Source: Sphingobacterium spiritivorum ATCC 33861 (GTDB lineage: Bacteria > Bacteroidota > Bacteroidia > Sphingobacteriales > Sphingobacteriaceae). From it: a stretch of 64,000 nucleotides of DNA. The position numbers and the translations under genes are program-made. Positions 1-64,000 of the stretch are shown here, one piece after another (positions within the stretch are counted from its first letter, which is position 1; the number at the start of each line of letters is the position of its first letter). The stretch covers positions 955,526-1,019,525 of the forward strand of contig NZ_GL379771.1 of the NCBI RefSeq assembly GCF_000143765.1, written 5' to 3'. Under the pieces are notes generated by a model. The model made no database searches and was not told the origin of the DNA. It worked only from the letters and a program-made list of their open reading frames with translations.

Positions 1-2
1 GA

Positions 3-776
3 TTAAACATCAAAACTCCAAGAATTCAACTCCGGAATAGCATGATGTGCAGTCATGTCATATTGTGTAGGAACGACAGATACATATCCATGATTGAGAG
101 CATGTGCATCTGTATCTTCTCCCCGGTCTTCCAGTTGAAATTTGCCGGTAAGCCAGAAATAATCCCGGTTGTGCGGATCTACACGTTCATCAAACTCTTC
201 TACCCAGCGTGCTCCTGCCTGACGGCAGATCTTAATTCCTTTAATATCGTTTCCTTGCGGAAAATTGACGTTTAACAAGGTGTTCTTTGGCAATCCGTTG
301 TTGAGTACCTGTTGAGTTATACTCACTATATAAGGCCTGCAGGGATCAAAGTTAGCATCGTATGTAAAATCATCCAGAGAAAATCCGATAGAAGGGATAG
401 ATTCAATAGCCCCTTCAACCGCAGCCGACATTGTCCCGGAGTACAGAACATTAATAGAATTATTAAGGCCATGATTGATACCTGATACACAGATATCCGG
501 TTTCTTACCTTTGAAAATCTTATTTACGGCCAGTTTTACGCAATCTACAGGAGTTCCGGAACATTTGTACATTTCTACTCCTTCATAAAGGTTTACTTTA
601 TCCAGTCGTAGAGGTTTTCCTATAGTGATCGCATGTCCCATTCCCGATTGCGGGCTGTCAGGAGCGACGACGACCACATGTCCCAGTTTTTGCATTTCTT
701 CGATAAGCACCTTTATTCCCGGTGCTGTTATACCGTCATCGTTAACCACTAATATGGTTGGCTTCTTTTTTACCAT
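3..776 (-). CDS. surE: 5'/3'-nucleotidase SurE
   Basis: Metal-dependent survival-protein phosphatase that dephosphorylates nucleoside 5'- and 3'-monophosphates in the cytoplasm. The 257-residue protein has the SurE opening VVNDDGITAPG with the metal-binding DD pair at residues 13-14, then SPQSGMGHAIT, a SGINHG loop (the family's metal-binding Asn) and YSGTMSAAVEGA. The length is normal for SurE (about 250) and the stop codon lies just inside the window edge, so the gene is complete. It is followed on its own strand by the window boundary, so operon partners downstream cannot be seen. Identification by motif is firm. Confidence 0.95.
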   Translation of the reverse strand: MVKKKPTILVVNDDGITAPGIKVLIEEMQKLGHVVVVAPDSPQSGMGHAITIGKPLRLDKVNLYEGVEMYKCSGTPVDCVKLAVNKIFKGKKPDICVSGINHGLNNSINVLYSGTMSAAVEGAIESIPSIGFSLDDFTYDANFDPCRPYIVSITQQVLNNGLPKNTLLNVNFPQGNDIKGIKICRQAGARWVEEFDERVDPHNRDYFWLTGKFQLEDRGEDTDAHALNHGYVSVVPTQYDMTAHHAIPELNSWSFDV

Positions 777-802
777 ACTGCTAATTTAGAAAGAAAAAAA
801 GA

Positions 803-829
803 AAGCGCTAGCTAAATTAGCTAACGCTT
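803..829 (-). terminator. Terminator of the CsbD-like gene
   Basis: An imperfect hairpin (AAGCG-c-TAGCTAA / TTAGCTA-a-CGCTT) is followed on the minus strand by a T-rich run read from the A-rich stretch at 791-802. It lies 28 bp beyond the stop of the CsbD-like gene. Confidence 0.75.
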
Positions 830-856
830 AACGATCTTATTACAATAACTAAAGGA

Positions 857-1042
857 TTACAAACTGTTAAACCAGTTTTCTACTTCTTCCTTCGTTTTTC
901 CAGTTTTCTTTTGAATGCGGCCCAACAGTTCATCGGCTTTTCCTTCTTCGTACAACAAATCATCATCTGTCAAATCTGCATACGACTGTTTAACTTTACC
1001 TTTTAATTCGTTCCAACGGCCTTCCCATGTTAATTTACTCAT
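857..1042 (-). CDS. CsbD-like stress-response protein
   Basis: Small hydrophilic protein of 61 residues, [19 protein letters not shown]..., matching the CsbD family pattern (W-x-G-x-W-x-x-x-K-G-K-x-K...W-G/A-D-L-T-D-D-D). CsbD proteins are abundant general-stress proteins in other bacteria; their molecular activity is not known. The gene is monocistronic, with its own terminator. Unusually for this phylum it has a textbook ribosome binding site 6 bases before the ATG, which supports the start and suggests very strong translation. Confidence 0.88.
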
Positions 1043-1048
1043 CTTTTT

Positions 1049-1055
1049 CCTCCTT
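1049..1055 (-). promoter_or_regulatory. Strong Shine-Dalgarno sequence of the CsbD-like gene
   Basis: The minus strand reads AAGGAGG six bases upstream of the ATG at 1042, a full match to the anti-SD. Most genes in this window have no recognisable SD, as is usual in Bacteroidota. Confidence 0.75.
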
Positions 1056-1309
1056 TGTTTTAGTTTAAAAAATTTTGAGAATGTAATAAGATAACAACCT
1101 CAGCCCCCATTTTGTTTTGGAAGAAGGACTATTCTACAGCACTCTTCTTATAATCAGCTCTTTATATTTTACATTTATCTGCCCTTTAATCTTTATTTTT
1201 ACTTTCATAAATGATTGAAAACCTTTTCGTAGAATTATGTGTCAATCCCGTCTAAAACCGTTAATTTAGAAATTTATTCACCCCTCATTACGATTAAATT
1301 TTTTCTAAC

Positions 1310-2155
1310 ATGAAAACAATATTTGAATCCAGATACGCCATCGGTCCTCAGGAAAGCAAAACTCTTGACACCGCTGGTCTCAGAAAAAACTTTTTGATAG
1401 AAAAGCTCTTTGATGCAGATCAAATTCATTTTGTATATACACACTATGATCGTTATATGGCCGGAGGCGCAATGCCTGTATCCGGAAAAATCAAATTAGA
1501 TACGATTCCTGAATTATTGAAAGAAGAGTATTTTTTGAGTCGCCGTGAATTGGGTATTATCAATGTCGGTGGAAAAGGTTCGGTAGAGGTTGACGGAACG
1601 GTATATGAACTGGACTACAAAGAGGCGCTGTATATAGGAAAAGGAAATAAAGAGATTTTCTTTAGCAGTGAGGATGCTCAAAAACCAGCCAAATTCTATA
1701 TGAATTCCACGCCTGCACACCGTAGTTTCCCAACGAAAAAAGTAACGAAGGAAACGGCCATCAAAAAAGAACTGGGAACATTGGAAACAGCTAATCACCG
1801 TACCATTAATCAAATGTTACTGAATACGGTACTGGAAACTTGTCAGCTGCAGATGGGGATGACTGAGCTTCAGCCGGGCTCTGTCTGGAACACGATGCCG
1901 GCACATACACACGACCGCCGCATGGAAGTCTATTTTTACTTCGAAGTTCCTCAGGAGCAGTCGGTCTGTCATTTTATGGGACAACCGGATGAAACAAGAC
2001 ATATCTGGATGCAAAATGATCAGGCAGTAATATCTCCGCCATGGTCCATACATTCTGGCGCCGGGACAAGTAATTATACTTTTATCTGGGGAATGGCCGG
2101 TGAAAACCTGGACTATGATGATATGGACAAAGTGGCAATAAACGACTTAAAATAA
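1310..2155 (+). CDS. kduI: 5-dehydro-4-deoxy-D-glucuronate isomerase
   Basis: KduI converts 4-deoxy-L-threo-5-hexosulose uronate into 3-deoxy-D-glycero-2,5-hexodiulosonate, the step before KduD in pectin/uronate breakdown. The 281-residue length equals the family norm (about 278-280). The zinc-cupin motif is visible as HTHDRRMEVYFYF near residues 199-211, with the further ligand His in PPWSIHSGAG near 247. It opens a tight plus-strand operon: DUF4861 starts 6 bp after its stop and kduD follows. Cytoplasmic. Identification is strong both by sequence and by kduD nearby. Confidence 0.96.
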   Translation: MKTIFESRYAIGPQESKTLDTAGLRKNFLIEKLFDADQIHFVYTHYDRYMAGGAMPVSGKIKLDTIPELLKEEYFLSRRELGIINVGGKGSVEVDGTVYELDYKEALYIGKGNKEIFFSSEDAQKPAKFYMNSTPAHRSFPTKKVTKETAIKKELGTLETANHRTINQMLLNTVLETCQLQMGMTELQPGSVWNTMPAHTHDRRMEVYFYFEVPQEQSVCHFMGQPDETRHIWMQNDQAVISPPWSIHSGAGTSNYTFIWGMAGENLDYDDMDKVAINDLK

Positions 2156-2161
2156 ATAAAG

Positions 2162-3277
2162 ATGAAAAAGACATTTATAGCTGCTTTCGTAGCTCTTGCT
2201 CTTGCACACTCTTTATCCGCACAGCAAAAAATTGTTGTTAAAAATCCGGGTAATCATTCGCGTCATGAACTGATAAGTATCCCTTATTCATCGTTTACGA
2301 AGCATTTTAAAGTTGATTCCGTATTTACAATTGTCAATGCAGCTGACGGTTCGGAAGTTGCACACCAACTTGAAAAGCTGGGACAGTCTTTTCCGCAGAA
2401 TGTTCTGGTGGAAGTCAATGTAGCTGAACAACAGGAACTGACTTTAACGGTAAAACCTCAAAAAGGGACTGCTTTTCAGGTACGGACCTATGCCCGCTAT
2501 GTCCCTGAACGTAAGGATGATTTTGCCTGGGAAAATGATATTGCAGCATACAGAGCCTATGGCAAAGCTTTAGAAGGTACAAGTGAAGATGCACAGGGGT
2601 TTGATTTTTGGTCTAAAAGAACATCTGAACTGGTTATTGATGAATGGTACAAAACGGGTGATTACCATGCCGATCACGGTAAAGGCCTGGACTATTATTC
2701 AGTAGGTCAGACTTTAGGTGTCGGTGATCTGGCCTTATTTGTCAATGGAAGCATAAAGTTTACCAAACATTACCGCAAGTTTGAAGTATTGGACAATGGC
2801 CCTATCCGATCGACATTCAGATTGATCTTCGAACCTCAGGAAATAGAAGGTAATACAATTGAACTCTCCAAAACAATATCTATTGATGCGGGTTCTCAGC
2901 TCAATAAAATACAGGTAGAGCTGAAAAACAATAAGAAATCTTCTACAGATGTTGTAATAGGACTATCCCGTAGAGGTGAAGAAAAACCAGCTTATCAATT
3001 TGCAGACAACAGTCTTGCGTATTGGGAACCGACACTAGCTGATAAGGGAACTACCGGCACAGCTGTATTGTTTGGAAAAGATAAAATAACGTTAGATACT
3101 ACAGACCCTAAACAGTTTCTGGTGCACACGACTATCCCCGGGAATAAGAAATTTGTTTATTATAACGGTGCTGCCTGGGATAGAGCCGGAAAAATCACAA
3201 CTGCACAGGAATGGTTTGATTATGTAAAACAGCAACAACAAAATATCAGCAAACCGCTCAAGGTTACACTGAAATAA
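2162..3277 (+). CDS. Secreted DUF4861 protein, pectin-operon associated
   Basis: 371-residue protein with an N-terminal signal peptide (MKKTFIAAFVALALAHSLSAQQ, cleavage predicted after SLSA), so probably periplasmic. The body (KNPGNHSRHELISIPYSSF..., later ARYVPERKDDFAWENDIAAYRAYG, DYYSVGQTLGVGDLALF) fits DUF4861, a family often found in polysaccharide utilisation loci beside pectate or rhamnogalacturonan enzymes. No catalytic mechanism can be assigned from sequence alone. Being sandwiched between kduI and kduD suggests a role in handling pectin-derived oligosaccharides; that function is inference. Confidence 0.82.
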   Translation: MKKTFIAAFVALALAHSLSAQQKIVVKNPGNHSRHELISIPYSSFTKHFKVDSVFTIVNAADGSEVAHQLEKLGQSFPQNVLVEVNVAEQQELTLTVKPQKGTAFQVRTYARYVPERKDDFAWENDIAAYRAYGKALEGTSEDAQGFDFWSKRTSELVIDEWYKTGDYHADHGKGLDYYSVGQTLGVGDLALFVNGSIKFTKHYRKFEVLDNGPIRSTFRLIFEPQEIEGNTIELSKTISIDAGSQLNKIQVELKNNKKSSTDVVIGLSRRGEEKPAYQFADNSLAYWEPTLADKGTTGTAVLFGKDKITLDTTDPKQFLVHTTIPGNKKFVYYNGAAWDRAGKITTAQEWFDYVKQQQQNISKPLKVTLK

Positions 3278-3328
3278 TTGTACTAAAAGAAGAGTTATCA
3301 GCATACAACTTTTAAAGATAAATATACT

Positions 3329-4099
3329 ATGTCTATAACCCAAATGTTTGACCTGACAGGGAAAACAGCTCTCGTAACGGGCTGTAAAAGAGGTATCGGA
3401 AAAGCCATAGCCGAAGCACTTGCTGAGGCCGGAGCAGATATTATTGGTGTATCTGCATCCTTAGAACTGCAGGACTCTGCGGTAGAAAAATCCGTTAAAG
3501 CTATCGGAAGAAAATTCAGCGCATATCAGGCAGATTTTTCGGACAGAAAAGACCTGTATGCTTTTATTGAAAAGGTCAAAGCAGAACATCCGCAGATTGA
3601 TATTCTTTTTAATAATGCCGGTAATATTCTGCGAAAACCTGTCGCGGAACATCCAGACGAATACTGGGATCAGATTATCGAAATCAATCAAAATGCACAA
3701 TTTATACTGACCCGCGAAATAGGGAAAGAGATGATCGCCAGAGGATCCGGCAAAATTGTATTTACAGCCTCTCTGCTAACATTCCAGGGGGGAATCAATG
3801 TTCCGGGATACGCCGCTTCAAAAGGAGCCATAGGTTCTCTTGTAAAAGCTTTCTCCAATGAATGGGCTTCCAAAGGTGTCAATGTAAATGCATTTGCTCC
3901 GGGATATATTGCAACGGACAATACGGAAGCACTCCGTGATGATCCTGAAAGATCAAAATCTATATTAGATCGTATTCCCGCAGGAAGATGGGGACAACCG
4001 GAAGATTTTAAAGGTCCTGCCGTTTTCTTAGCTTCTCAGGCATCTGACTATGTACACGGTACCATTCTTACCGTTGATGGCGGATGGATGGGAAGATAA
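3329..4099 (+). CDS. kduD: 2-dehydro-3-deoxy-D-gluconate 5-dehydrogenase (SDR)
   Basis: Short-chain dehydrogenase of 256 residues that reduces 3-deoxy-D-glycero-2,5-hexodiulosonate to 2-keto-3-deoxygluconate using NAD(P)H. Visible are the TGCKRGIG cofactor loop (residues 17-24), NNAG near 95, the catalytic Ser in FTASLLTFQGG and the YAASK Tyr/Lys pair near 160. It closes the kduI operon and ends in a hairpin terminator. No KDG kinase or transporter is present beside it, so the remaining pathway must be elsewhere. A generic gluconate dehydrogenase is the alternative, but kduI next door favours KduD. Confidence 0.92.
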   Translation: MSITQMFDLTGKTALVTGCKRGIGKAIAEALAEAGADIIGVSASLELQDSAVEKSVKAIGRKFSAYQADFSDRKDLYAFIEKVKAEHPQIDILFNNAGNILRKPVAEHPDEYWDQIIEINQNAQFILTREIGKEMIARGSGKIVFTASLLTFQGGINVPGYAASKGAIGSLVKAFSNEWASKGVNVNAFAPGYIATDNTEALRDDPERSKSILDRIPAGRWGQPEDFKGPAVFLASQASDYVHGTILTVDGGWMGR

Positions 4100-4108
4100 T
4101 CTCAGTAT

Positions 4109-4146
4109 AAAATAAATGGCTTCCCTTTTCGGAAGCCATTTATTTT
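4109..4146. terminator. Bidirectional terminator between kduD and exbD-like gene
   Basis: A 15-bp stem, AAATAAATGGCTTCC with GGAAGCCATTTATTT, with a 5-nt loop. A-rich and T-rich flanks lie on both sides, between two convergent genes. Confidence 0.85.
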
Positions 4147-4165
4147 ACAGTTTGTATCCTACCCA

Positions 4166-4690
4166 TTAGAGCATTTCCTTTTCTTTTGCTGACATCTTTG
4201 TAATCATAAAACGCCTGACATCTGCTATCTGGATCTCATCCAGAACATCTACCAGATTTTTTGTCACAGACTCATTTCCGGGCTTGATCAGCACGATCAT
4301 ATCCTGTCCGCCTGTACTTTGGAAAACCTCCTTTCTTAGATTTATCAAAAGCTCTCTCAGTCCCAGTTTACCATATGAAACCTTCAAAGGCCTGCTCTTT
4401 GGATGCTGATCAGCACCTTTATAATAGGTGATCTCATTATTATCTCCCAATAAAAGATTAATTGTGCGATCCTCATTAATCAATACCGGCTCTGTAATTG
4501 GTCCCTTATCCGGCATAGCAACAGCCAGATTATTTGGAGTATTCAATGATGTGGTCAGCATGAAGAATGTAATCAGTAAAAATGCCAGATCTACCATAGC
4601 CGTCAGATCTACTTTGGGCATTGCCCTTGATCTGATACTTCTCCGCTCCTTTTTACCGGTGTTCTGTTGTTTAAGACTTAGCTCTGCCAT
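4166..4690 (-). CDS. ExbD/TolR-family biopolymer transport protein
   Basis: 174-residue inner-membrane protein of the ExbD/TolR type, the peptidoglycan-binding partner of the ExbB proton channel that energises TonB. The N-terminus is basic (GKKERRSIRSRAMPKV), followed by one membrane helix (DLTAMVDLAFLLITFFML, about residues 28-47) that carries the conserved Asp, then a periplasmic domain with VLIKPGNESVTKNLVDVLDEI. No exbB or tonB lies beside it, so it stands alone here. The second, variant ExbD of Bacteroidota often looks like this. Confidence 0.88.
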   Translation of the reverse strand: MAELSLKQQNTGKKERRSIRSRAMPKVDLTAMVDLAFLLITFFMLTTSLNTPNNLAVAMPDKGPITEPVLINEDRTINLLLGDNNEITYYKGADQHPKSRPLKVSYGKLGLRELLINLRKEVFQSTGGQDMIVLIKPGNESVTKNLVDVLDEIQIADVRRFMITKMSAKEKEML

Positions 4691-4792
4691 GACCTTTGAG
4701 TTTAAAAGTTAAATAATGGTTATTTAACTTTAGGATGCTTTAAAATCGACCATTCCATAAAACAGGGAGACTAAATCTTTCAGCTGAGGCAA

Positions 4793-4820
4793 TAAAAAAG
4801 CCCATCTGGGTAGATGGGCT
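4793..4820 (-). terminator. Terminator of the nadD-gmk-yicC operon
   Basis: The stem AGCCCATC / GATGGGCT with a 6-nt loop is followed on the minus strand by TTTTTTATT. It lies 9 bp past the nadD stop. Confidence 0.88.
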
Positions 4821-4828
4821 ATGTTTTT

Positions 4829-5407
4829 CTATTTTGAATAAAGACCTTTTTTGTCAATAAATTCTATAACCTTATCCGGTGTGAAAAATTTAATATCCTT
4901 CCCTTCCAGAATAGCCTTTCGTAAAAATGTAGAAGACAATTCCATTAATGGGGTATCGGTAAGGGTTATAGAAGGATGATCTTTCATATCGCCGGAATTA
5001 TATCCTGGCCGGGGGTATACATAGATATGATAATCCCGCAGAATAATATCAATATTCTTCCATTTCTGGAGAGATTCCAGATTATCCTGTCCCATAATAA
5101 GATGAAACTGCTTATCCGGATATTTTTCGGATAAGTGTACAAGCGTATCTATAGTATAGGATGGTACAGGAAGATTAAACTCAATATTACTGCATCTTAG
5201 GTTTTCCGTATCCTCGATAGCCATATTCACCATCTCCAGACGATCATAGGGATCTGCCAAAGAAGCTTTCTTTTTAAAAGGATTCTGAGGCGATACCACA
5301 AACCATACTTCATCCAGAGCAGTATGATTAGCCATATAATTGGCAATAATCAAATGCCCTATATGTACCGGATTGAAAGACCCAAAGAAAAGCCCAACCT
5401 TCTTCAT
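4829..5407 (-). CDS. nadD: Nicotinate-nucleotide adenylyltransferase
   Basis: NadD adenylates nicotinate mononucleotide to deamido-NAD. The 192-residue protein begins MKKVGLFFGSFNPVHIGHLIIANYM with the nucleotidyltransferase HIGH signature at residues 15-18 and ends with the SSTFLRKAI version of the ISSTxIR motif. It is the last gene of the yicC-gmk-nadD operon (13 bp after gmk). The window also has nadA and nadB, so three steps of NAD biosynthesis are encoded here, although not together. Confidence 0.95.
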   Translation of the reverse strand: MKKVGLFFGSFNPVHIGHLIIANYMANHTALDEVWFVVSPQNPFKKKASLADPYDRLEMVNMAIEDTENLRCSNIEFNLPVPSYTIDTLVHLSEKYPDKQFHLIMGQDNLESLQKWKNIDIILRDYHIYVYPRPGYNSGDMKDHPSITLTDTPLMELSSTFLRKAILEGKDIKFFTPDKVIEFIDKKGLYSK

Positions 5408-5420
5408 CGCAGACCCTTAC

Positions 5421-5993
5421 TTAATCTTTATCGATAAAATCTAACAATAATTTTTCTGCTTCAGCACATGCCGTATCCAGATCGTAATTTTTGAGGATGA
5501 CATCAAACCGATCCGCAAAAGACAACTCATGTTCGGCTTTTGCAAAACGCTCTTTTAGCTTATCTTCGCTATCAGTGCCACGACCTCTTAACCGATCTTT
5601 CAACACTTCCAGAGAAGGTGGTTGTACAAATATAGAAAGTGCCTGATCCGGAAATTTGGATCGCAGCCGCAAACCGCCGACTACATCTATATCAAATATA
5701 ACGTGCTTCCCTTTTTCCCAGATACGTTCTACCTCTGAACGAAGTGTACCGTAAAATGTACCCGAATAAACTTCTTCAAACTCAATGAATTCCTGTTTTG
5801 CGATTTTATGCAAAAATTCATCTTTCGAAATAAAATAGTAATCTTTTCCATCCACTTCCTCTCCGCGTGGTTCACGGGTGCTGGCAGAAATCGAAAACTC
5901 TATTTTATCCGGATATTTATTTAATAAGTGTCTTACTATGGTTGTTTTTCCTGCTCCTGATGGTGCAGAAAAAATAATTAATTTACCTTTCAT
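5421..5993 (-). CDS. gmk: Guanylate kinase
   Basis: Phosphorylates GMP to GDP in the cytoplasm. The 190-residue protein carries the P-loop SAPSGAGKTT (residues 9-18), the GMP-binding STREPRGEEVDGKDYYF segment and the GRGTDSEDKLKERFAKAEHEL lid. Length is typical (about 190-205). It starts 4 bp after the yicC stop and so is co-transcribed with it; the yicC-gmk-nadD order is a familiar Bacteroidota arrangement. Confidence 0.96.
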   Translation of the reverse strand: MKGKLIIFSAPSGAGKTTIVRHLLNKYPDKIEFSISASTREPRGEEVDGKDYYFISKDEFLHKIAKQEFIEFEEVYSGTFYGTLRSEVERIWEKGKHVIFDIDVVGGLRLRSKFPDQALSIFVQPPSLEVLKDRLRGRGTDSEDKLKERFAKAEHELSFADRFDVILKNYDLDTACAEAEKLLLDFIDKD

Positions 5994-5997
5994 GCGG

Positions 5998-6873
5998 CTA
6001 TAAAACGTTTAGCAACTGTTCTTTAATTTTTTCTAATTCCTCTTTCATACGGACTACAATCTGCTGTATCTCCGCATTATTCGCTTTTGATCCTAAAGTA
6101 TTGATTTCTCTTCCCATCTCCTGAGAGATAAAACCAAGTTTCTTACCATTCGAATCAGGCGCATTCAATGCTTCAAAAAAATAGTTACAATGACTGCGTA
6201 AGCGGACTTTCTCTTCCGTGATATCCAGTTTATCTATATAATAAATCAGCTCTTGTTCAAACCTGTTCTTATCGATATTCTCTTTGCCGACTACTTCATC
6301 CATATACTGACTGATCCGTTCTCTTATTAACGGAATACGGGAAGTTTCTTTTGCTTCTACTGAAGTCAGGTAATCCAGGATAAACTGCACACGCTGTTCC
6401 AGATCATTCCGCAATACTACTCCTTCCTTTTCACGGAATATATTAAACTGATTTACGGCTTCTTTAAATGCAGCCATCAATATACTGCCTTCTTCTTCAT
6501 CAACCGTATCATCATTATTAGTCACCACTTCGGGCATATCCAAAGCCAAAGCAAACAAGGAAGCTTGATTATCACCAAGTTCTAAAGCGATGTCCTGAAG
6601 TTGTTTGTAATATTTTTTTAAGAGAGCAGCATTAATATTTGAGGCTTTTGCTGTCTGATCGGTATACTCAACGTTTACCATCACGTTGACTTTCCCTCTT
6701 TCAATAAGCTTACCACATTCTCCGCGAAGGGTCAGCTCTTTATCAGAAACCGCCTTTGGAAGACGGATATTAAGCTCTAAGAATTTTGAATTGAGGGATT
6801 TTATTTCAACACTATACTTAACCTTTTCATTGTCATGAGTGCCAATACCATACCCGGTCATTGATTTTATCAT
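5998..6873 (-). CDS. YicC/YloC-family endoribonuclease
   Basis: Family of endoribonucleases implicated in RNA turnover in E. coli (YicC) and Bacillus (YloC). Begins MIKSMTGYG, the standard family start, and ends with the DUF1732 signature (KLGFISQEMGREINTLGSKANNAEIQ...VVRMKEELEKIKEQLLN). The length, 291 residues, is normal. I take the ATG at 6873 because the TTG two codons earlier is part of the promoter -7 element TACCTTTG, which ends 3 nt before this ATG; the mRNA may therefore be leaderless. First gene of the operon with gmk and nadD. Confidence 0.92.
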   Translation of the reverse strand: MIKSMTGYGIGTHDNEKVKYSVEIKSLNSKFLELNIRLPKAVSDKELTLRGECGKLIERGKVNVMVNVEYTDQTAKASNINAALLKKYYKQLQDIALELGDNQASLFALALDMPEVVTNNDDTVDEEEGSILMAAFKEAVNQFNIFREKEGVVLRNDLEQRVQFILDYLTSVEAKETSRIPLIRERISQYMDEVVGKENIDKNRFEQELIYYIDKLDITEEKVRLRSHCNYFFEALNAPDSNGKKLGFISQEMGREINTLGSKANNAEIQQIVVRMKEELEKIKEQLLNVL

Positions 6874-6876
6874 ATG

Positions 6877-6884
6877 CAAAGGTA
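6877..6884 (-). promoter_or_regulatory. -7 promoter element of yicC
   Basis: The minus strand reads TACCTTTG, matching the Bacteroidota TAnnTTTG element, ending 3 nt before the yicC ATG. The -33 region is only T-rich, without a clear TTTG. Confidence 0.55.
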
Positions 6885-6886
6885 TG

Positions 6887-6914
6887 AAAAGTAAAAAATA
6901 AAAAGTAAAAAATA
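6887..6914. repeat. Two-copy 14-bp tandem repeat upstream of yicC
   Basis: AAAAGTAAAAAATA occurs twice in exact tandem (6887-6900 and 6901-6914), immediately upstream of the yicC -7 element and covering its expected -33 region. Confidence 0.8.
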
Positions 6915-6953
6915 AACCGGTGAAAGTGAGCTTTATAGAAGATAATGCAATTA

Positions 6954-7532
6954 TTACCAGTCATGCTTTGCGATTATTACACAGAGATAGCTTTTATAAG
7001 TCGCTCCCGAAGGGATCCTGACATATCCTATACCTATATCCTGAAGGGATCCGTTCCATTTATCCATACCTAGCAAATGCTTACGGTGCATAAAACCGGG
7101 TGATCCCTTTCCGATGATCAGCGCTCTTATTCCTTCTACTGCAGAAGGATGATTTGCAGCTATAGACTCAAAATTATTTGCCTTTACATTCTTTAACCAA
7201 TCTTTGTTTAAAGTATATCCTCCGTCTGCAATCTGTACATTCACACCTACACCATCAGGTGTAATGTGGTCAAAATAATCTCTTTTGGCCATATCATAGG
7301 CTCTTTCTTCTGCAACTTTAGCTAATTGCTTATTCCAGACCAATGCTTTCCGGGTTACATTTTGTATATCGGATATTCCCAGTTGCTTTCTGTATTTAGA
7401 AGGATTACTACGTATATCATTAAGTAATACATACGCATCTTTCGCTTCATCTCTTTCTGTGGTAATACGTTGTGCTTGTGCAACATGAGCAACCAGCGAA
7501 AAAATCGCTGCAATCAGATATTTCATAGACAT
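6954..7532 (-). CDS. Secreted CAP (SCP/PR-1-like) domain protein
   Basis: 192-residue protein with a signal peptide (MSMKYLIAAIFSLVAHVAQAQ) and one CAP domain resembling the YkwD group. Visible are VLLNDIRSNPSKYRKQLG, the WNKQLAKVAEERAYDMAKRDYFDHITPDG segment with the cavity His, and FMHRKHLLG near residue 155. The usual second motif (ENI) reads FESIA here. Extracytoplasmic; the function of bacterial CAP proteins is generally unknown. It is followed 75 bp downstream by yicC on the same strand. Domain call is good, role unassigned. Confidence 0.85.
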   Translation of the reverse strand: MSMKYLIAAIFSLVAHVAQAQRITTERDEAKDAYVLLNDIRSNPSKYRKQLGISDIQNVTRKALVWNKQLAKVAEERAYDMAKRDYFDHITPDGVGVNVQIADGGYTLNKDWLKNVKANNFESIAANHPSAVEGIRALIIGKGSPGFMHRKHLLGMDKWNGSLQDIGIGYVRIPSGATYKSYLCVIIAKHDW

Positions 7533-7585
7533 ATTTTATAATGAAGACTGAAGAGTCAGACAAAAGTTTAATCTATAAACGTTGC

Positions 7586-8224
7586 TTATTTGCTTTTATT
7601 TCTGACAATCTCTATAATCGGAGGAATAACCGATATAGCTATAATAAGCAAAATAACGAGAGAAAAGTTCTCCTGTATAATGGAAATCTGACCAAAGAAA
7701 TAACCGGTCAAAAGAAAAAGAGACACCCACAATACTCCCCCGATTATATTATAGGATCCAAAACGCGAATATGGCATCTTGCCCACACCAGCAATAAAAG
7801 GAGCAAATGTCCTTACAATAGGTACAAAACGAGCATATATTATCGTTTTAACACCGTATTTCTCATAAAATTGCTCTGTTTTTAATAAATAGGAAGGCTT
7901 AAAAATTTTAGAATCAGGTTTGAATAATCGCTTACCAAAGTATTTGCCTATTTCATAATTTACAAAATCACCAAGTACAGCCGCAGTTATCAGCAACACC
8001 AGCATAATCCATACGGACAACTGACTTTCCTGCTTGGCTAAAATAGCTCCAGTCGCAAACAATACCGAATCTCCGGGTAAGAAAGGGGTTACAACCAGAC
8101 CTGTTTCTGCAAAAATAATGACAAACAGTATAAGATATGTCCATGTATGGTAATCATTGACAATATCTACCATATGCCGATCTATATGTCGTATAAAATC
8201 AAAAAGCTGTGCAATCAGATCCAT
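7586..8224 (-). CDS. DedA-family membrane protein (copy 1)
   Basis: 212-residue polytopic inner-membrane protein of the DedA/SNARE-associated (VTT) family, proposed lipid carriers or scramblases linked to membrane potential. Shows the hallmark FAETGLVVTPFLPGDSVLFATGAILA near residue 38, GDFVNYEIGKYFGKRLF, and the FYEKYGVKTIIYARFVPIVRTFAPFIAGVG segment with the conserved arginines. It is a close paralogue of the next gene upstream (8257-8907), from which it is separated by a terminator-like hairpin. Confidence 0.93.
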   Translation of the reverse strand: MDLIAQLFDFIRHIDRHMVDIVNDYHTWTYLILFVIIFAETGLVVTPFLPGDSVLFATGAILAKQESQLSVWIMLVLLITAAVLGDFVNYEIGKYFGKRLFKPDSKIFKPSYLLKTEQFYEKYGVKTIIYARFVPIVRTFAPFIAGVGKMPYSRFGSYNIIGGVLWVSLFLLTGYFFGQISIIQENFSLVILLIIAISVIPPIIEIVRNKSK

Positions 8225-8246
8225 AGCAATACGTATAGTACAAAAA

Positions 8247-8268
8247 AAGGAAGCTTTTAGGCTTCCTT
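8247..8268 (-). terminator. Terminator between the two dedA genes
   Basis: The stem AAGGAAGC / GCTTCCTT with a 6-nt loop is followed on the minus strand by seven T residues. It overlaps the last codons of the upstream DedA gene, suggesting the two copies are at least partly separate transcription units. Confidence 0.7.
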
Positions 8269-8907
8269 CTTTTTAAATTTTTCTTTTATCACTTCCACTA
8301 CAGGAGGCAGTATAGAGAATACAATAATGCCAAGAATGACATACGTAAAGTTTTTCTTTACAAATTCTAACTCTCCAAACTTAAATCCCAGAAATAAGAA
8401 ACTGGATACCCACACAATCGCTCCGATAACATTATAGGAAGCAAACTTGCGGTATGACATAGATCCTACTCCCGCTACAAAAGGTGCAAATGTCCTTACT
8501 ATAGGAACAAAACGGGCATATATAATCGTCTTCCCTCCGTATTTTTCATAGAATTTTTCGGTCTTGTCCAGATAATCCTTTTTAAGAAACCGGTACTTGC
8601 CGCTAAAGGCTTTGGGTCCTATATACTTTCCGATATGATAATTCACCATATCACCCAGTATACCGGCAACCATCAGTAAAACCCACATCAGCCAGATATT
8701 TAAGTCCGTCTCCGGTTTGGCAATGATAGCTCCCGTTGCAAACAGTAAGGAATCACCCGGTAAAAAGGGAGTAACTACAAAACCTGTCTCTGCAAAAATA
8801 ATAATGAAAAGAATCAGATAAGTCCACGTTTGATAATCATTGACGATCTCGACCAGATGCTTATCAATATGGAGAATAAAATCAATAAGTGATGATATAA
8901 CTTCCAA
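8257..8907 (-). CDS. DedA-family membrane protein (copy 2)
   Basis: 216-residue DedA/VTT protein. Same architecture as its neighbour: FAETGFVVTPFLPGDSLLFATGAIIA, GDMVNYHIGKYIGPKAF and the KTIIYARFVPIVRTFAPFVAGVG arginine motif, ending in a lysine-rich tail (KEKFKKKEA). The two copies align end to end without large gaps and share long identical stretches, indicating a tandem duplication. It starts 10 bp after the dnaN stop, so it is probably co-transcribed with dnaN. Confidence 0.93.
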   Translation of the reverse strand: MEVISSLIDFILHIDKHLVEIVNDYQTWTYLILFIIIFAETGFVVTPFLPGDSLLFATGAIIAKPETDLNIWLMWVLLMVAGILGDMVNYHIGKYIGPKAFSGKYRFLKKDYLDKTEKFYEKYGGKTIIYARFVPIVRTFAPFVAGVGSMSYRKFASYNVIGAIVWVSSFLFLGFKFGELEFVKKNFTYVILGIIVFSILPPVVEVIKEKFKKKEA

Positions 8908-8917
8908 GGCCTTCTAA

Positions 8918-10042
8918 TTAACCGGCATTATTCAACATGACAGGCATTACCAACATCAGGATGTCCTCATTGTCATCTTTGATCGCCGGGATCAATAATC
9001 CGGCTCTGTTTGGTGTACTCATCTCAATTATTACTTCTTCGCTGCTCAGGTTATTCAACATCTCTACTAAAAACTTAGCATTGAAACCGATTTCCATATC
9101 ATCTCCTTCAAACTGGCAGCTCAAACGTTCGTGTGCTTCATTTGAAAAGTCAAGATCCTCCGCAGAAATGTTAAGCTCACTACCTGAGATACGCAAACGT
9201 ACCTGATGAGTAGTCTTATTAGCGAAAATGACAACGCGACGTAATGTATTCAAAAACAAAGAGCGGTCTACGGTCAGTTTATTAGGATTTACCTGAGGAA
9301 TTACAGCCTCATAATCCGGATAACGCTCATCGATCAGACGACAGATCAGAAAGATATTACCGAACTGGAAGAACGCATTCGTATTATTATATTCAATAGT
9401 CACATTCACATCGTCAGAAGGTAAAGACGATTTTAATAAGGAAAGTGCTTTTTTAGGCAAAATAAGAGAGGCTGGTTTATCCGTGTAGATATCTGTACGA
9501 CGGTAACGCACCAGTTTGTGTGCATCTGTAGAAACAAAAGTGGTGGATTGCTCCGCCAGTTGTACCAATACACCGGACATTGCAGGTCTCAACTCATCAT
9601 TACTCACTGCAAAGATGGTTTTGTTGATAGCCTCCGCCAAAACAGGCGCCGGAATATTTACTGTAGATGTATTGTCTACTGTTGGAATCTTAGGAAAATC
9701 ATCCGCATTTTCACCACTCAATTTATACTTACCATCTCCCGCACTGATCTCGATAGCCAACGTATTTGTGTCAACGGAAAATGCTACAGGCTGATCCGGT
9801 AATGTCTTTAAGGTCTCGATCAAAATCTTAGATGGCATAGCTACACGCCCCTCCTCTTTAGACTCTATCTGTAAAGAAGTCACCATACTTGTTTGCAAAT
9901 CTGTCGCAGAAATCGTCAGCGTATTATCTTTGATTTCAAACAAGAAATTTTCCAAAATAGGCAGAACAGTACTGCTACTTGAAGCGCCACTGATGGCTTG
10001 CAACTGTTTTAATAGAATTGAAGTGGATACTATAAATCTCAT
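8918..10042 (-). CDS. dnaN: DNA polymerase III beta subunit (sliding clamp)
   Basis: Ring-shaped processivity clamp of the replicative polymerase. The 374 residues match the family length (about 365-375), with three clamp folds: MRFIVSTSILLKQLQAISGASSSSTVLPILENFLFEI, then ADDFPKIP and STDAHKLVRY, and the C-terminal PNRAGLLIPAIKDDNEDILMLVMPVML. It is divergent from the delta' gene of the same polymerase at 10210, across a 167-bp shared promoter region. dnaA is about 5.5 kb away rather than adjacent. Confidence 0.97.
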   Translation of the reverse strand: MRFIVSTSILLKQLQAISGASSSSTVLPILENFLFEIKDNTLTISATDLQTSMVTSLQIESKEEGRVAMPSKILIETLKTLPDQPVAFSVDTNTLAIEISAGDGKYKLSGENADDFPKIPTVDNTSTVNIPAPVLAEAINKTIFAVSNDELRPAMSGVLVQLAEQSTTFVSTDAHKLVRYRRTDIYTDKPASLILPKKALSLLKSSLPSDDVNVTIEYNNTNAFFQFGNIFLICRLIDERYPDYEAVIPQVNPNKLTVDRSLFLNTLRRVVIFANKTTHQVRLRISGSELNISAEDLDFSNEAHERLSCQFEGDDMEIGFNAKFLVEMLNNLSSEEVIIEMSTPNRAGLLIPAIKDDNEDILMLVMPVMLNNAG

Positions 10043-10184
10043 TTCCTAATATACTTATTTATACTTGCAATAATACAGAAAAGAATCAATATTCTTTGTA
10101 TGGACCTGTCGTTAATCAAGAATAGTTTTCGACATTTTGTTTTATCATACAACAGGTGAAACCCTATCCGCAAATATATTTTGT

Positions 10185-10192
10185 TACATTTG
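10185..10192 (+). promoter_or_regulatory. Probable -7 element for the delta' gene
   Basis: TACATTTG matches TAnnTTTG, 17 nt before the ATG at 10210. No clear -33 TTTG at the expected spacing. Confidence 0.45.
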
Positions 10193-10209
10193 TATGCTGG
10201 CTTTGAATT

Positions 10210-11349
10210 ATGCAGTTTAAAGATATTATTGGTCATCAGGAAATTAAAGATCATCTCGTACGTACCGTATTGGAGAACAGGGTAAGTCATGCCCAGTTGT
10301 TTCTTGGTCCTGAGGGTTCAGGAAGCCTGGCTTTAGCACATGCCTATGCCCAATTTATCAATTGTGAAGCCAAACTTGCTGACGACAGTTGCGGCCAGTG
10401 TAATTCCTGCCGGAAATATGCCAAAATAATTCATCCCGACCTTCATTTCTCTTTTCCCTTTTTTGCAAAAGGAAAAGAAGAGACTTCTGTAACATATATG
10501 GAAGAATGGCGGGCTGCTTTTTTGAAAAATCCATACCTCAGTCTTGAATATTGGAGAGGACAGCTCGAAGCAGATAATAAACAAGCGAATATCAATATAG
10601 CAGAAGCGCATGATATTATCAAAAAACTAAGTTTGAAAGCCTTTGAAGCAGAATATAAAATCCTTATCATGTGGCTGCCGGAATACCTGGATACACAGGG
10701 TAATGCTCTGCTCAAATTAATAGAGGAACCACCGGAAAAAACCCTTTTTCTACTGGTGTCTGAAAATCAGGATCGCATATTAAATACTATTATTTCCCGT
10801 ACACAGCTTGTCAAAATTCAAAAACTTCCGCATCAGGATATTACAAATTATCTGGTAGAAGAAAGGGGAATTCAGAAAGAACAGGCCGGAGAAATTGCAT
10901 TTATTGCAGACGGGAATCTTCAACAGGCGCTCAATCTGCTCTCAGAATCAGGTAATCATCTGGACTTACTGATCCGGTGGCTGCGATTTATTGTCAGCGA
11001 TGCAGGCCTGCATATGATCAGTATATGTGACGATGAGTTGTCAAAACTGGGAAGAGAGAATCAGAAAAGCTTTCTTTTGTATGCCATAAATATGATGAGG
11101 CAGATTATCCTTATCAAGGAAGAATTGCATGATCTTGTGTTCCTTCCGGAGAAGGAATTGGAGTTTGTAAACAAATTTGCGCCTCTTTTTACTGTGAATC
11201 AGATCGAAGAAGCTGTATCTTTATTTGAAAAAACACATTATTGTGTAGAACGCAATGCAAATCCTAAAATATTATTTTTAGATTTATCTTTGCAATTAGT
11301 TTTATTATTTAAGTATCAAACGTTCCCAAAAGGGACTCAATATATATAA
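10210..11349 (+). CDS. holB: DNA polymerase III delta' subunit
   Basis: Clamp-loader subunit of 379 residues: MQFKDIIGHQEIKDHLVRTVLENRVSHAQLFLGPEG... The P-loop position reads GPEGSGSL (33-40), with Ser in place of the catalytic Lys, as expected of the non-hydrolysing delta' rather than DnaX. A four-cysteine zinc module (CEAK..SCGQCNSC) follows near residues 53-70, and ALLKLIEEPPEKTLFLLVSE carries the SRC-adjacent sensor region (ISRTQ instead of SRC). It leads a plus-strand cluster (PSP1 protein 9 bp later, gldH, lpxK). Confidence 0.92.
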   Translation: MQFKDIIGHQEIKDHLVRTVLENRVSHAQLFLGPEGSGSLALAHAYAQFINCEAKLADDSCGQCNSCRKYAKIIHPDLHFSFPFFAKGKEETSVTYMEEWRAAFLKNPYLSLEYWRGQLEADNKQANINIAEAHDIIKKLSLKAFEAEYKILIMWLPEYLDTQGNALLKLIEEPPEKTLFLLVSENQDRILNTIISRTQLVKIQKLPHQDITNYLVEERGIQKEQAGEIAFIADGNLQQALNLLSESGNHLDLLIRWLRFIVSDAGLHMISICDDELSKLGRENQKSFLLYAINMMRQIILIKEELHDLVFLPEKELEFVNKFAPLFTVNQIEEAVSLFEKTHYCVERNANPKILFLDLSLQLVLLFKYQTFPKGTQYI

Positions 11350-11358
11350 GGAAAAAAT

Positions 11359-12753
11359 ATGGGATGTGGCAGTTGCTCATCCGGTGGAGGTTGTGGAAGC
11401 GGAACTGCAGTTGCAGGCGCTACCCCGGCAGGTTGCCAAAGCAATGGCTCTTGCATGACCAGCGGATGTAATAAATTAGATGTATATGACTGGCTGTCCA
11501 ATATGGATATGCCATCTAACTATAAAGCCTTCGATATTGTCGAAGTGCGTTTTAAAGGATCTCGCAAAGATTTTTTTATCAATACAGACAATCATTACCT
11601 GGAAATGGGAGAAATGGTCGTCGTGGAACCTTCTACAGGTGGCTACGATATTGGTCATGTTTCTCTGACCGGTGAACTGGTCAGACTGCAGTTGAAAAAA
11701 AATAATGTATCTGTAGATGCTGTTACAAAAAAGATATACAGAAAAGCGAACGAGGCGGATGTAAAGAAATTCGAAGCAGCAAAGGATCTGGAATGGGAAA
11801 CTATGCACAAAGCGAGAAAACTAGCTTTGGATCTGGGACTTTCCATGAAGATATCCGATGTTGATTATCAGGGTGACAAGACAAAAGCTACCTTTTACTA
11901 CACAGCAGAGGGTCGTGTGGATTTTCGGGAACTCATCAAAAAAATGGCGGAATCCTTTAGGATACGTATAGAGATGAGACAGATCGGTATGCGTCAGGAA
12001 GCAAGTCGTCTGGGTGGAATCGGATCCTGTGGCCGGGAACTTTGTTGTTCCACCTGGCTCACAGACTTCAAAACTGTATCTACTTCAGCTGCACGCTATC
12101 AAAATCTTTCGCTTAACACGCTTAAATTAGCTGGACAATGTGGCAAACTAAAGTGTTGTCTCAACTATGAGCTGGACAGCTATATGGACGCATTAAAGGA
12201 TATCCCGAATAATGTAGACCGTATCGAAACAGTTATTGGTACCGCTTATCTTCAAAAAACCGATATTTTCAAAAAGACAATGTGGTATGCTTATCCGAAA
12301 GCGGAAAACTGGATACCACTGTCTGTAGATAAGGTAAAAGAATTCATCGAAATGAATCGTGAAGGAAGAAAACCGGAAGAACTGGTTAATCCTAACATTC
12401 AGGAAGAAGTGGAAAAACCTGTTGTCTACGATTATGAAAATGTAGTCGGCCAAGATAGTCTGACACGATTGGATGAACGCAGAAAGAAAAAATCCAAAAG
12501 CAAAAACCGCAATAAAAACAAACAAACGGTACAGAAAGCAGATGGAGTAGCAGAGGACAAAAAATCTGTAAATAAACACAATAATAAGCCTCAGCAACCG
12601 AAAGTTCAACAAGCGAAAAAGGAAGATAATACGGAATCCAAATCAGCGAAGGAGCCTCAAAATACGGATGCTCCGAAACCTAAAAAGAGATTCAATAACA
12701 GAAACCGTAATAAAGGTAAAAACAATAATAATGGTTCTCAGCCTGCTGAATAA
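11359..12753 (+). CDS. PSP1-domain protein (RicT/YaaT-like)
   Basis: 464 residues in three parts. An N-terminal cysteine/glycine-rich stretch (first about 38 residues, seven cysteines). The PSP1 core (VEVRFKGSRKDFFIN ... GRVDFRELIKKMAESFRIRIEMRQIGMRQEASRLGGIGSCGRELCCSTW ... AGQCGKLKCCLNYE). And a long Lys/Asn/Gln-rich tail from about residue 375. In Bacillus, RicT with RicA and RicF binds iron-sulfur clusters and guides RNase Y. The cysteine pairs GRELCC and GKLKCC are the expected cluster ligands. It lies between holB and gldH, a setting also known in Firmicutes for holB-yaaT. Confidence 0.88.
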   Translation: MGCGSCSSGGGCGSGTAVAGATPAGCQSNGSCMTSGCNKLDVYDWLSNMDMPSNYKAFDIVEVRFKGSRKDFFINTDNHYLEMGEMVVVEPSTGGYDIGHVSLTGELVRLQLKKNNVSVDAVTKKIYRKANEADVKKFEAAKDLEWETMHKARKLALDLGLSMKISDVDYQGDKTKATFYYTAEGRVDFRELIKKMAESFRIRIEMRQIGMRQEASRLGGIGSCGRELCCSTWLTDFKTVSTSAARYQNLSLNTLKLAGQCGKLKCCLNYELDSYMDALKDIPNNVDRIETVIGTAYLQKTDIFKKTMWYAYPKAENWIPLSVDKVKEFIEMNREGRKPEELVNPNIQEEVEKPVVYDYENVVGQDSLTRLDERRKKKSKSKNRNKNKQTVQKADGVAEDKKSVNKHNNKPQQPKVQQAKKEDNTESKSAKEPQNTDAPKPKKRFNNRNRNKGKNNNNGSQPAE

Positions 12754-12765
12754 GGGGTTAACAAG

Positions 12766-13230
12766 ATGAAAAGATTATTTTACGCTTTTATTCTTTTAAA
12801 TGTACTGGTATTAGCCGGATGTGATCCCAATACCGTAGTGGATGAGAATACCATCATTACGGACAAAAGCTGGCCGTATAATGTTATTCCAAAAGTAAAA
12901 GCACATATTACGGACAAAAATGCTAAGTATGATGTATACCTTAATCTGCGTCACAACGGAGATTACAGATACGCTAATATTTTTGTCCGTATACATGAAA
13001 CAAATCCCAAAGGTGTCAGTAAAAAGGAAAGAAGAGAACTTAAACTGGCCGAATTAGATGGCAGATGGACAGGTAACAGTGCAGGGAGTTTATATGCACA
13101 CCAGGCATTGATACATGAAAATTACAGCTTTCCAGATACAGGTGTCTACACTTTTGCTATAGAACAAAATATGCGCGAAAACCCGTTGAAAGATATCAAT
13201 GATGTGGGAATAAAAATTGTAAAGAGATAA
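12766..13230 (+). CDS. gldH: Gliding motility lipoprotein GldH
   Basis: 154-residue lipoprotein; the lipobox LVLAGC puts the acylated Cys at residue 19. The body (PNTVVDENTIITDKSWPYNVIPKVKAHITDKNAKYDVYLNLRHNGDYRYANIFVRI...) fits GldH, which in Flavobacterium johnsoniae is required for gliding and chitin use, and which occurs also in non-gliding Bacteroidota. It follows the PSP1 gene by 12 bp and is followed by a tiny membrane protein after 2 bp, so the group is one operon. Assignment is by motif and context. Confidence 0.85.
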   Translation: MKRLFYAFILLNVLVLAGCDPNTVVDENTIITDKSWPYNVIPKVKAHITDKNAKYDVYLNLRHNGDYRYANIFVRIHETNPKGVSKKERRELKLAELDGRWTGNSAGSLYAHQALIHENYSFPDTGVYTFAIEQNMRENPLKDINDVGIKIVKR

Positions 13231-13232
13231 CT

Positions 13233-13427
13233 ATGAATAAATTTAACCAGATCTTAGTCCATCCTAATTTTAGTTATATCTACCTTTTCTTAGTTGTTAT
13301 TTGTGCTGTTTCATTCTTTGTAATGGATGAAAAACATCCATTCAAAACCTATATTTTTCCGATAGTAATTGTTTTATTTTTACTACAACGATACCGCAGA
13401 TACCTGATCCAACGTAATCAAAAGTAA
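13233..13427 (+). CDS. Small two-helix membrane protein
   Basis: 64 residues: MNKFNQILVHPNFSYIYLFLVVICAVSFFVMDEKHPFKTYIFPIVIVLFLLQRYRRYLIQRNQK. Two hydrophobic segments (about 15-30 and 41-52) and a basic C-terminal tail indicate an inner-membrane protein. I do not recognise a family. The ATG lies 2 bp after the gldH stop and lpxK begins 7 bp after its stop, so translation is probably coupled; this spacing is the main argument that it is a real gene. Confidence 0.72.
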   Translation: MNKFNQILVHPNFSYIYLFLVVICAVSFFVMDEKHPFKTYIFPIVIVLFLLQRYRRYLIQRNQK

Positions 13428-13434
13428 TTTGGCT

Positions 13435-14463
13435 ATGCTACTGTTAAGATGGTTTCTATTTCCAATTACCATTATCTACACCAGCATTATATGGCTTAGA
13501 AATCGTCTGTACGATTATCAGCTATTGAAAAGCAAAACCTATAATATTCCCCTCATAGTAATAGGAAATCTGGCCATAGGTGGAACAGGTAAAAGCCCGA
13601 TGACAGAGTTTTTGATACGTCTTTTGAAAGACAAAATCAAGCTGGCCACCCTCAGCAGAGGATATGGCCGTAAGACAAAGGGATTTAGATTCGTTTCTAC
13701 CCAATCCACATCAACAGAGGCCGGAGATGAGCCCTTACAGTTCAAACGTAAGTTTCCGGAGATAACCGTAGCTGTTTGCGAAGATCGCTGTTATGGCGTA
13801 GAACAATTAAAAGATAAGCATGATCTGATCATTCTGGACGATGCTTTTCAGCATAGAAAATTAAAACCGACCTATTCCATTCTCCTGTTTGAATATACTT
13901 CACTGTCAGAACCTGCTATTTTACTCCCTACCGGCAATTTCCGAGATATGATGATGGAAAGCCATAGAGCCAATATCATCATCGTAACCAAAACCCCTGA
14001 AGACGCAACTGAAGAAGATAAAAGGAAAATCATTAAGAAGATTTCACGTCATAATCCGACAGCTTCCATATATTTCAGTAAAATCAAATATGATAAATGG
14101 ATGGATAAGAATGGTTCAGGATGCTATACCAATCTAAAAGAAACCGATGTACTGCTTATTACAGGCATTGCAAACCCTAATCCCCTGATCAATCATTTAC
14201 AACCCAATGTGAACAGATTGATTCATATGTCCTATTCGGATCATCATGCTTTTTCAGAGACCGATATCAATAAAATAGAAGAGATGTACAAAGCTATTAC
14301 AGGATCAAATAAACTTATTTTGACTACAGAAAAAGACTTCCAGCGCCTTTATGGAACACGTCTGCATCATTTCCCGTTTTACTATATCCCCATTCAGATA
14401 GCATTCGATACAGCCGATTATCAAAATATAGAAAGAAGCATTTTTAGTCATTTAGGTCTCTGA
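13435..14463 (+). CDS. lpxK: Tetraacyldisaccharide 4'-kinase
   Basis: LpxK phosphorylates the 4' position of the lipid A disaccharide at the inner membrane. Counted from the ATG at 13435 the protein has 342 residues; a TTG two codons upstream is possible but less likely. It has an N-terminal membrane-anchoring helix (LLLRWFLFPITIIYTSIIWL), the unusual Walker A GGTGKS at 49-54, the LSRGYGRKTKGF motif, and DDAFQHRKLKP with the catalytic Asp region. Last gene of the holB-gldH-lpxK cluster. Confidence 0.95.
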   Translation: MLLLRWFLFPITIIYTSIIWLRNRLYDYQLLKSKTYNIPLIVIGNLAIGGTGKSPMTEFLIRLLKDKIKLATLSRGYGRKTKGFRFVSTQSTSTEAGDEPLQFKRKFPEITVAVCEDRCYGVEQLKDKHDLIILDDAFQHRKLKPTYSILLFEYTSLSEPAILLPTGNFRDMMMESHRANIIIVTKTPEDATEEDKRKIIKKISRHNPTASIYFSKIKYDKWMDKNGSGCYTNLKETDVLLITGIANPNPLINHLQPNVNRLIHMSYSDHHAFSETDINKIEEMYKAITGSNKLILTTEKDFQRLYGTRLHHFPFYYIPIQIAFDTADYQNIERSIFSHLGL

Positions 14464-14818
14464 CAGGCCTGTTTCCTTATATTCACGTCTGACACCTATT
14501 CATCTGTTGGTCACATCTTGTTTTCACTTGGCTGATCCCATATGTTTTCTGCTTTTTTAAGTAAAATAAGGCATTTGAACAGCTATTGTCCCTAAATCCA
14601 TTGTAATCTGGTTCAGATTTCCCTAAATACAGCGTTTTATTGTAACACAATAATTACAATTTAAACTATTGATTATCAAATATTTACAAATAATGAAAAT
14701 GTTAAGTAATGTTAAAAAGTAACAAACCTGATACAATTATATACTAAGCCCTGTTAAAAAGCAGTTATTAATGTAAAGAATTTAATAATTGAGTTTTAAA
14801 CGTATAAATTTTAACAAG
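14464..14818. other. Gene-free stretch between lpxK and secreted protein gene
   Basis: 355 bp, increasingly AT-rich towards the next gene. No ORF with coding character, tRNA, convincing terminator or promoter of the TTTG/TAnnTTTG type was found by eye. Confidence 0.6.
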
Positions 14819-15301
14819 ATGAAAAAATTAGTTTTAACAGGTATCGGATTTTTCTTAGCATTAGGATTAACATTTGCGCAAGCGCAACAAACCCAGTCAC
14901 CAGAAGATAATGCAAAACAAGTAGTTACTGTATTGACTCAACAACTTACATTGACAGAAGAGCAGCAACCAACTGTATATAATGCAACCTTGGAATATGC
15001 AAAAGCAGAACAAGCATTATTAGCAGATAACACAGCATCTAAAGAAGCTAAAGCAGAGCAGATTGCAAAACTTCAGGCACAGACTGATGCCAAAATCATT
15101 GAGGTATTGACAGATGAGCAAAAGCCACTTTTTGAAAAAATTGTAGCAGAAAGAGCTCCGGTAACAATTCCTGAATCAGCTCCTGCAGAAGTACCTGCAA
15201 CTGAGCCATCCACTACTGAGCCGGTTGAGCCAGCACAACCAGTAGAACAAACTCAGCCGACTGAACAACCAACTGAGCAACCTGCGCAGCCGGTACAATA
15301 A
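14819..15301 (+). CDS. Secreted helical protein with Pro/Glu/Thr/Gln-rich tail
   Basis: 160 residues from the ATG at 14819 (an upstream TTG ten codons earlier would spoil the signal peptide). A signal peptide MKKLVLTGIGFFLALGLTFAQAQ is followed by a helical region containing LTLTEEQQPTVYNATLEYAKAEQALL and DAKIIEVLTDEQKPLFEKIVAE, two LTxxQ/LTDEQ-type motifs like those of Spy/CpxP-related periplasmic proteins. The last about 45 residues are low complexity (repeats of TEP, QPTEQ, AQPV). Such a tail is typically flexible and may span the periplasm or bind wall. No specific function assigned. Confidence 0.8.
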   Translation: MKKLVLTGIGFFLALGLTFAQAQQTQSPEDNAKQVVTVLTQQLTLTEEQQPTVYNATLEYAKAEQALLADNTASKEAKAEQIAKLQAQTDAKIIEVLTDEQKPLFEKIVAERAPVTIPESAPAEVPATEPSTTEPVEPAQPVEQTQPTEQPTEQPAQPVQ

Positions 15302-15340
15302 CTAGTAAAGCAATAATAGGTTTCATAAATTAGCAATTAA

Positions 15341-15373
15341 GGGGTCTTGTTGAAAAACAAGGCTCCTTTTTTT
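15341..15373 (+). terminator. Terminator of the secreted LTxxQ-like gene
   Basis: The stem GGGGTCTTG / CAAGGCTCC (two wobble pairs) with an 8-nt loop is followed by seven T residues. Confidence 0.78.
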
Positions 15374-15499
15374 ATAATAAGCATTTTTTTAAAGCATAAA
15401 ACTTAAATTAGCAATTATACCAATGTTTACTATGTAATCAAAGAAAACGGTAATAGAATAGCCAAGACTAACTGTTTATATTAATAAAGAGGTAAAAAC

Positions 15500-15532
15500 A
15501 AAAAGGGAAGCAATATAATTGCTTCCCTTTTT
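15500..15532 (-). terminator. Terminator of dnaA
   Basis: Perfect 14-bp stem AAAAAGGGAAGCAA / TTGCTTCCCTTTTT with a 5-nt loop, 19 bp beyond the dnaA stop and T-rich on both strands. Confidence 0.85.
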
Positions 15533-15551
15533 ACGTTCAAAATTTTGATTG

Positions 15552-16979
15552 TTACGATGCTTTTAACTTCTTCAGGATATCCTGTACATACGTTTTAAAC
15601 TTCTTGTCTGTTTCTATCAGATCTTCTACTGTCTGGCAGGCATATATCACTGTAGAGTGATCCCGTCCGCCAAAGAAGTTACCGATAGATTTCAAAGAAG
15701 ATTTAGTATGATTCTTTGCAAGATACATAGAGATCTGACGCGCTTGTACGATTTCACGTTTCCTAACTTTTGATTTCACCATTTCTACCGGAACTTCAAA
15801 ATACTCACATACCAGTTTCTGTATGTATTCCATTGAAATTTCCTTACTGGTATTCTTCACAAAGTTTTTCAGCATAGATTTAGCCAGGTTCAGGTCAATC
15901 TCCTTTTTGTTAAGGGTAGATTGCGCCAATAATGAAACCATGGCACCTTCTAATTCGCGGACACTGTTATCAATCTGATGCGCCACATACTCTACTACAT
16001 TTTCTGGCAATTCAATACCGTCAGAATACATTTTTTTCTTCAGGATTGCCATCCTTGTCTCCAGATCCGGAACCTGTATATCCGCGGATAATCCCCATTT
16101 AAAACGACTTAATAATCGTTCTTCCAATCCTGCCAGATCTTTAGGCGCCTTATCAGAAGTCAGAATAATCTGTTTACCCGACTGGTGAAGATGATTAAAG
16201 ATGTGGAAGAAAATGTCCTGGGTCTTCTCCTTACCGGCAAAATTGTGCACATCATCCATGATGATGACATCCATTGCCTGATAAAAATTCACAAAGTCAT
16301 TGATTGTATTATTCTTTAATGAATCTACAAACTGCTGACAGAATTTTTCACAGGATACATAGATAACCAACTTATCCGGGAGATTACGCTTGATCTCATT
16401 TCCAATGGCCTGGGATAAATGGGTTTTACCTAACCCTACATCTCCGTATAACATCAAAGGATTAAAAGAAGTTCCTCCGGGTTTATTTGCTACAGCAAAC
16501 CCTGCAGATCTTGCCAGTCTGTTACATTCACCTTCGATAAAATTATCAAAAGTATAATGCTGATTCAACTGTGGATCTACCTGTAACTTCTTTAATCCGG
16601 GAATAACAAAAGGATTCTTAATATTCTTATTCAAATTGACCGGCACCGGGATCGATTGACGTTTTCCTTCTGCACCGTTTCCATTTGACGGAATATTGGT
16701 TGTATAGGGTATATTGGTTGAAGATTTCTCCACCACAATATTATATTCCAACCTTCCCTGCTCTCCCAAAAATTTTTTGACCGTTTTACGTAAGATACCT
16801 ACATAATGTTCCTCAAGCCACTCGTAAAAAAATAAGCTCGGCACCTGAATAGTTAAAACGTTCTCATCAAGTTTCACCGCTTTCACCGGTTCAAACCAAG
16901 TCTTGAAACTTTGCGCAGGTATATTGTCTTTGATAATCTGAAGACAACTATTCCAAACACTTGTGTACGTTTTTTCCAT
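15552..16979 (-). CDS. dnaA: Chromosomal replication initiator DnaA
   Basis: AAA+ ATPase that binds DnaA boxes and melts oriC. The 475 residues show the N-terminal interaction domain (VWNSCLQIIKDNIPAQSFKTWFEPVKAV), Walker A LYGDVGLGKTHL, Walker B VIIMDDVHNF, sensor 2 region SVRELEGAM and the C-terminal helix-turn-helix with the signature GGRDHSTVIYACQTVEDLI. Monocistronic, with terminator. dnaN and gyrB are not adjacent, as is common in Bacteroidota, and the upstream region holds only one near-match DnaA box. Confidence 0.97.
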   Translation of the reverse strand: MEKTYTSVWNSCLQIIKDNIPAQSFKTWFEPVKAVKLDENVLTIQVPSLFFYEWLEEHYVGILRKTVKKFLGEQGRLEYNIVVEKSSTNIPYTTNIPSNGNGAEGKRQSIPVPVNLNKNIKNPFVIPGLKKLQVDPQLNQHYTFDNFIEGECNRLARSAGFAVANKPGGTSFNPLMLYGDVGLGKTHLSQAIGNEIKRNLPDKLVIYVSCEKFCQQFVDSLKNNTINDFVNFYQAMDVIIMDDVHNFAGKEKTQDIFFHIFNHLHQSGKQIILTSDKAPKDLAGLEERLLSRFKWGLSADIQVPDLETRMAILKKKMYSDGIELPENVVEYVAHQIDNSVRELEGAMVSLLAQSTLNKKEIDLNLAKSMLKNFVKNTSKEISMEYIQKLVCEYFEVPVEMVKSKVRKREIVQARQISMYLAKNHTKSSLKSIGNFFGGRDHSTVIYACQTVEDLIETDKKFKTYVQDILKKLKAS

Positions 16980-17362
16980 TCTAAAATTGTTAATAACTTG
17001 ATTTACAATATCTGACCAAAAAATTGTTCATAACTTTCTCTTAAAACGAAGATGGCAAAAAAAATTCAGCTAAAAAATTAAAAAGTAAAAAAATACACAA
17101 CGTATTAATAAACAATAACTTACATCATTTTTTAGAGATTTTTTACTAAAATTCACAGGCAAAATTTTAGTTTTCAACATCAGCTCTTATGATGGGCTCG
17201 ATACCCCCAATTTAGTAACTTTTATTGAATTTAAAAAATCAATGTGGAAAACTATGTTTTAAAATCGCGGCAAATTTTCAGATAATTTTATAAGTATAAA
17301 GCATAAAAAAGGAGTTGAAAATTTCAACTCCTTTTTTCAAATTTTAATATGGTATAATCTAT
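16980..17362. other. dnaA upstream region / dxs downstream region
   Basis: 383 bp without a gene. It holds the dxs terminator (17304-17337), the dnaA promoter region, and a single one-mismatch DnaA box (TGTGGAAAA at 17243-17251). That one box could serve dnaA autoregulation; it is too little for an origin. Confidence 0.6.
17304..17337 (-). terminator. Terminator of dxs
   Basis: The inverted repeat GGAGTTGAAA / TTTCAACTCC is flanked by A6 and T6, 26 bp past the dxs stop. It is functional in either direction by shape, but dxs is the gene feeding it. Confidence 0.85.
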
Positions 17363-19291
17363 CTATCCGACAAGAGAATCTGTTTTACGGATAGTGGATA
17401 ATTTTCTGCATTGCTCAGCAATAGCCTCCGCATCATAATGACACAAATTCCAAAGCTCTTTTTGCTCACCGTGCTCTACAATCTGATCTGGAATACCAAG
17501 ACGAACAACATGAGATTGATAACCATTATCTACCATAAATTCGAGTACTGCAGACCCCATTCCTCCCTGTAAACAACCATCCTCTACGGTGATCACTTTT
17601 TTATATTTACGGAAGACCTCGTGTAACAATTCTTTATCCAAAGGCTTGACAAATCGCAAATCGTAATGTGCCGGATAAATACCTTCTTCATTCAATACAC
17701 GAATTGCTTTTACAGCTTCGTTACCTATACTGCCAATGCTTAATATAGCAACCTCTTCTCCGTCCGATACTTTACGGCCTTTTCCGATTTCTATTTCTTT
17801 AAATGGTCTCTTCCAATCAGGCATTACCCCTGCACCGCGAGGATAACGGATCACAAATGGTCCTTTATTCTCCAATTGTGCCGTATACATCAGATTACGA
17901 AGTTCTTCCTCATTCATAGGAGCAGACACAATCATATTTGGTATACAACGCATATAGGCAAGATCGTATGCACCGTGATGTGTAGGACCATCTGCCCCTG
18001 CCACACCTGCACGGTCCAGACAGAATACCACATTCAGGTTTTGTAAGGCTACATCATGAATAACCTGGTCATACGCCCGTTGCATAAATGAAGAGTAGAT
18101 ATTACAAAATGGAAGTAATCCCTGTGTAGCCAGTCCAGCACTGAATGTAACAGCATGCTGTTCAGCAATACCTACGTCAAAAGCGCGGGTAGGCATAGCT
18201 TTCATCATGATATTCATGGAAGATCCTGACGGCATAGCCGGAGTAATTCCCATTATTTTCTTATTATTCTCAGCCAGCTCAACTAACGTATGTCCGAATA
18301 CGTCCTGATACTTAGGTGCAACAGGCTTGTCAGAAACAGATTTTTTAATTTCTCCTGTGATTTTGTCGAAAAGACCCGGTGCATGCCACAGTGTCTGATC
18401 TTTCTCGGCTAAAGCATATCCTTTACCTTTTACTGTAACGCAATGCAGAAGTTTCGGTCCCGGAATATGTTTAAGATCTTCCAGTGTTTTGGCTAATTTC
18501 TTGACATCATGTCCATCTACAGGTCCGAAATATCTGAAATTTAAAGATTCGAAAAGATTTGCATTCTTCAGCAGAGATCCCTTAATCCCACGTTCAAGCT
18601 TCTTAGCTATCCCAAGTGCATCTGGTCCCACCTCTGAGATTTTAGAAAGTACAGCAGCCAGATCATCTCTGAATCTGTTGTAACGTTTAGACGTCGTTAT
18701 ACTGGTCAGATATTCTTTCATCGCTCCTACATTCGGATCGATGGACATACAGTTATCATTTAGAATAACCAGTAAATTAGATTTCTCTATTCCGGCGTGA
18801 TTCAGCGCTTCAAAGGCCAATCCGGCAGTAAGTGCTCCATCTCCTATTACAGCTACATGCTGTCTGTCTTCTTCTCCTTTATAATGAGAAGCTACAGCCA
18901 TACCAAGAGCTGCTGATATAGATGTAGAAGAGTGACCTACACCAAAAGTATCATACTCACTTTCATTCCGGTTTGGAAAACCCGAAATACCATTTAGTAC
19001 CCGGTTTGTATCAAATACATCCCTTCTCCCCGTCAATATCTTGTGACCATAGGCCTGATGACCTACATCCCAGATCAATTGATCATAAGGTGTATTTAAC
19101 ACGTAATGAAGAGCAACGGTTAATTCTACTACCCCTAAACTTGCTGCAAAATGCCCTCCGTTCACGGAGACAATATCAATAATATATTGTCTAAGCTCTT
19201 TACATACCTGCAATAAATCTTCTTCCTTTAATTTCTTAAGATCTGAAGGAAAGTTTATTTTTTGCAATAGTTCTCCAGCTTCTACCTGCAT
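17363..19291 (-). CDS. dxs: 1-deoxy-D-xylulose-5-phosphate synthase
   Basis: Thiamine-diphosphate enzyme for the first step of the MEP isoprenoid pathway (pyruvate + glyceraldehyde 3-phosphate). The 642 residues match the family (about 620-645). Visible: [29 protein letters not shown], the TPP motif [18 protein letters not shown]...NDN, and in the C-terminal half [32 protein letters not shown] and [16 protein letters not shown]. Its product also supplies thiamine precursor; thiL lies one gene away but in a separate unit. Confidence 0.97.
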
Positions 19292-19424
19292 AGTTTTTCC
19301 GATTTCAAAATAAGATACAAAGTAACAATTTTTTATTTACATAAATCATATAACAATTCGTAATTGTTATGGTTTACATAGGTTCTATAATAAACTAATT
19401 TATTAATAATTTTTTATAATTATG

Positions 19425-19432
19425 TACTTTTG
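19425..19432 (+). promoter_or_regulatory. -7 promoter element of scpA
   Basis: TACTTTTG fits TAnnTTTG and ends 5 nt before the scpA ATG at 19438, implying a very short or absent leader. No clear TTTG at -33. Confidence 0.5.
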
Positions 19433-19437
19433 AATCT

Positions 19438-20226
19438 ATGAATGCAAGTGAGGGTTACGAAATTAAGTTAGACCAGTTTGAAGGTCCGTTTGATCTGCTG
19501 TTGTTTTTTATAGAGCGTGATGAATTGAATATCCATGATATAGCGATCTCTAAAATTACAGATGATTTTCTGGATTACATACAGAAGATGCAGGCTTTGA
19601 ATATAGAACTCGCGAGTGAGTTTATATTTGTAGCTTCTACCCTCATGCGTATCAAAGCTAAAATGCTTTTACCACGTCCTGATCTGGATGAAAATGAAAA
19701 TGAAATAGATCTTAAAAAGGAATTGGTACAAAAACTGATACTCTATAAACAGTTCAAAAATATTTGTGAAGATTTAAAGGGACTTGAAGAAAATCGTCTC
19801 AGGTATCATTTAAGAGGAAATATCGGTTATGATCTGAAGAATACTAACCGTCCTGTACAGGACGGAGAAGAATTGTCCTCATTCGATCTTTATAAACTGA
19901 TGATGGTATATGAACGTATGATGTACCATTATGCTAATCGTGTACAGGAAGTCAAACATACTGTTGTTAAGTATCCGTATACCATAGAACAACAAAAAAG
20001 AGTAATTAAAGAATTGATAGAAATGAATGAGAAACTGGATTTTAACAGTATCCGAAAGAGTTCAGAAAACAAAGTTCATTTCGTCTATAATTTTTTAGCT
20101 ATTCTCGAAATGCTGCAGCAACGCTTATTAGAGATTGAGGTAGGATTGGGATACAATAATTTTTGGGTTGAAAAAAAAGATCCCAATGTACCTGATCCGG
20201 AAGTACTGGAAATGGAAGAAAATTAA
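19438..20226 (+). CDS. scpA: Segregation and condensation protein A
   Basis: Kleisin subunit of the SMC-ScpAB condensin, which loads at ParB/parS near the origin and pairs chromosome arms. The 262 residues start with the kleisin signature YEIKLDQFEGPFDLLLFFIERDELNIHDIAISKITDDFLDYI, followed by LASEFIFVASTLMRIKAKMLLPRP, and end with the winged-helix region VHFVYNFLAILEMLQQRLLEIEVG. scpB is not adjacent. Single gene with its own promoter and a notable terminator shaped like parS. Confidence 0.95.
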   Translation: MNASEGYEIKLDQFEGPFDLLLFFIERDELNIHDIAISKITDDFLDYIQKMQALNIELASEFIFVASTLMRIKAKMLLPRPDLDENENEIDLKKELVQKLILYKQFKNICEDLKGLEENRLRYHLRGNIGYDLKNTNRPVQDGEELSSFDLYKLMMVYERMMYHYANRVQEVKHTVVKYPYTIEQQKRVIKELIEMNEKLDFNSIRKSSENKVHFVYNFLAILEMLQQRLLEIEVGLGYNNFWVEKKDPNVPDPEVLEMEEN

Positions 20227-20263
20227 AAAAGCAGCTGTTTCATGTGAAACAGCTGCTTTTTTT
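20225..20263 (+). terminator. scpA terminator with embedded parS-like palindrome
   Basis: The hairpin AAAAAAGCAGCTGTTTCA / TGTGAAACAGCTGCTTTTTTT sits 2 bp from the scpA stop. Its central 16 bp, TGTTTCATGTGAAACA at 20236-20251, differ from the parS consensus TGTTTCACGTGAAACA at one position. Terminator function is clear; the ParB-site reading is inference. Confidence 0.88.
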
Positions 20264-20280
20264 CTATAGTAATCACTACT

Positions 20281-21321
20281 TTACTTTTTAAAAGCATTCC
20301 AACCCTGAGCAGTTAAAGGATATACATTTCCGGATTTGGAAATCATTTCATACCCAGCATTTGGTTCGGTAATATATCCGATAACTGTTATATCTGGAAG
20401 ATTTCTAAGTTTATCATATGCTGACTGTGGAACTGTAAACAACAATTCATAATCTTCCCCTCCGTTTAATGCACAAACAGTAGGATCTAAACCAAATTCA
20501 CGGGCAGTATCATATGTCATCTGATCTAACGGAATTTTGTCTTCATATAATTTACATCCTTTATCAGACTGTTTACAGATATGAATGATCTCCGAAGCCA
20601 GACCATCTGATACATCTATCATAGCATTTGGTTTGATATCCAGGCTATCTAATAGTTGAACAATATCTTTACGGGCCTCAGGTTTCAACTGACGCTCGAT
20701 GATATAATCTTTTCCTTCCAAATCCGGCTGAATTTTAGGATTATCTAAAAATACCTGCTTTTCACGCTCCAGAATCTGCAATCCTACATAAGCAGCTCCG
20801 AGATCTCCGGAAACACAAAGTAGATCACCTTCCTGAGCACCTGAACGATAAGCTATTCTGTCTTCATCTGCGTATCCTATACTCGTTACAGAGATAATTA
20901 ATCCCTGAGCAGAAGCTGAAGTATCTCCGCCTACAAGATCTACATTGAATTTTTTACAGGCAATCAATGCTCCTTCATAGATTTCTTCAACTGCTTCTAA
21001 AGGAAATTTAGAGGATAATCCTATTGAAAAAGTGATCTGAGAGGCTATACCATTCATTGCATATATATCACTCAGATTTACCTGTACAGCTTTGTATCCC
21101 AGGTGTTTAAGCGGAACATAACGCAGATCAAAATGAATTCCTTCTAACAATAAGTCAGTAGAAATAAGTGTTTTCTTATTTGAAAAATCCAATACAGCTG
21201 CATCATCCCCTATTCCTTTTATTGTAGACTTTTCGTTCAGTTCCACATGTTTGGTTAAGTGTTCAATTAAACCAAATTCACCCATCTGATCCAGATTTGT
21301 TCTTTCTGTATTTTCAAACAT
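20281..21321 (-). CDS. thiL: Thiamine-monophosphate kinase
   Basis: ATP-dependent kinase making thiamine diphosphate from thiamine monophosphate. 346 residues with the PurM/ThiL-type N-terminal motif GEFGLIEHLTKHV...KGIGDDAAVLD, DLLLEGIHFDL, the glycine-rich VNLSDIYAMNG and GGDTSASAQGLIISVTSIG segments, and VSDGLASEIIHICKQS plus LNGGEDYELLFTV further on. The metal-binding Asp residues of GDD and SDG are kept. Transcribed after nadA, 37 bp downstream of its stop. Confidence 0.95.
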   Translation of the reverse strand: MFENTERTNLDQMGEFGLIEHLTKHVELNEKSTIKGIGDDAAVLDFSNKKTLISTDLLLEGIHFDLRYVPLKHLGYKAVQVNLSDIYAMNGIASQITFSIGLSSKFPLEAVEEIYEGALIACKKFNVDLVGGDTSASAQGLIISVTSIGYADEDRIAYRSGAQEGDLLCVSGDLGAAYVGLQILEREKQVFLDNPKIQPDLEGKDYIIERQLKPEARKDIVQLLDSLDIKPNAMIDVSDGLASEIIHICKQSDKGCKLYEDKIPLDQMTYDTAREFGLDPTVCALNGGEDYELLFTVPQSAYDKLRNLPDITVIGYITEPNAGYEMISKSGNVYPLTAQGWNAFKK

Positions 21322-21358
21322 TCTGTAATGTTAAAATTAAAAATTATATCAGTTAAGC

Positions 21359-22357
21359 TTACAATCCTAATCTTTCTGAAATCTCCAGCATACGTTCAAT
21401 CGGCTTTTGAGCCCGTAAAATAACGTCTTCCGGAAGTGTAATTTCAGGAGATTCAAACTTGAGACAGTTGTAAAGTTTTTCTAAAGTATTAAGCTTCATG
21501 TGCGGGCAATCGTTACATGCACATGCATTATTCGGAGGTGCCGGAATAAAAGTCTTTTCGAGACTCGCTTTTTGCATCTGATGAATAATACCGGATTCAG
21601 TAGCAACGATATAAACCTGCGACGGATCATTCATTGTAAATTTGAGCATACCAGAAGTAGATCCTACATAATCAGCACCTGCTAAAATATGATCCTCACA
21701 CTCCGGATGTGCAATAAACTTAGCATCCGGATATTCAATGCGCAAAGCATCAATTTTATCCTGCGAAAAAATCTCATGTACCATACATGCACCGTTCCAC
21801 AAGATCAGATCTCTGCCCGTCTTCTTTTTAACATAAGCACCCAGATTGCGATCCGGACCAAAAATTATTTTTTGATCTAAAGGAAGGCTTTCTACGATCT
21901 GCACCGCATTACTGGAAGTACATACAATGTCTGATAGCGCTTTAAGCTCAGCTGTACAGTTTACATAAGTTATGACCAGGTGATCAGGATATTTCTCTTT
22001 AAACTTGGCAAACAAATGAGGAGGACAACTATCTGATAATGAACATCCTGCCTTCAGATCGGGTAATAATACCTTTTTTGAAGGGGATAATATCTTAGCC
22101 GTTTCAGCCATAAAGTGCACACCAGCAAACACAATCACATCTGCATCTGTCTTGGCAGCCTGTTGGGAAAGTCCCAAACTATCGCCTATATAATCCGCAA
22201 TATCCTGAATTTCAGACTCTTGGTAATAATGAGCCAGAATAACAGCATTCTTTTCCTTTTTGAGGCGATTAATTTCTTCTACGAGATCAATTGTCGGATC
22301 AATAGCAACATCTATGTATCCTTTTGCTTCCAGATCTCTTTCATAAGTAATATTCAT
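21359..22357 (-). CDS. nadA: Quinolinate synthase A
   Basis: [4Fe-4S] enzyme that condenses iminoaspartate (made by NadB) with dihydroxyacetone phosphate to quinolinate, the NAD precursor. 332 residues; cluster cysteines are visible in [54 protein letters not shown] and [44 protein letters not shown] is the family opening. It is divergent from nadB across the 491-bp region I propose as oriC, which may also hold a shared regulatory site. Confidence 0.97.
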
Positions 22358-22848
22358 TTCCGTGTTGATAAAATTTAAGTCAACGATTCAGACGGTATCA
22401 CTTCACAAAAGTAGCGAAAGAATTTGAAACGAAATCCACATTCCCTTTTTTCAATAATTAATAACTCTTTTTATAAAAAGGAGACTTATTGTTTATTAGT
22501 GTGTGGAAAATGGGGAAAGTTTTGAGAATTTATATTTGCGATTGTTACTTTTAACATAGTTATCCACATTTATTCACATCTAAAGTTTATAAATAGAGCT
22601 GATTTTCAGATATATGAAAATTGTCCGTTTTGGTTTTCCATATTTCAGTGTGAATTGTTTGTTGTTTATATTTTGTTAATAATGGGGTAAAGTTGTGGTT
22701 ATAATTTGTTCACAATGGCTCGATTTTTTGTGGAAATGTGGAATAAAAAATAGTTTTCATTTTTAATTCACCATTTATCTACACGTTATCCACATATTTT
22801 GTTAATTTGTTATCTGAAAAACTTGATTTTTAATACGCATTAGTATTT
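22358..22848. other. Candidate chromosomal origin (oriC)
   Basis: Gene-free AT-rich region between divergent nadA and nadB. Exact DnaA boxes (TTATNCACA): 22560-22568, 22570-22578 and 22786-22794. One-mismatch boxes: 22502-22510 (minus strand, TTTTCCACA), 22706-22714 (TTGTTCACA) and 22775-22783 (TTATCTACA). Two weaker matches lie near 22433 and 22735. The first exact pair is directly repeated at 10-bp (one helical turn) spacing. Long A/T runs between boxes could be the unwinding element. scpA, dnaA, mnmG and two parS-like sites lie within 7 kb on either side. On the plus strand C tends to exceed G to the left and G to exceed C to the right, by spot reading. Confidence 0.68.
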
Positions 22849-24441
22849 ATGGGAGATCGCAAGGTTGATTTTTTGATTATTGGTTCCGGAATTGCTGGTT
22901 TGAGCTTTGCTTTGAAGGCTGCAAAAAAAGGTAAAGTATTGATAGTCACTAAGTCTAATGAAGATGAGTCTAATACCAAATATGCACAGGGCGGTGTAGC
23001 TGCCGTTGTGGATAAGTCTGATAGCTTTGATAAGCATATACTTGATACTCAGATAGCTGGGGATGGATTATGCCATGTGGAAATTGTGGAAAACGTTGTT
23101 AGGGAAGGACCGGAACGTATTGCGGAGCTTATTGCATACGGAACTAACTTCGATAAGGTGGATGATGACAGTTATGATCTGGCAAAAGAAGGTGGCCATT
23201 CCAAACACCGTATTTTGCACTATAAAGATATAACAGGGTATGAAATTGAACGTGCTTTACTTGCTAAAGTACATCAGGATCCTAATATTGAGATACTTAC
23301 ACATTATTTCGCAGTCGATTTAATTACGCAGCACCATTTAGGTGAATTTGTGGATAAAAAATCAGACGATATTAAGTGTTTTGGTATTTATGCGCTGAAT
23401 ACAAAGAATCACCGTATTGAAAAGATTTTGAGCCGGATTACCTTAATGGCTTCCGGAGGTGCGGGACATGTGTACTCCAGTACTACTAATCCTACTATAG
23501 CTACAGGCGATGGTATAGCTATGGTCTACCGTGCGAAAGGTAAAGTACGTAATATGGAGTTTATTCAGTTCCATCCTACAGCACTTTATAACCCCAGTCA
23601 ATATCCGGCATTTCTTGTTTCAGAGGCTGTACGCGGTTTTGGCGGGATTCTGCGACGTGTTTCAGGTGAGTCCTTTATGGAGGAGTATGATGAACGCGGG
23701 TCGTTGGCACCGCGTGATATCGTGGCAAGAGCAATAGATGCTGAGATGAAAAAGTCAGGTATCGATTATGTATACCTGGATATTACGATGCGTAGTAAGG
23801 AGGATATCTTAGCGCATTTTCCAAATATCTATGAGAAATGTTTATCCATAGGATTGGATATGACGAAAGATTATATTCCTGTATCTCCGGCTGCTCATTA
23901 TTTATGTGGTGGAATTCTTGTAGATGCATACGGGCGTAGTACTATTAATAATCTGTACGCATGTGGTGAATGTTCTTCCACTGGTCTTCATGGTGCTAAC
24001 AGATTAGCTTCCAATTCATTACTGGAAGCGGCTGTATATGCTCACCGGATATGGCTGGATGCTGCAGAGAAATTAGAAGATATTGATTTTCAGGATAATA
24101 TACCTGATTGGGATGATTCCAATACAAGTTTATCGAATGAGGATATTCTGGTTTCTCACAATCTTCGGGAGACACAAAAAGTGATGTCTGATTATGTTGG
24201 CATTGTACGTTCTGACTTCAGATTGGATCGTGCATTCAGAAGACTCGGATTTTTGTATGATGAGACAGAGGAGTTTTATAAGCATACCAAATTATCTGTA
24301 CCACTTTGTGAATTGAGAAACGTTATTCAGGTTGCTTTTTTGGTTATTAAGTCAGCTCAGGATCGCAAAGAAAGCAGAGGATTGCATTATTCAACGGATT
24401 ATCCTTATCATGCTGATGTATTAAAGGACACTATATTTTAG
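22849..24441 (+). CDS. nadB: L-aspartate oxidase
   Basis: FAD enzyme oxidising L-aspartate to iminoaspartate, feeding NadA. 530 residues: dinucleotide-binding FLIIGSGIAGLSFALKAAKKGKVLIVTK, the family's NTKYAQGGVAAV, EGGHSKHRILHYKDITG with catalytic residues, FIQFHPTAL, and the C-terminal HGANRLASNSLLEAAVYAHRI. It is separated from nadA by the candidate oriC. The gamma carbonic anhydrase gene starts 7 bp after its stop, so the two are co-transcribed. Confidence 0.97.
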   Translation: MGDRKVDFLIIGSGIAGLSFALKAAKKGKVLIVTKSNEDESNTKYAQGGVAAVVDKSDSFDKHILDTQIAGDGLCHVEIVENVVREGPERIAELIAYGTNFDKVDDDSYDLAKEGGHSKHRILHYKDITGYEIERALLAKVHQDPNIEILTHYFAVDLITQHHLGEFVDKKSDDIKCFGIYALNTKNHRIEKILSRITLMASGGAGHVYSSTTNPTIATGDGIAMVYRAKGKVRNMEFIQFHPTALYNPSQYPAFLVSEAVRGFGGILRRVSGESFMEEYDERGSLAPRDIVARAIDAEMKKSGIDYVYLDITMRSKEDILAHFPNIYEKCLSIGLDMTKDYIPVSPAAHYLCGGILVDAYGRSTINNLYACGECSSTGLHGANRLASNSLLEAAVYAHRIWLDAAEKLEDIDFQDNIPDWDDSNTSLSNEDILVSHNLRETQKVMSDYVGIVRSDFRLDRAFRRLGFLYDETEEFYKHTKLSVPLCELRNVIQVAFLVIKSAQDRKESRGLHYSTDYPYHADVLKDTIF

Positions 24442-24448
24442 AACGTAT

Positions 24449-24964
24449 ATGGCTGTTATATTACCTGTTAAGGATAAATATCCCCAATATCCGGAAGATT
24501 GCTTTATAGCGCCTAATGCGACCATTGTAGGCGATGTAGTTATGGGGGATAAGTGTTCGGTATGGTTTAATGCCGTGATCAGAGGTGACGTAAACTATAT
24601 CCGTATAGGAGCATATACCAATATCCAGGATGGTGCTGTGATTCATTGTACTTACCAAAAGAATGGAACGGATATAGGAAGTTATGTCAATATAGGTCAT
24701 CAGGCAATGGTACACGGTTGTATAGTCAAAGATTATGTATTGATCGGTATGGGCGCCATTGTTATGGATAAGGCAATAGTAGAGAGTGAAGTTATTATTG
24801 CGGCAGGAGCCGTCGTACTCGAAAATACAATTTGTGAATCAGGCTATCTGTATGCAGGTGTACCTGCTAAAAAAATAAAAGCGATAACTGATGAACAAAG
24901 AGAAATGTTACATCAGTTACCGCATAATTATGTGTTATATAGTTCCTGGTTTGAAAACAGTTAA
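24449..24964 (+). CDS. Gamma-class carbonic anhydrase-like protein
   Basis: 171-residue left-handed beta-helix protein with hexapeptide repeats (NATIVGDVVMGDKCSVWFNAVIRGDVNYIRIGAYTNIQDGAVIHCTY...). The three zinc-ligand histidine positions of the gamma-CA/YrdA group are visible (VIHCT, NIGHQAMVHG). Cytoplasmic trimer by family; carbonic anhydrase activity is not proven for all members. Its stop codon overlaps the stop of the convergent lipoprotein gene within a shared TTAA. Confidence 0.9.
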   Translation: MAVILPVKDKYPQYPEDCFIAPNATIVGDVVMGDKCSVWFNAVIRGDVNYIRIGAYTNIQDGAVIHCTYQKNGTDIGSYVNIGHQAMVHGCIVKDYVLIGMGAIVMDKAIVESEVIIAAGAVVLENTICESGYLYAGVPAKKIKAITDEQREMLHQLPHNYVLYSSWFENS

Positions 24965-26637
24965 TTTATATTGACAGTTTCATTTTGTTCCCAGTTGGCA
25001 CGTATCGTAAATGTTTTATTAAGATACCATATGTTCTCTGCCTGCTTTCTGGTCTTTACATCTGCAGGATCCCATACTCCATTCCTGTTGGCATCAAATA
25101 TTACACGTAAGGAATATTTGCCTCCCGGAAATTTCTTGTAGGATATGGTGTTATTAGACCCTAGTATCTGCCTGTTAAATACTTTTTCTTTCTTGTCATC
25201 AATAAGTTCAACCACATATTGCATGGTACTGTCTGTATTGGTAAAATTAAAGTTTATATCACCGTAATTTTCGCTTTCATCCAATGTAAAATTGGTTTTG
25301 AGCTCCTTATTGTGATCCCCGAATAATCCCGTAAGGGCTTTTTCTTCTAATACTAATGTATAATTCCTTTTAGGTTTCCAGTTAAAACGAATGTGGTAAA
25401 GCTGATCATTAAGGGTATCCTTTTGTAATTGGAAATTAGTTCTGGCAACGCTATCTTCTGTTAGTTTGACTTTAGACTTATCTATAGACGCTAAAGGTAT
25501 TTTAGAAGTAACGGTGATGTGGGTAATCTTATCTACTTTATTATTTATATTGAGAACCGGTTGAATTTCTTTTTCAAACTTCATATTAACACCTTTTTTT
25601 ATTAATACAGTGTCCATGACCGTATTATAATTACGTATCTCCAGTTTAAGAGAGTCAAAGTCAGTATTTTGAGTGTATATTAAGGCACTATCTTTATTTA
25701 CGCCATAGCGTACATATTTGGATGCATCCAGTTCCTGAGGAGATAATATTTTCACAGCCGGGTCAAGCAATGGCCGGTTAAATACCAACTGTACTCCCCC
25801 ATCCTTTTCCAGTTTCTTTTCACCGGTTCTGAATTTATCAGGATAGGGTTTAGTAAATTCCAGCTTAATATTACTGGTATCTTTCCTTAATACGATGCTG
25901 TCATTGAGAAATCCGATCCAGTCATCCGTACTTTCATATATGCGATTACTGCTTTTCTCTTTCAAAGCATATATACGGTATGTATCTTCCCTCAGGTTAT
26001 TGAATTTGAAATTACCAGCTGTATCTACAGCTGTAAATATGTTCGCTTTACGCTTTCCGAATATGCTATCCTGGCGTGTGGGAATCAGAATTACCATAAC
26101 ATCTTTGTCCTCATTCTTCATATCGAGACTCTTCGTATAGCCGTTAAGAACCGATCCGGATATAGACAGGGAATCCAGCTCATTACCTGTCGCAAATACA
26201 TACGAATAGTTGGGAAGCGGATTACCTTCATTGTAATCGACAAGCCCTTTTCCAAAATGAATCGTATAAGTGGTATTTTCTTCTAATGAATCTGGTAATG
26301 TTATTTCGAGATTCTTTTTCTTGATTTTATATTCTGGTTGAGTATCTACATCCGGAGATATGCTGAATTCTTTAAACTGACTGTTTAGTTTGACATACTC
26401 ATCAAATTGCAAAACTATTTTTTTTGCTTTGAAATTCCGGCTATAATTTTTTGGTAGTTCACTTAATATTTTTGGAGGAAGTGAATCTTTTGGTCCGCCG
26501 GTAGGGTGTTGCATGTTGGCGCACTGAATCGTACTTAAAATAAGAAGACAAAAAAACGAGAAAATTACCACTTTTTGAAATAAGGTGTTTTTTATCGATT
26601 CTGAGCGACTTTTATCTTTTTTGGATGTTTGTATCAT
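24961..26637 (-). CDS. Ig-like (Big_5) domain lipoprotein
   Basis: 558-residue predicted lipoprotein: a charged N-terminus of 22 residues, then VVIFSFFCLLILSTIQC with the acylated Cys at 39, followed by ANMQHPTGGPKDSLPPKIL, a hallmark start of the Bacteroidota Big_5 lipoproteins. The first about 110 mature residues form the Big_5 Ig-like domain (IVLQFDEYVKLNSQFKEFSISPD ... YTIHFGKGLVDYNEGNPLPNYSYVFATG). Later beta-rich domains follow, one with a calcium-like loop DANRNGVWDPADV. Cell-surface or periplasmic; function unknown. Convergent overlap with the carbonic anhydrase gene. Confidence 0.82.
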   Translation of the reverse strand: MIQTSKKDKSRSESIKNTLFQKVVIFSFFCLLILSTIQCANMQHPTGGPKDSLPPKILSELPKNYSRNFKAKKIVLQFDEYVKLNSQFKEFSISPDVDTQPEYKIKKKNLEITLPDSLEENTTYTIHFGKGLVDYNEGNPLPNYSYVFATGNELDSLSISGSVLNGYTKSLDMKNEDKDVMVILIPTRQDSIFGKRKANIFTAVDTAGNFKFNNLREDTYRIYALKEKSSNRIYESTDDWIGFLNDSIVLRKDTSNIKLEFTKPYPDKFRTGEKKLEKDGGVQLVFNRPLLDPAVKILSPQELDASKYVRYGVNKDSALIYTQNTDFDSLKLEIRNYNTVMDTVLIKKGVNMKFEKEIQPVLNINNKVDKITHITVTSKIPLASIDKSKVKLTEDSVARTNFQLQKDTLNDQLYHIRFNWKPKRNYTLVLEEKALTGLFGDHNKELKTNFTLDESENYGDINFNFTNTDSTMQYVVELIDDKKEKVFNRQILGSNNTISYKKFPGGKYSLRVIFDANRNGVWDPADVKTRKQAENIWYLNKTFTIRANWEQNETVNIN

Positions 26638-26714
26638 AAAATTAAAAATATCTTCTTATATCCTTTTATTTTAAGCTTGTTATTTTTATAGCTAATGTAT
26701 TGAATTACAATAGT

Positions 26715-28574
26715 TTAACTCATGTGCACCATTAAAACACTAATATCAGCTGGTGAAACACCCGAAATACGGGATGCCTGTCCCAGTGTTCTTGGTTTGA
26801 CCTTTAATAATTTTTGTCTGGCTTCTATAGAAAGTGAAGTTAGAGAATTGTAATCGAAATTCGGATTGATCTCTTTATCTTCCATTTTTTTCATACGGTT
26901 GACTATCTCCATTTCTTTTTCAAAATAGCTGTCGTATTTTACTTTTATTTCTGCCTGCTCTATTGTTTCTTTATCAAACTGGTTGAGATAGCTTTCAAAA
27001 TCACTATCCGCTTTTTTGATATCATAAATATTAATCTGCGGTCTGCTTAATATATTAAACATTCTGGTTTTTTGCGAAACCGGAGAAGAGTTAAGATCTT
27101 CCAATACCGGATTAATGTGATCAGCTGTCACACTGTTTTGTCTTAAATACTCTACAATAGCATCTGAATTTTTTATTTTTTCGTTTACTTTATTAAGTCT
27201 CTCCTCTCCTACCAGACCCAGTTTATAAGCCATTGGTGTAAGACGAATATCTGCATTATCCTGACGTAACAGTAAGCGGTGCTCTGCTCTGGATGTAAAC
27301 ATTCTATAAGGTTCTTCAGTTCCTTTTGTGACGAGGTCATCAATCAGAACACCTATATAAGATTCTGAACGTTTTAGCGTCAGTTCATGAAGATCATTTA
27401 TTCTCTGGTGAGCATTTATACCTGCTATGAATCCCTGTGCTCCTGCCTCTTCGTATCCTGTAGTTCCATTTATTTGACCCGCAAAAAACAGGTGTTTTAT
27501 ACGCAGTGTTTCAAGTGTCAGATCCAATTGCATCGGTGGGAAGAAATCATATTCGATTGCATAACCCGGTCTGTACATTCTGGCATTTTCAAATCCGGGT
27601 ATCAGTTGCAAAGCTTTTTGTTGTACATCTTCAGGAAGAGAAGTAGAAAATCCATTAACGTATATTTCTACAGTATTGAATCCTTCCGGTTCTACAAATA
27701 TCTGATGTCTTTCGCGTTCTGCAAATCTGTTTATTTTGTCTTCTATGGATGGGCAATATCTGGGACCTAATCCTTTTATTCTTCCTGTAAACATTGGAGA
27801 TCTTTCGAATCCTGTTTTCAGCATTTCATGAACTTTGTCATTAGTATAGGTTATCCAGCAGCATCTTTGTGCTGTAGGAATAGGGACATCCGTATAGGAA
27901 AATCTTCCTTTATTCTCATCTCCCCATTGCTCTTCCATTAGCTCATAATTGAGCGATCTGCCGTCTATACGGGGTGGCGTTCCGGTCTTCATTCTACCGG
28001 ATTCAAAACCCAGACTTACCAGTTGTTCAGTGAGGCCTGTGGCTGCTTTCTCTCCTGTGCGCCCTCCGCCGAATTTCTTTTCTCCTATATGGATCACCCC
28101 GTTCAGGAAAGTTCCGTTTGTCAGAACTACTGCATCAGCTTCTATTCGTATTCCCAGAGAAGTAATGACTCCGGCAGCTTTATCACCTTCTACAATGACT
28201 TCTTTTACGGTGTCCTGCCACATGTCCAGATTGGGGATTGCTTCCAGTTGCATTCTCCATTCTTCTGCAAAGCGCATTCTGTCATTTTGTGATCGCGGAC
28301 TCCACATAGCAGGGCCTTTTGACAGGTTAAGCATTCTGAATTGTAGTGTGGATTTGTCTGCTATGATACCTGTGTATCCACCCATAGCATCGATCTCTCT
28401 TACAATCTGACCCTTTGCTACACCCCCTATAGCAGGATTACAGCTCATCTGAGCGATGACACCCATATTCATGGTAATCAACAATACAGACGATCCCAGG
28501 TTCGCTGCTGCTGCTGCTGCTTCACATCCGGCATGACCGGCACCTACTACAATTACGTTATATTTCTTAAACAT
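26715..28574 (-). CDS. mnmG: tRNA uridine 5-carboxymethylaminomethyl modification enzyme MnmG
   Basis: FAD-dependent partner of MnmE that installs cmnm5 on U34 of certain tRNAs (formerly gidA). 619 residues with FAD motif VIVVGAGHAGCEAAAAAANLG, GGVAKGQIVREIDAMGG, NGTFLNGVIHIGEKKFGGGRTGE (with the family Cys region PRYCPSIEDKI), and GQINGTTGYEEAGAQGFIAG. The C-terminal helical MnmE-binding domain ends SRISGVSPADISVLMVHM. mnmG is a classical origin-proximal gene, which agrees with the oriC candidate 4 kb away. Two parS-like sites lie directly upstream. Confidence 0.97.
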   Translation of the reverse strand: MFKKYNVIVVGAGHAGCEAAAAAANLGSSVLLITMNMGVIAQMSCNPAIGGVAKGQIVREIDAMGGYTGIIADKSTLQFRMLNLSKGPAMWSPRSQNDRMRFAEEWRMQLEAIPNLDMWQDTVKEVIVEGDKAAGVITSLGIRIEADAVVLTNGTFLNGVIHIGEKKFGGGRTGEKAATGLTEQLVSLGFESGRMKTGTPPRIDGRSLNYELMEEQWGDENKGRFSYTDVPIPTAQRCCWITYTNDKVHEMLKTGFERSPMFTGRIKGLGPRYCPSIEDKINRFAERERHQIFVEPEGFNTVEIYVNGFSTSLPEDVQQKALQLIPGFENARMYRPGYAIEYDFFPPMQLDLTLETLRIKHLFFAGQINGTTGYEEAGAQGFIAGINAHQRINDLHELTLKRSESYIGVLIDDLVTKGTEEPYRMFTSRAEHRLLLRQDNADIRLTPMAYKLGLVGEERLNKVNEKIKNSDAIVEYLRQNSVTADHINPVLEDLNSSPVSQKTRMFNILSRPQINIYDIKKADSDFESYLNQFDKETIEQAEIKVKYDSYFEKEMEIVNRMKKMEDKEINPNFDYNSLTSLSIEARQKLLKVKPRTLGQASRISGVSPADISVLMVHMS

Positions 28575-28582
28575 TTTATTTT

Positions 28583-28598
28583 AGTTTCACGTGGAACA
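28583..28598. promoter_or_regulatory. parS-like ParB-binding site 1
   Basis: AGTTTCACGTGGAACA matches the general bacterial parS pattern TGTTNCACGTGNAACA at 15 of 16 positions (outermost base differs). It lies 9 bp upstream of the mnmG start. Confidence 0.72.
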
Positions 28599-28626
28599 AT
28601 CACTGCTTCACGATTATTTTATCTAT

Positions 28627-28642
28627 AGTTTCACGTGGAACG
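28627..28642. promoter_or_regulatory. parS-like ParB-binding site 2
   Basis: AGTTTCACGTGGAACG shares the 14-bp core GTTTCACGTGGAAC with site 1, 44 bp away. Both lie in the 76-bp gap between the ABC-F gene and mnmG. Confidence 0.72.
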
Positions 28643-28650
28643 CTTCCTTA

Positions 28651-30513
28651 TTATTCCGCAAGTTCTGCTAATAATAACCATCGTTCCGTTTTTTCTTCCA
28701 GTTTTGATTCAAGTGTTTTGATAGCTTCAGCAATTTCCACCAGTTGTATATGGTCGGTTGTTGATGATAACACTTCTGTCTTTTCTGCGATCTGCTGTTC
28801 TAAAGAAGTAATTTCCTTTTCGAGATCTTCATATTCCTTTTGTTCTTTGTAGCTTAGTTTTTTCTTGCCTGGCTGTTCTTTTACTTCTGCAGGTTTTACA
28901 TTTGTTTTCCCTGCTTTGAGTTGCTTGTTCAAAAGGTCTTGTTCAGCTTTGAAGTCTGCATAGTTTCCGTTATAAATGTTGATCTTTCCTGTTCCGTCAA
29001 ATATAAAAAGTTGATCAGTTAGTTTGTCTACCAGATAACGATCATGTGAAACAAGAAGAAGTACACCTGTATATTTTTCAAGGAAATCTTCCAATACGTT
29101 CAATGTATCTATGTCAAGATCATTTGATGGCTCATCCAGAATCAGGAAGTTTGGATTACGCATCAGTACACGCATCAGTTGTAAACGCTTGCGTTCTCCT
29201 CCACTCAGTTTTTCAACCATGCCAAATTGTTTCTCCGGAGGGAATAAAAAATGTGTCAATAATTGTGAAGCGGTAATCACTTCACCTTTGGCCATCTCTA
29301 TATATTCAGCAACATTCTTTACAACGTCTATTACCCGTTCGTTGGTTTGAAATTCCAGACCGCCTTGTTTATAGTAACCGTATACTGTGGTCTCTCCTAC
29401 ACTGATTGTTCCGGAGGTTGGTTTTTCAATGCCGGTGATTAAATTCAGGAAGGTAGATTTTCCTGAGCCATTGCGACCGGATAAACCAATACGATCTCCC
29501 TTTTTGAAAGTATAGCTGAAATTTTCAATGATAGATTTTGTACCGAAACTTTTAGAAGCATTTTCAATTTCCAGTATTTTGGATCCCTGGCGACTTACTT
29601 TTACACTCAGCTGTACAATATCGTTTTTCTTTGCTGCTTTAGATTTCTCTTCAAGATCATAGTAGGCTTCAATTCTGGATTTGGATTTAGTACCACGTGC
29701 CTGAGGTTGCCTGCGCATCCATTCCAATTCTTTACGCAACAGATTTCTACTCTTTTCAACCAGTAAAGAATCATTGGCTTCCCGCTCTGCTTTTTTCTCC
29801 AGATAGTAACTGTAATTACCTTTGAATGTAAGAAGATTTCCCCTGTCAAGTTCACGGATTTCTGTACAAACTCCATCCAGAAAGTAACGGTCGTGCGTCA
29901 CTAACAGTACCGTTTTATTTCCTGTATTCAATAACTTTTCTAACCATTCAATAGTCTCGATATCCAGATGATTCGTAGGCTCATCTAATATATAGACATC
30001 AGGTTCGTCTATCAGTAATTTTGCAAGGGCCAGTCTTTTTCTCTGACCTCCTGACAGATTATCTATCTGTTGAGTGAAATCAATAATATTAAGACGGTTT
30101 AGAATAGTTTTGATGTTGTATTCATATTCCCATGCATTGAGCAAAGATAATTTTTCAGTAAGATCTTCCAGTTTTTGCTGATCAGGTTCATCTGTGCTTA
30201 GCAGTTCTTCATACTGACGGATTAAAGTTTGCTGTTCGTTATCTGCACTATAAATGAAATCATTGATAGAATGTAATCCTGAAAAGTCAGGGTCCTGAGC
30301 AAGAAAACCAATTTTAATTCCTTTTTCCTTTACTACCTTTCCGGAAGTCGGAATTGCCTTTTCTGCTAAAATAGAGAGAAGTGTAGATTTGCCGGTACCA
30401 TTGATTCCGACAAGAGCTATTCGGTCACCCTTTTGTAGCCCAAAATGGATGTCCTTGAATAGCCATCTGTCATTGAAGGAATGACTAACCTGTTCTGTAG
30501 ATAATATACTCAC
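28651..30513 (-). CDS. ABC-F family ATPase (Uup-like)
   Basis: 620-residue soluble protein with two ATP-binding cassettes and no membrane part: Walker A GINGTGKSTLL and GRNGSGKSTFL, signatures LSGGQRKRLALAKLL and LSGGERKRLQLMRVL, linker with EKSRNLLRKELEWMRRQPQARGTKSKSR, and a C-terminal coiled coil (about residues 545-610) like the Uup DNA-binding tail. ABC-F proteins act on ribosomes; Uup is linked to ribosome assembly and DNA transposition frequency. The start is GTG, overlapping the upstream gene's stop as GTGA, so translation is coupled. Confidence 0.92.
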   Translation of the reverse strand: MSILSTEQVSHSFNDRWLFKDIHFGLQKGDRIALVGINGTGKSTLLSILAEKAIPTSGKVVKEKGIKIGFLAQDPDFSGLHSINDFIYSADNEQQTLIRQYEELLSTDEPDQQKLEDLTEKLSLLNAWEYEYNIKTILNRLNIIDFTQQIDNLSGGQRKRLALAKLLIDEPDVYILDEPTNHLDIETIEWLEKLLNTGNKTVLLVTHDRYFLDGVCTEIRELDRGNLLTFKGNYSYYLEKKAEREANDSLLVEKSRNLLRKELEWMRRQPQARGTKSKSRIEAYYDLEEKSKAAKKNDIVQLSVKVSRQGSKILEIENASKSFGTKSIIENFSYTFKKGDRIGLSGRNGSGKSTFLNLITGIEKPTSGTISVGETTVYGYYKQGGLEFQTNERVIDVVKNVAEYIEMAKGEVITASQLLTHFLFPPEKQFGMVEKLSGGERKRLQLMRVLMRNPNFLILDEPSNDLDIDTLNVLEDFLEKYTGVLLLVSHDRYLVDKLTDQLFIFDGTGKINIYNGNYADFKAEQDLLNKQLKAGKTNVKPAEVKEQPGKKKLSYKEQKEYEDLEKEITSLEQQIAEKTEVLSSTTDHIQLVEIAEAIKTLESKLEEKTERWLLLAELAE

Positions 30514-31187
30514 GCTAATTCTTTAATTTTTGCCGTCTTGAAGATATGTGTTCCCGTCATATCAGATAAACATACATGCATCATTGACCTGGCAACGTCT
30601 GCTGCTTTTATACTTTTATAATCTTTTAATTTTCCTATTAGGAAATAATTTATAATATTCATAACCACTGAAGATACCTTCTCCAGCAGTCTGTTTTCTT
30701 TGCGTTTACCCAATAATAAAGAGGGTCTGAATATGAATGTCCTTTCAATGGAAAGCGATTCTATATCCCGTTCTACCTCTCCTTTCATTTTGAGGTAAAA
30801 ATTATTGGATAATACATTAGCCCCCATACTCGATACCAAACATACAGCAGAAAGCACCTTATTTTTTAATTGCTGAGTTACTGATAAGGGATAATCATGA
30901 TCTATCTTATAATATGCGGACAGATCGGGAGTTTTGCTTTTGGTACTTCCCAGGCAGCAATAGAGGTGATCAACAGCTATATTTTCCAGGTGATGAGCTA
31001 TTGAATCCGCATCTGCTACAATATTGATAAATCCGGGGTGTTGCAACTGCAGCGGGCTTCTTGATACAGCATATACCGTTGAATACTGTGTATTATCCAA
31101 AAGCATCTCGACCAAAAAGCTGCCAATCAGGCCTGTGGAGCCTAAAACAAGTGCGGTATAGCCAGTCTTATCCATAATAAGGTACAA
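30510..31187 (-). CDS. NAD(P)-binding Rossmann-fold oxidoreductase
   Basis: 225 residues (221 if the ATG at 31175 is used). The N-terminus TALVLGSTGLIGSFLVEMLLDN is a TGxxGxxG cofactor loop of the extended-SDR type, and VYAVSRSPLQL follows. YCCLGSTKSKT and VSSMGAN...YLKMKGEVERDI (with a Y/K-like pair) resemble the HTATIP2/TIP30-like NAD(P)-binding group. Substrate unknown. Its stop overlaps the start of the ABC-F gene by 4 bp, indicating an operon. Confidence 0.8.
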   Translation of the reverse strand: MYLIMDKTGYTALVLGSTGLIGSFLVEMLLDNTQYSTVYAVSRSPLQLQHPGFINIVADADSIAHHLENIAVDHLYCCLGSTKSKTPDLSAYYKIDHDYPLSVTQQLKNKVLSAVCLVSSMGANVLSNNFYLKMKGEVERDIESLSIERTFIFRPSLLLGKRKENRLLEKVSSVVMNIINYFLIGKLKDYKSIKAADVARSMMHVCLSDMTGTHIFKTAKIKELA

Positions 31188-31278
31188 AAATACAGAATTA
31201 AACGGGTTTGAGGTGAGTAATATTTACAGGAAAGCTAAGAATTGTACTTCTTTATGACAGTGTTGTATATAATACAGT

Positions 31279-31665
31279 CTAATTTAAGCGATGATTAGCA
31301 ATAAGATTAAAGCGGGGAATCTCTACATAAAAAATCTCTCCATCTAACTGGCGGGACATTTGGTATGTACCTTCCATATAGCCCATTTCGCTTTTAAGAT
31401 TACAACCGGAGACATATTGATGTGATTCTCCTGGCTGTATAACTGGCTGTTCCCCAACAACACCATCTCCTTCTACTTCTCTGTGTTCTCCAATTGCATC
31501 AAATATTTGCCAGTGACGACGCAATAGCTGAACGGTATAATCGCCTACGTTTTCAATAGAAATACGATAAGCAAACATGAAATGTTCCTTTTCAGGATTA
31601 GAATATTCCGGTTGATAAATACTCTCTACCGAAATCTTTACACCTTCTGTTATTAGAGATACCAT
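31279..31665 (-). CDS. apaG: ApaG-domain protein
   Basis: 128-residue single-domain protein with the ApaG fold: VKISVESIYQPEYSNPEKEHFMFAYRISIENVGDYTVQLLRRHWQIFDAIGEHREVEGDGVVGEQPVIQPGESHQYVSGCNLKSEMGYMEGTYQM. The GDGVVGEQPVIQPGESHQY stretch is the family signature. In gamma-proteobacteria ApaG is associated with Co2+/Mg2+ resistance; the biochemical role is unknown. It stands alone here, 91 bp from the next gene. Confidence 0.95.
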   Translation of the reverse strand: MVSLITEGVKISVESIYQPEYSNPEKEHFMFAYRISIENVGDYTVQLLRRHWQIFDAIGEHREVEGDGVVGEQPVIQPGESHQYVSGCNLKSEMGYMEGTYQMSRQLDGEIFYVEIPRFNLIANHRLN

Positions 31666-31855
31666 TAATGCAAATATTAATATAATTTATAAATTATCAA
31701 AGAACAACTCCCTGAATGTGATAAAATTACGTAAAAATGAAAAAATCCTGAACCAGAGCTTGTTAATGTTTGTTAAATGACTATTAAGTATCCTATTCAA
31801 ATGCTGACAAACAAGATAAATTTGTATTCGTCTGATCATATTCGTCATAAATGAC

Positions 31856-31863
31856 TAGGTTTG
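31856..31863 (+). promoter_or_regulatory. -7 promoter element of the RsmI-like gene
   Basis: TAGGTTTG fits TAnnTTTG and ends 3 nt before the ATG at 31867, suggesting a leaderless mRNA. A second match, TAAATTTG, is at 31817-31824. Confidence 0.4.
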
Positions 31864-31866
31864 TAT

Positions 31867-32577
31867 ATGTCAAAAGGTATATTGTATCTCCTTCCTGTTC
31901 CGTTGAGCGATGACGCTGCAATGGCTTCCTATACCCCCTATTTACAAGAGACCATCAATACACTGGATGAATATATTGTAGAAAACGAAAAAACTGCACG
32001 GAAATTTTTGAAACAAGCCGGTCTGTCTATTCCGCAACAACAGTTGATCATCCATGATTATGGTAAACATAACCGTGATCAGGGGAACAAACAAGAGTTT
32101 TTCAAAGGACTGATGGCAGGCAAAAATGTGGGATTAATGTCTGAAGCTGGATGTCCCGGAGTGGCAGATCCGGGTGCTGATATTGTTGCTGAAGCACATA
32201 GCAAAGGTATAAAGGTTGTTCCTTTGGTGGGACCAAGTTCCATTCTTTTAGCCTTAATGGCTTCTGGTTTCAGCGGACAGAAATTCGCATTTCAGGGATA
32301 CCTTCCTATCGATAAATCGGATAGAAACCGGAAGATAAAAGATCTGGAAGCACAGGCTTACAGAGATAAACAGACGCAGATTTTTATTGAAACGCCTTTC
32401 CGCAACAATACATTATTTGCTGAATTACTAAAGGTCTGCAAGCCTCAAACCAAAATATGTGTGGCTTGTAACCTCACAGCACAGGATGAATTTGTTCTCA
32501 CACTTAAGGTAGATCAGTGGAAGAAAAGAAAAGATGATTTTCACAAGAAACCTGCTATTTTCCTTCTTTATTTTTGA
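31867..32577 (+). CDS. SAM-dependent methyltransferase (RsmI-like tetrapyrrole methylase fold)
   Basis: 236 residues from the ATG at 31867. The YLLPVPLSDD start, NVGLMSEAGCPGVADPGADIVAEAHSKGIKVVPLVGPSSILLALMASGFSGQKFAFQGYLPIDKSDR and FIETPFRNNTLFAELLK are those of the RsmI family, which 2'-O-methylates C1402 of 16S rRNA. In Bacteroidota this SAM-dependent methyltransferase group is shorter than E. coli RsmI (286) and may have another target, so I leave the symbol blank. Monocistronic. Confidence 0.88.
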   Translation: MSKGILYLLPVPLSDDAAMASYTPYLQETINTLDEYIVENEKTARKFLKQAGLSIPQQQLIIHDYGKHNRDQGNKQEFFKGLMAGKNVGLMSEAGCPGVADPGADIVAEAHSKGIKVVPLVGPSSILLALMASGFSGQKFAFQGYLPIDKSDRNRKIKDLEAQAYRDKQTQIFIETPFRNNTLFAELLKVCKPQTKICVACNLTAQDEFVLTLKVDQWKKRKDDFHKKPAIFLLYF

Positions 32578-32758
32578 GGAATGAAAAATAGAAAAATGTG
32601 TTTTTAATACGCTCTTTTAAACTGATTTTTATCAGAAAAATAAAACTAAAGAACTTTTTACAGGTTGTTATATTGTCAGATAGGTGCTAAATATTATTCA
32701 TCAATATCAAGTTTTGAATAATTCAGCCTATATTTAAAGAAGAAATTCAAAATTAAGA

Positions 32759-33229
32759 ATGTTAGAGTTTACACCCGATAAGATGACGATGGAAATGCTG
32801 TACATTATTTTGGCGGCATCTGCAGTTCGTCTGATTTGCTGGATTTTATTTGCCAATACCATTCGGAAAACATTAAATCTGATCGCTCCGGAAAACAGGA
32901 ATATCCTGCCTTCGCAGGCCTGGTTTGTAGCGGTCCCGCTGTTCAATATTTATTGGCACTTTGAGGTGGCTCGCAGATTATGCGACTCCCTGAATAACGA
33001 GTTTTATGACCGTAAAATTGCGGTTGAAGAAAATCCTACACGTAAGGAAGGACAGATTTATGCATGGACATTTCTATCCATTAATATTCCTTTTCCACCG
33101 TTTATACTTGTTATTGCAGGTATTATGAACCTGATTTATTTCATTACATATTGGGTTAAGATCAATCAATACAGAGTTTTATTGAAAGAGCACAATAAGT
33201 TTGTAGAAAAAGAGGTTAATGAAGGATAA
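32759..33229 (+). CDS. Membrane protein, unknown (DUF4328-like)
   Basis: 156 residues with three or four hydrophobic segments: MLYIILAASAVRLICWILFA, SQAWFVAVPLFNIYWHFEVARRL, YAWTFLSINIPFPPFILVIAGIMNLIYFITYWV. The W-F-x-P-x-x-N-x-x-x-x-F-E-V-x-R arrangement resembles DUF4328-type proteins, but I am not certain. It precedes the Nif3-like gene by 45 bp on the same strand and may share its promoter. No function assigned. Confidence 0.7.
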   Translation: MLEFTPDKMTMEMLYIILAASAVRLICWILFANTIRKTLNLIAPENRNILPSQAWFVAVPLFNIYWHFEVARRLCDSLNNEFYDRKIAVEENPTRKEGQIYAWTFLSINIPFPPFILVIAGIMNLIYFITYWVKINQYRVLLKEHNKFVEKEVNEG

Positions 33230-33274
33230 AGGATTGCTCCTTTTCTTGGATATAGTAAAGCAAATAAGAGTTGA

Positions 33275-34372
33275 ATGAAAATATTTGAATTAACGAATTA
33301 TTTAGAGAGTATTGCTCCTTTGGCTTATCAGGAGTCTTATGATAATTCCGGTCTGTTAGTGGGTAGTCCCGGGGATGAGATTCACCGTGCATTAATTTCA
33401 TTAGATTGTACAGAAGCAGTTGTAGATGAAGCTATTGCTGAAGGCTGTGATATCATTATCTCGCACCACCCTATTGTATTCGGGGGCTTGAAAAAGTTTA
33501 CCGGATCCAACTATGTAGAGCGGGTTATTATCAAGGCCATCCGGAATAATATTGCGATTTACGCTATTCATACCAATCTGGATAATATCTTTGGTGGAGT
33601 CAGCTCAAAAATTGCCGAGAAACTCCATCTGGAGAATACGGCTATACTGAAGCAAAAGAAAAATCTTTTAAATAAACTGGTCGTATATGTTCCACGAACA
33701 CACGTGGAGATTGTCCGTGATGCTCTTTTTGAAGCAGGTGCAGGCAATATTGGTAACTACGACCAGTGCAGCTACAACAGTGCCGGATACGGAACTTTCA
33801 GACCATTGGAAGGAGCTGATCCGGCTATAGGTGAAATCGGTCAGCAGGAAAGAGTTGAAGAGACTAAAATTGAGGTCATTTATCCACAAATAAAAGAGCG
33901 TGAGATCCTTGTAGCCATGTATGCGAGTCATCCATATGAAGAAGTCGCGTATAATATTGTTACATTGCAAAACAATTATCAGACAATAGGATCGGGAGTG
34001 ATAGGAAATTTATCCGAACCAATGAGTGAAATAGATTTTCTGCGATATTTGAAGGAAAAGCTCAATCTTACCGTCATTCGTCATACAGAATTGCGAGGAA
34101 AGGAAGTGTCTCGTGTGGCGGTATGTGGAGGTGCAGGCGGTTTTTTGCTTGCTGATGCAAAAAGATCAGGAGCAGATTTTTTTGTCACAGCAGATTATAA
34201 GTATCACGAATTTTTCGATGCTGAAGGTCAGATCGTCATTGCAGATACGGGACATTTTGAAAGTGAACAATTTACGCAAGAATTATTGTTAGAGATTATT
34301 CGGAATAAATTTGCTAACTTTGCAGTCCTAATAACGGAAACAGACACAAATCCAATAAAATACTACTGTTAA
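33275..34372 (+). CDS. Nif3-like dinuclear metal centre protein (DUF34)
   Basis: 365-residue hexameric metal-binding protein of the Nif3/YqfO type. Metal-ligand motifs: CDIIISHHPIVFGG (His pair), AIYAIHTNLDNIFGG, and near the C-terminus FVTADYKYHEFFDAE and VIADTGHFESEQ. Between about residues 140 and 235 there is an inserted PII-like domain (LVVYVPRTHVEIVRDALFEAGAGNIGNYDQCSYNSAGYGTF), as in the longer YqfO-type members. GTP cyclohydrolase-like activity has been suggested for the family; a role is not settled. The zinc-ribbon partner gene overlaps its stop by 1 bp. Confidence 0.95.
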   Translation: MKIFELTNYLESIAPLAYQESYDNSGLLVGSPGDEIHRALISLDCTEAVVDEAIAEGCDIIISHHPIVFGGLKKFTGSNYVERVIIKAIRNNIAIYAIHTNLDNIFGGVSSKIAEKLHLENTAILKQKKNLLNKLVVYVPRTHVEIVRDALFEAGAGNIGNYDQCSYNSAGYGTFRPLEGADPAIGEIGQQERVEETKIEVIYPQIKEREILVAMYASHPYEEVAYNIVTLQNNYQTIGSGVIGNLSEPMSEIDFLRYLKEKLNLTVIRHTELRGKEVSRVAVCGGAGGFLLADAKRSGADFFVTADYKYHEFFDAEGQIVIADTGHFESEQFTQELLLEIIRNKFANFAVLITETDTNPIKYYC

Positions 34373-35121
34373 TGGAACAAACTGTAGAACAAAAATTGAA
34401 AGCATTATGGTCTTTGCAAACCATACATACTAAAGTCGATAAAATTCGTCAAATCAGAGGTGAATTGCCTATCGAAGTAGCTGATCTTGAAGATGAAATC
34501 GCAGGATTAGAAACCCGTATTGAGAAAATCAGAACGGATCTGGATGAATTGGAAGATTCTATCGTAAAGCGCAAAAACATGATTAAGGACGCTCAGGGGG
34601 CCATCAAGAAATATGAAGGTCAGCTGAACGAAGTTAAAAACAATCGTGAATATGATGCTATCACTAAGGAGATCGAAATTCAGGGCTTAGAAATTCAGGT
34701 TTGTGAAAAACGAATCAAAGAATATGAGTTTGAAATTCGTAACAAGACTGAGCAATACGAGAGCACAGAAAAGACTTTAGCTTACAACAAAACAGAGCTT
34801 GAAGGGAAAAGAAAAGAGCTGGATACAATTACGGCAGAAACTCAGAAAGAGGAAGATGCGTTATTGAAGAATGCTGAAGCAGCAGAGAAAAACATTGAAG
34901 AGCGTTTGATTAATGTCTATAACAGACTTCGTAATTCATTCAAAAATGGTTTGGCTGTAGTTTCTATTGACCGTGACAGCTGTTCAGGATGTCACAACAA
35001 GATCCCTGCGCAGATGCAATCTGAGATTCGCCAACGCAAAAAAATCATTATTTGTGAACATTGCGGACGTGTAATCGTTGACGAAGGAATCTTACTGGAA
35101 GTAGAAGGCGAAATGGTATAA
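34372..35121 (+). CDS. Coiled-coil C4-type zinc-ribbon protein
   Basis: 249 residues: a long antiparallel coiled coil (about 10-185, rich in E, K, I and L) followed by a zinc ribbon with the ligands CSGCHN and CEHCGR. This is the family regularly coupled to nif3-like genes in Bacteroidota and other phyla (zf-RING_7; related to CdsZ and CT398, which bind RpoN or flagellar/T3S proteins in chlamydia). The adjacent start (TAATG, 1-bp overlap) indicates translational coupling with the Nif3-like protein. Function inferred only as a nucleic-acid or protein adaptor. Confidence 0.9.
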   Translation: MEQTVEQKLKALWSLQTIHTKVDKIRQIRGELPIEVADLEDEIAGLETRIEKIRTDLDELEDSIVKRKNMIKDAQGAIKKYEGQLNEVKNNREYDAITKEIEIQGLEIQVCEKRIKEYEFEIRNKTEQYESTEKTLAYNKTELEGKRKELDTITAETQKEEDALLKNAEAAEKNIEERLINVYNRLRNSFKNGLAVVSIDRDSCSGCHNKIPAQMQSEIRQRKKIIICEHCGRVIVDEGILLEVEGEMV

Positions 35122-35145
35122 TTTCCATTTAAGATAAAAAATGTT

Positions 35146-35174
35146 AAAGCGCTGATAATATCAGCGCTTTTTTT
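35146..35174 (+). terminator. Terminator of the nif3-zinc ribbon operon
   Basis: The stem AAAGCGCTGATA / TATCAGCGCTTT with minimal loop is followed by a T run, 25 bp after the stop. Confidence 0.9.
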
Positions 35175-35245
35175 GTAAATCAGATTTCATACCTGTATCT
35201 TCATGCTGTTTTAAAATAAAATTTTAACAGCATATTTCCTATTTT

Positions 35246-38200
35246 ATGAATAAAAAGCTAAGATTCTACTGCAGTAGTATCATTCTTACTCTGGCTTCAG
35301 CTACAGCAGCTCAGGGACAACAACAGGAAACACTCTTATTGAGAAATCCGAGCATCAGTCAAAATCACATCTCTTTTGTATATGGAGGCGATATCTGGAT
35401 AGCGGGAAGAGACGGCAGTAATCCCAAAAGACTTACCGTCAATCCGGATGTAGAACGAAATCCAATGTTTTCACCGGACGGAAAGCAGATTGCTTTTACA
35501 GGTAATTATGATGGTAATGTAGATGTTTATACCATTTCTGTGGCTGGAGGTGAACCTAAACGAATTACGTATCATCCTGCAGCAGATGTAATGAGAGGAT
35601 GGATTAATAATCAGGAACTCTACTTTACAAGTACACAGGAATTTCAGTACTCATTGGGTTCCAGACTCTATAAGATCAATATAAACAAAGGAAAAGATGA
35701 AGCTCTTCCTATGCCTACAGCTTTTGAAGGCTCCCCTTCTCCGGACGGAAATTATTGGGCTTATTTAAAAAATTCTGATCCTACAGAGCGTGAAGTAGTT
35801 GCTTTTAAAAGATACAGAGGCGGAGGTATGCCTTCGATCTGGATTTTCAACAATAAAACAAATGATATCGAAATCGTACCTGGTGAAAAAAGTAATAATG
35901 TTAAACCCATATGGCTGGGGGACAAAATTTACTTCTTGTCAGATAGAGATAAAATCGTGAATATCTTCAGCTACGATACAAAAACGAAGAAAACAGAGAA
36001 ACTTACGAATAGCAAGGAATATGACATCCGGACATTGAACGGCTTCGGTGATGATCTTATTTATGAAGCTGAAGGCAAGATCTATACCTTCAATATTAAA
36101 AGCAAAAAGACAGCTCATATTCCGGTTCAGATATTTGCAGACAACTTTTATAAGCGTCCGCATTATTCCAATATATCCGAAGGAATTCGCAATTGGAATG
36201 TCTCTCCTACAGGACAGCGGGCAATTTTTGAGGCGAGAGGTGAAATATTCACTGTGCCTAAGGAAAAAGGTGATGCAAGAAATATATCCTCTTCACCAGG
36301 CTCTCATGAGCGTTTTCCGAATTGGTCACCTAACGGAAAATGGATATCCTATCTGTCTGATGCAAGAGGTAAATATGAATTGGTGCTGAGAGATCAGATG
36401 GCCAAAAATGACCCTATTTATATCTCACTGGGCGATTATTATTTCTATTTTGATCCGATCTGGTCTCCTGATAGCAAAAAATTGTTCTTTAATGATGCCC
36501 ATCTCAACTTGTATTATGTAGATATTGATACAAAGAAAGTGACAAAAGTTGATGATGATGTCCTGGGATCACACACGAACAGAACAGGTAATTATTTTGA
36601 ACCGTCATGGTCTCCGGATTCTAAATGGATTTCTTACATCAAAACATTGCCGAATACTGTATCGGCGGTATTTATGTATAATCTGGATACAAAGCAAAGT
36701 CAGCAAATCACTGACGGTATGTCTGAAACGCATCAGCCGACCTTCAGCAGAGACGGAAAGTATTTGTTCTTTACGGCCAGTACGAATACCGGACTGACAA
36801 ACTCGGGTTTACATATGTCCGCCTATGAGCGCTCTCCTAATTATACTATTTATGCCTTTATTTTAGCTAAGGACACGCCTTCTCCTTTTAAACTGGAAAG
36901 TGATGAAGAAGCAGTTGGTAAGGATAAAGAAAAGGAAGAAGAGAAGAAAAAAGAAGAAAAAGAGGATAAGAAGGAAGAACCTAAAGTCAAAAATATCAAG
37001 GTTGAATTTGATCAGATTTCTAATCGTATTGTTGCTTTACCATTACCTGCTGGCTATTATAAACTGGATGGAAGAGTAGAAGATATGCTGCTTTATCAAC
37101 GCGGACGTACTATCGGAGCATATGACTTAAAGAAGCTGGAAGATAAAGTATTTGTAGAGGGTGCCGGCGGATTTGAGGTTAGTGCAGATGGCAAAAAGCT
37201 GATGTACTATTTAGGAGGATCATATTTTATTGTGAATTCTAATCAAAAGCCTATTCCTGATAACGGTAAACTAAAGATAGATAATGTGAAACAGCTCGTA
37301 GATCCTGCTGCTGAATGGAAGCAGGTGTTCAATGAAGTATGGGCAATGGAAAAGGAATATTTCTATGTAGAGAATATGCATGGTGCAGACTGGAATGCAG
37401 TAAAGCGTAAATATGAGAAGTTTCTTCCCTACGTAAATCATCGCTCGGATCTGTCATATCTTTTGAATGAAATGATGGGTGAAATGGTTGTAGGACACAG
37501 TTACATTTATCCGGGAGATCAGCCAAGAACTCCGTCTGTAAATGTAGGTATGCTGGGTGCGGATTATAAAATTGCAGACAATCGTTATCAGATAAGTAAG
37601 ATCTATACACGTATGGAGTGGAATCCTGATCTGCAGGCACCGCTAGCTGAGCCGGGTATAGAGGTTTCGGAAGGTATGTTTATCGTATCTGTAAATGGTG
37701 TGGAACTGACTGCCGATATGAATATTTATAGTTTATTCAATCAGACAGCCGGAAGGCAAACCGCCATTATGGTGAATAATAAACCATCTCTGGTTGGTGC
37801 AAAGGAGGTGATCGTAAAGCCAATTCCTTTCAGTGATGAAGTAAATTTACGTCAGACAGAATGGGTAGAGCGCAATAGAAAACGCACAGATGAACTGAGT
37901 AAAGGCCAGATAGCGTATGTGTATATGCCGAATACTGGTTCAGAGGGTTATACATCATTCAACAGATACTATTTCTCTCAAATGGATAAGAAGGCTCTGT
38001 TACTGGATGAGCGTAATAATGGCGGAGGATCGGTAGCTGATTATGTCATTGATTTGCTGTCCCGTGATCTGATAGCCGGTTGGGGCATCCGTGACGGAAA
38101 GAGCTTCACTACACCAGGAAATGGGATATATGGGCCAAAGGCTATGATTATCAATGAAAATGCGGGATCAGGAGGCGATATGATGCCTTATATGTTTCGT

Positions 38201-38509
38201 CACAAAGGTCTAGGTAAACTGGTTGGTCGTACGACTATGGGTATATTGGTCGGTATCAGTGGCTACCCTATTTTATTAGATGGTGGAAGAGTAACTTCTC
38301 CTAACTTTGGAATATTTGATCTGAAAGGGAATTATATTATCGAAAATGAAGGAGTTGCTCCGGACGTTTTTGTTGAGCAGACACCGAAAGAAGTACTGCA
38401 GGGACGTGATCCGCAACTGGAGAAAACTATACAGATCTTGTTAGAAGAGATGAAAACATATCCTTATCAGCAGATGCGTAAACCGGCAGATCCGGTCAGA
38501 GTAAATTAA
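35246..38509 (+). CDS. Tricorn-type S41 peptidase
   Basis: 1087-residue secreted protein with a signal peptide (MNKKLRFYCSSIILTLASATAAQGQ). The N-terminal about 520 residues form TolB/WD40-like beta-propeller repeats (SPDGKQIAFTG, SPNGKWISYLSD, SPDSKWISYIK). A charged Lys/Glu linker lies at about 554-585. After it comes the tricorn core, a PDZ-like region (GIEVSEGMFIVSVNGVELTAD) and the S41 catalytic domain with NAGSGGD, the nucleophile Ser near 974. Members degrade peptides in the periplasm of Bacteroidota. Single gene with a terminator; only the substrate is uncertain. Confidence 0.94.
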   Translation: MNKKLRFYCSSIILTLASATAAQGQQQETLLLRNPSISQNHISFVYGGDIWIAGRDGSNPKRLTVNPDVERNPMFSPDGKQIAFTGNYDGNVDVYTISVAGGEPKRITYHPAADVMRGWINNQELYFTSTQEFQYSLGSRLYKININKGKDEALPMPTAFEGSPSPDGNYWAYLKNSDPTEREVVAFKRYRGGGMPSIWIFNNKTNDIEIVPGEKSNNVKPIWLGDKIYFLSDRDKIVNIFSYDTKTKKTEKLTNSKEYDIRTLNGFGDDLIYEAEGKIYTFNIKSKKTAHIPVQIFADNFYKRPHYSNISEGIRNWNVSPTGQRAIFEARGEIFTVPKEKGDARNISSSPGSHERFPNWSPNGKWISYLSDARGKYELVLRDQMAKNDPIYISLGDYYFYFDPIWSPDSKKLFFNDAHLNLYYVDIDTKKVTKVDDDVLGSHTNRTGNYFEPSWSPDSKWISYIKTLPNTVSAVFMYNLDTKQSQQITDGMSETHQPTFSRDGKYLFFTASTNTGLTNSGLHMSAYERSPNYTIYAFILAKDTPSPFKLESDEEAVGKDKEKEEEKKKEEKEDKKEEPKVKNIKVEFDQISNRIVALPLPAGYYKLDGRVEDMLLYQRGRTIGAYDLKKLEDKVFVEGAGGFEVSADGKKLMYYLGGSYFIVNSNQKPIPDNGKLKIDNVKQLVDPAAEWKQVFNEVWAMEKEYFYVENMHGADWNAVKRKYEKFLPYVNHRSDLSYLLNEMMGEMVVGHSYIYPGDQPRTPSVNVGMLGADYKIADNRYQISKIYTRMEWNPDLQAPLAEPGIEVSEGMFIVSVNGVELTADMNIYSLFNQTAGRQTAIMVNNKPSLVGAKEVIVKPIPFSDEVNLRQTEWVERNRKRTDELSKGQIAYVYMPNTGSEGYTSFNRYYFSQMDKKALLLDERNNGGGSVADYVIDLLSRDLIAGWGIRDGKSFTTPGNGIYGPKAMIINENAGSGGDMMPYMFRHKGLGKLVGRTTMGILVGISGYPILLDGGRVTSPNFGIFDLKGNYIIENEGVAPDVFVEQTPKEVLQGRDPQLEKTIQILLEEMKTYPYQQMRKPADPVRVN

Positions 38510-38520
38510 CAGAATAGTAA

Positions 38521-38551
38521 AAGGGGGCTGAAGATTATCTTCAGCCCCCTT
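38521..38551. terminator. Bidirectional terminator, tricorn protease / phospholipase C
   Basis: AAGGGGGCTGAAGA / TCTTCAGCCCCCTT stem of 14 bp between convergent genes, flanked by A-rich and AT-rich sequence. Confidence 0.85.
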
Positions 38552-38555
38552 ATAA

Positions 38556-41066
38556 TTAAATAACACGTCCCATTTGAGGGTCTGTCATCGAGGAAGTCCC
38601 TGTCTCGGCTCTTCCGGCAAAACCGCGTTCAAAATTTGGATTATCCGCTAATAAAACCTTTACCTCATACCAGTTAAACGATTTTTTACCATTGATAGGA
38701 ATGATTTTTTCCTGATTGGGCTTCAAGCTTATTTTCTCCTGAAGCTGTTGATAGATCTGTGCAGATACGATTACAGGAAGCGTTTTATCCGGGTCAGTAT
38801 TTTTAATCCTGAGGTTGATATTTCCGGTAGGAATACCTTTCTTATCTAATTCATATTCACAGGTTACGGTTAATCGTGCTGAGCTTTGATCGCCTTTGAA
38901 GGTTCGTAGAAATCCGTTAGGACCATATACCCGTAAGTCATAGAGGTCTTTGAAGTCTGCCAGATTCCATTCAAAATCCACCTGATTTCCTGCTGAAGTG
39001 GCAAAAGGCCAGTAGCTTACACCGTCTTTATATGAAGATCCGGAATAAACATTGAAAGGTGAACCTAATGCTTTGTCCCTGAAGATATTTTTTCCGGCAT
39101 TAAAACGGAGTTTTATTTTAGACGCAGACATATCAGCATCTACGTACAACTCATATGCTAATGCGGAGGATTCTTTTATACCGGACTCTTGTTTAGGCAA
39201 AAACGGACTTGTAGCCGGAGATCTGTTTGCGGTTTCTATTTCTGAAGAAGACAGCGCATGGTGATTTTTAGGATAGTCCAGCGATTTACTTTTATCTATT
39301 CTCAGTATTTGTTCATTACGGTCAAGGAAATCCGGTGAAGAGGTATTCTTGTTAGTTTGAGGACGGAAGGCGGAGGTCAGATCGCCGGTAATCCCTCTTC
39401 TCCAGGAGCTTATATTACTTTCGAAGATTTGCTTATTGTATTTTTTATTCAGGAATGTTTCCATAAACTGAATGGTAGAGGTAATATCGCATACTTCGGA
39501 ATTTACCCAGCCTCCCTTGGACCACGGTGAAGCAATGACAAGCGGAACACGATATCCCAACCCTACTGGCCCTTCTGTTGCACTCTGCTCGGATACACCT
39601 GCTGCAATCTCCTGTGCACGTGTTACATATTCATCACTGTAGTCCAGATCAGGAGAGGTTCGACCGGAGGCCGGATCATTTGGATTAGGAGCAACAAAGG
39701 GAGGGATATGGTCAAAATAACCATCATTTTCATCGTAGTTAAGGATAAAAATAGTTTTTTTCCAGATTTCCGGATTTTGAGTCAATATATTCAGCACTTC
39801 TGAAACATACCAGGCACCGTACATCGGTGCGCTCGGATGATCTGAAAAGTTTTGTGGGGCAACCAGCCAGGAAACGGTCGGCAGCTTTCCGGATTTGACA
39901 TCTTCTCTGAACTGATATAATACATCACCTTTGGGAACCGTGATATCTTTTGATGTTCCCTGGTCATCCATAGAGACCGTTTCGATTTCATGATAGTGCG
40001 GATCTCCTTCGTTTGTCTGGAACGCTTTGGTTACAAGTGCTTTATCAAAATTGCTTAACGCAGCGAAGTTTTCGGCACTGTATGTTTTTAATGCTGACTG
40101 ATAGCTTTCCAGTTGCTGAATTTTGTTCTTTAAGTTTTTCTGCAATTTTTGGCTATCAGCAGGCTTTGTGTTTTTTATCTGAGTTTCTAAATCCGCAATT
40201 TCTGCAGGTAACTGTGTTACACGCACTTTTAAAAAATCGGTATGGCTTTTCTTGAACCGGATATTGTACTGCGCAAACCACTCCAGATTATTGTCTGTAA
40301 AATTACCTAACCAGGGTTCACGTTCTCCTTCCAGGGCATTTTGTATGCTGACCTCATTTTGATAGACTCTCCAGCTGATATTATTTTCCTCCAGTCGTTC
40401 AGGAAAGGTTTTCCAGTGTGCAAGTTGATTAAAATAGATGTCGGAATTACGTACAAGAGGCTTTTCTCCCTTTTCAGGGACACATTTGCCTGTCCAGAAG
40501 AAGTGACGGTTGGTAGTCGTTCCGGTTATAGAAGAACAGAAATGCTGATCACAAATCGTAAATGCATCTGCAAATGCATAGTAAAACGGAATATCTGCTC
40601 TGGAATAGTAACCCAGCGTCAGAGGAATATCTCTTTGTTCTTTTACTCCTGAACGTTTGGCTTCCAGCCAGTTATCATGTTTTCCTTTATTACGAGCTGC
40701 AGATTGGTTTTCCCAGGAATGTGGAAGATCTCTTGTCCAGGCAGCGTTCGAATTTTGCAGATCCAGGCGGAACGGAGCATAAGTTTTACCTTCTTTGTTT
40801 TGCTGTAACCAGACCAGATTTTTATTGGGCAATTGGATTGCTCTTGGATCATTAAATCCACGCACACCTTTTAATGTGCCAAAGCTGTGATCAAAAGATC
40901 TGTTTTCCTGCATCAGTAGTACAATATGCTCCGCGTCATAGAATGTTGATCCGGGAGCCGGCTCAATAGCTAGTGCTGCCTGAATAGATCCCGGCAGGCT
41001 ATTGAAAAGACCAAAGGAACCCGTTAATAATGCGGCCTTTTTAATAAAATCTCTTCTATTTTCCAT
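38556..41066 (-). CDS. Phosphocholine-specific phospholipase C, Tat-exported
   Basis: 836-residue enzyme of the non-haemolytic PLC/acid phosphatase family that cleaves phosphatidylcholine or sphingomyelin. The N-terminus MENRRDFIKKAALLTGSFGLF carries a twin-arginine export motif (RRDFIKK). The catalytic half shows EHIVLLMQENRSFDHSFGTLKGVRGFNDPR, TITGTTTNRHFFWTG-type and DENDGYFDHIPPFVAP motifs and GLGYRVPLVIASPWSKGG. Two C-terminal DUF756 domains follow (SALAYELYVDADMS..., then VTCEYELDKKGIPTGNINLRIKN). Length is normal for the group (about 700-850). Likely sphingolipid or phosphate scavenging. Confidence 0.94.
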   Translation of the reverse strand: MENRRDFIKKAALLTGSFGLFNSLPGSIQAALAIEPAPGSTFYDAEHIVLLMQENRSFDHSFGTLKGVRGFNDPRAIQLPNKNLVWLQQNKEGKTYAPFRLDLQNSNAAWTRDLPHSWENQSAARNKGKHDNWLEAKRSGVKEQRDIPLTLGYYSRADIPFYYAFADAFTICDQHFCSSITGTTTNRHFFWTGKCVPEKGEKPLVRNSDIYFNQLAHWKTFPERLEENNISWRVYQNEVSIQNALEGEREPWLGNFTDNNLEWFAQYNIRFKKSHTDFLKVRVTQLPAEIADLETQIKNTKPADSQKLQKNLKNKIQQLESYQSALKTYSAENFAALSNFDKALVTKAFQTNEGDPHYHEIETVSMDDQGTSKDITVPKGDVLYQFREDVKSGKLPTVSWLVAPQNFSDHPSAPMYGAWYVSEVLNILTQNPEIWKKTIFILNYDENDGYFDHIPPFVAPNPNDPASGRTSPDLDYSDEYVTRAQEIAAGVSEQSATEGPVGLGYRVPLVIASPWSKGGWVNSEVCDITSTIQFMETFLNKKYNKQIFESNISSWRRGITGDLTSAFRPQTNKNTSSPDFLDRNEQILRIDKSKSLDYPKNHHALSSSEIETANRSPATSPFLPKQESGIKESSALAYELYVDADMSASKIKLRFNAGKNIFRDKALGSPFNVYSGSSYKDGVSYWPFATSAGNQVDFEWNLADFKDLYDLRVYGPNGFLRTFKGDQSSARLTVTCEYELDKKGIPTGNINLRIKNTDPDKTLPVIVSAQIYQQLQEKISLKPNQEKIIPINGKKSFNWYEVKVLLADNPNFERGFAGRAETGTSSMTDPQMGRVI

Positions 41067-41198
41067 AAGAATTAGGTGTTTGCGGGAAAAATCCGCAGTA
41101 TTTGTAAAATTGAACGTGCAAACTACTGATATTGCCTATCTTTAACAAATTTTTGAGATTAAGAGAATACAGTATCATTATTATTTTTACAATAACAA

Positions 41199-42149
41199 AT
41201 GCTATTTACAAAGCCTATTAATACGCCGGTCGTATCTATGCTATTATTGATTATTATTAGCCTGGCTTGCAGTCTGACGCTGCAGGGAATAGTCATGTTT
41301 ATATTTGCTGTTTATTCCGGTAGTTTTGACGTACTCAAATCAGGGGCGTCCATCATGAGTAATCCGGTTTTTAGCAATTTGTTATTAGCCGTAAGTAGTA
41401 TTTCTACATTTGGATTACCTGCTTATTTTCTTTTACAAGCTGAACAACGTCAGATAAACTACTTTCCTGTACAGAGGCGGGGGCGCCTCACCTATCTCGT
41501 ACTGGTGCTGCTCACGATGATTGCTTTTATCCCTTTGATGAGTCAGATTGCAGAATGGAATGCAAAGATGGTTCTGCCGGACAGCCTGAAAGGCATCGAA
41601 TCCTGGATGCGCGAACAGGAAGATAGTGCGGCCTCCATGATGTCCGGCATCGTTATGAAAACGTCGTGGTGGGGCTTGATTATTAATCTTATCATTCTGG
41701 CGGTATTACCAGGGATTTGTGAAGAATTGTTTTTCCGAGGGGTAATCCAAACTAGTTTTTTTCGTCTTTTCAAAAATCAGCACCTAGCGATCTGGGTAAC
41801 GGCCATAATTTTTAGTGCCATACACGTTCAGTTTTATGGATTTTTCCCAAGAATGCTTTTAGGCGCATTTTTCGGGTATCTTCTGATCTGGAGTAATAAT
41901 ATCTGGGTCCCTATATTCGGACATTTTATCAACAATGCTACCGCTACAATTTTTGGCTTTTACTATTCCAGAGAAGGGAAAACTTTTGAGGAGATGAATA
42001 CTGCTGAAACTTATCCATGGTATATTTATATCGGGAGTATAGCGGCAACAATGGTATTGTTATTTATATTATACAATTATTCAAGAAAGGTTAACGATGG
42101 AAAAAGACTGGATAAAGATCAAGACGTATACAAATGCGATTCAGAGTGA
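41199..42149 (+). CDS. CPBP family intramembrane metalloprotease
   Basis: 316-residue polytopic membrane protein with about seven to eight helices. The CPBP (Abi) glutamate motif EELFFRGVIQ lies near residues 175-184, followed by the histidine motifs IFSAIHVQFYGFFPRMLLGAFFGYL and IFGHFINNAT. Related to type II CAAX prenyl proteases (Rce1); bacterial members include bacteriocin-immunity proteins. Its 3' end overlaps the next gene by 53 bp in another frame, so the pair is coupled. Confidence 0.92.
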   Translation: MLFTKPINTPVVSMLLLIIISLACSLTLQGIVMFIFAVYSGSFDVLKSGASIMSNPVFSNLLLAVSSISTFGLPAYFLLQAEQRQINYFPVQRRGRLTYLVLVLLTMIAFIPLMSQIAEWNAKMVLPDSLKGIESWMREQEDSAASMMSGIVMKTSWWGLIINLIILAVLPGICEELFFRGVIQTSFFRLFKNQHLAIWVTAIIFSAIHVQFYGFFPRMLLGAFFGYLLIWSNNIWVPIFGHFINNATATIFGFYYSREGKTFEEMNTAETYPWYIYIGSIAATMVLLFILYNYSRKVNDGKRLDKDQDVYKCDSE

Positions 42150-42309
42150 AATTGTAAAGCAGATGCTTTTAGAAAATGAGGTTAATGCTGTTGTGCTTAA
42201 TAAGCAAGACTCTTCTTATCTGTTTGGTAAGATAGAGCTTTATGTCAATGTCAATGATGTTGATAAGGCAAATGCATTGATTGATGAACTTAATCCGGAA
42301 GAAAACTAA
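42097..42309 (+). CDS. DUF2007-family small protein
   Basis: 70 residues: MEKDWIKIKTYTNAIQSEIVKQMLLENEVNAVVLNKQDSSYLFGKIELYVNVNDVDKANALIDELNPEEN. The pattern (Y-x-N-x-x-x-A-x-x-x-K-x-x-L-E-x-x-x-I-x-A...V-x-x-x-D-x-x-x-A-x-x-L-I) fits the DUF2007/ferredoxin-like putative signal-transducing family. It begins within the CPBP gene and ends 2 bp before cdsA, so the three form one operon. No known activity. Confidence 0.85.
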   Translation: MEKDWIKIKTYTNAIQSEIVKQMLLENEVNAVVLNKQDSSYLFGKIELYVNVNDVDKANALIDELNPEEN

Positions 42310-42311
42310 TC

Positions 42312-43109
42312 ATGAAGACAAGAGCTATTACAGGTGTTTTCTTTATTATTATCCTTGTAGGTTCTCATCTGTTAGGTAAAGAGGTATTTGTGGCTTTCTT
42401 TGCATTACTGGGTGTAGCAAGTCTTCAAGAATTTTATAAGCTGGTGACCTCTGATGATATCAAGCCAGATAAGCCTATCGGATTGCTGACGGGGCTGGTT
42501 TTGATGGTTACAGGCGGAGGAGCTTATCTGGAATTTTGGTCCTTTCGGATTATTCTGCTGGTGGTCCCCTTTCTGTTATGGATCTATATTGCGGCTTTAT
42601 ACCAAAACCGTAAATTTCCGTTTCACGATATATCCTATACCATCACCGGAATTGTATACACGGTTGTTCCGTTTCTGACACTGATAGGTCTGGCTTTTGT
42701 ACGCGGAAAATTCAATTTTTATATCCCCCTGGGATATCTGATTCTTCAGTGGTCTAATGATACCGGAGCTTATTTGGCGGGGAGAAGTTTTGGAAAGCGA
42801 AAACTTTTCGAACGGATTTCTCCGAACAAGACCTGGGAAGGATTTATCGGAGGAGTGCTTCTGGCTGTAGTTGTTGCGCTCAATCTGGAGCAGTATTTCG
42901 GGTCTATTGAGAAATGGCAATGGGTCGTTGTGGCGCTGACAATTGGTGTTTTCGGGACATTGGGAGATTTGGTCGAATCCATGCTTAAGAGAAGTCTTGA
43001 CGTAAAAGATTCAGGTAAGATCATGCCCGGACATGGTGGTTTTCTGGATCGGTTTGACGGTGTGCTTATCGCAGCTCCGTTAGTCTATATATTTTTGTTA
43101 TTAGTATAA
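42312..43109 (+). CDS. cdsA: Phosphatidate cytidylyltransferase
   Basis: Inner-membrane enzyme that makes CDP-diacylglycerol, precursor of all phospholipids. 265 residues with about eight helices. The central motif SNDTGAYLAGRSFGKRKLFERISPNKTWEGFIGG and the C-terminal signature SMLKRSLDVKDSGKIMPGHGGFLDRFDGVLIAAPLVY carry the catalytic Asp residues and are fully conserved. Follows the DUF2007 gene by 2 bp and precedes the DUF2461 gene by 14 bp. Confidence 0.96.
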   Translation: MKTRAITGVFFIIILVGSHLLGKEVFVAFFALLGVASLQEFYKLVTSDDIKPDKPIGLLTGLVLMVTGGGAYLEFWSFRIILLVVPFLLWIYIAALYQNRKFPFHDISYTITGIVYTVVPFLTLIGLAFVRGKFNFYIPLGYLILQWSNDTGAYLAGRSFGKRKLFERISPNKTWEGFIGGVLLAVVVALNLEQYFGSIEKWQWVVVALTIGVFGTLGDLVESMLKRSLDVKDSGKIMPGHGGFLDRFDGVLIAAPLVYIFLLLV

Positions 43110-43123
43110 ACTCTATTTTCGTT

Positions 43124-43792
43124 ATGGCTAAGATTGAAAAACAAACCTTTTCTTTTTTGGAAGCACTGCGTCCAAATAATAATCGGGAATGGTTTCAGGA
43201 GAACAGGGGGCTGTATGAGGCTTCTCTGGCTAATGTAAAAGCTTTTATCCGTGGTATTATTGATGCATTATCTGCTTTCGATCCTCATATTCACACGGAT
43301 ATTTCAGAGAGCAAATGTTTGTTCAGAATCTATCGGGACACCCGTTTTTCGAATGATAAGACACCTTACAAGACCTGGTTCAGTGCCGGTATATCTGTTG
43401 ACGGACGTAAGCTGGATGGTCCGGAATATTATCTGCATATAGAACCGGGTAAGTCTTTTTTGGGAGTGGGGTACTGGAGGCCAAATAAAGAACATCTGGA
43501 TGCTATCCGTCAGGAAATCGATTATAATGCTGAAGGGTTCTATAAAGCACTGCAAGATCATCAGTGGAAGGCATCAGATCTGTCCGCAGAAGATAAGCTG
43601 GTAAGACCTCCTGCGGGATATGATGCTTCGCATCCGGAGATAGAAATCCTTAAATTAAAGAGTTTTATTCTCTATCGTAAGTTTTCAGATAAAGAGCTGA
43701 TGGCTTCCGATGCGCTGGACAAGGTAATTGAAGCCGCACATAGCATGTTTGCCTTTAAAGCCTATATACATCAGGCCATCGACAACGATTAA
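43124..43792 (+). CDS. DUF2461 family protein
   Basis: 222-residue cytosolic protein beginning with TFSFLEALRPNNNREWFQENRGLYEASLANVKAFI and containing CLFRIYRDTRFSNDKTPYKTWFSAGIS and YYLHIEPGKSFLGVGYWRPNKEHLDAIRQEI, the recognisable DUF2461 (TIGR02453) signature. Function unknown. Last gene of the CPBP-cdsA operon. Its stop codon shares a TTAA with the stop of convergent anmK, leaving no room for a terminator. Confidence 0.93.
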   Translation: MAKIEKQTFSFLEALRPNNNREWFQENRGLYEASLANVKAFIRGIIDALSAFDPHIHTDISESKCLFRIYRDTRFSNDKTPYKTWFSAGISVDGRKLDGPEYYLHIEPGKSFLGVGYWRPNKEHLDAIRQEIDYNAEGFYKALQDHQWKASDLSAEDKLVRPPAGYDASHPEIEILKLKSFILYRKFSDKELMASDALDKVIEAAHSMFAFKAYIHQAIDND

Positions 43793-44985
43793 GCCGGAAG
43801 GCTTATTTTTCCCATGCAAACAGCTGGTGAATCTTTGATCTGATTGACATGATCAGGTTTTCCAACAAGTGTCTCGTTTGCCAGCAACGCAAACAGACAC
43901 GCTTCTTTTGCATCCGGATTAAGACCCAGCTCTTCAAAAGATGTTATTTTATAATCGGGCAATCCGTCTTTTATCAATTCTACGAGTAAGGGGTTATGCA
44001 GTCCGCCCCCGCTGATATATACTGCAACATGCTGAAGATCCGTGCACTGTTTTAGAATCGCTGCGACAATCGTGTCAGCAGAGAAATGACATAGCGTAGC
44101 CATCACATCCTCATGAGAGAGGGCTGTCGTGCCAGACAATTCCTGCAAATGTTGTAAGTACTGAAGATTAAAAAGTTCCGGCCCTGTTGTTTTTGGGAAA
44201 TCCAGGAGGAGAAAAGGTTCTTTACTTAATTCTGCCAATAACTTCTGATCAGGTTTTCCGGAACGGGCCACATGTGCATCTCTATCCATTTCTTCATCAA
44301 AATGTTCCTTCATATATTGATTCATCATGGTATTTCCCGGCCCCAGATCCGTAGCATACGCTTCATACGGACTGTCTTTATGAGGTAGAAAAGTGAAATT
44401 CGAAATGCCTCCGATATTAAGTAATATTCTGTTTTCAATCTTATCTGTGAACAGCAGGAAATCTCCGTAGGCAGCCAAAGGAGCGCCTTCTCCACCCGCC
44501 GCAATATGCTTTTGTCTGAAATCAGAAAGTGTAATAATTCCGGTTATTACAGCAATATGATCTCCGTCGCCTACCTGCAGTGTGCTATTCGGAAGGTGCG
44601 TGTCATGAGTCAGACTTTGAGGCGCGTGATATACTGTTTGCCCGTGACTGGCAATAATATCCACCTGAGAGGCATCCATCTGCCATTGCTGCAGAGCCTG
44701 ATTGATAAGCTTAGCGTGCACGATACCGACATAGGCATTCACACCAGATAAGGTTTGCAGATCAATTGTACGCTTTGAAAACACTTCCCTTACATACGTC
44801 CGGAATTGAGGTTCATAATCCATAGTCTCAAAATCGACAAGTTCCAGACGCGTATTGTTCCCTGATCCGGAGATCTTACATAGCGCGATATCCAATCCGT
44901 CCAGTGATGTTCCCGACATTAAGCCTATAATCATCCGCTCCTGCTTTTGAGCAAGAGCATACAACTTTTCAATCTGTGCATTCAT
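43789..44985 (-). CDS. anmK: Anhydro-N-acetylmuramic acid kinase
   Basis: Recycles peptidoglycan 1,6-anhydro-MurNAc to MurNAc-6-phosphate. 398 residues with the N-terminal ATPase-fold motif MIGLMSGTSLDGLDIALCKI, IASHGQTVYHAP, LNIGGISNFTFLP, ATDLGPGNTMMNQYM and VYISGGGLHNPLLV. The length is within the family range (about 360-400). Single gene, divergent from gcvH. It belongs functionally with the wall-cleaving enzymes found at 50-54 kb. Confidence 0.95.
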   Translation of the reverse strand: MNAQIEKLYALAQKQERMIIGLMSGTSLDGLDIALCKISGSGNNTRLELVDFETMDYEPQFRTYVREVFSKRTIDLQTLSGVNAYVGIVHAKLINQALQQWQMDASQVDIIASHGQTVYHAPQSLTHDTHLPNSTLQVGDGDHIAVITGIITLSDFRQKHIAAGGEGAPLAAYGDFLLFTDKIENRILLNIGGISNFTFLPHKDSPYEAYATDLGPGNTMMNQYMKEHFDEEMDRDAHVARSGKPDQKLLAELSKEPFLLLDFPKTTGPELFNLQYLQHLQELSGTTALSHEDVMATLCHFSADTIVAAILKQCTDLQHVAVYISGGGLHNPLLVELIKDGLPDYKITSFEELGLNPDAKEACLFALLANETLVGKPDHVNQIKDSPAVCMGKISLPA

Positions 44986-45031
44986 ATTCTAAAAATACAA
45001 CTTTAATCATATATAAAGGGCATCTTTAATA

Positions 45032-45063
45032 TTTTGTAATGTCATGTTATAATTCTATTTTTG
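45032..45063 (+). promoter_or_regulatory. Promoter of gcvH
   Basis: -33 element TTTTG (45032-45036), 19-nt spacer, -7 element TATTTTTG (45056-45063), which fits the Bacteroidota consensus TTTG-N19-21-TAnnTTTG. The ATG is 16 nt further on. Confidence 0.65.
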
Positions 45064-45079
45064 AGAAAAAATTAAGATT

Positions 45080-45460
45080 ATGAATTTTCCAGCAGAATTA
45101 AAATACACGAAAGATCATGAATGGGTTCGTGTTGAAGGAGATGAAGCCGTAATTGGTATTACAGACTTTGCACAACGCGAATTAGGCGATATCGTATTTG
45201 TAGATATCAACACAGTAGGCGAGGAAGTACCTGCAAATGAAGTTTTCGGTACAGTAGAAGCTGTAAAAACAGTTTCAGATCTGTTTATGCCCGTTACTGC
45301 AACTGTATTAGCAGTAAATGAAGCAATCGATGCTTCTCCTGAATTGGTTAACTCAGATGCATATGGTGAAGGTTGGATTATTCGTGTCAAATTGAGCAAT
45401 CCTGCTGATGTAGATGCGTTATTGTCTGCAGATCAATATAAAGAAGAAATCAATGCGTAA
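45080..45460 (+). CDS. gcvH: Glycine cleavage system H protein
   Basis: Lipoyl-carrying protein that shuttles the aminomethyl group between P, T and L proteins. 126 residues; the lipoylated lysine is Lys63 in [17 protein letters not shown], preceded by the usual [36 protein letters not shown]. Monocistronic with a strong-looking promoter and terminator; gcvP and gcvT are not in this window, so the system is split. Confidence 0.97.
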
Positions 45461-45472
45461 GGCATTTGCTTA

Positions 45473-45518
45473 TAAAAAACAAAGGCCTAACCATTCGGTT
45501 ACGTCCCTTGTTTTTTTA
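45473..45518. terminator. Terminator between gcvH and DUF6263 gene
   Basis: Imperfect stem AAAAAACAAaGG ... CCcTTGTTTTTT with an inner ACC/GGT pair; A-run on one side and T-run on the other, between convergent genes. Confidence 0.7.
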
Positions 45519-46268
45519 TAAGGTATTCATCGTGACTTCCGTAGTCACTTTTGTTCCCTGAACTTCAAGCCTTGTTGTCAGGATATAGCTTTTGGTCAGA
45601 TTAGTTGTTTTATCTAAGATATAGTTTCCGGTTATAGTACCTATCTGCGAGTCATCATCTCCGAATACATTTCCTGCGATATCAATAACGTAGCCGCTAT
45701 CCGATATTTCTTTAAATGTGGATTTCGTTGTGATCTTCGGAACCAACTCTCCTTTTTCTATTTCACTATCCCATGTATCTCCGGGCTTTACAGGGTGATC
45801 CGGCAGGGCTGTTGCCATATTATTAAAAGAGTTTTTATCTATTCCTTGTCCCAGTTCTGTCGGAAAAGATACATCCAGGACTTTTCCTGAATTTGTCATT
45901 ACTGTCGTGATTGTTTTGCCAAGTATGGGTGCAAACTGTTCACTCAGCATTTTTCCCATTTCGTCTGTAGATTCTTTTTCCGAATCATAATTAAGCGTCA
46001 TCATATCTGCATTGATTTCAGCTTTTATGGTTTTGGTAAGTGTTTCGATAGTAATTTTTTCCCCTTCTATACTTTTAGGGGTCATTTCCATTTTCATGGT
46101 CATATTCATTAATACACTTTGTGGTCCGTCCACATCTGTCTTCACATCCATTTTGACCACTGAAGGTTTGTTAAGGGATGGTTTGATTTTTAAAGTCACG
46201 GCTTGCTGTGCCTGAGTGGTCAATGCCAGACCTAATAAGATAAGGAGGCTTAATGCGTGTTTTTTCAT
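45516..46268 (-). CDS. DUF6263-like secreted protein
   Basis: 250 residues with a signal peptide (MKKHALSLLILLGLALTTQAQQ). The mature part (VTLKIKPSLNKPSVVKMDVKTDVDGPQSVLMNMTMKMEMTPKS ... GLVITNSGKVLDV-type ... HPVKPGDTWDSEIEKGELVPKITTKSTFKEI) matches the DUF6263 beta-strand-rich family common in Bacteroidota. Probably periplasmic; function unknown. Monocistronic. Family call by pattern memory, reasonably sure. Confidence 0.75.
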   Translation of the reverse strand: MKKHALSLLILLGLALTTQAQQAVTLKIKPSLNKPSVVKMDVKTDVDGPQSVLMNMTMKMEMTPKSIEGEKITIETLTKTIKAEINADMMTLNYDSEKESTDEMGKMLSEQFAPILGKTITTVMTNSGKVLDVSFPTELGQGIDKNSFNNMATALPDHPVKPGDTWDSEIEKGELVPKITTKSTFKEISDSGYVIDIAGNVFGDDDSQIGTITGNYILDKTTNLTKSYILTTRLEVQGTKVTTEVTMNTL

Positions 46269-46291
46269 AAAAGGAATTTAAGTAAGTGGTC

Positions 46292-46324
46292 AAAAAGAAA
46301 GCCCCTCATCACTGAGAGGCTTTC
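46292..46324 (-). terminator. Terminator of pdhB
   Basis: The hairpin GAAAGCCtCTC / GAGgGGCTTTC is followed on the minus strand by TTTTTG, 22 bp after the pdhB stop. Confidence 0.78.
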
Positions 46325-46345
46325 CTGAATTTATAATAAGATAAC

Positions 46346-47332
46346 TTATTTCTTTAAGTAAGCTACTTCCTTTACTGCTTTTACCACTTTAGCTACACTT
46401 GGTAAAGCTGCTTCTACTAATGTAGGTGCATATGGAAGAGGTACATCTGCCGCTGTAACACGAGTTACAGGAGCGTCTAAGTAATCGAAAGCATCACGTT
46501 GTACTTTGTATGTTATCTCTGAAGAGATAGAGGCCAGAGGCCATGCTTCTTCAACAATAACCAAACGGTTTGTTTTCTTAACAGATTCAACGATGGTTGC
46601 ATAGTCGATAGGACGTACAGAACGTAAGTCGATCAATTCAACATTTACACCTTCTTTTGTCAATTCTTCGATAGCCGGAAGAACAACACGAGGAATCATT
46701 TTACCGAATGATACAACAGTTACATCAGTACCTTCTTTTACAACATTCGCTTTGCCGATTTCCAGATAGTATTCTTCCTCAGGAACAGGACCTTTATCGC
46801 CGTACATTACCTCAGATTCCATGAAAATAACAGGATCCGGATCAATGATAGCAGATTTCAAAAGACCTTTTGCATCATAAGGGTTAGATGGAACGACAAC
46901 TTTCAATCCTGGTGTATTAGCATACCAGTTCTCAAAGTTCTGAGAGTGCTGTGCACCTAACTGACCGGCATTACCTGTCGGGCCACGGAATACAATAGGA
47001 ATGGAAAACTGACCGCCACTCATAGAGTGAATTTTGGCTGCAGCGTTGATCACCTGGTCAATTGCTACCAGTGAAAAGTTGAATGTCATAAATTCAACAA
47101 TAGGCTTAAGACCGTTCATGGCTGCTCCAACACCGATTCCGGCAAAACCAAGCTCTGCGATTGGAGTATCTATAACGCGTTTTGGTCCGAATTCGTCAAG
47201 CATACCTTGACTTACTTTATAGGCTCCGTTGTATTCTGCAACTTCCTCGCCCATTAAAAATATTTTTTCGTCTTTACGCATTTCTTCGCTTAAGGCTTCG
47301 CGAAGTGCTTCTCTGAATTGTATTTCTCTCAT
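46346..47332 (-). CDS. pdhB: Pyruvate dehydrogenase E1 component, beta subunit
   Basis: 328-residue beta subunit of the two-chain E1 type. Motifs: MREIQFREALREALSEEMRKDEKIFLMGEEVAEYNGAYKVSQGMLDEFGPKRVIDTPIAELGFAGIGVGAAMNGL, FRGPTGNAGQLGAQHSQNFENWYANTPGLKVV and VEEAWPLASISSEIT. It decarboxylates pyruvate with the alpha subunit and TPP. The alpha subunit (pdhA) and E2 are not adjacent here, so the complex is encoded at separate loci, which is common in this group. Branched-chain E1 beta is the alternative but less likely. Confidence 0.93.
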   Translation of the reverse strand: MREIQFREALREALSEEMRKDEKIFLMGEEVAEYNGAYKVSQGMLDEFGPKRVIDTPIAELGFAGIGVGAAMNGLKPIVEFMTFNFSLVAIDQVINAAAKIHSMSGGQFSIPIVFRGPTGNAGQLGAQHSQNFENWYANTPGLKVVVPSNPYDAKGLLKSAIIDPDPVIFMESEVMYGDKGPVPEEEYYLEIGKANVVKEGTDVTVVSFGKMIPRVVLPAIEELTKEGVNVELIDLRSVRPIDYATIVESVKKTNRLVIVEEAWPLASISSEITYKVQRDAFDYLDAPVTRVTAADVPLPYAPTLVEAALPSVAKVVKAVKEVAYLKK

Positions 47333-47479
47333 CAGTTGTAAATAGTGTCAAATTCTAATACGCAAAACTACTATTATTTATTGATATTTTGAAGGTTCCG
47401 GCTGTCAAAATTATATGACTTTGCCTCATTTTTGATAAAAAAAGGAGACTGATATGGCAATATTAGGAGGAAATAAAAC

Positions 47480-48097
47480 CTATCTCGATAAAAGATCTAA
47501 AAGTTGCGCGTTTAAATTTTTGATTGCCAACGGAATATTCCAGGTCTCTCTGTTACGTCTTTCCACATAGTTTGAAATGCTGCGAAGCTGAATCACAGGA
47601 ATGTTTTCTTCCGCGGCAGCCATGAATACGGCCGCTCCTTCCATAGATTCTAAAGAGACAGAAGGGAATAGTCTTTTGACATCTTCAATCGTCTGTTCAT
47701 GACCATGTACTTTATTGACTGTAATCGCGGTACATTTTTTATAGGAATCAAGCCGGATCTTCCAGTCGGGAGGTGTGGTAGAAAAATAAACAGATTGGCC
47801 AAAGCCAAGCCTTTCTATGGGAAGAAATGTCGCTCCGTCTTCAGCGCCTAACTCTGCAAAACGATCTTCTGTGATCTCCAACACCTCTCCTATCATCAGA
47901 TTTTTGTCAAAAGATCCTGCTATTCCGGCATTAATAATGAGGTTATAGTGATTGTTAGCCAGATGTTTCCCGAGTTGATAGGCCGTATTGGTCATGCCTA
48001 CTCCGGTGATTAAGGTTTCACAGGCAGGATTATCCTGCTTTTTTTCCAGAAAGGGTTGAATTTCAAAGGATGTAGCGGCAACAATAAGTGTCTTCAT
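47480..48097 (-). CDS. mqnB: Futalosine hydrolase
   Basis: 205-residue nucleosidase of the phosphorylase superfamily that removes the base from futalosine in the alternative menaquinone pathway. Motifs: LIVAATSFEIQPFL, LITGVGMTNTAYQLGKHL, NAGIAGSFDKNLMIGEVLEITEDRFAELGAEDG, and SLESMEGAAVFMAAAEENIPVIQLRSISNYVERRNRETW (catalytic Glu/Asp region). The NYVERR stretch distinguishes it from MTA/SAH nucleosidases. Single gene, divergent from queD. Confidence 0.93.
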   Translation of the reverse strand: MKTLIVAATSFEIQPFLEKKQDNPACETLITGVGMTNTAYQLGKHLANNHYNLIINAGIAGSFDKNLMIGEVLEITEDRFAELGAEDGATFLPIERLGFGQSVYFSTTPPDWKIRLDSYKKCTAITVNKVHGHEQTIEDVKRLFPSVSLESMEGAAVFMAAAEENIPVIQLRSISNYVERRNRETWNIPLAIKNLNAQLLDLLSR

Positions 48098-48156
48098 ACG
48101 AGCAAGCGTTGTCCTACAATAATACTAATATTTACTCAAATCTAACCGTAAAGCAG

Positions 48157-48164
48157 TATCTTTG
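48157..48164 (+). promoter_or_regulatory. -7 promoter element of queD
   Basis: TATCTTTG fits TAnnTTTG and ends 7 nt before the ATG at 48172; the leader would be a few bases at most. Confidence 0.55.
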
Positions 48165-48171
48165 CAGCATT

Positions 48172-48585
48172 ATGATTTTTATTACTCGACGCGAGCGTTT
48201 CAGTGCTGCGCACAAACTTTACCGAGAGGACTGGTCATCAGAGCAGAATGAAAATGTCTTTGGAAAATGTAGCAATCCCAATTGGCACGGACACAACTAT
48301 GAGTTGTTTGTGACAGTCAAGGGAGAGGTAAATCCGGAGACTGGTTTTCTGATCGATTTAAAAAAAATGAAGGAAATCATATTGCATCATATTATCGAAA
48401 AACTGGATCACCGCAATGTGAACCTTGATGTAGACTTTATGAAAGGCAAATTGGCTTCCACGGAATACATGGCTATTGAGATCTTTAACGTATTGAATCC
48501 TCTTTTTGAGGAGCATAATGTGATCCTGCATAGTGTGAAATTAGTAGAAACAGAAAACAACTATGTCGAATATTTCGGCAATTAA
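48172..48585 (+). CDS. queD: 6-carboxytetrahydropterin synthase (QueD/PTPS family)
   Basis: Zinc enzyme converting dihydroneopterin triphosphate to 6-carboxytetrahydropterin for queuosine synthesis. Counted from ATG 48172 it has 137 residues, the normal length; the open frame reaches upstream to 48088, but that part is not family-like and contains the promoter. Motifs: FSAAHKLY (first His), CSNPNWHGHNYELFVTVKG (catalytic Cys and HGH zinc ligands), LDHRNVNLD, and STEYMAIEIFN. It precedes folE by 21 bp: FolE makes the substrate of QueD, so the pair forms a pathway unit. Confidence 0.94.
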   Translation: MIFITRRERFSAAHKLYREDWSSEQNENVFGKCSNPNWHGHNYELFVTVKGEVNPETGFLIDLKKMKEIILHHIIEKLDHRNVNLDVDFMKGKLASTEYMAIEIFNVLNPLFEEHNVILHSVKLVETENNYVEYFGN

Positions 48586-48606
48586 ATCTTAAAATAAAAT
48601 TTGATC

Positions 48607-49239
48607 ATGAGCAACCCTTCAAGTTTAGATCATGAAGAGATGGATGGCTATGTTAAAATCGACAAGTATAATCCATTGCACGTTGATAGAATAGCTACTC
48701 ATTATACCGATATCCTGCAGGCTCTGGGCGAAGATCCCGCACGAGAGGGACTTTTAAAGACCCCTGAACGTGTGGCCAAAGCATTGAAGTTTCTGACACA
48801 TGGATATGATCTGGATCCGGCAGCTGTATTGAAAGGTGCTATGTTTGAGGAAGACTACAGTCAGATGGTTGTAGTAAAGGATATAGAGGTATACTCCCTT
48901 TGTGAACATCATATGCTTCCTTTCTTTGGAAAGGCACATGTCGCTTATATCCCTAACGGACATATAGTGGGTCTGAGTAAAATACCCAGAGTAGTGGATA
49001 TCTTTGCAAGACGCCTGCAGGTACAGGAGCGTCTTACCAATGAAATCCGGGATTGTATTCAGGAGACACTTGGTGCACAAGGTGTAGCTGTAGTGATGGA
49101 ATGTAAGCATATGTGTATGGCTATGCGCGGTGTGCAGAAACAAAATTCTGTTACAACGACATCCGCATTTACCGGTGCATTTCAAAACGATGTGACACGG
49201 TCCGAATTTTTGAGATTAATTACCGCCAGTCTGGTTTAA
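48607..49239 (+). CDS. folE: GTP cyclohydrolase I
   Basis: Makes 7,8-dihydroneopterin triphosphate from GTP, for folate and queuosine. 210 residues from the ATG at 48607 (a TTG two codons earlier exists). Zinc ligands are visible: [22 protein letters not shown] (Cys, His, His) and [29 protein letters not shown]. The preceding [27 protein letters not shown] is the family signature. Co-transcribed with queD. Confidence 0.97.
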
Positions 49240-49350
49240 TCAAAGAAATCCACGCTTTTATTAAGAATTCCTAAATCCGGACATTACTTTACTTTGTGAC
49301 GAACAAAATAATGTAATGTCTTGATTTTTAGTGAAATATGATTTTTTGTT

Positions 49351-49381
49351 TTTGTATTTACAAAAGCCTTATTTACATTTG
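49351..49381 (+). promoter_or_regulatory. Promoter of the O-methyltransferase gene
   Basis: TTTG at 49351-49354, 19-nt spacer, TACATTTG at 49374-49381: an exact fit to TTTG-N19-TAnnTTTG. The ATG follows only 5 nt later, suggesting a leaderless mRNA. Confidence 0.72.
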
Positions 49382-49386
49382 CATCC

Positions 49387-50022
49387 ATGTATCAGTCAGA
49401 AGAACTGTTAAATACGTACTTAGAACATACTTGTGACGCTGAATCTGCGTTACTAAAAAGGATCAACAGAGAGACCTATTTACGGGAGACTATGCCTCAT
49501 ATGTTGTCCGGTCATTATCAGGGAAGAGTACTCTCTTTTTTGAGTAAAATGGCAAGACCGGGACGCATTTTGGAGATCGGTACATTTACAGGATATGCGA
49601 CTCTTTGTCTGGCCGAAGGGCTTAGCAAAGATGGGGAGATCCATACGATTGATATCAATGCAGAGCAGGAAGAACGTGTGCAGGGATATTTTGATCAATC
49701 ATTATATAAGGAGCAGATCCGGTATCATATCGGGGACGCACTTGAAGTGATAAATGAGATATCAGGAGATTTTGACCTGATATTTATAGATGCTGATAAA
49801 AAGAGAAATCTTCAGTATTATGAATTACTCGTTGATCGGGTTCCGTCCGGTGGACTTATTATGATCGACAATGTTTTATGGAAGGGAAAAGTGTTGCAGG
49901 AGGATCCGGACAATCAAACGAAACAAATTCTCGGGTTGAACGAGCAGTTAGCAAAGGATCAACGGGTAGACAAATTAATTCTACCTATTCGGGATGGGCT
50001 TTTTGTGTTACGCAAAAAGTGA
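49387..50022 (+). CDS. Class I SAM-dependent O-methyltransferase
   Basis: 211 residues of the caffeoyl-CoA/catechol O-methyltransferase family (Methyltransf_3). SAM-binding motif RILEIGTFTGYATLCLAEGL (about 60-79), IHTIDINAEQEERV with the ribose-binding acidic residue, and LIFIDADKKRNLQYYELLVDRVPSGGLIMIDNVLWKGKV with metal-binding Asp residues. Substrate unknown; cytosolic. Begins a plus-strand run of wall-related genes, with its own strong promoter. Confidence 0.92.
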   Translation: MYQSEELLNTYLEHTCDAESALLKRINRETYLRETMPHMLSGHYQGRVLSFLSKMARPGRILEIGTFTGYATLCLAEGLSKDGEIHTIDINAEQEERVQGYFDQSLYKEQIRYHIGDALEVINEISGDFDLIFIDADKKRNLQYYELLVDRVPSGGLIMIDNVLWKGKVLQEDPDNQTKQILGLNEQLAKDQRVDKLILPIRDGLFVLRKK

Positions 50023-50044
50023 TTTGTGGACTAAATGATTTATT

Positions 50045-50614
50045 ATGCAAGAAAAAAACTTTAAGAAGGTTCTTCTTGTGTTGTTTTTGTGTTTTTTAAG
50101 TATAACTACTTTTGCACAGAAATTTTCTCCGACATCTTATGTCGAAGAGCACAAGCAGATCGCACAACGTCTGAGCCGCGAACAGGGTGTTCCCGCCTCC
50201 GTTATTTTAGCTATTGCTATGCATGAAAGTGCAAATGGAAATAGCAAAGTGGCCAAAAACCTGAATAATCATTTCGGAATTAAAGGCAAGAACAATAGCA
50301 AGACCATCAGGTCATCCTACAAAGGCTATTCTTCTATTTTAGATTCATATCATGACTTCGTTGCCTTATTGAAACGAAGAACATCCACTCAAAAACTTTT
50401 TGACAAATACGACTCAGATGACTATCTGCAATGGATAAACGGAATCGCAAGATCAGGATATTCACACAGTAAAAGCTGGAAATCTCAGGTGTTGGGTATG
50501 ATCAAAAGATACGGATTGGACGAACTGGATACTCCGGTTTCAGAGAATAAATCCCGTATTGCCAACAGATTAGATGCTGATGTTTCACAAGGAACATCCT
50601 CAAAATTGAGATAA
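50045..50614 (+). CDS. Glucosaminidase-domain protein 1 (short)
   Basis: 189-residue exported protein: signal peptide MQEKNFKKVLLVLFLCFLSITTFAQ, then a single mannosyl-glycoprotein endo-beta-N-acetylglucosaminidase (GH73-like) domain, SYVEEHKQIAQRLSREQGVPASVILAIAMHESANGNSKVAKNLNNHFGIKGKN (catalytic Glu in HES). It has no LysM or other wall anchor. It probably trims peptidoglycan glycan strands. The next gene is a longer paralogue, indicating a local duplication; the upstream gap is 22 bp from the methyltransferase. Confidence 0.9.
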   Translation: MQEKNFKKVLLVLFLCFLSITTFAQKFSPTSYVEEHKQIAQRLSREQGVPASVILAIAMHESANGNSKVAKNLNNHFGIKGKNNSKTIRSSYKGYSSILDSYHDFVALLKRRTSTQKLFDKYDSDDYLQWINGIARSGYSHSKSWKSQVLGMIKRYGLDELDTPVSENKSRIANRLDADVSQGTSSKLR

Positions 50615-50669
50615 GCTTTTTTTTCAGTATTATTGCATTTTATAACAAGGCAAAACTCTATATTATTCA

Positions 50670-51515
50670 ATGAAAAAGATTTTCTATTTGTCCATCATGA
50701 TTATGCTGGTTGCATCATCATGTTCGAGTAAAAGGCACACCGTTTTACAGGGCAAAAATGGAACCTCTGTTTCAAAGGGAAATCAGGGCAGCCAGACGTC
50801 CTCCGCCAAAGGAGCGACCAGTATGTCGGGTTTGAGCTATATAGAACGTTATAAAAGTGTCGCAATTTCTGAAATGAACAAATACGGCATTCCGGCCAGT
50901 ATAAAATTAGCGCAGGCACTACTCGAATCCGGAAGCGGAAACAGCTATCTTGCCAGAGAGGCAAATAATCACTTTGGTATCAAGTGTGGTGGTGTATGGA
51001 ACGGCAGAAGTGTCAACCGTCCGGACGATAATGAAAATGACTGTTTCCGCGTATATGACAATCCGGATCAATCCTTTAAAGATCACTCTCAATTTTTATT
51101 AAGAAAACGATACGAGAAACTTTTCCTGCTCGATAAGGACGACTATAAAGGTTGGGCAAGAGGGCTGAAATCTGCCGGTTATGCCACCAATCCTCGGTAT
51201 GCCGAACTCCTGATCGATATGATCGAAAGGTATGAACTGTATCGCTACGACCGTTCGGAAACTTATGTAGAAAAAGAAAAACGTGAAGAAGTGGTAGACA
51301 AAGTAATAGAACAACGTATTGTACAGGAGCCCGCTGCTGTGGTACCTGAACAGATAAAAAGTCCGGTGGCTATGCGTATTCACGAAGTCAAAGCCAAGGA
51401 GACATTATATGCACTCAGTAAAATGTATAATGTGTCTGTAGAACAGATAAAACAGCTCAATGGATTGACTGCAGATGATGTTTCTATAGGACAATTGCTT
51501 GTGATTTCAAAATAA
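50670..51515 (+). CDS. Glucosaminidase lipoprotein with LysM domain
   Basis: 281 residues; MKKIFYLSIMIMLVASSCSSK has a lipobox with the acylated Cys at 18, then a Ser/Gly-rich linker (to about 50). The GH73-like domain follows (YIERYKSVAISEMNKYGIPASIKLAQALLESGSGNSYLAREANNHFGIKC, catalytic Glu in LLES). A C-terminal LysM domain (about 237-281, EVKAKETLYALSKMYNVSVEQIKQLNGLTADDVSIGQLLVI) binds peptidoglycan. In Bacteroidota such lipoproteins sit in the outer membrane facing the wall. Confidence 0.93.
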   Translation: MKKIFYLSIMIMLVASSCSSKRHTVLQGKNGTSVSKGNQGSQTSSAKGATSMSGLSYIERYKSVAISEMNKYGIPASIKLAQALLESGSGNSYLAREANNHFGIKCGGVWNGRSVNRPDDNENDCFRVYDNPDQSFKDHSQFLLRKRYEKLFLLDKDDYKGWARGLKSAGYATNPRYAELLIDMIERYELYRYDRSETYVEKEKREEVVDKVIEQRIVQEPAAVVPEQIKSPVAMRIHEVKAKETLYALSKMYNVSVEQIKQLNGLTADDVSIGQLLVISK

Positions 51516-51579
51516 TTCACAAACAGTGAAAAGTTGTTAAATATTTCACAATTAGCGTTCGATAATGTAGTTTTACTTT

Positions 51580-52344
51580 GTGAGAACGCGCCTTTATATT
51601 CTATTTTTTATTTTATTTCTCGGGAAAATCAACCCTCTTTTTGCGCAAAAACAAATAGAAGGAATAGTTTTTGATATGGACACCAAGCAAAGGATTGCGA
51701 AGGTGAATATCAGGAATGTATCCGGCGGAGGCGAGGTTTTTAATAATTCCAAAGGAGAATTTCAGATCAAAGCCAAAAAAGGAGATATACTTATAGCGTC
51801 CTCTAAGGGATTCCACGGAGATACGGTAAAGGTAGAAGACAGTCCGGTGATCCTGTTCTATCTGAAGAGGGCTACAATTTATCTGCAGGAGGTCACTGTC
51901 AAAGGCAGGAAGACACCTGAAGAGATTCTGCAACAGGAACGGGAAAATTATAATAAGGCGTATCGTCTGGCTGATCCGGGCAGTGTATTTTCAGTAGGAC
52001 CTACCGGAGCGGGTGTAAGTATCAATGCGATTTACAGCCTTTTCAGCAAAGAAGTAAAGAATGCAAAGCGATTGACACGCCTCATTGAAAACGATTATAA
52101 AGAGAATATGATCGATTACAAATTTACAGAGGCATTGGTTGTAAAGGTTACAGGTCTTAAGGATGAACGGTTGAAGGATTTTATGACACAGTACCGGCCA
52201 TCATATTTTTTTGTAATTTCGGCAACTGAATATCAGATGACATCCTATATTCAGTCAAGTTATGAACAGTATATAAGCAATCCTGCATTAAAACGCTTAC
52301 CTTTGTTGCCGGACATAACATTAGATATAACACCCTATAAATAA
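51580..52344 (+). CDS. Secreted carboxypeptidase-regulatory-like domain protein
   Basis: 254 residues from a GTG start, the only in-frame start that gives a signal peptide (MRTRLYILFFILFLGKINPLFAQ). An N-terminal carboxypeptidase regulatory-like (Ig fold) domain (QIEGIVFDMDTKQRIAKVNIRNVSGGGEVFNNSKGEFQIKAKKGDILIASSKGFHGD) resembles the plug-preceding domain of TonB-dependent receptors but is not followed by a beta-barrel. The C-terminal half has helical character and no recognised domain. Next to it lie DUF3078 and an amidase. Function unknown. Confidence 0.8.
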   Translation: MRTRLYILFFILFLGKINPLFAQKQIEGIVFDMDTKQRIAKVNIRNVSGGGEVFNNSKGEFQIKAKKGDILIASSKGFHGDTVKVEDSPVILFYLKRATIYLQEVTVKGRKTPEEILQQERENYNKAYRLADPGSVFSVGPTGAGVSINAIYSLFSKEVKNAKRLTRLIENDYKENMIDYKFTEALVVKVTGLKDERLKDFMTQYRPSYFFVISATEYQMTSYIQSSYEQYISNPALKRLPLLPDITLDITPYK

Positions 52345-52365
52345 TTGTTTAACAAAACAGCTATT

Positions 52366-53409
52366 ATGAAAATAAAAAACTACGCTTTTCTTCTATTGAT
52401 GGGCCTGCTTTTCAAAACAGCCCATGCTCAGGTTGATTTAAAAGATCTTCGGGCAAAACCGGACTCTATTACAAATAATCAGGATAAGCAAAAGTTGAAT
52501 ATAAAACCAATCAATGTTCCTATTCCTAAACTAGCGCTGGAAGTGGACTATTGGAAACATTGGAGCCGGTTTGGGGTTAATGCGAATCAGGCTGCATTCA
52601 GTGATAGCTGGAAAGGCGGGGGGGTCAATTCATTAGCTCTGGGGCTAAACGCCTGGCATAAATCTGAATTTAATAAGGATGATTTTAACTTTATTACGGA
52701 GGTGGATCTGCGATATGGTAAAGTGAAGAATAAGGATCAAATGGCTAAAAAGAACAATGACCGTATTTTCTGGGATAACAAACTGTCTTATAAATTATCG
52801 AAAAGCTGGTCACTCTTTACTTCCTTAACTTTTGAATCCCAATTTGATGTAGGTTATACGTATGAGACCAAAGATGGAGTAGAGCGGATAAAAGAAACTG
52901 TTTCAGCATTTATGGCTCCGGGTTATGTTACCGAATCTTTCGGTTTGGAGTATAAACCTGATAATACTTTTTCCGTACGTCTTGGTACAGGTACTGCCCG
53001 TCAGACTTTTGTTTTGGACGATCGTATCAAACCGCTGACAATAGAACAATACGCCATTAAGTATCCCGGACAAACAATCACTAAGGATCAGGAGAAATAT
53101 GGTGTTAAGGCCGGAAAAACCTTTAAAAATGATCTCGCCTTTCAGATAACAGCAAATCTGGATAAGAATCTGTCGAAGAATCTTAATCTGAAGAGTCGTT
53201 ACAACCTGTTTGCAAATTATGAGAAAATCGGTGATCCCAGTCATCGATTAGATGTATGGCTGACAGCTAAGATTACACGATTAGTGAATGTTAATTTAAA
53301 CGGGATAATGCTGTATGACAGCGATGATGTTACTCCTGAAAACCCGAAAGCGAAACTGCAGTTTTCAGAATCTCTGGCTTTAGGTCTTACATTTAATTTG
53401 CCGAGGTAA
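52366..53409 (+). CDS. DUF3078 family outer-membrane-like protein
   Basis: 347 residues from the ATG at 52366; an in-frame TTG at 52345 is less likely. Signal peptide MKIKNYAFLLLMGLLFKTAHAQ, then beta-strand rich sequence characteristic of DUF3078 (YWKHWSRFGVNANQAAFSDSWKGGGVNSLALGLNAWHKSEF...NFITEVDLRYGKVKNKDQM...RIFWDNKLSYKL) with a terminal strand ending FNLPR. Probably an outer-membrane beta barrel; function unknown. Its stop overlaps the next start by 1 bp. Confidence 0.9.
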   Translation: MKIKNYAFLLLMGLLFKTAHAQVDLKDLRAKPDSITNNQDKQKLNIKPINVPIPKLALEVDYWKHWSRFGVNANQAAFSDSWKGGGVNSLALGLNAWHKSEFNKDDFNFITEVDLRYGKVKNKDQMAKKNNDRIFWDNKLSYKLSKSWSLFTSLTFESQFDVGYTYETKDGVERIKETVSAFMAPGYVTESFGLEYKPDNTFSVRLGTGTARQTFVLDDRIKPLTIEQYAIKYPGQTITKDQEKYGVKAGKTFKNDLAFQITANLDKNLSKNLNLKSRYNLFANYEKIGDPSHRLDVWLTAKITRLVNVNLNGIMLYDSDDVTPENPKAKLQFSESLALGLTFNLPR

Positions 53410-54302
53410 TGAAAGCAGGCATACAAGCCGTTTTTGGAGTTTTAGTGGTGGTGATAGGATTTTCAGCTTGTAAGACCAATCAATATGCCAAGACAAATAA
53501 ACAGTACCAGAATCAGGTCAAAGAAATTGCATCTACACTGACTGCTGAGCTTCCGCAACCAAGCGGAGCAAAAGAAACGGCAGACAGCTCTGTTCCGGAA
53601 GTAAAGGCTGTGGATAAGGTCGCCAATCTGCAGCAAAAAGGAATGCGTAAAGACCTGGATTGGGTGGGGGCAATTCATTTTGATATCCGTAAACCCAATT
53701 ATGTTATTATTCATCATACTGCTCAGGATAGCCTCAAACAGACGCTGCGTACATTTACCCTGGAACATACCAAAGTGAGTGCACATTATCTGATCGGAAA
53801 GAAAGGTGAGGTTTACCAATTGCTTAATGATTATCTAAGAGGATGGCATGCAGGAGCAAGCAAATGGGGATCCGTTACAGATATGAATTCGGTGTCTTTG
53901 GGAATTGAACTGGATAATAATGGCAGAGAGCCATTCTCCGAGGTACAGATCAATGCCTTGCTAACCTTACTGGATACGCTAAAGACAAATTACGATATCC
54001 CTGCAGCCAACTTTATCGGTCATGGAGATATTGCTCCTACCCGCAAAAATGATCCAAGTATATTTTTTCCGTGGAAGAAGCTAGCTGAACGGGGATTTGG
54101 GATCTGGTATGATGAACGCACGCTCATGACCCCTCCTGAGAATTTCAACCCTGTAGATGCGCTTAAAATAATCGGATACGATACCCGTAACCTGTCTGCA
54201 GCTATCATAGCATTCAAACGAAAGTTTATTGTGAATGACCTCAGACCGGAGCTTACCCTGTATGACAAGAGTGTGTTGTATAATCTGTACCTTAAATATT
54301 AA
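53409..54302 (+). CDS. N-acetylmuramoyl-L-alanine amidase lipoprotein
   Basis: 297 residues; lipobox VIGFSAC with Cys21 acylated, a disordered linker to about 70, then an Amidase_2 (AmpD/PGRP-like) zinc hydrolase domain: KPNYVIIHHTAQDSLKQT (first zinc His), HAGASKWGSVTDMNSVSLGIELDNNG, and FIGHGDIAPTRKNDPSIFFPWKKLAERGFGIWY with the third ligands. It cleaves the MurNAc-L-Ala bond, probably at the outer membrane. Coupled to the DUF3078 gene by a TAATG overlap. Together with the two glucosaminidases this makes a wall-remodelling group. Confidence 0.94.
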   Translation: MKAGIQAVFGVLVVVIGFSACKTNQYAKTNKQYQNQVKEIASTLTAELPQPSGAKETADSSVPEVKAVDKVANLQQKGMRKDLDWVGAIHFDIRKPNYVIIHHTAQDSLKQTLRTFTLEHTKVSAHYLIGKKGEVYQLLNDYLRGWHAGASKWGSVTDMNSVSLGIELDNNGREPFSEVQINALLTLLDTLKTNYDIPAANFIGHGDIAPTRKNDPSIFFPWKKLAERGFGIWYDERTLMTPPENFNPVDALKIIGYDTRNLSAAIIAFKRKFIVNDLRPELTLYDKSVLYNLYLKY

Positions 54303-54427
54303 GCCCAGGTAAAAAGCATTACCTTCAGGAAGCCGGTATGAAATACATTTATAATTCGGCTGTAGATTTGCCGGATTTTCTTATTGTTGGAGACTTTACT
54401 GATTGTTGAGTAACCCTGTTGCAGTTT

Positions 54428-56131
54428 TTAGCCGGCTAAATTCTCCGTTTTTCGGGGTAATATTTGCTGCAGAATAAGCCCTACGATAACGACAAGTGCG
54501 CAACCAATAAGGTTGAGCCAAAGGAAAGCGACAACATCCATTTTCCATATGGCTACAATAATGATTTCCGATATCACTGCTGCCCAGAAGACCGCCCTTC
54601 CTCCTATTCGTTTCACATAGAAAGCCACTATAAAAATACCTAATATTGTTCCATAGAACAGGGATCCGAGTATATTGACTGCTTCCAGTAAATTGCCAAG
54701 CTGACTGGCATAGAGCGCGATGAGTATGGTAAATATGCCCCAGGCAAATGTAATGAGTCTGGATGCATTGAGATAACCCTGATCAGAGGCGTCTTTGTTC
54801 ATAAATCGCTTATAGATATCCACGATAGTCGTAGATGCCAGAGAATTGATCGCACTGGCCGTTGCACCCATAGAAGCCAGGAATATAATCGCCACCAGCA
54901 ATCCGATAAGACCTTTAGGGAATGTGGTAGTTATAAAGGATAAAAATACATAGTTGTTATCGTTCACTTCCGCTTTACCGTCATTCTTTTTGATCAGCGC
55001 AATCACATTATCCCTGACACCCTGTACCTGTTTATTTGATTGTTCAAGCTTCAGGCGGGCACCTTCTATTGCTTTGTCATCGTTTTTGTCCAGTGCTGTT
55101 GTCAACTCATTGATGACCGCCTGTTTCTCTGCGTACAGTTGTACGTGTTGTTGTTCAAGAGCCTTGTATTCATCTTTATACGTACTGCCCTGTAACTTCT
55201 GAATTTCTTGCTGATTGAAAAATACCGGAGGAGTATGATATTGATAGTAAGCAAATACAAGTACACCGATCAACAGAATGGCAAACTGCATCGGAACTTT
55301 CAGTAATCCGTTCATCAAAAGTCCCAATCGGCTATCCCGGATAGATGAGCTGGTGAGATAACGCCCCACCTGACTTTGATCTGTCCCGAAATAAGACAAC
55401 TGAAGAAAAAAACCACCGATCAGCCCTGTCCATACCGTATATTGATTGTTGGGGTCAAATGTAAAATCAATGGCATTTGTTTTTCCTGATTTTCCGGCAA
55501 TATGCAGGGCTTTACTAAAACCAATATCTTCGGGTAATAAATGCACAACCATAAAACCGGCAACCAGAAGCCCGCCAAAGATAATACTCATCTGGAGTGC
55601 CTGTGTATACGAGACGGCTTTGGTTCCGCCATATACTGTGTAAAGGACGACCAGACTACCAATAAACAGTGTCGTATAGGTAACATCTACATGAAGAATG
55701 GTCGATAGAATAATAGAAGGTGCAAAGATGGTAATACCCGTAGATATACCACGTTGTATCAAAAATAGAATGGCTGTAAGGGCACGTGTCTTGATGTCGA
55801 ATCTTTTCTCCAGAAATTCGTATGCTGTAAATACACGTAAACGATGAAAGATCGGGACAAAGGTGATACAGAGTACAATCATTGCGAGTGGTAACCCAAA
55901 GTAGAATTGTACAAAGCTCATTCCGGAGGAGTAAGCTAGGCCCGGAGCTGAAAGGAAAGTGATTGCACTGGCTTGAGTCGCCATTACAGATAGCCCCACG
56001 TTATACCAGGGCATAGAGCGGTTGCCCAGCAGGTAGCCGTCTATATTGCGTATGCCTCTGCTTTTGTATATGCCGTAGCAGATAATGAGCAGAAGGGTTA
56101 GAAAGAGTACGGTCCAGTCGATCGCACTCAT
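54428..56131 (-). CDS. Sodium:solute symporter (SSS family)
   Basis: 567-residue transporter with about 13 membrane helices of the SLC5/SSS fold. DWTVLFLTLLLIICYGIYKSR..., SAITFLSAPGLAYSSGMSFVQFYFGLP and SLASTTIVDIYKRF are family landmarks. An unusual hydrophilic, coiled-coil-like insertion of about 85 residues (about 307-391, rich in Q, K, E and A) separates two helices and would face one side of the membrane. Substrate is unknown. Last gene of an operon: its start overlaps the 39-residue protein by 4 bp. Confidence 0.9.
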   Translation of the reverse strand: MSAIDWTVLFLTLLLIICYGIYKSRGIRNIDGYLLGNRSMPWYNVGLSVMATQASAITFLSAPGLAYSSGMSFVQFYFGLPLAMIVLCITFVPIFHRLRVFTAYEFLEKRFDIKTRALTAILFLIQRGISTGITIFAPSIILSTILHVDVTYTTLFIGSLVVLYTVYGGTKAVSYTQALQMSIIFGGLLVAGFMVVHLLPEDIGFSKALHIAGKSGKTNAIDFTFDPNNQYTVWTGLIGGFFLQLSYFGTDQSQVGRYLTSSSIRDSRLGLLMNGLLKVPMQFAILLIGVLVFAYYQYHTPPVFFNQQEIQKLQGSTYKDEYKALEQQHVQLYAEKQAVINELTTALDKNDDKAIEGARLKLEQSNKQVQGVRDNVIALIKKNDGKAEVNDNNYVFLSFITTTFPKGLIGLLVAIIFLASMGATASAINSLASTTIVDIYKRFMNKDASDQGYLNASRLITFAWGIFTILIALYASQLGNLLEAVNILGSLFYGTILGIFIVAFYVKRIGGRAVFWAAVISEIIIVAIWKMDVVAFLWLNLIGCALVVIVGLILQQILPRKTENLAG

Positions 56132-56247
56132 GAGAAATACAGAGTAAATCCGTAAAGAAACAGAATAAAAAGCGCTAGCCAGAGAACAACTAAAATATAA
56201 AACTGTCTCCAGCTACGCACAAAAGGGGGTAAACCCCTATCTGTCAT
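56128..56247 (-). CDS. 39-residue single-pass membrane microprotein
   Basis: The frame reads MTDRGLPPFVRSWRQFYILVVL then WLALFILFLYGFTLYFS: one strongly hydrophobic helix (about 16-38) behind a basic N-terminus. It overlaps the stop of the 67-residue upstream gene by 11 bp and its own TGA overlaps the symporter ATG (ATGA). Small subunits encoded just before SSS symporters are known (DUF4212 and DUF485 with solute and acetate symporters), and this could be a minimal one. I recognise no family; existence is supported by the overlaps and composition. Confidence 0.75.
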   Translation of the reverse strand: MTDRGLPPFVRSWRQFYILVVLWLALFILFLYGFTLYFS

Positions 56248-56440
56248 GTGGCTTTCCTTTTAGAAGAAAACTGATAAAAATGACTGCAAAAATAAAGCCT
56301 CCGATTGCTCCACCGATCGCACCAAGAATGGATAGATTCCAGGCAAGAACAGTCAGTGCGCCAAAAATTACCCCAATTAGAATAATCAATCCAGGAACAT
56401 TTAATGCCGTTTCTTCTGTATTTTCGATGTGGTTTTCCAT
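56237..56440 (-). CDS. Small two-helix membrane protein upstream of the symporter
   Basis: 67 residues: an acidic N-terminus (MENHIENTEETALN), then two glycine-rich hydrophobic segments (VPGLIILIGVIFGALTVLAW and GAIGGAIGGFIFAVIFISFLL) and a basic tail KGKPHDR. The Gly/Ala pattern suggests tight helix packing. It starts 7 bp after the PIG-L gene stop and overlaps the microprotein, giving the order PIG-L, 67 aa, 39 aa, symporter in one operon. No family recognised. Confidence 0.78.
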   Translation of the reverse strand: MENHIENTEETALNVPGLIILIGVIFGALTVLAWNLSILGAIGGAIGGFIFAVIFISFLLKGKPHDR

Positions 56441-56447
56441 TTTTAAT

Positions 56448-58892
56448 TTATTGTGATTGTTTTGATAGCAAATTTACAAATAATCTGTAAGCTCCCGGTA
56501 CTCCGGCAGGCAATTGTCTAAAAAAAGACAAGGATGTATATACAAATTTACCTTTTCCTTCATTAACAACCAAAAGAGATCCGTTATTCGGGGATTCATT
56601 TTTATCATTCATCACAAGTGGAGTCGCATATTTGCTATCTATCTGTGACGCAAAGTATAATCCCCTCTCCTGAATCCATCCGTCGAAGTCTGCGGCTGTG
56701 ATCTTATTTGGTGTCTGTAATACCGGACTTTCTTTGTCAAACTGTACCGTTGCATTTTCATCAGTCACACGGTCTCGTGTGATCTGAAACGGGTATGGAC
56801 CAAATGTTTTGGATTTCAGACCACTATTCACGTTATATTGCTCTACCAGAGTTCCTCCTGATCGCACATATTTTAAAAGATGCGGCATTAACGCAGATAT
56901 TCTGTTATTCACGTTGAAAGCCCTTATACCTACTATTATCGCATCATAGTCCTGCAACTGGTCATTGAAGATCTCGGACTCCCGCAGTGGAGTAACTGAG
57001 ATGCCGATATCTTTCAGGCTGGAAGCTACCAGATCTCCGGCACCTTCAATATAGCCGACTTTTTTCTGAGGAATATTAATATCCAGTCCGGTAAGACGGA
57101 CTTTTGCCGGCGGAAACCAGGTAATCTTCGGAATATGGTCGTATGCAATAGAATGATAAGAAAGGGCTGCCTTATTGCCGATGTTGATCTGTAAAGAATC
57201 TAAACGGACATCTTTTGATAAGGGCGTTAAGATTATCTTTTGCGAGACTTCTGTCTCCCTATTTTTAAAATCTAAGGATAGTTTTTGCGGAGATACAGTC
57301 CAGTTCTTTGGTACATCGAATGATACTTCTGCTGTCTGAGGTTGATCTGTATGCGCCTGAAATAAGATTTCTACCGTTTTCGGCTCGCCGAGACGTGCCA
57401 CCACCGCACTGCTTTGTATGTTGGCCGTCACGGCAGGGCTAATGATTAGCGGCTCATATACCTCTCCTCTTACCGGATGCGTGTATTTGAATAATACCGG
57501 ACGATCAAATGTGACTGACACCCCGTTTATTTTGAGGGTAAAAGTATTGTGCAGGGCATCGGGATTTTCAGGATTGCCGACAAGAGTTAAATCATCCACA
57601 TTGAATTTTCCCAGTGTACCTTCTTTCTCAAGCCAGTAAGGTTGTGAAACTGGTGTCGCTGTTTGGTTGTTTTTTTCGGTTAAGATGCTGTTATAGGGAA
57701 GTGATTTATTAACAGGGGTATTGTTTATTGCCGAAAGCTCGACTTTAACGTCCGGTCTTCTGACGATAGCATCGTTAGCAACAGAAATTGTTGTGCCTAA
57801 GACAAATTTCGGCTGATCGGTATAACTTTCTATCCATATGCCGGCACAGTCCAGTATCAGCTCTTTTATTTCTTTGGTCTTTTGCGTTTTCCAGTGAGCA
57901 TCATCTACTTTTTGTACCAGTTGTAAGAGCTCGGTCAATCCGGTTACAGAAGCTTCAGGATGACTGATATTAAAGTTTTGATTAAGCTGTGTGATCTTTT
58001 GTTGTATAGCAGGGTTATTTGTTACTCTTTTCCAGGATGTTTCTACACCATCCATTAAGTCTGTTTCAGGAGCTTCCCCACCCAGAAGTTCAAAGTATTC
58101 TCTGCTATTTCCTCTTTGTCTGGAAGCACCAAAGCCCTGACTTTTGTGTGAAGAGCGACTCTCCGATGCGATCTCCCCATATGATTTACCTATGAGTGGA
58201 TTATAATCTCCGATCTCGAGATTAAACTGATTATCGGCTGTAGTCTTTATATCGCCAAAATTAAAGGTGTTCCAGAGTAACCTTTTGGCTGTCCAGGGTT
58301 TTACATATTTCAGCTGTTCGGGGTATACTTTAGGGTCACCGGCAATTTTAAAAGCTTCTATAGCCAGTATAGCTGAAGCCTGATGGTGACCGTGTCCTCC
58401 CCTTTCATCCGGGGGGAAGCGGGTAATGATAACATCCGGCTGAAACTTACGGATAATCCACACCGCTTCTTTCAGGACTTCATCTTTCTCCCAAAAATCA
58501 AAGGTCTCTGCGTAGGTCTTGGAAAAACCAAAATCATATGCTGTGCTGAAAAACTGTTCACCTTTGTCAATAGATCTGGCTTTTAATAGTTCCTGCGTAC
58601 GGATTAGTCCCAGTTCTTTGCCAATTTCTGTCCCGATCAGATTCTGTCCGCCATCACCACGTGTAAGTGACAGATAAGCCGTTCTGTATTTTTTTTCCTG
58701 TGCAAGCCAGGCAATAAGTCTTGTATTTTCATCGTCCGGATGTGCGGCAAAATAGAGTACAGATCCCAGAGAGCTTAGTTTCTCGAGTTTGAGCTTGATT
58801 TCGGATGAAGGTGTCGGTAGTGCAGGTTGAGCGTATAATAGATGAGTGTTTGCGATCATGCAAAGAGCAATAGCGATATTCCTTATAATCAT
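56448..58892 (-). CDS. PIG-L family deacetylase, large multi-domain form
   Basis: 814 residues with a signal peptide (MIIRNIAIALCMIANTHLLYAQ). The N-terminal PIG-L/LmbE deacetylase domain (about 35-270) has the zinc motif AAHPDDENTRLIAW and GHGHHQASAILAIEAF. A middle beta-rich region (about 380-600, NEW3-like; ...QTAEVSFDVPKNWTVSPQKLSL) and a C-terminal glutamine-amidotransferase-like region (about 615-800, YDAIIVGIRAFNVNNRISALMPHLLKYVRSGGTLVEQYN) follow. Exported hydrolase of N-acetyl sugars or related amides; exact substrate unknown. Heads the operon with the symporter, so it may act on what that transporter imports. Confidence 0.87.
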   Translation of the reverse strand: MIIRNIAIALCMIANTHLLYAQPALPTPSSEIKLKLEKLSSLGSVLYFAAHPDDENTRLIAWLAQEKKYRTAYLSLTRGDGGQNLIGTEIGKELGLIRTQELLKARSIDKGEQFFSTAYDFGFSKTYAETFDFWEKDEVLKEAVWIIRKFQPDVIITRFPPDERGGHGHHQASAILAIEAFKIAGDPKVYPEQLKYVKPWTAKRLLWNTFNFGDIKTTADNQFNLEIGDYNPLIGKSYGEIASESRSSHKSQGFGASRQRGNSREYFELLGGEAPETDLMDGVETSWKRVTNNPAIQQKITQLNQNFNISHPEASVTGLTELLQLVQKVDDAHWKTQKTKEIKELILDCAGIWIESYTDQPKFVLGTTISVANDAIVRRPDVKVELSAINNTPVNKSLPYNSILTEKNNQTATPVSQPYWLEKEGTLGKFNVDDLTLVGNPENPDALHNTFTLKINGVSVTFDRPVLFKYTHPVRGEVYEPLIISPAVTANIQSSAVVARLGEPKTVEILFQAHTDQPQTAEVSFDVPKNWTVSPQKLSLDFKNRETEVSQKIILTPLSKDVRLDSLQINIGNKAALSYHSIAYDHIPKITWFPPAKVRLTGLDINIPQKKVGYIEGAGDLVASSLKDIGISVTPLRESEIFNDQLQDYDAIIVGIRAFNVNNRISALMPHLLKYVRSGGTLVEQYNVNSGLKSKTFGPYPFQITRDRVTDENATVQFDKESPVLQTPNKITAADFDGWIQERGLYFASQIDSKYATPLVMNDKNESPNNGSLLVVNEGKGKFVYTSLSFFRQLPAGVPGAYRLFVNLLSKQSQ

Positions 58893-59222
58893 AGGACTAA
58901 AGATAAATAATTTTGTAACTCCGTGTAGCAGAAAAGTAAAAGGGATCTGTAAATTTTACAGATCCCTTTTAACAACAATTAAAAAATCTTTTTTTGACCT
59001 AAAGCTGCAATTAGCGACGAATAATTGAGTTTTAAACAGGTTTCCGTTGTTTGCAACTTTAAGTATTGTAACCTTTATTATAGTAAATGTAGTGTTTTTT
59101 ATTTCTATTGACAGAACACCTGTAAAAATAAATTTTCCACAAAAAAGAAGTTATGCACATGTGTTGTTGCAAAAGTGCTTCTCCCTTATCATCTACTTAC
59201 TTTTAGATCAATGCTTAGCGTA
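58893..59222. other. Gene-free stretch with an orphan terminator
   Basis: 330 bp between the PIG-L start and the DUF6952-like stop. It contains the strong inverted repeat at 58938-58970, over 250 bp from the only gene whose transcript could reach it (minus strand). ORFs here are weak. It may be a long 3' UTR or a small RNA read on the minus strand. Confidence 0.5.
58938..58970. terminator. Strong symmetric terminator
   Basis: Stem AAAAGGGATCTGTAAA / TTTACAGATCCCTTTT, 16 bp with a 1-nt centre. It lies 253 bp beyond the end of the DUF6952-like gene and just upstream of the PIG-L gene. Confidence 0.8.
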
Positions 59223-59480
59223 TTATTTATCTATAGACCCAAGGACTCTTTTCATAAACACATTTAGTGCTTCTTTTTTAGGAGTTCCTTCTTTTATCAA
59301 TTTGTCGACTTCAACAGCTCCGTACATATTAGAGATTAATTCTCCGATAACGTCCAGTTCTTCATCTTTTAAGGAAGGAACTTCTGTCAGTGCTTCCAGT
59401 GTCTCTATGGTCTCCAGTACATAGTCCACATCATTTTGCTCGATAAATTCCGTTAAATGCTTAATTACTGGTAGTTTCAT
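59223..59480 (-). CDS. DUF6952-like small protein paired with thioredoxin
   Basis: 85 residues: MKLPVIKHLTEFIEQNDVDYVLETIETLEALTEVPSLKDEELDVIGELISNMYGAVEVDKLIKEGTPKKEALNVFMKRVLGSIDK, acidic and helical, no cysteines. I recall this family as regularly following a thioredoxin in Bacteroidota (DUF6952). Its ATG overlaps the end of the thioredoxin gene by 20 bp in another frame, so the pair is translated together. Function unknown; possibly a thioredoxin partner. Confidence 0.82.
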   Translation of the reverse strand: MKLPVIKHLTEFIEQNDVDYVLETIETLEALTEVPSLKDEELDVIGELISNMYGAVEVDKLIKEGTPKKEALNVFMKRVLGSIDK

Positions 59481-59775
59481 TGAATAAGTCTATTAATCCT
59501 TCGAATTTATTAGTTTGAACCTGATTGATCAGTTTACCGTTTTTGAATGCAGCAAAAGTGGGAAGATTATTTACGTTTGCTAATTTTCTTGACTCCGGAA
59601 ACTTCTCAGCGTCAACAATGATAAATGAAACATTTTCATTCTCACCAGCTAACTTTTTGAATTTTGGTTTCATGATACGGCAGTTTCCACACCATGAAGC
59701 TGAGTATTGTACCATTACAATATCATTATTGTCCACAATTTCTTGTAGCGTATCGTTTTCTAATTCCTGTAACAT
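59461..59775 (-). CDS. Thioredoxin-family protein
   Basis: 104 residues with the redox motif WCGNC at residues 28-32 (not the WCGPC of TrxA), cis-Pro NNLPTFAAF and a C-terminal GKLINQVQTNKF. Cytosolic. The variant active-site pair GN and its proximity to the peroxiredoxin (90 bp upstream, same strand) suggest it may act as electron donor to that peroxidase; that role is inference. Overlaps the DUF6952-like gene. Confidence 0.92.
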   Translation of the reverse strand: MLQELENDTLQEIVDNNDIVMVQYSASWCGNCRIMKPKFKKLAGENENVSFIIVDAEKFPESRKLANVNNLPTFAAFKNGKLINQVQTNKFEGLIDLFNETTSN

Positions 59776-59799
59776 GATTTTATTATTTAAGTGGTTAAG

Positions 59800-59836
59800 A
59801 ACAGGGGAAATAAAGACACTTCCCCTGTTTTTTTGT
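59800..59836. terminator. Hairpin between peroxiredoxin and thioredoxin genes
   Basis: The stem AACAGGGGAA / TTCCCCTGTT with a 10-nt loop has a T run on the plus-strand side and only a weak T run in the minus direction used by the genes. Probably attenuates read-through from the peroxiredoxin gene. Confidence 0.6.
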
Positions 59837-59864
59837 TTTTAGTCTTCGCTAAAGCTAGCCAGAC

Positions 59865-60500
59865 TTAGTTAAGGTTTGACAAGTATTCAGCTACACCTGT
59901 GCGAGTTGCGTGCATAGCTTCTTTACCTTCTTCCCAGTTTGCCGGGCATACTTCACCGTGCTGTTGTACGTGTGTGTACGCATCGATCAGACGGATATAT
60001 TCTTTAACGTTACGACCTAAAGGCATATCGTTTACTGACTCGTGGAATACTTTACCTGTTTCATCAATCAGGTAAGTAGCACGGTAAGATACTGCGGATC
60101 CTTCAGCAAGAGTACCGTATTCAGGGTGCTCTACTTCTTTGATTTCCAGAATACCCAGAATGCTGGATAAGTTACGGTTTGTATCAGCCAGGATAGGGTA
60201 AGTAACGCCTTCGATACCACCATTATCTTTTGCTGTATTTAACCAAGCAAAATGTACTTCGTTAGAATCACAAGAAGCACCGATTACAATAGTGTTGCGT
60301 TTTTCAAATTCTGGTAAAGCATCCTGAAAAGCATGAAGTTCAGTAGGACATACGAAAGTGAAATCTTTCGGATACCAGAACAATAATACTTTTTTACCTT
60401 CCTGAGTTGCTTTTTCAAAAATGTTGATACTTAAATTGTCACCTAATGAATCGATTGCATCTACTGCAATACTTGGGAAATTTTTACCTGTAAAGCTCAT
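59865..60500 (-). CDS. Peroxiredoxin (AhpC/TSA family, 2-Cys)
   Basis: 211 residues; peroxidatic Cys51 in FWYPKDFTFVCPTELHAF and resolving Cys185 in HGEVCPANWEEG, so it is a typical 2-Cys peroxiredoxin that reduces H2O2 and alkyl peroxides in the cytosol. Flanking residues T48 and E54 and later R fit. Monocistronic with a good promoter (60535-60542) and a 35-nt leader. The nearby thioredoxin is the likely reductant. Confidence 0.95.
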   Translation of the reverse strand: MSFTGKNFPSIAVDAIDSLGDNLSINIFEKATQEGKKVLLFWYPKDFTFVCPTELHAFQDALPEFEKRNTIVIGASCDSNEVHFAWLNTAKDNGGIEGVTYPILADTNRNLSSILGILEIKEVEHPEYGTLAEGSAVSYRATYLIDETGKVFHESVNDMPLGRNVKEYIRLIDAYTHVQQHGEVCPANWEEGKEAMHATRTGVAEYLSNLN

Positions 60501-60534
60501 GATTATATATTGTTTTTTAATTTTTTCTATGCTA

Positions 60535-60542
60535 CAAAGATA
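60535..60542 (-). promoter_or_regulatory. -7 promoter element of the peroxiredoxin gene
   Basis: The minus strand reads TATCTTTG, an exact TAnnTTTG, about 34 nt before the ATG. Confidence 0.55.
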
Positions 60543-60661
60543 CGACTTATTCCATCATGAAAGTATTACAATTGTCAATAAGCAATTGTTGAAATCTATA
60601 TCTTAATTGTGATTGCATAGATTTTTACTATTCTCATTTCGTTATAAATTATGCGTAGACA

Positions 60662-60692
60662 TTGTTTAGAAAGAAGAGAAATATTACATTTG
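60662..60692 (+). promoter_or_regulatory. Promoter of tRNA-Arg
   Basis: TTG at 60662-60664, 20-nt spacer and TACATTTG at 60685-60692, with the mature tRNA starting 18 nt later. Confidence 0.6.
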
Positions 60693-60710
60693 CTACGCTC
60701 AATAACTAAT

Positions 60711-60782
60711 GGCCCTGTAGTTCAACGGATAGAATAGAAGTTTCCTAAACTTTAGATAGCAGTTCGATTCTGCTTGGGGCTA
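60711..60782 (+). tRNA. tRNA-Arg (anticodon CCT)
   Basis: Cloverleaf by hand: acceptor 60711-60717 with 60775-60781, D stem GTTC/GAAT, anticodon stem GAAGT/ACTTT with loop TTCCTAA (anticodon CCT, decodes AGG), T stem AGCAG/CTGCT with loop TTCGATT. Discriminator A at 60782; CCA is not encoded, as is usual in this phylum. Acceptor pairs 1:72, 6:67 and 7:66 are G-U wobbles. The 3' end borders a mobile element, whose integrase frame runs antisense through this gene. Confidence 0.9.
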
Positions 60783-62307
60783 CTAAACAGGACAAATGAA
60801 ATTGATTTTCGTTTGTCCTGTTCTTTTTTGGGAGTAATCTGCTGTTTATCTGAAAGATATAGTTTGCGATTACATTCATTCGGGTGGTTCGATACGTTTT
60901 TCCGTCAAACTCTAATTTTTCGGGGAATATCGAACCGATTATATCTCGCCTTGTTCTGATTTCACCCTCGCTGTACATTTTGGGAATATTTTCTATGTAC
61001 TTCAAAGCCCTGTCCAAAGACTTTTCTATATTGATTTTCTTGGTATCAGAACCGTCTTTACTCAACTGTTCTTCCAAACTCTGGATTCGTTGCCTACACT
61101 CATCTTTGATTTCGAGATATTCCTCATCATCAATAATTTCAGACAGCAGTTTGTTTCGTGCTACTGATAATCTCGCATTCAGTTTATCTATTTCCTGTGC
61201 AATCTGTTTCTTTTCGTCAAATGGATTTTTAACGAATTTCTTGTAGTTGTCCAAAAGCAGTCTTTTCACTATTTGAGAAGTACCATTCAACGCAAACTGT
61301 CGCATACTCTTTTCAAAAATATCGTTGGCTAATTCGGCTTTTTGACGGAAGCCACAGGAGGAAACGCAATGATAGTAATAATATCGACTTGTTCTTCCTT
61401 TGGAAGCACTTCCTGTTAGGTTGCGACCACATTCGGGACATACCAAGAAACCACGCAGGGGCAGGTTCTCATCTGAAAGTATTTTGGTATTGGGACGTTC
61501 CACCCTTTTGTTTCCGTCCAATATCAGTTGTACTCTGTCAAAAAGTTCTTTGGATATAAGCGATTCGTGCTGACCCTGTACCAATTGTGCTTCTTCGTCC
61601 TTGAATTTGGCAATGAATATCTTACCGTAGTACAGCGGATTACGGACAGCTACGTGAAAAGCACTTCGACTTATCGTTGTTTTGTGCAACGTATTCATTT
61701 TTTGCCGTACTTGGTCACAGGCAAACACGCCTTTGGCTATTTCGTTGAAAGCCCAAAGCATAGCTGTTGCTTCAGGTTCTTTCGGAGCAATGTATTTTCG
61801 TCCGTCCTCTTTGCTTCTGTTGATATATCCGAAAGGAGCTTTACCCATTAAACGCCCTTCTTTCCTTGCTCTACGCATACCGTAGAACGTATTCAATGCT
61901 CTGCGGTCATTCTCTACTTCGGGAGCGGACAAATATATCGCAAGCATCATCTTGTTTTCGGGAATGGAAAGGTCTAACGGCTGTTCTACCGCTTGTGGTT
62001 CTATGCCAAGTTTGTTGAGCGTGCTAATCATCTGATAGGCATCGCCGGCATTACGGCTGAACCTGTCCCATTTGGTAAACAGGATAAGGTCAGTCTTTGA
62101 ACTTCTCTTTTTAAGACTGTTCAGTAACCTTATCCATTCGGGACGGTTAAAGGTCTTGGCGGAATGGTCTTCGTAAATAACTTGTCCGACAGTAATCTTG
62201 TTGGTCGCACAATATCTTTTCAGGCGTTCCTCTTGGTCACGTTGTGAATATCCCTTATCCGCCTGTTCATCGGTGGAAACACGTATATATAAATCGGCTC
62301 TTTTCAT
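60745..62307 (-). CDS. Large serine recombinase (integrase of the mobile element)
   Basis: 520 residues. N-terminal resolvase domain, YIRVSTDEQADKGYSQRDQEERL with catalytic Ser11 and LFTKWDRFSRN. A Recombinase domain follows (about 155-260, GRLMGKAPFGYINRSKEDGRKYI...). Then comes a zinc ribbon with CPECGRNLTG and HCVSSCGF (about 290-325) and a coiled coil (about 360-420). It catalyses site-specific integration and excision. The last dozen residues, VAPSRIELLSKV, are antisense tRNA-Arg, so the stop codon comes from the chromosome. The natural C-terminus may differ in the excised circle. Confidence 0.93.
   Translation of the reverse strand: MKRADLYIRVSTDEQADKGYSQRDQEERLKRYCATNKITVGQVIYEDHSAKTFNRPEWIRLLNSLKKRSSKTDLILFTKWDRFSRNAGDAYQMISTLNKLGIEPQAVEQPLDLSIPENKMMLAIYLSAPEVENDRRALNTFYGMRRARKEGRLMGKAPFGYINRSKEDGRKYIAPKEPEATAMLWAFNEIAKGVFACDQVRQKMNTLHKTTISRSAFHVAVRNPLYYGKIFIAKFKDEEAQLVQGQHESLISKELFDRVQLILDGNKRVERPNTKILSDENLPLRGFLVCPECGRNLTGSASKGRTSRYYYYHCVSSCGFRQKAELANDIFEKSMRQFALNGTSQIVKRLLLDNYKKFVKNPFDEKKQIAQEIDKLNARLSVARNKLLSEIIDDEEYLEIKDECRQRIQSLEEQLSKDGSDTKKINIEKSLDRALKYIENIPKMYSEGEIRTRRDIIGSIFPEKLEFDGKTYRTTRMNVIANYIFQINSRLLPKKNRTNENQFHLSCLVAPSRIELLSKV
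60786..60830 (+). terminator. Terminator downstream of tRNA-Arg
   Basis: The 16-bp stem AACAGGACAAATGAAA / TTTCGTTTGTCCTGTT (one wobble) is followed by CTTTTTTG. It ends plus-strand transcripts from the tRNA while lying inside the coding sequence of the antisense integrase. Confidence 0.82.
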
Positions 62308-62367
62308 AGCTAATCATTTTTAAGTGGATATTGACTTTGTGTGGGATTAGCTAAATTACAAAATAAA

Positions 62368-62529
62368 TCATTCGGTGTCAAAGCATTCACGGATAATTAT
62401 CATTGTGAGGTTGTACAAAAACTCCATAATCAGTTCGGCTGTTTCCTGTTCCACGTCAGTACCGATTTCACGGAGAAGCTCCATTGCTTCCTCGATAGGT
62501 ATTTTTTCTATTTCTTTTCTCTCCTGCAT
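62368..62529 (-). CDS. 53-residue acidic helical protein upstream of the integrase
   Basis: Minus strand reads MQERKEIEKIPIEEAMELLR then EIGTDVEQETAELIMEFLYN and LTMIIIRECFDTE: a complete small frame with amphipathic, acidic helices and natural codon use, 61 bp before the integrase ATG. It resembles small hypothetical proteins of Bacteroidota mobile elements and may be a regulator or directionality-type factor; no family recognised. The open frame on the opposite strand (62341-62568) reads as its shadow. Confidence 0.6.
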   Translation of the reverse strand: MQERKEIEKIPIEEAMELLREIGTDVEQETAELIMEFLYNLTMIIIRECFDTE

Positions 62530-62598
62530 CGCCTAACTCGTTTTGTACTGACTAAATTAGTCAGGTAAGCAAGTCGGGCTACTAATGTTGCAGTCAGA

Positions 62599-62618
62599 GG
62601 TAGCATTTGGCGTTCAGT
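62599..62618 (+). repeat. 20-bp direct repeat, copy 1
   Basis: GGTAGCATTTGGCGTTCAGT, identical to 63849-63868. The two copies bracket the membrane-protein gene. Confidence 0.9.
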
Positions 62619-62722
62619 TGCCAGATATTGTATTATAATCTAAAAATTTCAAACAATTTCTTGTCTTATGGAAAGCATCACAAAAGGGAAATATTTATAC
62701 CTTGCAGTTTCATTAGACTAAG

Positions 62723-63430
62723 ATGTTAGAAAACTTACCTATATACATTCCCCTAACGTTCGGGCTGATAACAGTTGCAACACTTTTTTTATTCTCTTGG
62801 GTTATTAAGACTTCCACCTCTCCAACTACACGGAAAAACTCACCGATAATCATTATCAGTTTGATAATATGGCTAATTATCCAAGCCGTTTTGACACTTA
62901 AAAATGTTTATAATTCAGATACAAATTCATTTCCGCCCAAAATATTGTTGTTTGGGATTTTGCCAACGCTTTTGGCAATTGCCGTTTTGTTCTCAATGAA
63001 AAAAGGACAGAGATTTATTGACAGTTTATCCCTGACAAACATTACTTATTTGAATATCGTCAGAATACCTGTCGAGGTTGTACTGTTTTGGCTTTTTCTG
63101 AATAAAGTTATTCCCGAATTAATGACTTTCGAGGGAAGAAATTTAGATATTATAGCAGGTATAACCGCACCAATAGTTGCATACTTTGGGTTAGTAAAAG
63201 AAAAGATTAATCGCAAGACAATTTTGATTTGGAATTTTATCTGTCTTGGTCTTCTGATTAACATTGTCGTAAACGCTTTTTTCTCCGCTCCCTCTCCTAT
63301 ACAGAAATTCGCTTTTGAACAGCCGAACATAGCTATTTTAAATTTTCCGTTTAGTTGGTTGCCAACATTTATAGTACCTATTGTTTTATTTGGACATTTG
63401 GTTTCTATAAGACGATTATTAAAGCATTAA
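62723..63430 (+). CDS. Seven-helix membrane protein, mobile-element cargo
   Basis: 235 residues from ATG 62723. Hydrophobic segments: about 11-27, 40-59, 72-91, 108-130, 142-158, 166-188 and 205-230, giving roughly seven membrane helices with a basic C-terminus (SIRRLLKH). No catalytic motif and no family recognised. It is transcribed opposite to the integrase and sits between two 20-bp direct repeats. Composition is AT-rich in line with neighbouring element DNA. Probably an accessory gene of the element. Confidence 0.78.
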   Translation: MLENLPIYIPLTFGLITVATLFLFSWVIKTSTSPTTRKNSPIIIISLIIWLIIQAVLTLKNVYNSDTNSFPPKILLFGILPTLLAIAVLFSMKKGQRFIDSLSLTNITYLNIVRIPVEVVLFWLFLNKVIPELMTFEGRNLDIIAGITAPIVAYFGLVKEKINRKTILIWNFICLGLLINIVVNAFFSAPSPIQKFAFEQPNIAILNFPFSWLPTFIVPIVLFGHLVSIRRLLKH

Positions 63431-63467
63431 AACCATTCCCAAAAAAGAATAAAAAGGTAGCAAAGAT

Positions 63468-63574
63468 AAGGCGGACAGCCACCGCACCGCCCGACCAAAA
63501 GACTACGGCATAATGGCTTCGCCACCTTTCGGGACTTATTCCGTTTCCTTTTGGTTTTTCCGCCTGTCCGCCTT
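63468..63574. repeat. Nested inverted-repeat element, about 107 bp
   Basis: Outer arms AAGGCGGACAG (63468-63478) and CTGTCCGCCTT (63564-63574), 11 bp perfect. Inside them are CCAAAAG/CTTTTGG (63495-63501, 63548-63554), then ACGG/CCGT, and an apical hairpin TGGC-TTC-GCCA (63514-63524). CCCGA/TCGGG offers a competing pair. Just outside, the minus strand has TATCTTTG (63461-63468), a promoter-like element. Confidence 0.75.
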
Positions 63575-63656
63575 GTTAAAATGGCTTTCTTTTTTTTCTG
63601 TTTTTTTCTTTTGGAAAATAATTTTAAGAGGGAGAACCTGTTTGCTTCGAGTGCCT

Positions 63657-63672
63657 GTATGTACGTACATAC
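63657..63672. repeat. 16-bp perfect palindrome
   Basis: GTATGTACGTACATAC is its own reverse complement. It starts an AT-rich stretch of about 140 bp with recurring GTACnnAC, GCATAT and ACAGGT/ACCTGT motifs. Confidence 0.85.
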
Positions 63673-63848
63673 GTAGATACGCCTCTAAATATAAGCGTAA
63701 AGGCATATAACTATAAAAGCATATTTGCATACAAACGTACACACAGGTTTATGTACTTATTTATATGTGTAAATACCTGTTCATATATGCAGATACCAAT
63801 ACTGTCGTTTTCCCTATCCGAATTTTTATCAGCCTTTCATTTCTCTAT

Positions 63849-63868
63849 GGTAGCATTTGGCGTTCAGT
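63849..63868 (+). repeat. 20-bp direct repeat, copy 2
   Basis: GGTAGCATTTGGCGTTCAGT, identical to 62599-62618. Followed by GGCAGTGTTTGTCCG, whereas copy 1 is followed by TGCCAGATATTG. Confidence 0.9.
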
Positions 63869-63901
63869 GGCAGTGTTTGTCCGATTGCCGAAAGCGGATT
63901 G

Positions 63902-63992
63902 TTCCTTTACTTTGTAAAGGAATAGCAGAAGTGTTTTTTCGGAAACACACAAAAATTATTGGCTAACTCCAATCCGTTCCGTAGGACGGATT
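63902..63992. repeat. Three closely spaced hairpins
   Basis: TTCCTTTAC-ttt-GTAAAGGAA (63902-63922, 9-bp perfect stem), GTGTTT-tttcgg-AAACAC (63931-63948), and AATCCGTtCC-gta-GGACGGATT (63971-63992, one bulge). No T run fits a simple terminator, so a transfer origin or a regulatory site is possible. Confidence 0.65.
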
Positions 63993-64000
63993 ATTGTGTT

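What the first reader, a model, noticed from the sequence alone, without database searches (positions are those of the whole stretch)
22358..22848. Probable chromosomal origin between nadA and nadB, not beside dnaA
Seen: three exact TTATNCACA boxes (22560, 22570, 22786), three one-mismatch boxes and long A/T runs in 491 bp between divergent genes; only one near-match box occurs upstream of dnaA. Known: DnaA binds TTATNCACA, and mnmG, parS and scpA loading sites cluster near origins. Inferred: this is oriC, displaced about 5 kb from dnaA, and nadA/nadB divergence has preserved it. Spot reading suggests G/C bias switches sign around here.
Basis: partly seen in the sequence, partly recalled or inferred. 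Interest (0 to 1): 0.75.

Follow-up and report, generated by a model that had tools for sequence, protein, structure and literature searches.

The report
Chromosomal origin between nadA and nadB
The gap between two NAD-synthesis genes in this bacterium is very probably where its chromosome starts to be copied, a spot that its relatives also seem to use and that may reach into the neighbouring nadB gene; it is a well-supported new example of a known kind of site.

Summary
Confirmed: the 491-bp gap between divergent nadA and nadB holds three exact and five one-mismatch DnaA boxes (0 of 5000 shuffles reach three exact). In the nearest held genome (G001, 96% identical here) this is the only cluster of three or more TTATCCACA within 1 kb. 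In four of five complete genus genomes the local cumulative GC-skew minimum lies 362-398 bp before nadB; the fifth is not pinpointed; dnaA fits worse in all five, trivially so in the fifth. In other genera dnaA is 0.38-0.92 Mb away in the 7 of 36 genomes where both genes share a contig, and 18 pooled named loci still switch at nadA/nadB while 34 outside the family do not. Beyond the finding: boxes inside nadB at +158 and +236 recur above codon expectation, never outside the family, so the origin may extend into nadB; and where nadA lies 1.7-3.3 kb away, boxes stay with nadB. An oriC far from dnaA is already called common in Bacteroidetes (PMC4755523), and an oriC was predicted in a Pedobacter draft genome (PMC4683228). 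No replication or binding data were available.

The parts
22358..22848 (.). nadA-nadB intergene, main part of the proposed oriC; the 500 bp before nadB are 73% A+T
   Evidence: skew minimum at the corresponding place in G001, G007, G013, G017
22485..22517 (-). Conserved block with an inverted TTTTCCACA box (22502-22510) next to an A/T-rich stretch; by distance from nadB, the skew minimum of four genomes lies at the edge of this block or up to about 35 bp outside it
   Evidence: 21-base conservation up to 0.93 against a gap mean of 0.72
22560..22578 (+). Tandem exact DnaA boxes TTATCCACA and TTATTCACA, starts 10 bp apart
   Evidence: paired exact boxes 11 bp apart also in G003, G005, G010 and G012
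22672..22680 (+). TTTGTTAAT, one of only two copies in the window (the other at 22798)
22775..22794 (+). Phased boxes TTATCTACA and TTATCCACA, starts 11 bp apart
   Evidence: a + strand TTWTNCACA box 51-67 bp before nadB in 23 of 24 genus genomes
22786..22814 (+). Most conserved stretch of the gap: box followed by A/T-rich TATTTTGTTAATTTGTTA; candidate unwinding element
   Evidence: 0.95 conservation in 21-base windows over 22786-22809; core found in 18 of 19 genus genomes but not as such in the rest of the family; unwinding role inferred
23007..23015 (-). Exact DnaA box inside nadB (+158)
   Evidence: a TTWTNCACA box here in 17 of 25 genus and 24 of 40 other family nadB sequences (expected 1.45 and 2.95 from residues and codon use), 0 of 44 outside the family
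23085..23093 (-). TTTTCCACA box inside nadB (+236)
   Evidence: 23 of 25 genus (expected 2.05), 3 of 40 other family (0.30), 0 of 45 outside
23349..23357 (-). Exact DnaA box inside nadB (+500)
   Evidence: 12 of 25 genus (expected 4.54), 12 of 40 other family (3.70), 0 of 45 outside
21359..22357 (-). nadA, quinolinate synthase
   Evidence: TIGR00550, 411.8 bits
22849..24441 (+). nadB, L-aspartate oxidase; its first ~510 bp carry the embedded boxes
   Evidence: TIGR00551, 545.4 bits
15552..16979 (-). dnaA, initiator gene, 5.4 kb from the gap
   Evidence: TIGR00362, 529.5 bits
20236..20251 (.). parS-like palindrome TGTTTCATGTGAAACA, one mismatch to the recalled consensus
28583..28598 (.). Second parS-like site, two mismatches, just beyond mnmG

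Best explanation
The gap between nadA and nadB, probably together with the first ~510 bp of nadB, is the chromosomal replication origin (oriC) of this Sphingobacteriaceae bacterium. DnaA binds the phased box pairs (22560/22570 and 22775/22786) and the opposed boxes at 22502 and inside nadB. It then opens an adjacent A/T-rich stretch, probably TATTTTGTTAATTTGTTA after 22794 or the A/T run beside 22502, and the helicase is loaded there for bidirectional replication. Shown here: box clustering, conservation, skew switch, recurrence in the family. Inferred: DnaA binding, the place of unwinding, helicase loading.
For: Box clustering: 3 exact boxes in the gap, 0 of 5000 shuffles. In G001 (5,275,260 bp, 90 TTATCCACA sites) the only cluster of three or more within 1 kb is here, four sites in 798 bp; 0 of 20000 random placements give four within 798 bp. 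In G007 the only such cluster among its 95 sites is also here. Skew: local cumulative minimum 383, 398, 365 and 362 bp before nadB in G001, G007, G017, G013. A change point at 4-fold sites, corrected for gene strand, fits the gap better than dnaA by 8.0, 8.1, 3.8, 7.4 and 0.6 log units in G001, G007, G017, G013, G005. Coarse samples of G001 are zero or negative in 8 of 8 below 1.91 Mb and positive in 8 of 10 from 2.16 to 4.61 Mb; G007 is negative in 5 of 5 samples below the locus and positive in 5 of 5 above. Family: 18 loci of other genera with no dnaA in the stretch held give a pooled switch best placed at nadB's start (gain 51.7), while 34 loci outside the family gain 0.6 there. G138, with dnaA 381 kb away, switches at the gap (z 4.1). 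Conservation.
Against: The window's own assembly is not held, so chromosome-scale evidence comes from relatives. G005 does not pinpoint the gap: minimum 8.3 kb into the nadB side, flat from 2 to 37 kb, coarse samples without a clear pattern. In other genera only 17 of 30 genomes have any TTWTNCACA within 440 bp before nadB, the genus core sequence is not recognised there (6 of 132 genomes match it with 2-3 mismatches, position not checked), and the single-locus switch is clear in only 10 of 18. G068 is inconclusive after gene-strand correction at both nadB (z 0.9) and dnaA (z 1.0). Oligomer orientation in G138, G068 and G089 did not settle the place. No DnaA-trio run of four or more. The gap is not the least stable DNA of the window; at the 450-bp scale the dnaA-dxs region is.
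Confidence: 0.88

Rival explanations
1. oriC is the region just upstream of dnaA, as in many bacteria, and the nadA-nadB boxes are secondary.
For: The dnaA-dxs gap has three one-mismatch boxes and holds the least stable 450-bp stretch of the window. In 29 other-genus genomes the 440 bp upstream of dnaA hold 8 strict boxes against 0.7 in shuffles. In G068 the prevailing TTATCCACA orientation changes near dnaA, not near nadB.
Against: The change point fits worse at dnaA in five of five complete genus genomes, by 0.6 to 8.1 log units. No exact box stands upstream of dnaA in the window. In other genera the pooled switch is at nadB although dnaA does not match in the stretch held. The dnaA boxes can be explained by autoregulation of dnaA (recalled).
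Confidence: 0.05
2. The gap is only a conserved promoter/regulatory region of nadA and nadB, with DnaA perhaps acting as a transcription factor.
For: It lies between divergent genes, where conserved regulatory DNA is expected; divergent genes also create a local skew minimum by themselves. A conserved stretch at 22435-22457 carries no box of the TTWTNCACA form.
Against: The switch survives correction for gene strand. In G017, where nadA is 3.15 kb away, the minimum stays 365 bp before nadB. Boxes recur inside the coding part of nadB.
Confidence: 0.03
3. The boxes form a DnaA-titrating or reactivating site close to the true origin (datA- or DARS-like, recalled), not the origin itself.
For: Box clusters alone cannot separate the two; parS-like sites stand near.
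Against: The skew switch is resolved to about 1-2 kb (within 3 log units) in G001 and G013 and falls on the box cluster.
Confidence: 0.04

Closest known systems
Bacteroidetes oriC distant from dnaA, e.g. the predicted oriC of Prevotella intermedia chromosome I (PMC4755523, passages seen)
   Same: DnaA-box cluster at a skew transition, dnaA elsewhere; the paper says this is common in the phylum according to DoriC
   Different: Here the site is tied to nadA/nadB, is traced across a family, and boxes continue inside nadB
Ori-Finder oriC prediction in the draft genome of Pedobacter sp. Hv1 (PMC4683228, passages seen)
   Same: Same family; predicted oriC of 447 bp (contig 12, 65,484-65,930), about the size of the nadA-nadB gap in Pedobacter loci (roughly 400-610 bp)
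   Different: The passages seen name no neighbouring genes, so whether it is the same place was not tested
E. coli oriC beside mnmG/gidA (recalled)
   Same: mnmG is close (3.9 kb here), dnaA is not adjacent, box array with an A/T-rich stretch
   Different: Immediate neighbours are nadA and nadB; 13-mers and IHF/Fis sites were not tested
Basal unwinding system of B. subtilis oriC: tandem boxes, spacer, DnaA-trios (PMC8287927, passages seen)
   Same: Tandem boxes followed by A/T-rich DNA
   Different: No run of four or more DnaA-trios found here

Membership tests
Bacterial chromosomal origin (oriC) | Cluster of DnaA boxes above chance | tested here: met
Bacterial chromosomal origin (oriC) | GC-skew sign switch at the site | tested here: met
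   4 of 5 complete genus genomes, the fifth not pinpointed; pooled family loci. Base-level skew over a whole chromosome was not computed
Bacterial chromosomal origin (oriC) | A/T-rich unwinding element next to the boxes | tested here: inconclusive
   500 bp before nadB are 73% A+T and the gap holds some of the least stable 1% of windows, but other gaps are less stable
Bacterial chromosomal origin (oriC) | Conservation in relatives | tested here: met
   weaker outside the genus
Bacterial chromosomal origin (oriC) | Replication starts here in cells; DnaA binds and unwinds | not testable with these tools
   No read-depth, binding or plasmid data
DnaA-trio basal unwinding system | Run of DnaA-trios next to a box | tested here: not met
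   No run of >=4 in 22358-23400 on either strand; shorter or degenerate trios not excluded

The most novel reading that the evidence does not exclude
A family-wide origin that is partly written inside a NAD-synthesis gene: DnaA boxes in the first ~510 bp of nadB are part of oriC and have shaped both codons and residues (VVDK at codons 53-56 in 18 of 25 genus and 37 of 40 other family sequences, other residues outside the family). The origin stays with nadB while nadA and dnaA have moved relative to it.
Probability: 0.5. Interest if true: 0.55.

Novelty: new member of a known kind. Interest (0 to 1): 0.42.

Why it matters
It gives a precise, testable oriC for a family of Bacteroidota; at least four complete records examined start at dnaA (4 of 40 genomes), although in one of them (G138) the proposed origin is 381 kb away. 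It supplies natural experiments (dnaA near or far, nadA near or far) that separate the origin from its usual neighbours. If the nadB-embedded boxes are functional, it is a clean case of an origin constraining a protein-coding gene at codon and residue level.

Tried and rejected
oriC at dnaA: rejected because change points fit worse there in five complete genomes and the pooled switch in other genera is at nadB. Preservation by nadA/nadB divergence: rejected because 8 of 23 genus genomes have nadA 1.7-3.3 kb off. DnaA-trios: no run of four. Duplex stability: does not single out this gap. Oligomer orientation as a substitute for skew in G138, G068 and G089: inconclusive. In G068 the TTATCCACA orientation changes near dnaA rather than nadB; the pattern is not a balanced two-replichore one, so I give it little weight. 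G068's raw 20-kb skew V at nadA/nadB (minimum 317604) was not significant after gene-strand correction (z 0.9). Raw upstream-against-gene-side skew at nadB (29 of 29 other-genus genomes, against 15 of 29 at dnaA) is confounded by gene direction and not used. Rfam on five loci with long nadA-nadB gaps: no match. DNA match in the plasmid collection: none. Six nadA loci of other families of the class: a TTWTNCACA box in three of six, one exact, no cluster. Nine paper searches gave no paper placing the origin at nadA/nadB; of most hits I saw only the listing and the start of the abstract, the library lacks most subscription journals, and the DoriC tables were not available.

Slips and dropped rows: one search read minus-strand loci in the wrong orientation; its box lists are not used (redone). 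One search stopped with an error at the fourth of nine genomes (reading frames redone). In one search one dnaA locus (L262) was dropped for lack of upstream sequence. In one search identical, short or N-bearing coding sequences were dropped, leaving 25 genus (window included), 40 family and 45 outside, and one outside sequence with a gap at +158. In one search three short family loci (L036, L042, L044) and outside loci under 18 kb were dropped; L031, L052 and L053 were not in the family set. In one search G022 was left out (contig edge).

Full report
What is there. The window is Sphingobacteriaceae DNA: its NadB is 91% identical to that of 'Sphingobacteriaceae bacterium DW12' and 81% to that of Sphingobacterium faecale, so the genus is probably Sphingobacterium (inference). 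Its own assembly is not held; the nearest genome, G001, is one contig of 5,275,260 bp, 96% identical over nadA-nadB. Genes were named by NCBIfam: dnaA 15552-16979 (-), dxs 17363-19291 (-), scpA-like 19438-20226 (+; below the curated cut-offs), thiL 20281-21321 (-), nadA 21359-22357 (-), nadB 22849-24441 (+), a gamma carbonic anhydrase-like gene (below its cut-off), an unnamed gene 24961-26637 (-), mnmG 26715-28574 (-) and an ABC-F family gene.

The observation. The three exact boxes are real and beyond chance (3 against a shuffle mean of 0.043; 0 of 5000 reach 3), and there are five one-mismatch boxes in the gap, not three. Upstream of dnaA there are three one-mismatch boxes, not one. Two further exact boxes lie inside nadB at 23007 and 23349.

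Clustering on a whole chromosome. G001 has 90 TTATCCACA sites; four lie in 798 bp at this locus and no other place has three or more within 1 kb. None of 20000 random placements of 90 sites gives four within 798 bp. G007 has 95 sites, all listed, and its only cluster of three is here. G005 has three here too, but only 55 of its 77 sites were listed; the sites of G013 and G017 were not listed, and each has a single exact TTATCCACA near nadB.

Skew. Over 400 kb of G001 the cumulative GC-skew minimum is at 2143551, inside the gap; the window's own minimum is at about 22467. Minima lie 383, 398, 365 and 362 bp before nadB in G001, G007, G017 and G013. In G005 the minimum is 8.3 kb into the nadB side and the profile is flat from 2 to 37 kb. 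Because divergent genes make a local minimum by themselves, I fitted a change point at 4-fold degenerate sites with gene strand as a covariate. Best places (1-kb grid) are 2144001 in G001 (within 3 log units: 2143001-2145001), 2796001 in G007 (2793001-2797001), inside the gap in G013, and intervals that contain the gap but are broad in G017 (15 kb) and G005 (35 kb). The gap fits better than the dnaA upstream region by 8.0, 8.1, 3.8, 7.4 and 0.6 log units (G001, G007, G017, G013, G005). Twenty 20-kb samples of G001: 8 of 8 below 1.91 Mb are zero or negative, 8 of 10 from 2.16 to 4.61 Mb are positive, the last two slightly negative. G007 is negative in 5 of 5 samples below the locus and positive in 5 of 5 above; G013 and G017 agree where sampled, apart from two near-zero samples of G013; G005 shows no clear pattern.

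Separation from neighbours. In 13 of 24 genus genomes dnaA was inside the fetched stretch, its start 5.9-12.4 kb from that of nadB. Of 23 genomes with a measured nadA-nadB gap, 14 have 473-496 bp, one has 856 bp and eight have 1.7-3.3 kb (the 3.3 kb of G006 is nearer 3.2 kb because its nadA match is cut short). In nine genomes with the longer gap there is no stop-free stretch beyond 95 codons, and five loci had no Rfam match. In G017 the skew minimum stays 365 bp before nadB although nadA is 3.15 kb off. So the origin travels with nadB.

Other genera of the family. All 36 genomes examined from 11 other genera have nadB and dnaA. In 7 of the 36 both lie on one contig and are far apart: about 381 kb in G138 (dnaA at base 1), 730 kb in G068, 893 kb in G089, 680 kb in G154, 695 kb in G053, 738 kb in G118 and 915 kb in G125; in the other 29 they are on different contigs and the distance is unknown (coordinates). 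Eighteen named loci of Pedobacter, Mucilaginibacter and kin, in none of which dnaA matched within the stretch held (about 10 kb on each side), give a pooled gene-strand-corrected switch with its best place at nadB's start (gain 51.7 at 0, 50.6 at -500), while 34 loci outside the family give 0.6 there and at most 9.2 anywhere. Per locus the switch is clear (z of 2 or more) in 10 of 18 and absent in several (L032, L039, L048, L051). G138 switches at the gap (z 4.1); G068 is inconclusive at nadB (z 0.9) and at dnaA (z 1.0).

Box conservation. Strict TTATNCACA within 500 bp before nadB is in 12 of 24 genus genomes, TTWTNCACA in 24 of 24, and the + strand box 51-67 bp before nadB in 23 of 24. The best-conserved stretch is 22786-22809 (0.95 in 21-base windows against a gap mean of 0.72; window plus 23 genomes). 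The core TTWTCCACATWTTTTGTTAATTTG with up to 3 mismatches is in 18 of 19 genus genomes but in only 6 of 132 other family genomes, there with 2-3 mismatches and unchecked position; it is a genus-level, not a family-level, sequence. In 30 other-genus genomes the 440 bp before nadB hold 31 TTWTNCACA (shuffles 3.8) and the first 600 bp of nadB hold 40 (shuffles 2.6); 17 and 24 of the 30 have at least one. The same stretches at dnaA hold 19 (shuffles 2.3) and 1 in 29 genomes.

Boxes inside nadB. Given the residues and each group's codon use, a TTWTNCACA box at +158 is expected in 1.45 of 25 genus sequences and seen in 17; in other genera expected 2.95 of 40, seen 24; outside the family 0 of 44. At +236: 23 of 25 against 2.05 in the genus, 3 of 40 against 0.30 in other genera, 0 of 45 outside. 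At +500: 12 of 25 against 4.54, 12 of 40 against 3.70, 0 of 45. At +566: 2 of 25 against 0.93, 7 of 40 against 1.86, 0 of 45. Against a simple reading: the sequences are related, so the ratios overstate independence; outside the family the residues differ, so the box could not form there and that group is no control for codon choice; and among 314 conserved codon columns the box codons rank 5th, 10th and 14th for codon fixation, not first. The facts fit an origin that has shaped the gene, but do not prove function.

Mechanism. Shown: box array, conservation, skew switch. Inferred: DnaA binds the phased pairs (starts 10 and 11 bp apart) and the opposed boxes, and opens adjacent A/T-rich DNA. 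No DnaA-trio run was found, so the B. subtilis-type unwinding element described in PMC8287927 (passages seen) is not recognised here. Parts of the conserved block near nadA (22400-22457) may be the nadA promoter (inference).

What is known. PMC4755523 (passages seen) reports a predicted oriC away from dnaA in Prevotella intermedia and says that in Bacteroidetes oriC is commonly far from dnaA according to DoriC. PMC4683228 (passages seen) reports an Ori-Finder oriC of 447 bp in contig 12 of the draft genome of Pedobacter sp. Hv1, without naming neighbours in those passages; it may well be this site. The position away from dnaA is therefore not new as a kind, and single predictions in the family exist. 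My nine searches gave no paper that places the family's origin at nadA/nadB or describes boxes inside nadB; most hits were seen as listings only. I file this as a new member of a known kind, with the nadB-embedded boxes as its most unusual feature.

Noticed in passing
G009, G016, G018, G023, G006, G017: between nadA and nadB (L221, L227, L228, L233, L219, L165-L166): About 2.8-3.2 kb of A/T-rich DNA (GC about 0.28) without long reading frames; 79-91% alike over its length among G009, G016, G018 and G023, and 82% alike between G006 and G017, but alike only in parts between the two sets. Role unknown.
   Followed up: partly
window 20236-20251, 28583-28598, 28627-28642: parS-like palindromes with 1, 2 and 3 mismatches flank the origin; two of the three sites with at most 2 mismatches in 400 kb of G001 correspond to the first two of these.
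   Followed up: partly
window 16917-17366: Least stable 450-bp stretch of the window, covering the dnaA-dxs gap with its three one-mismatch boxes; probably dnaA autoregulation (inference).
   Followed up: partly
G101, G120, G163, G138: These single-contig records start at dnaA base 1, although in G138 the proposed origin is 381 kb away.
   Followed up: no
G007 whole chromosome: TTATCCACA itself looks strand-biased and seems to change its prevailing orientation at the nadA/nadB locus (list, read by eye).
   Followed up: partly
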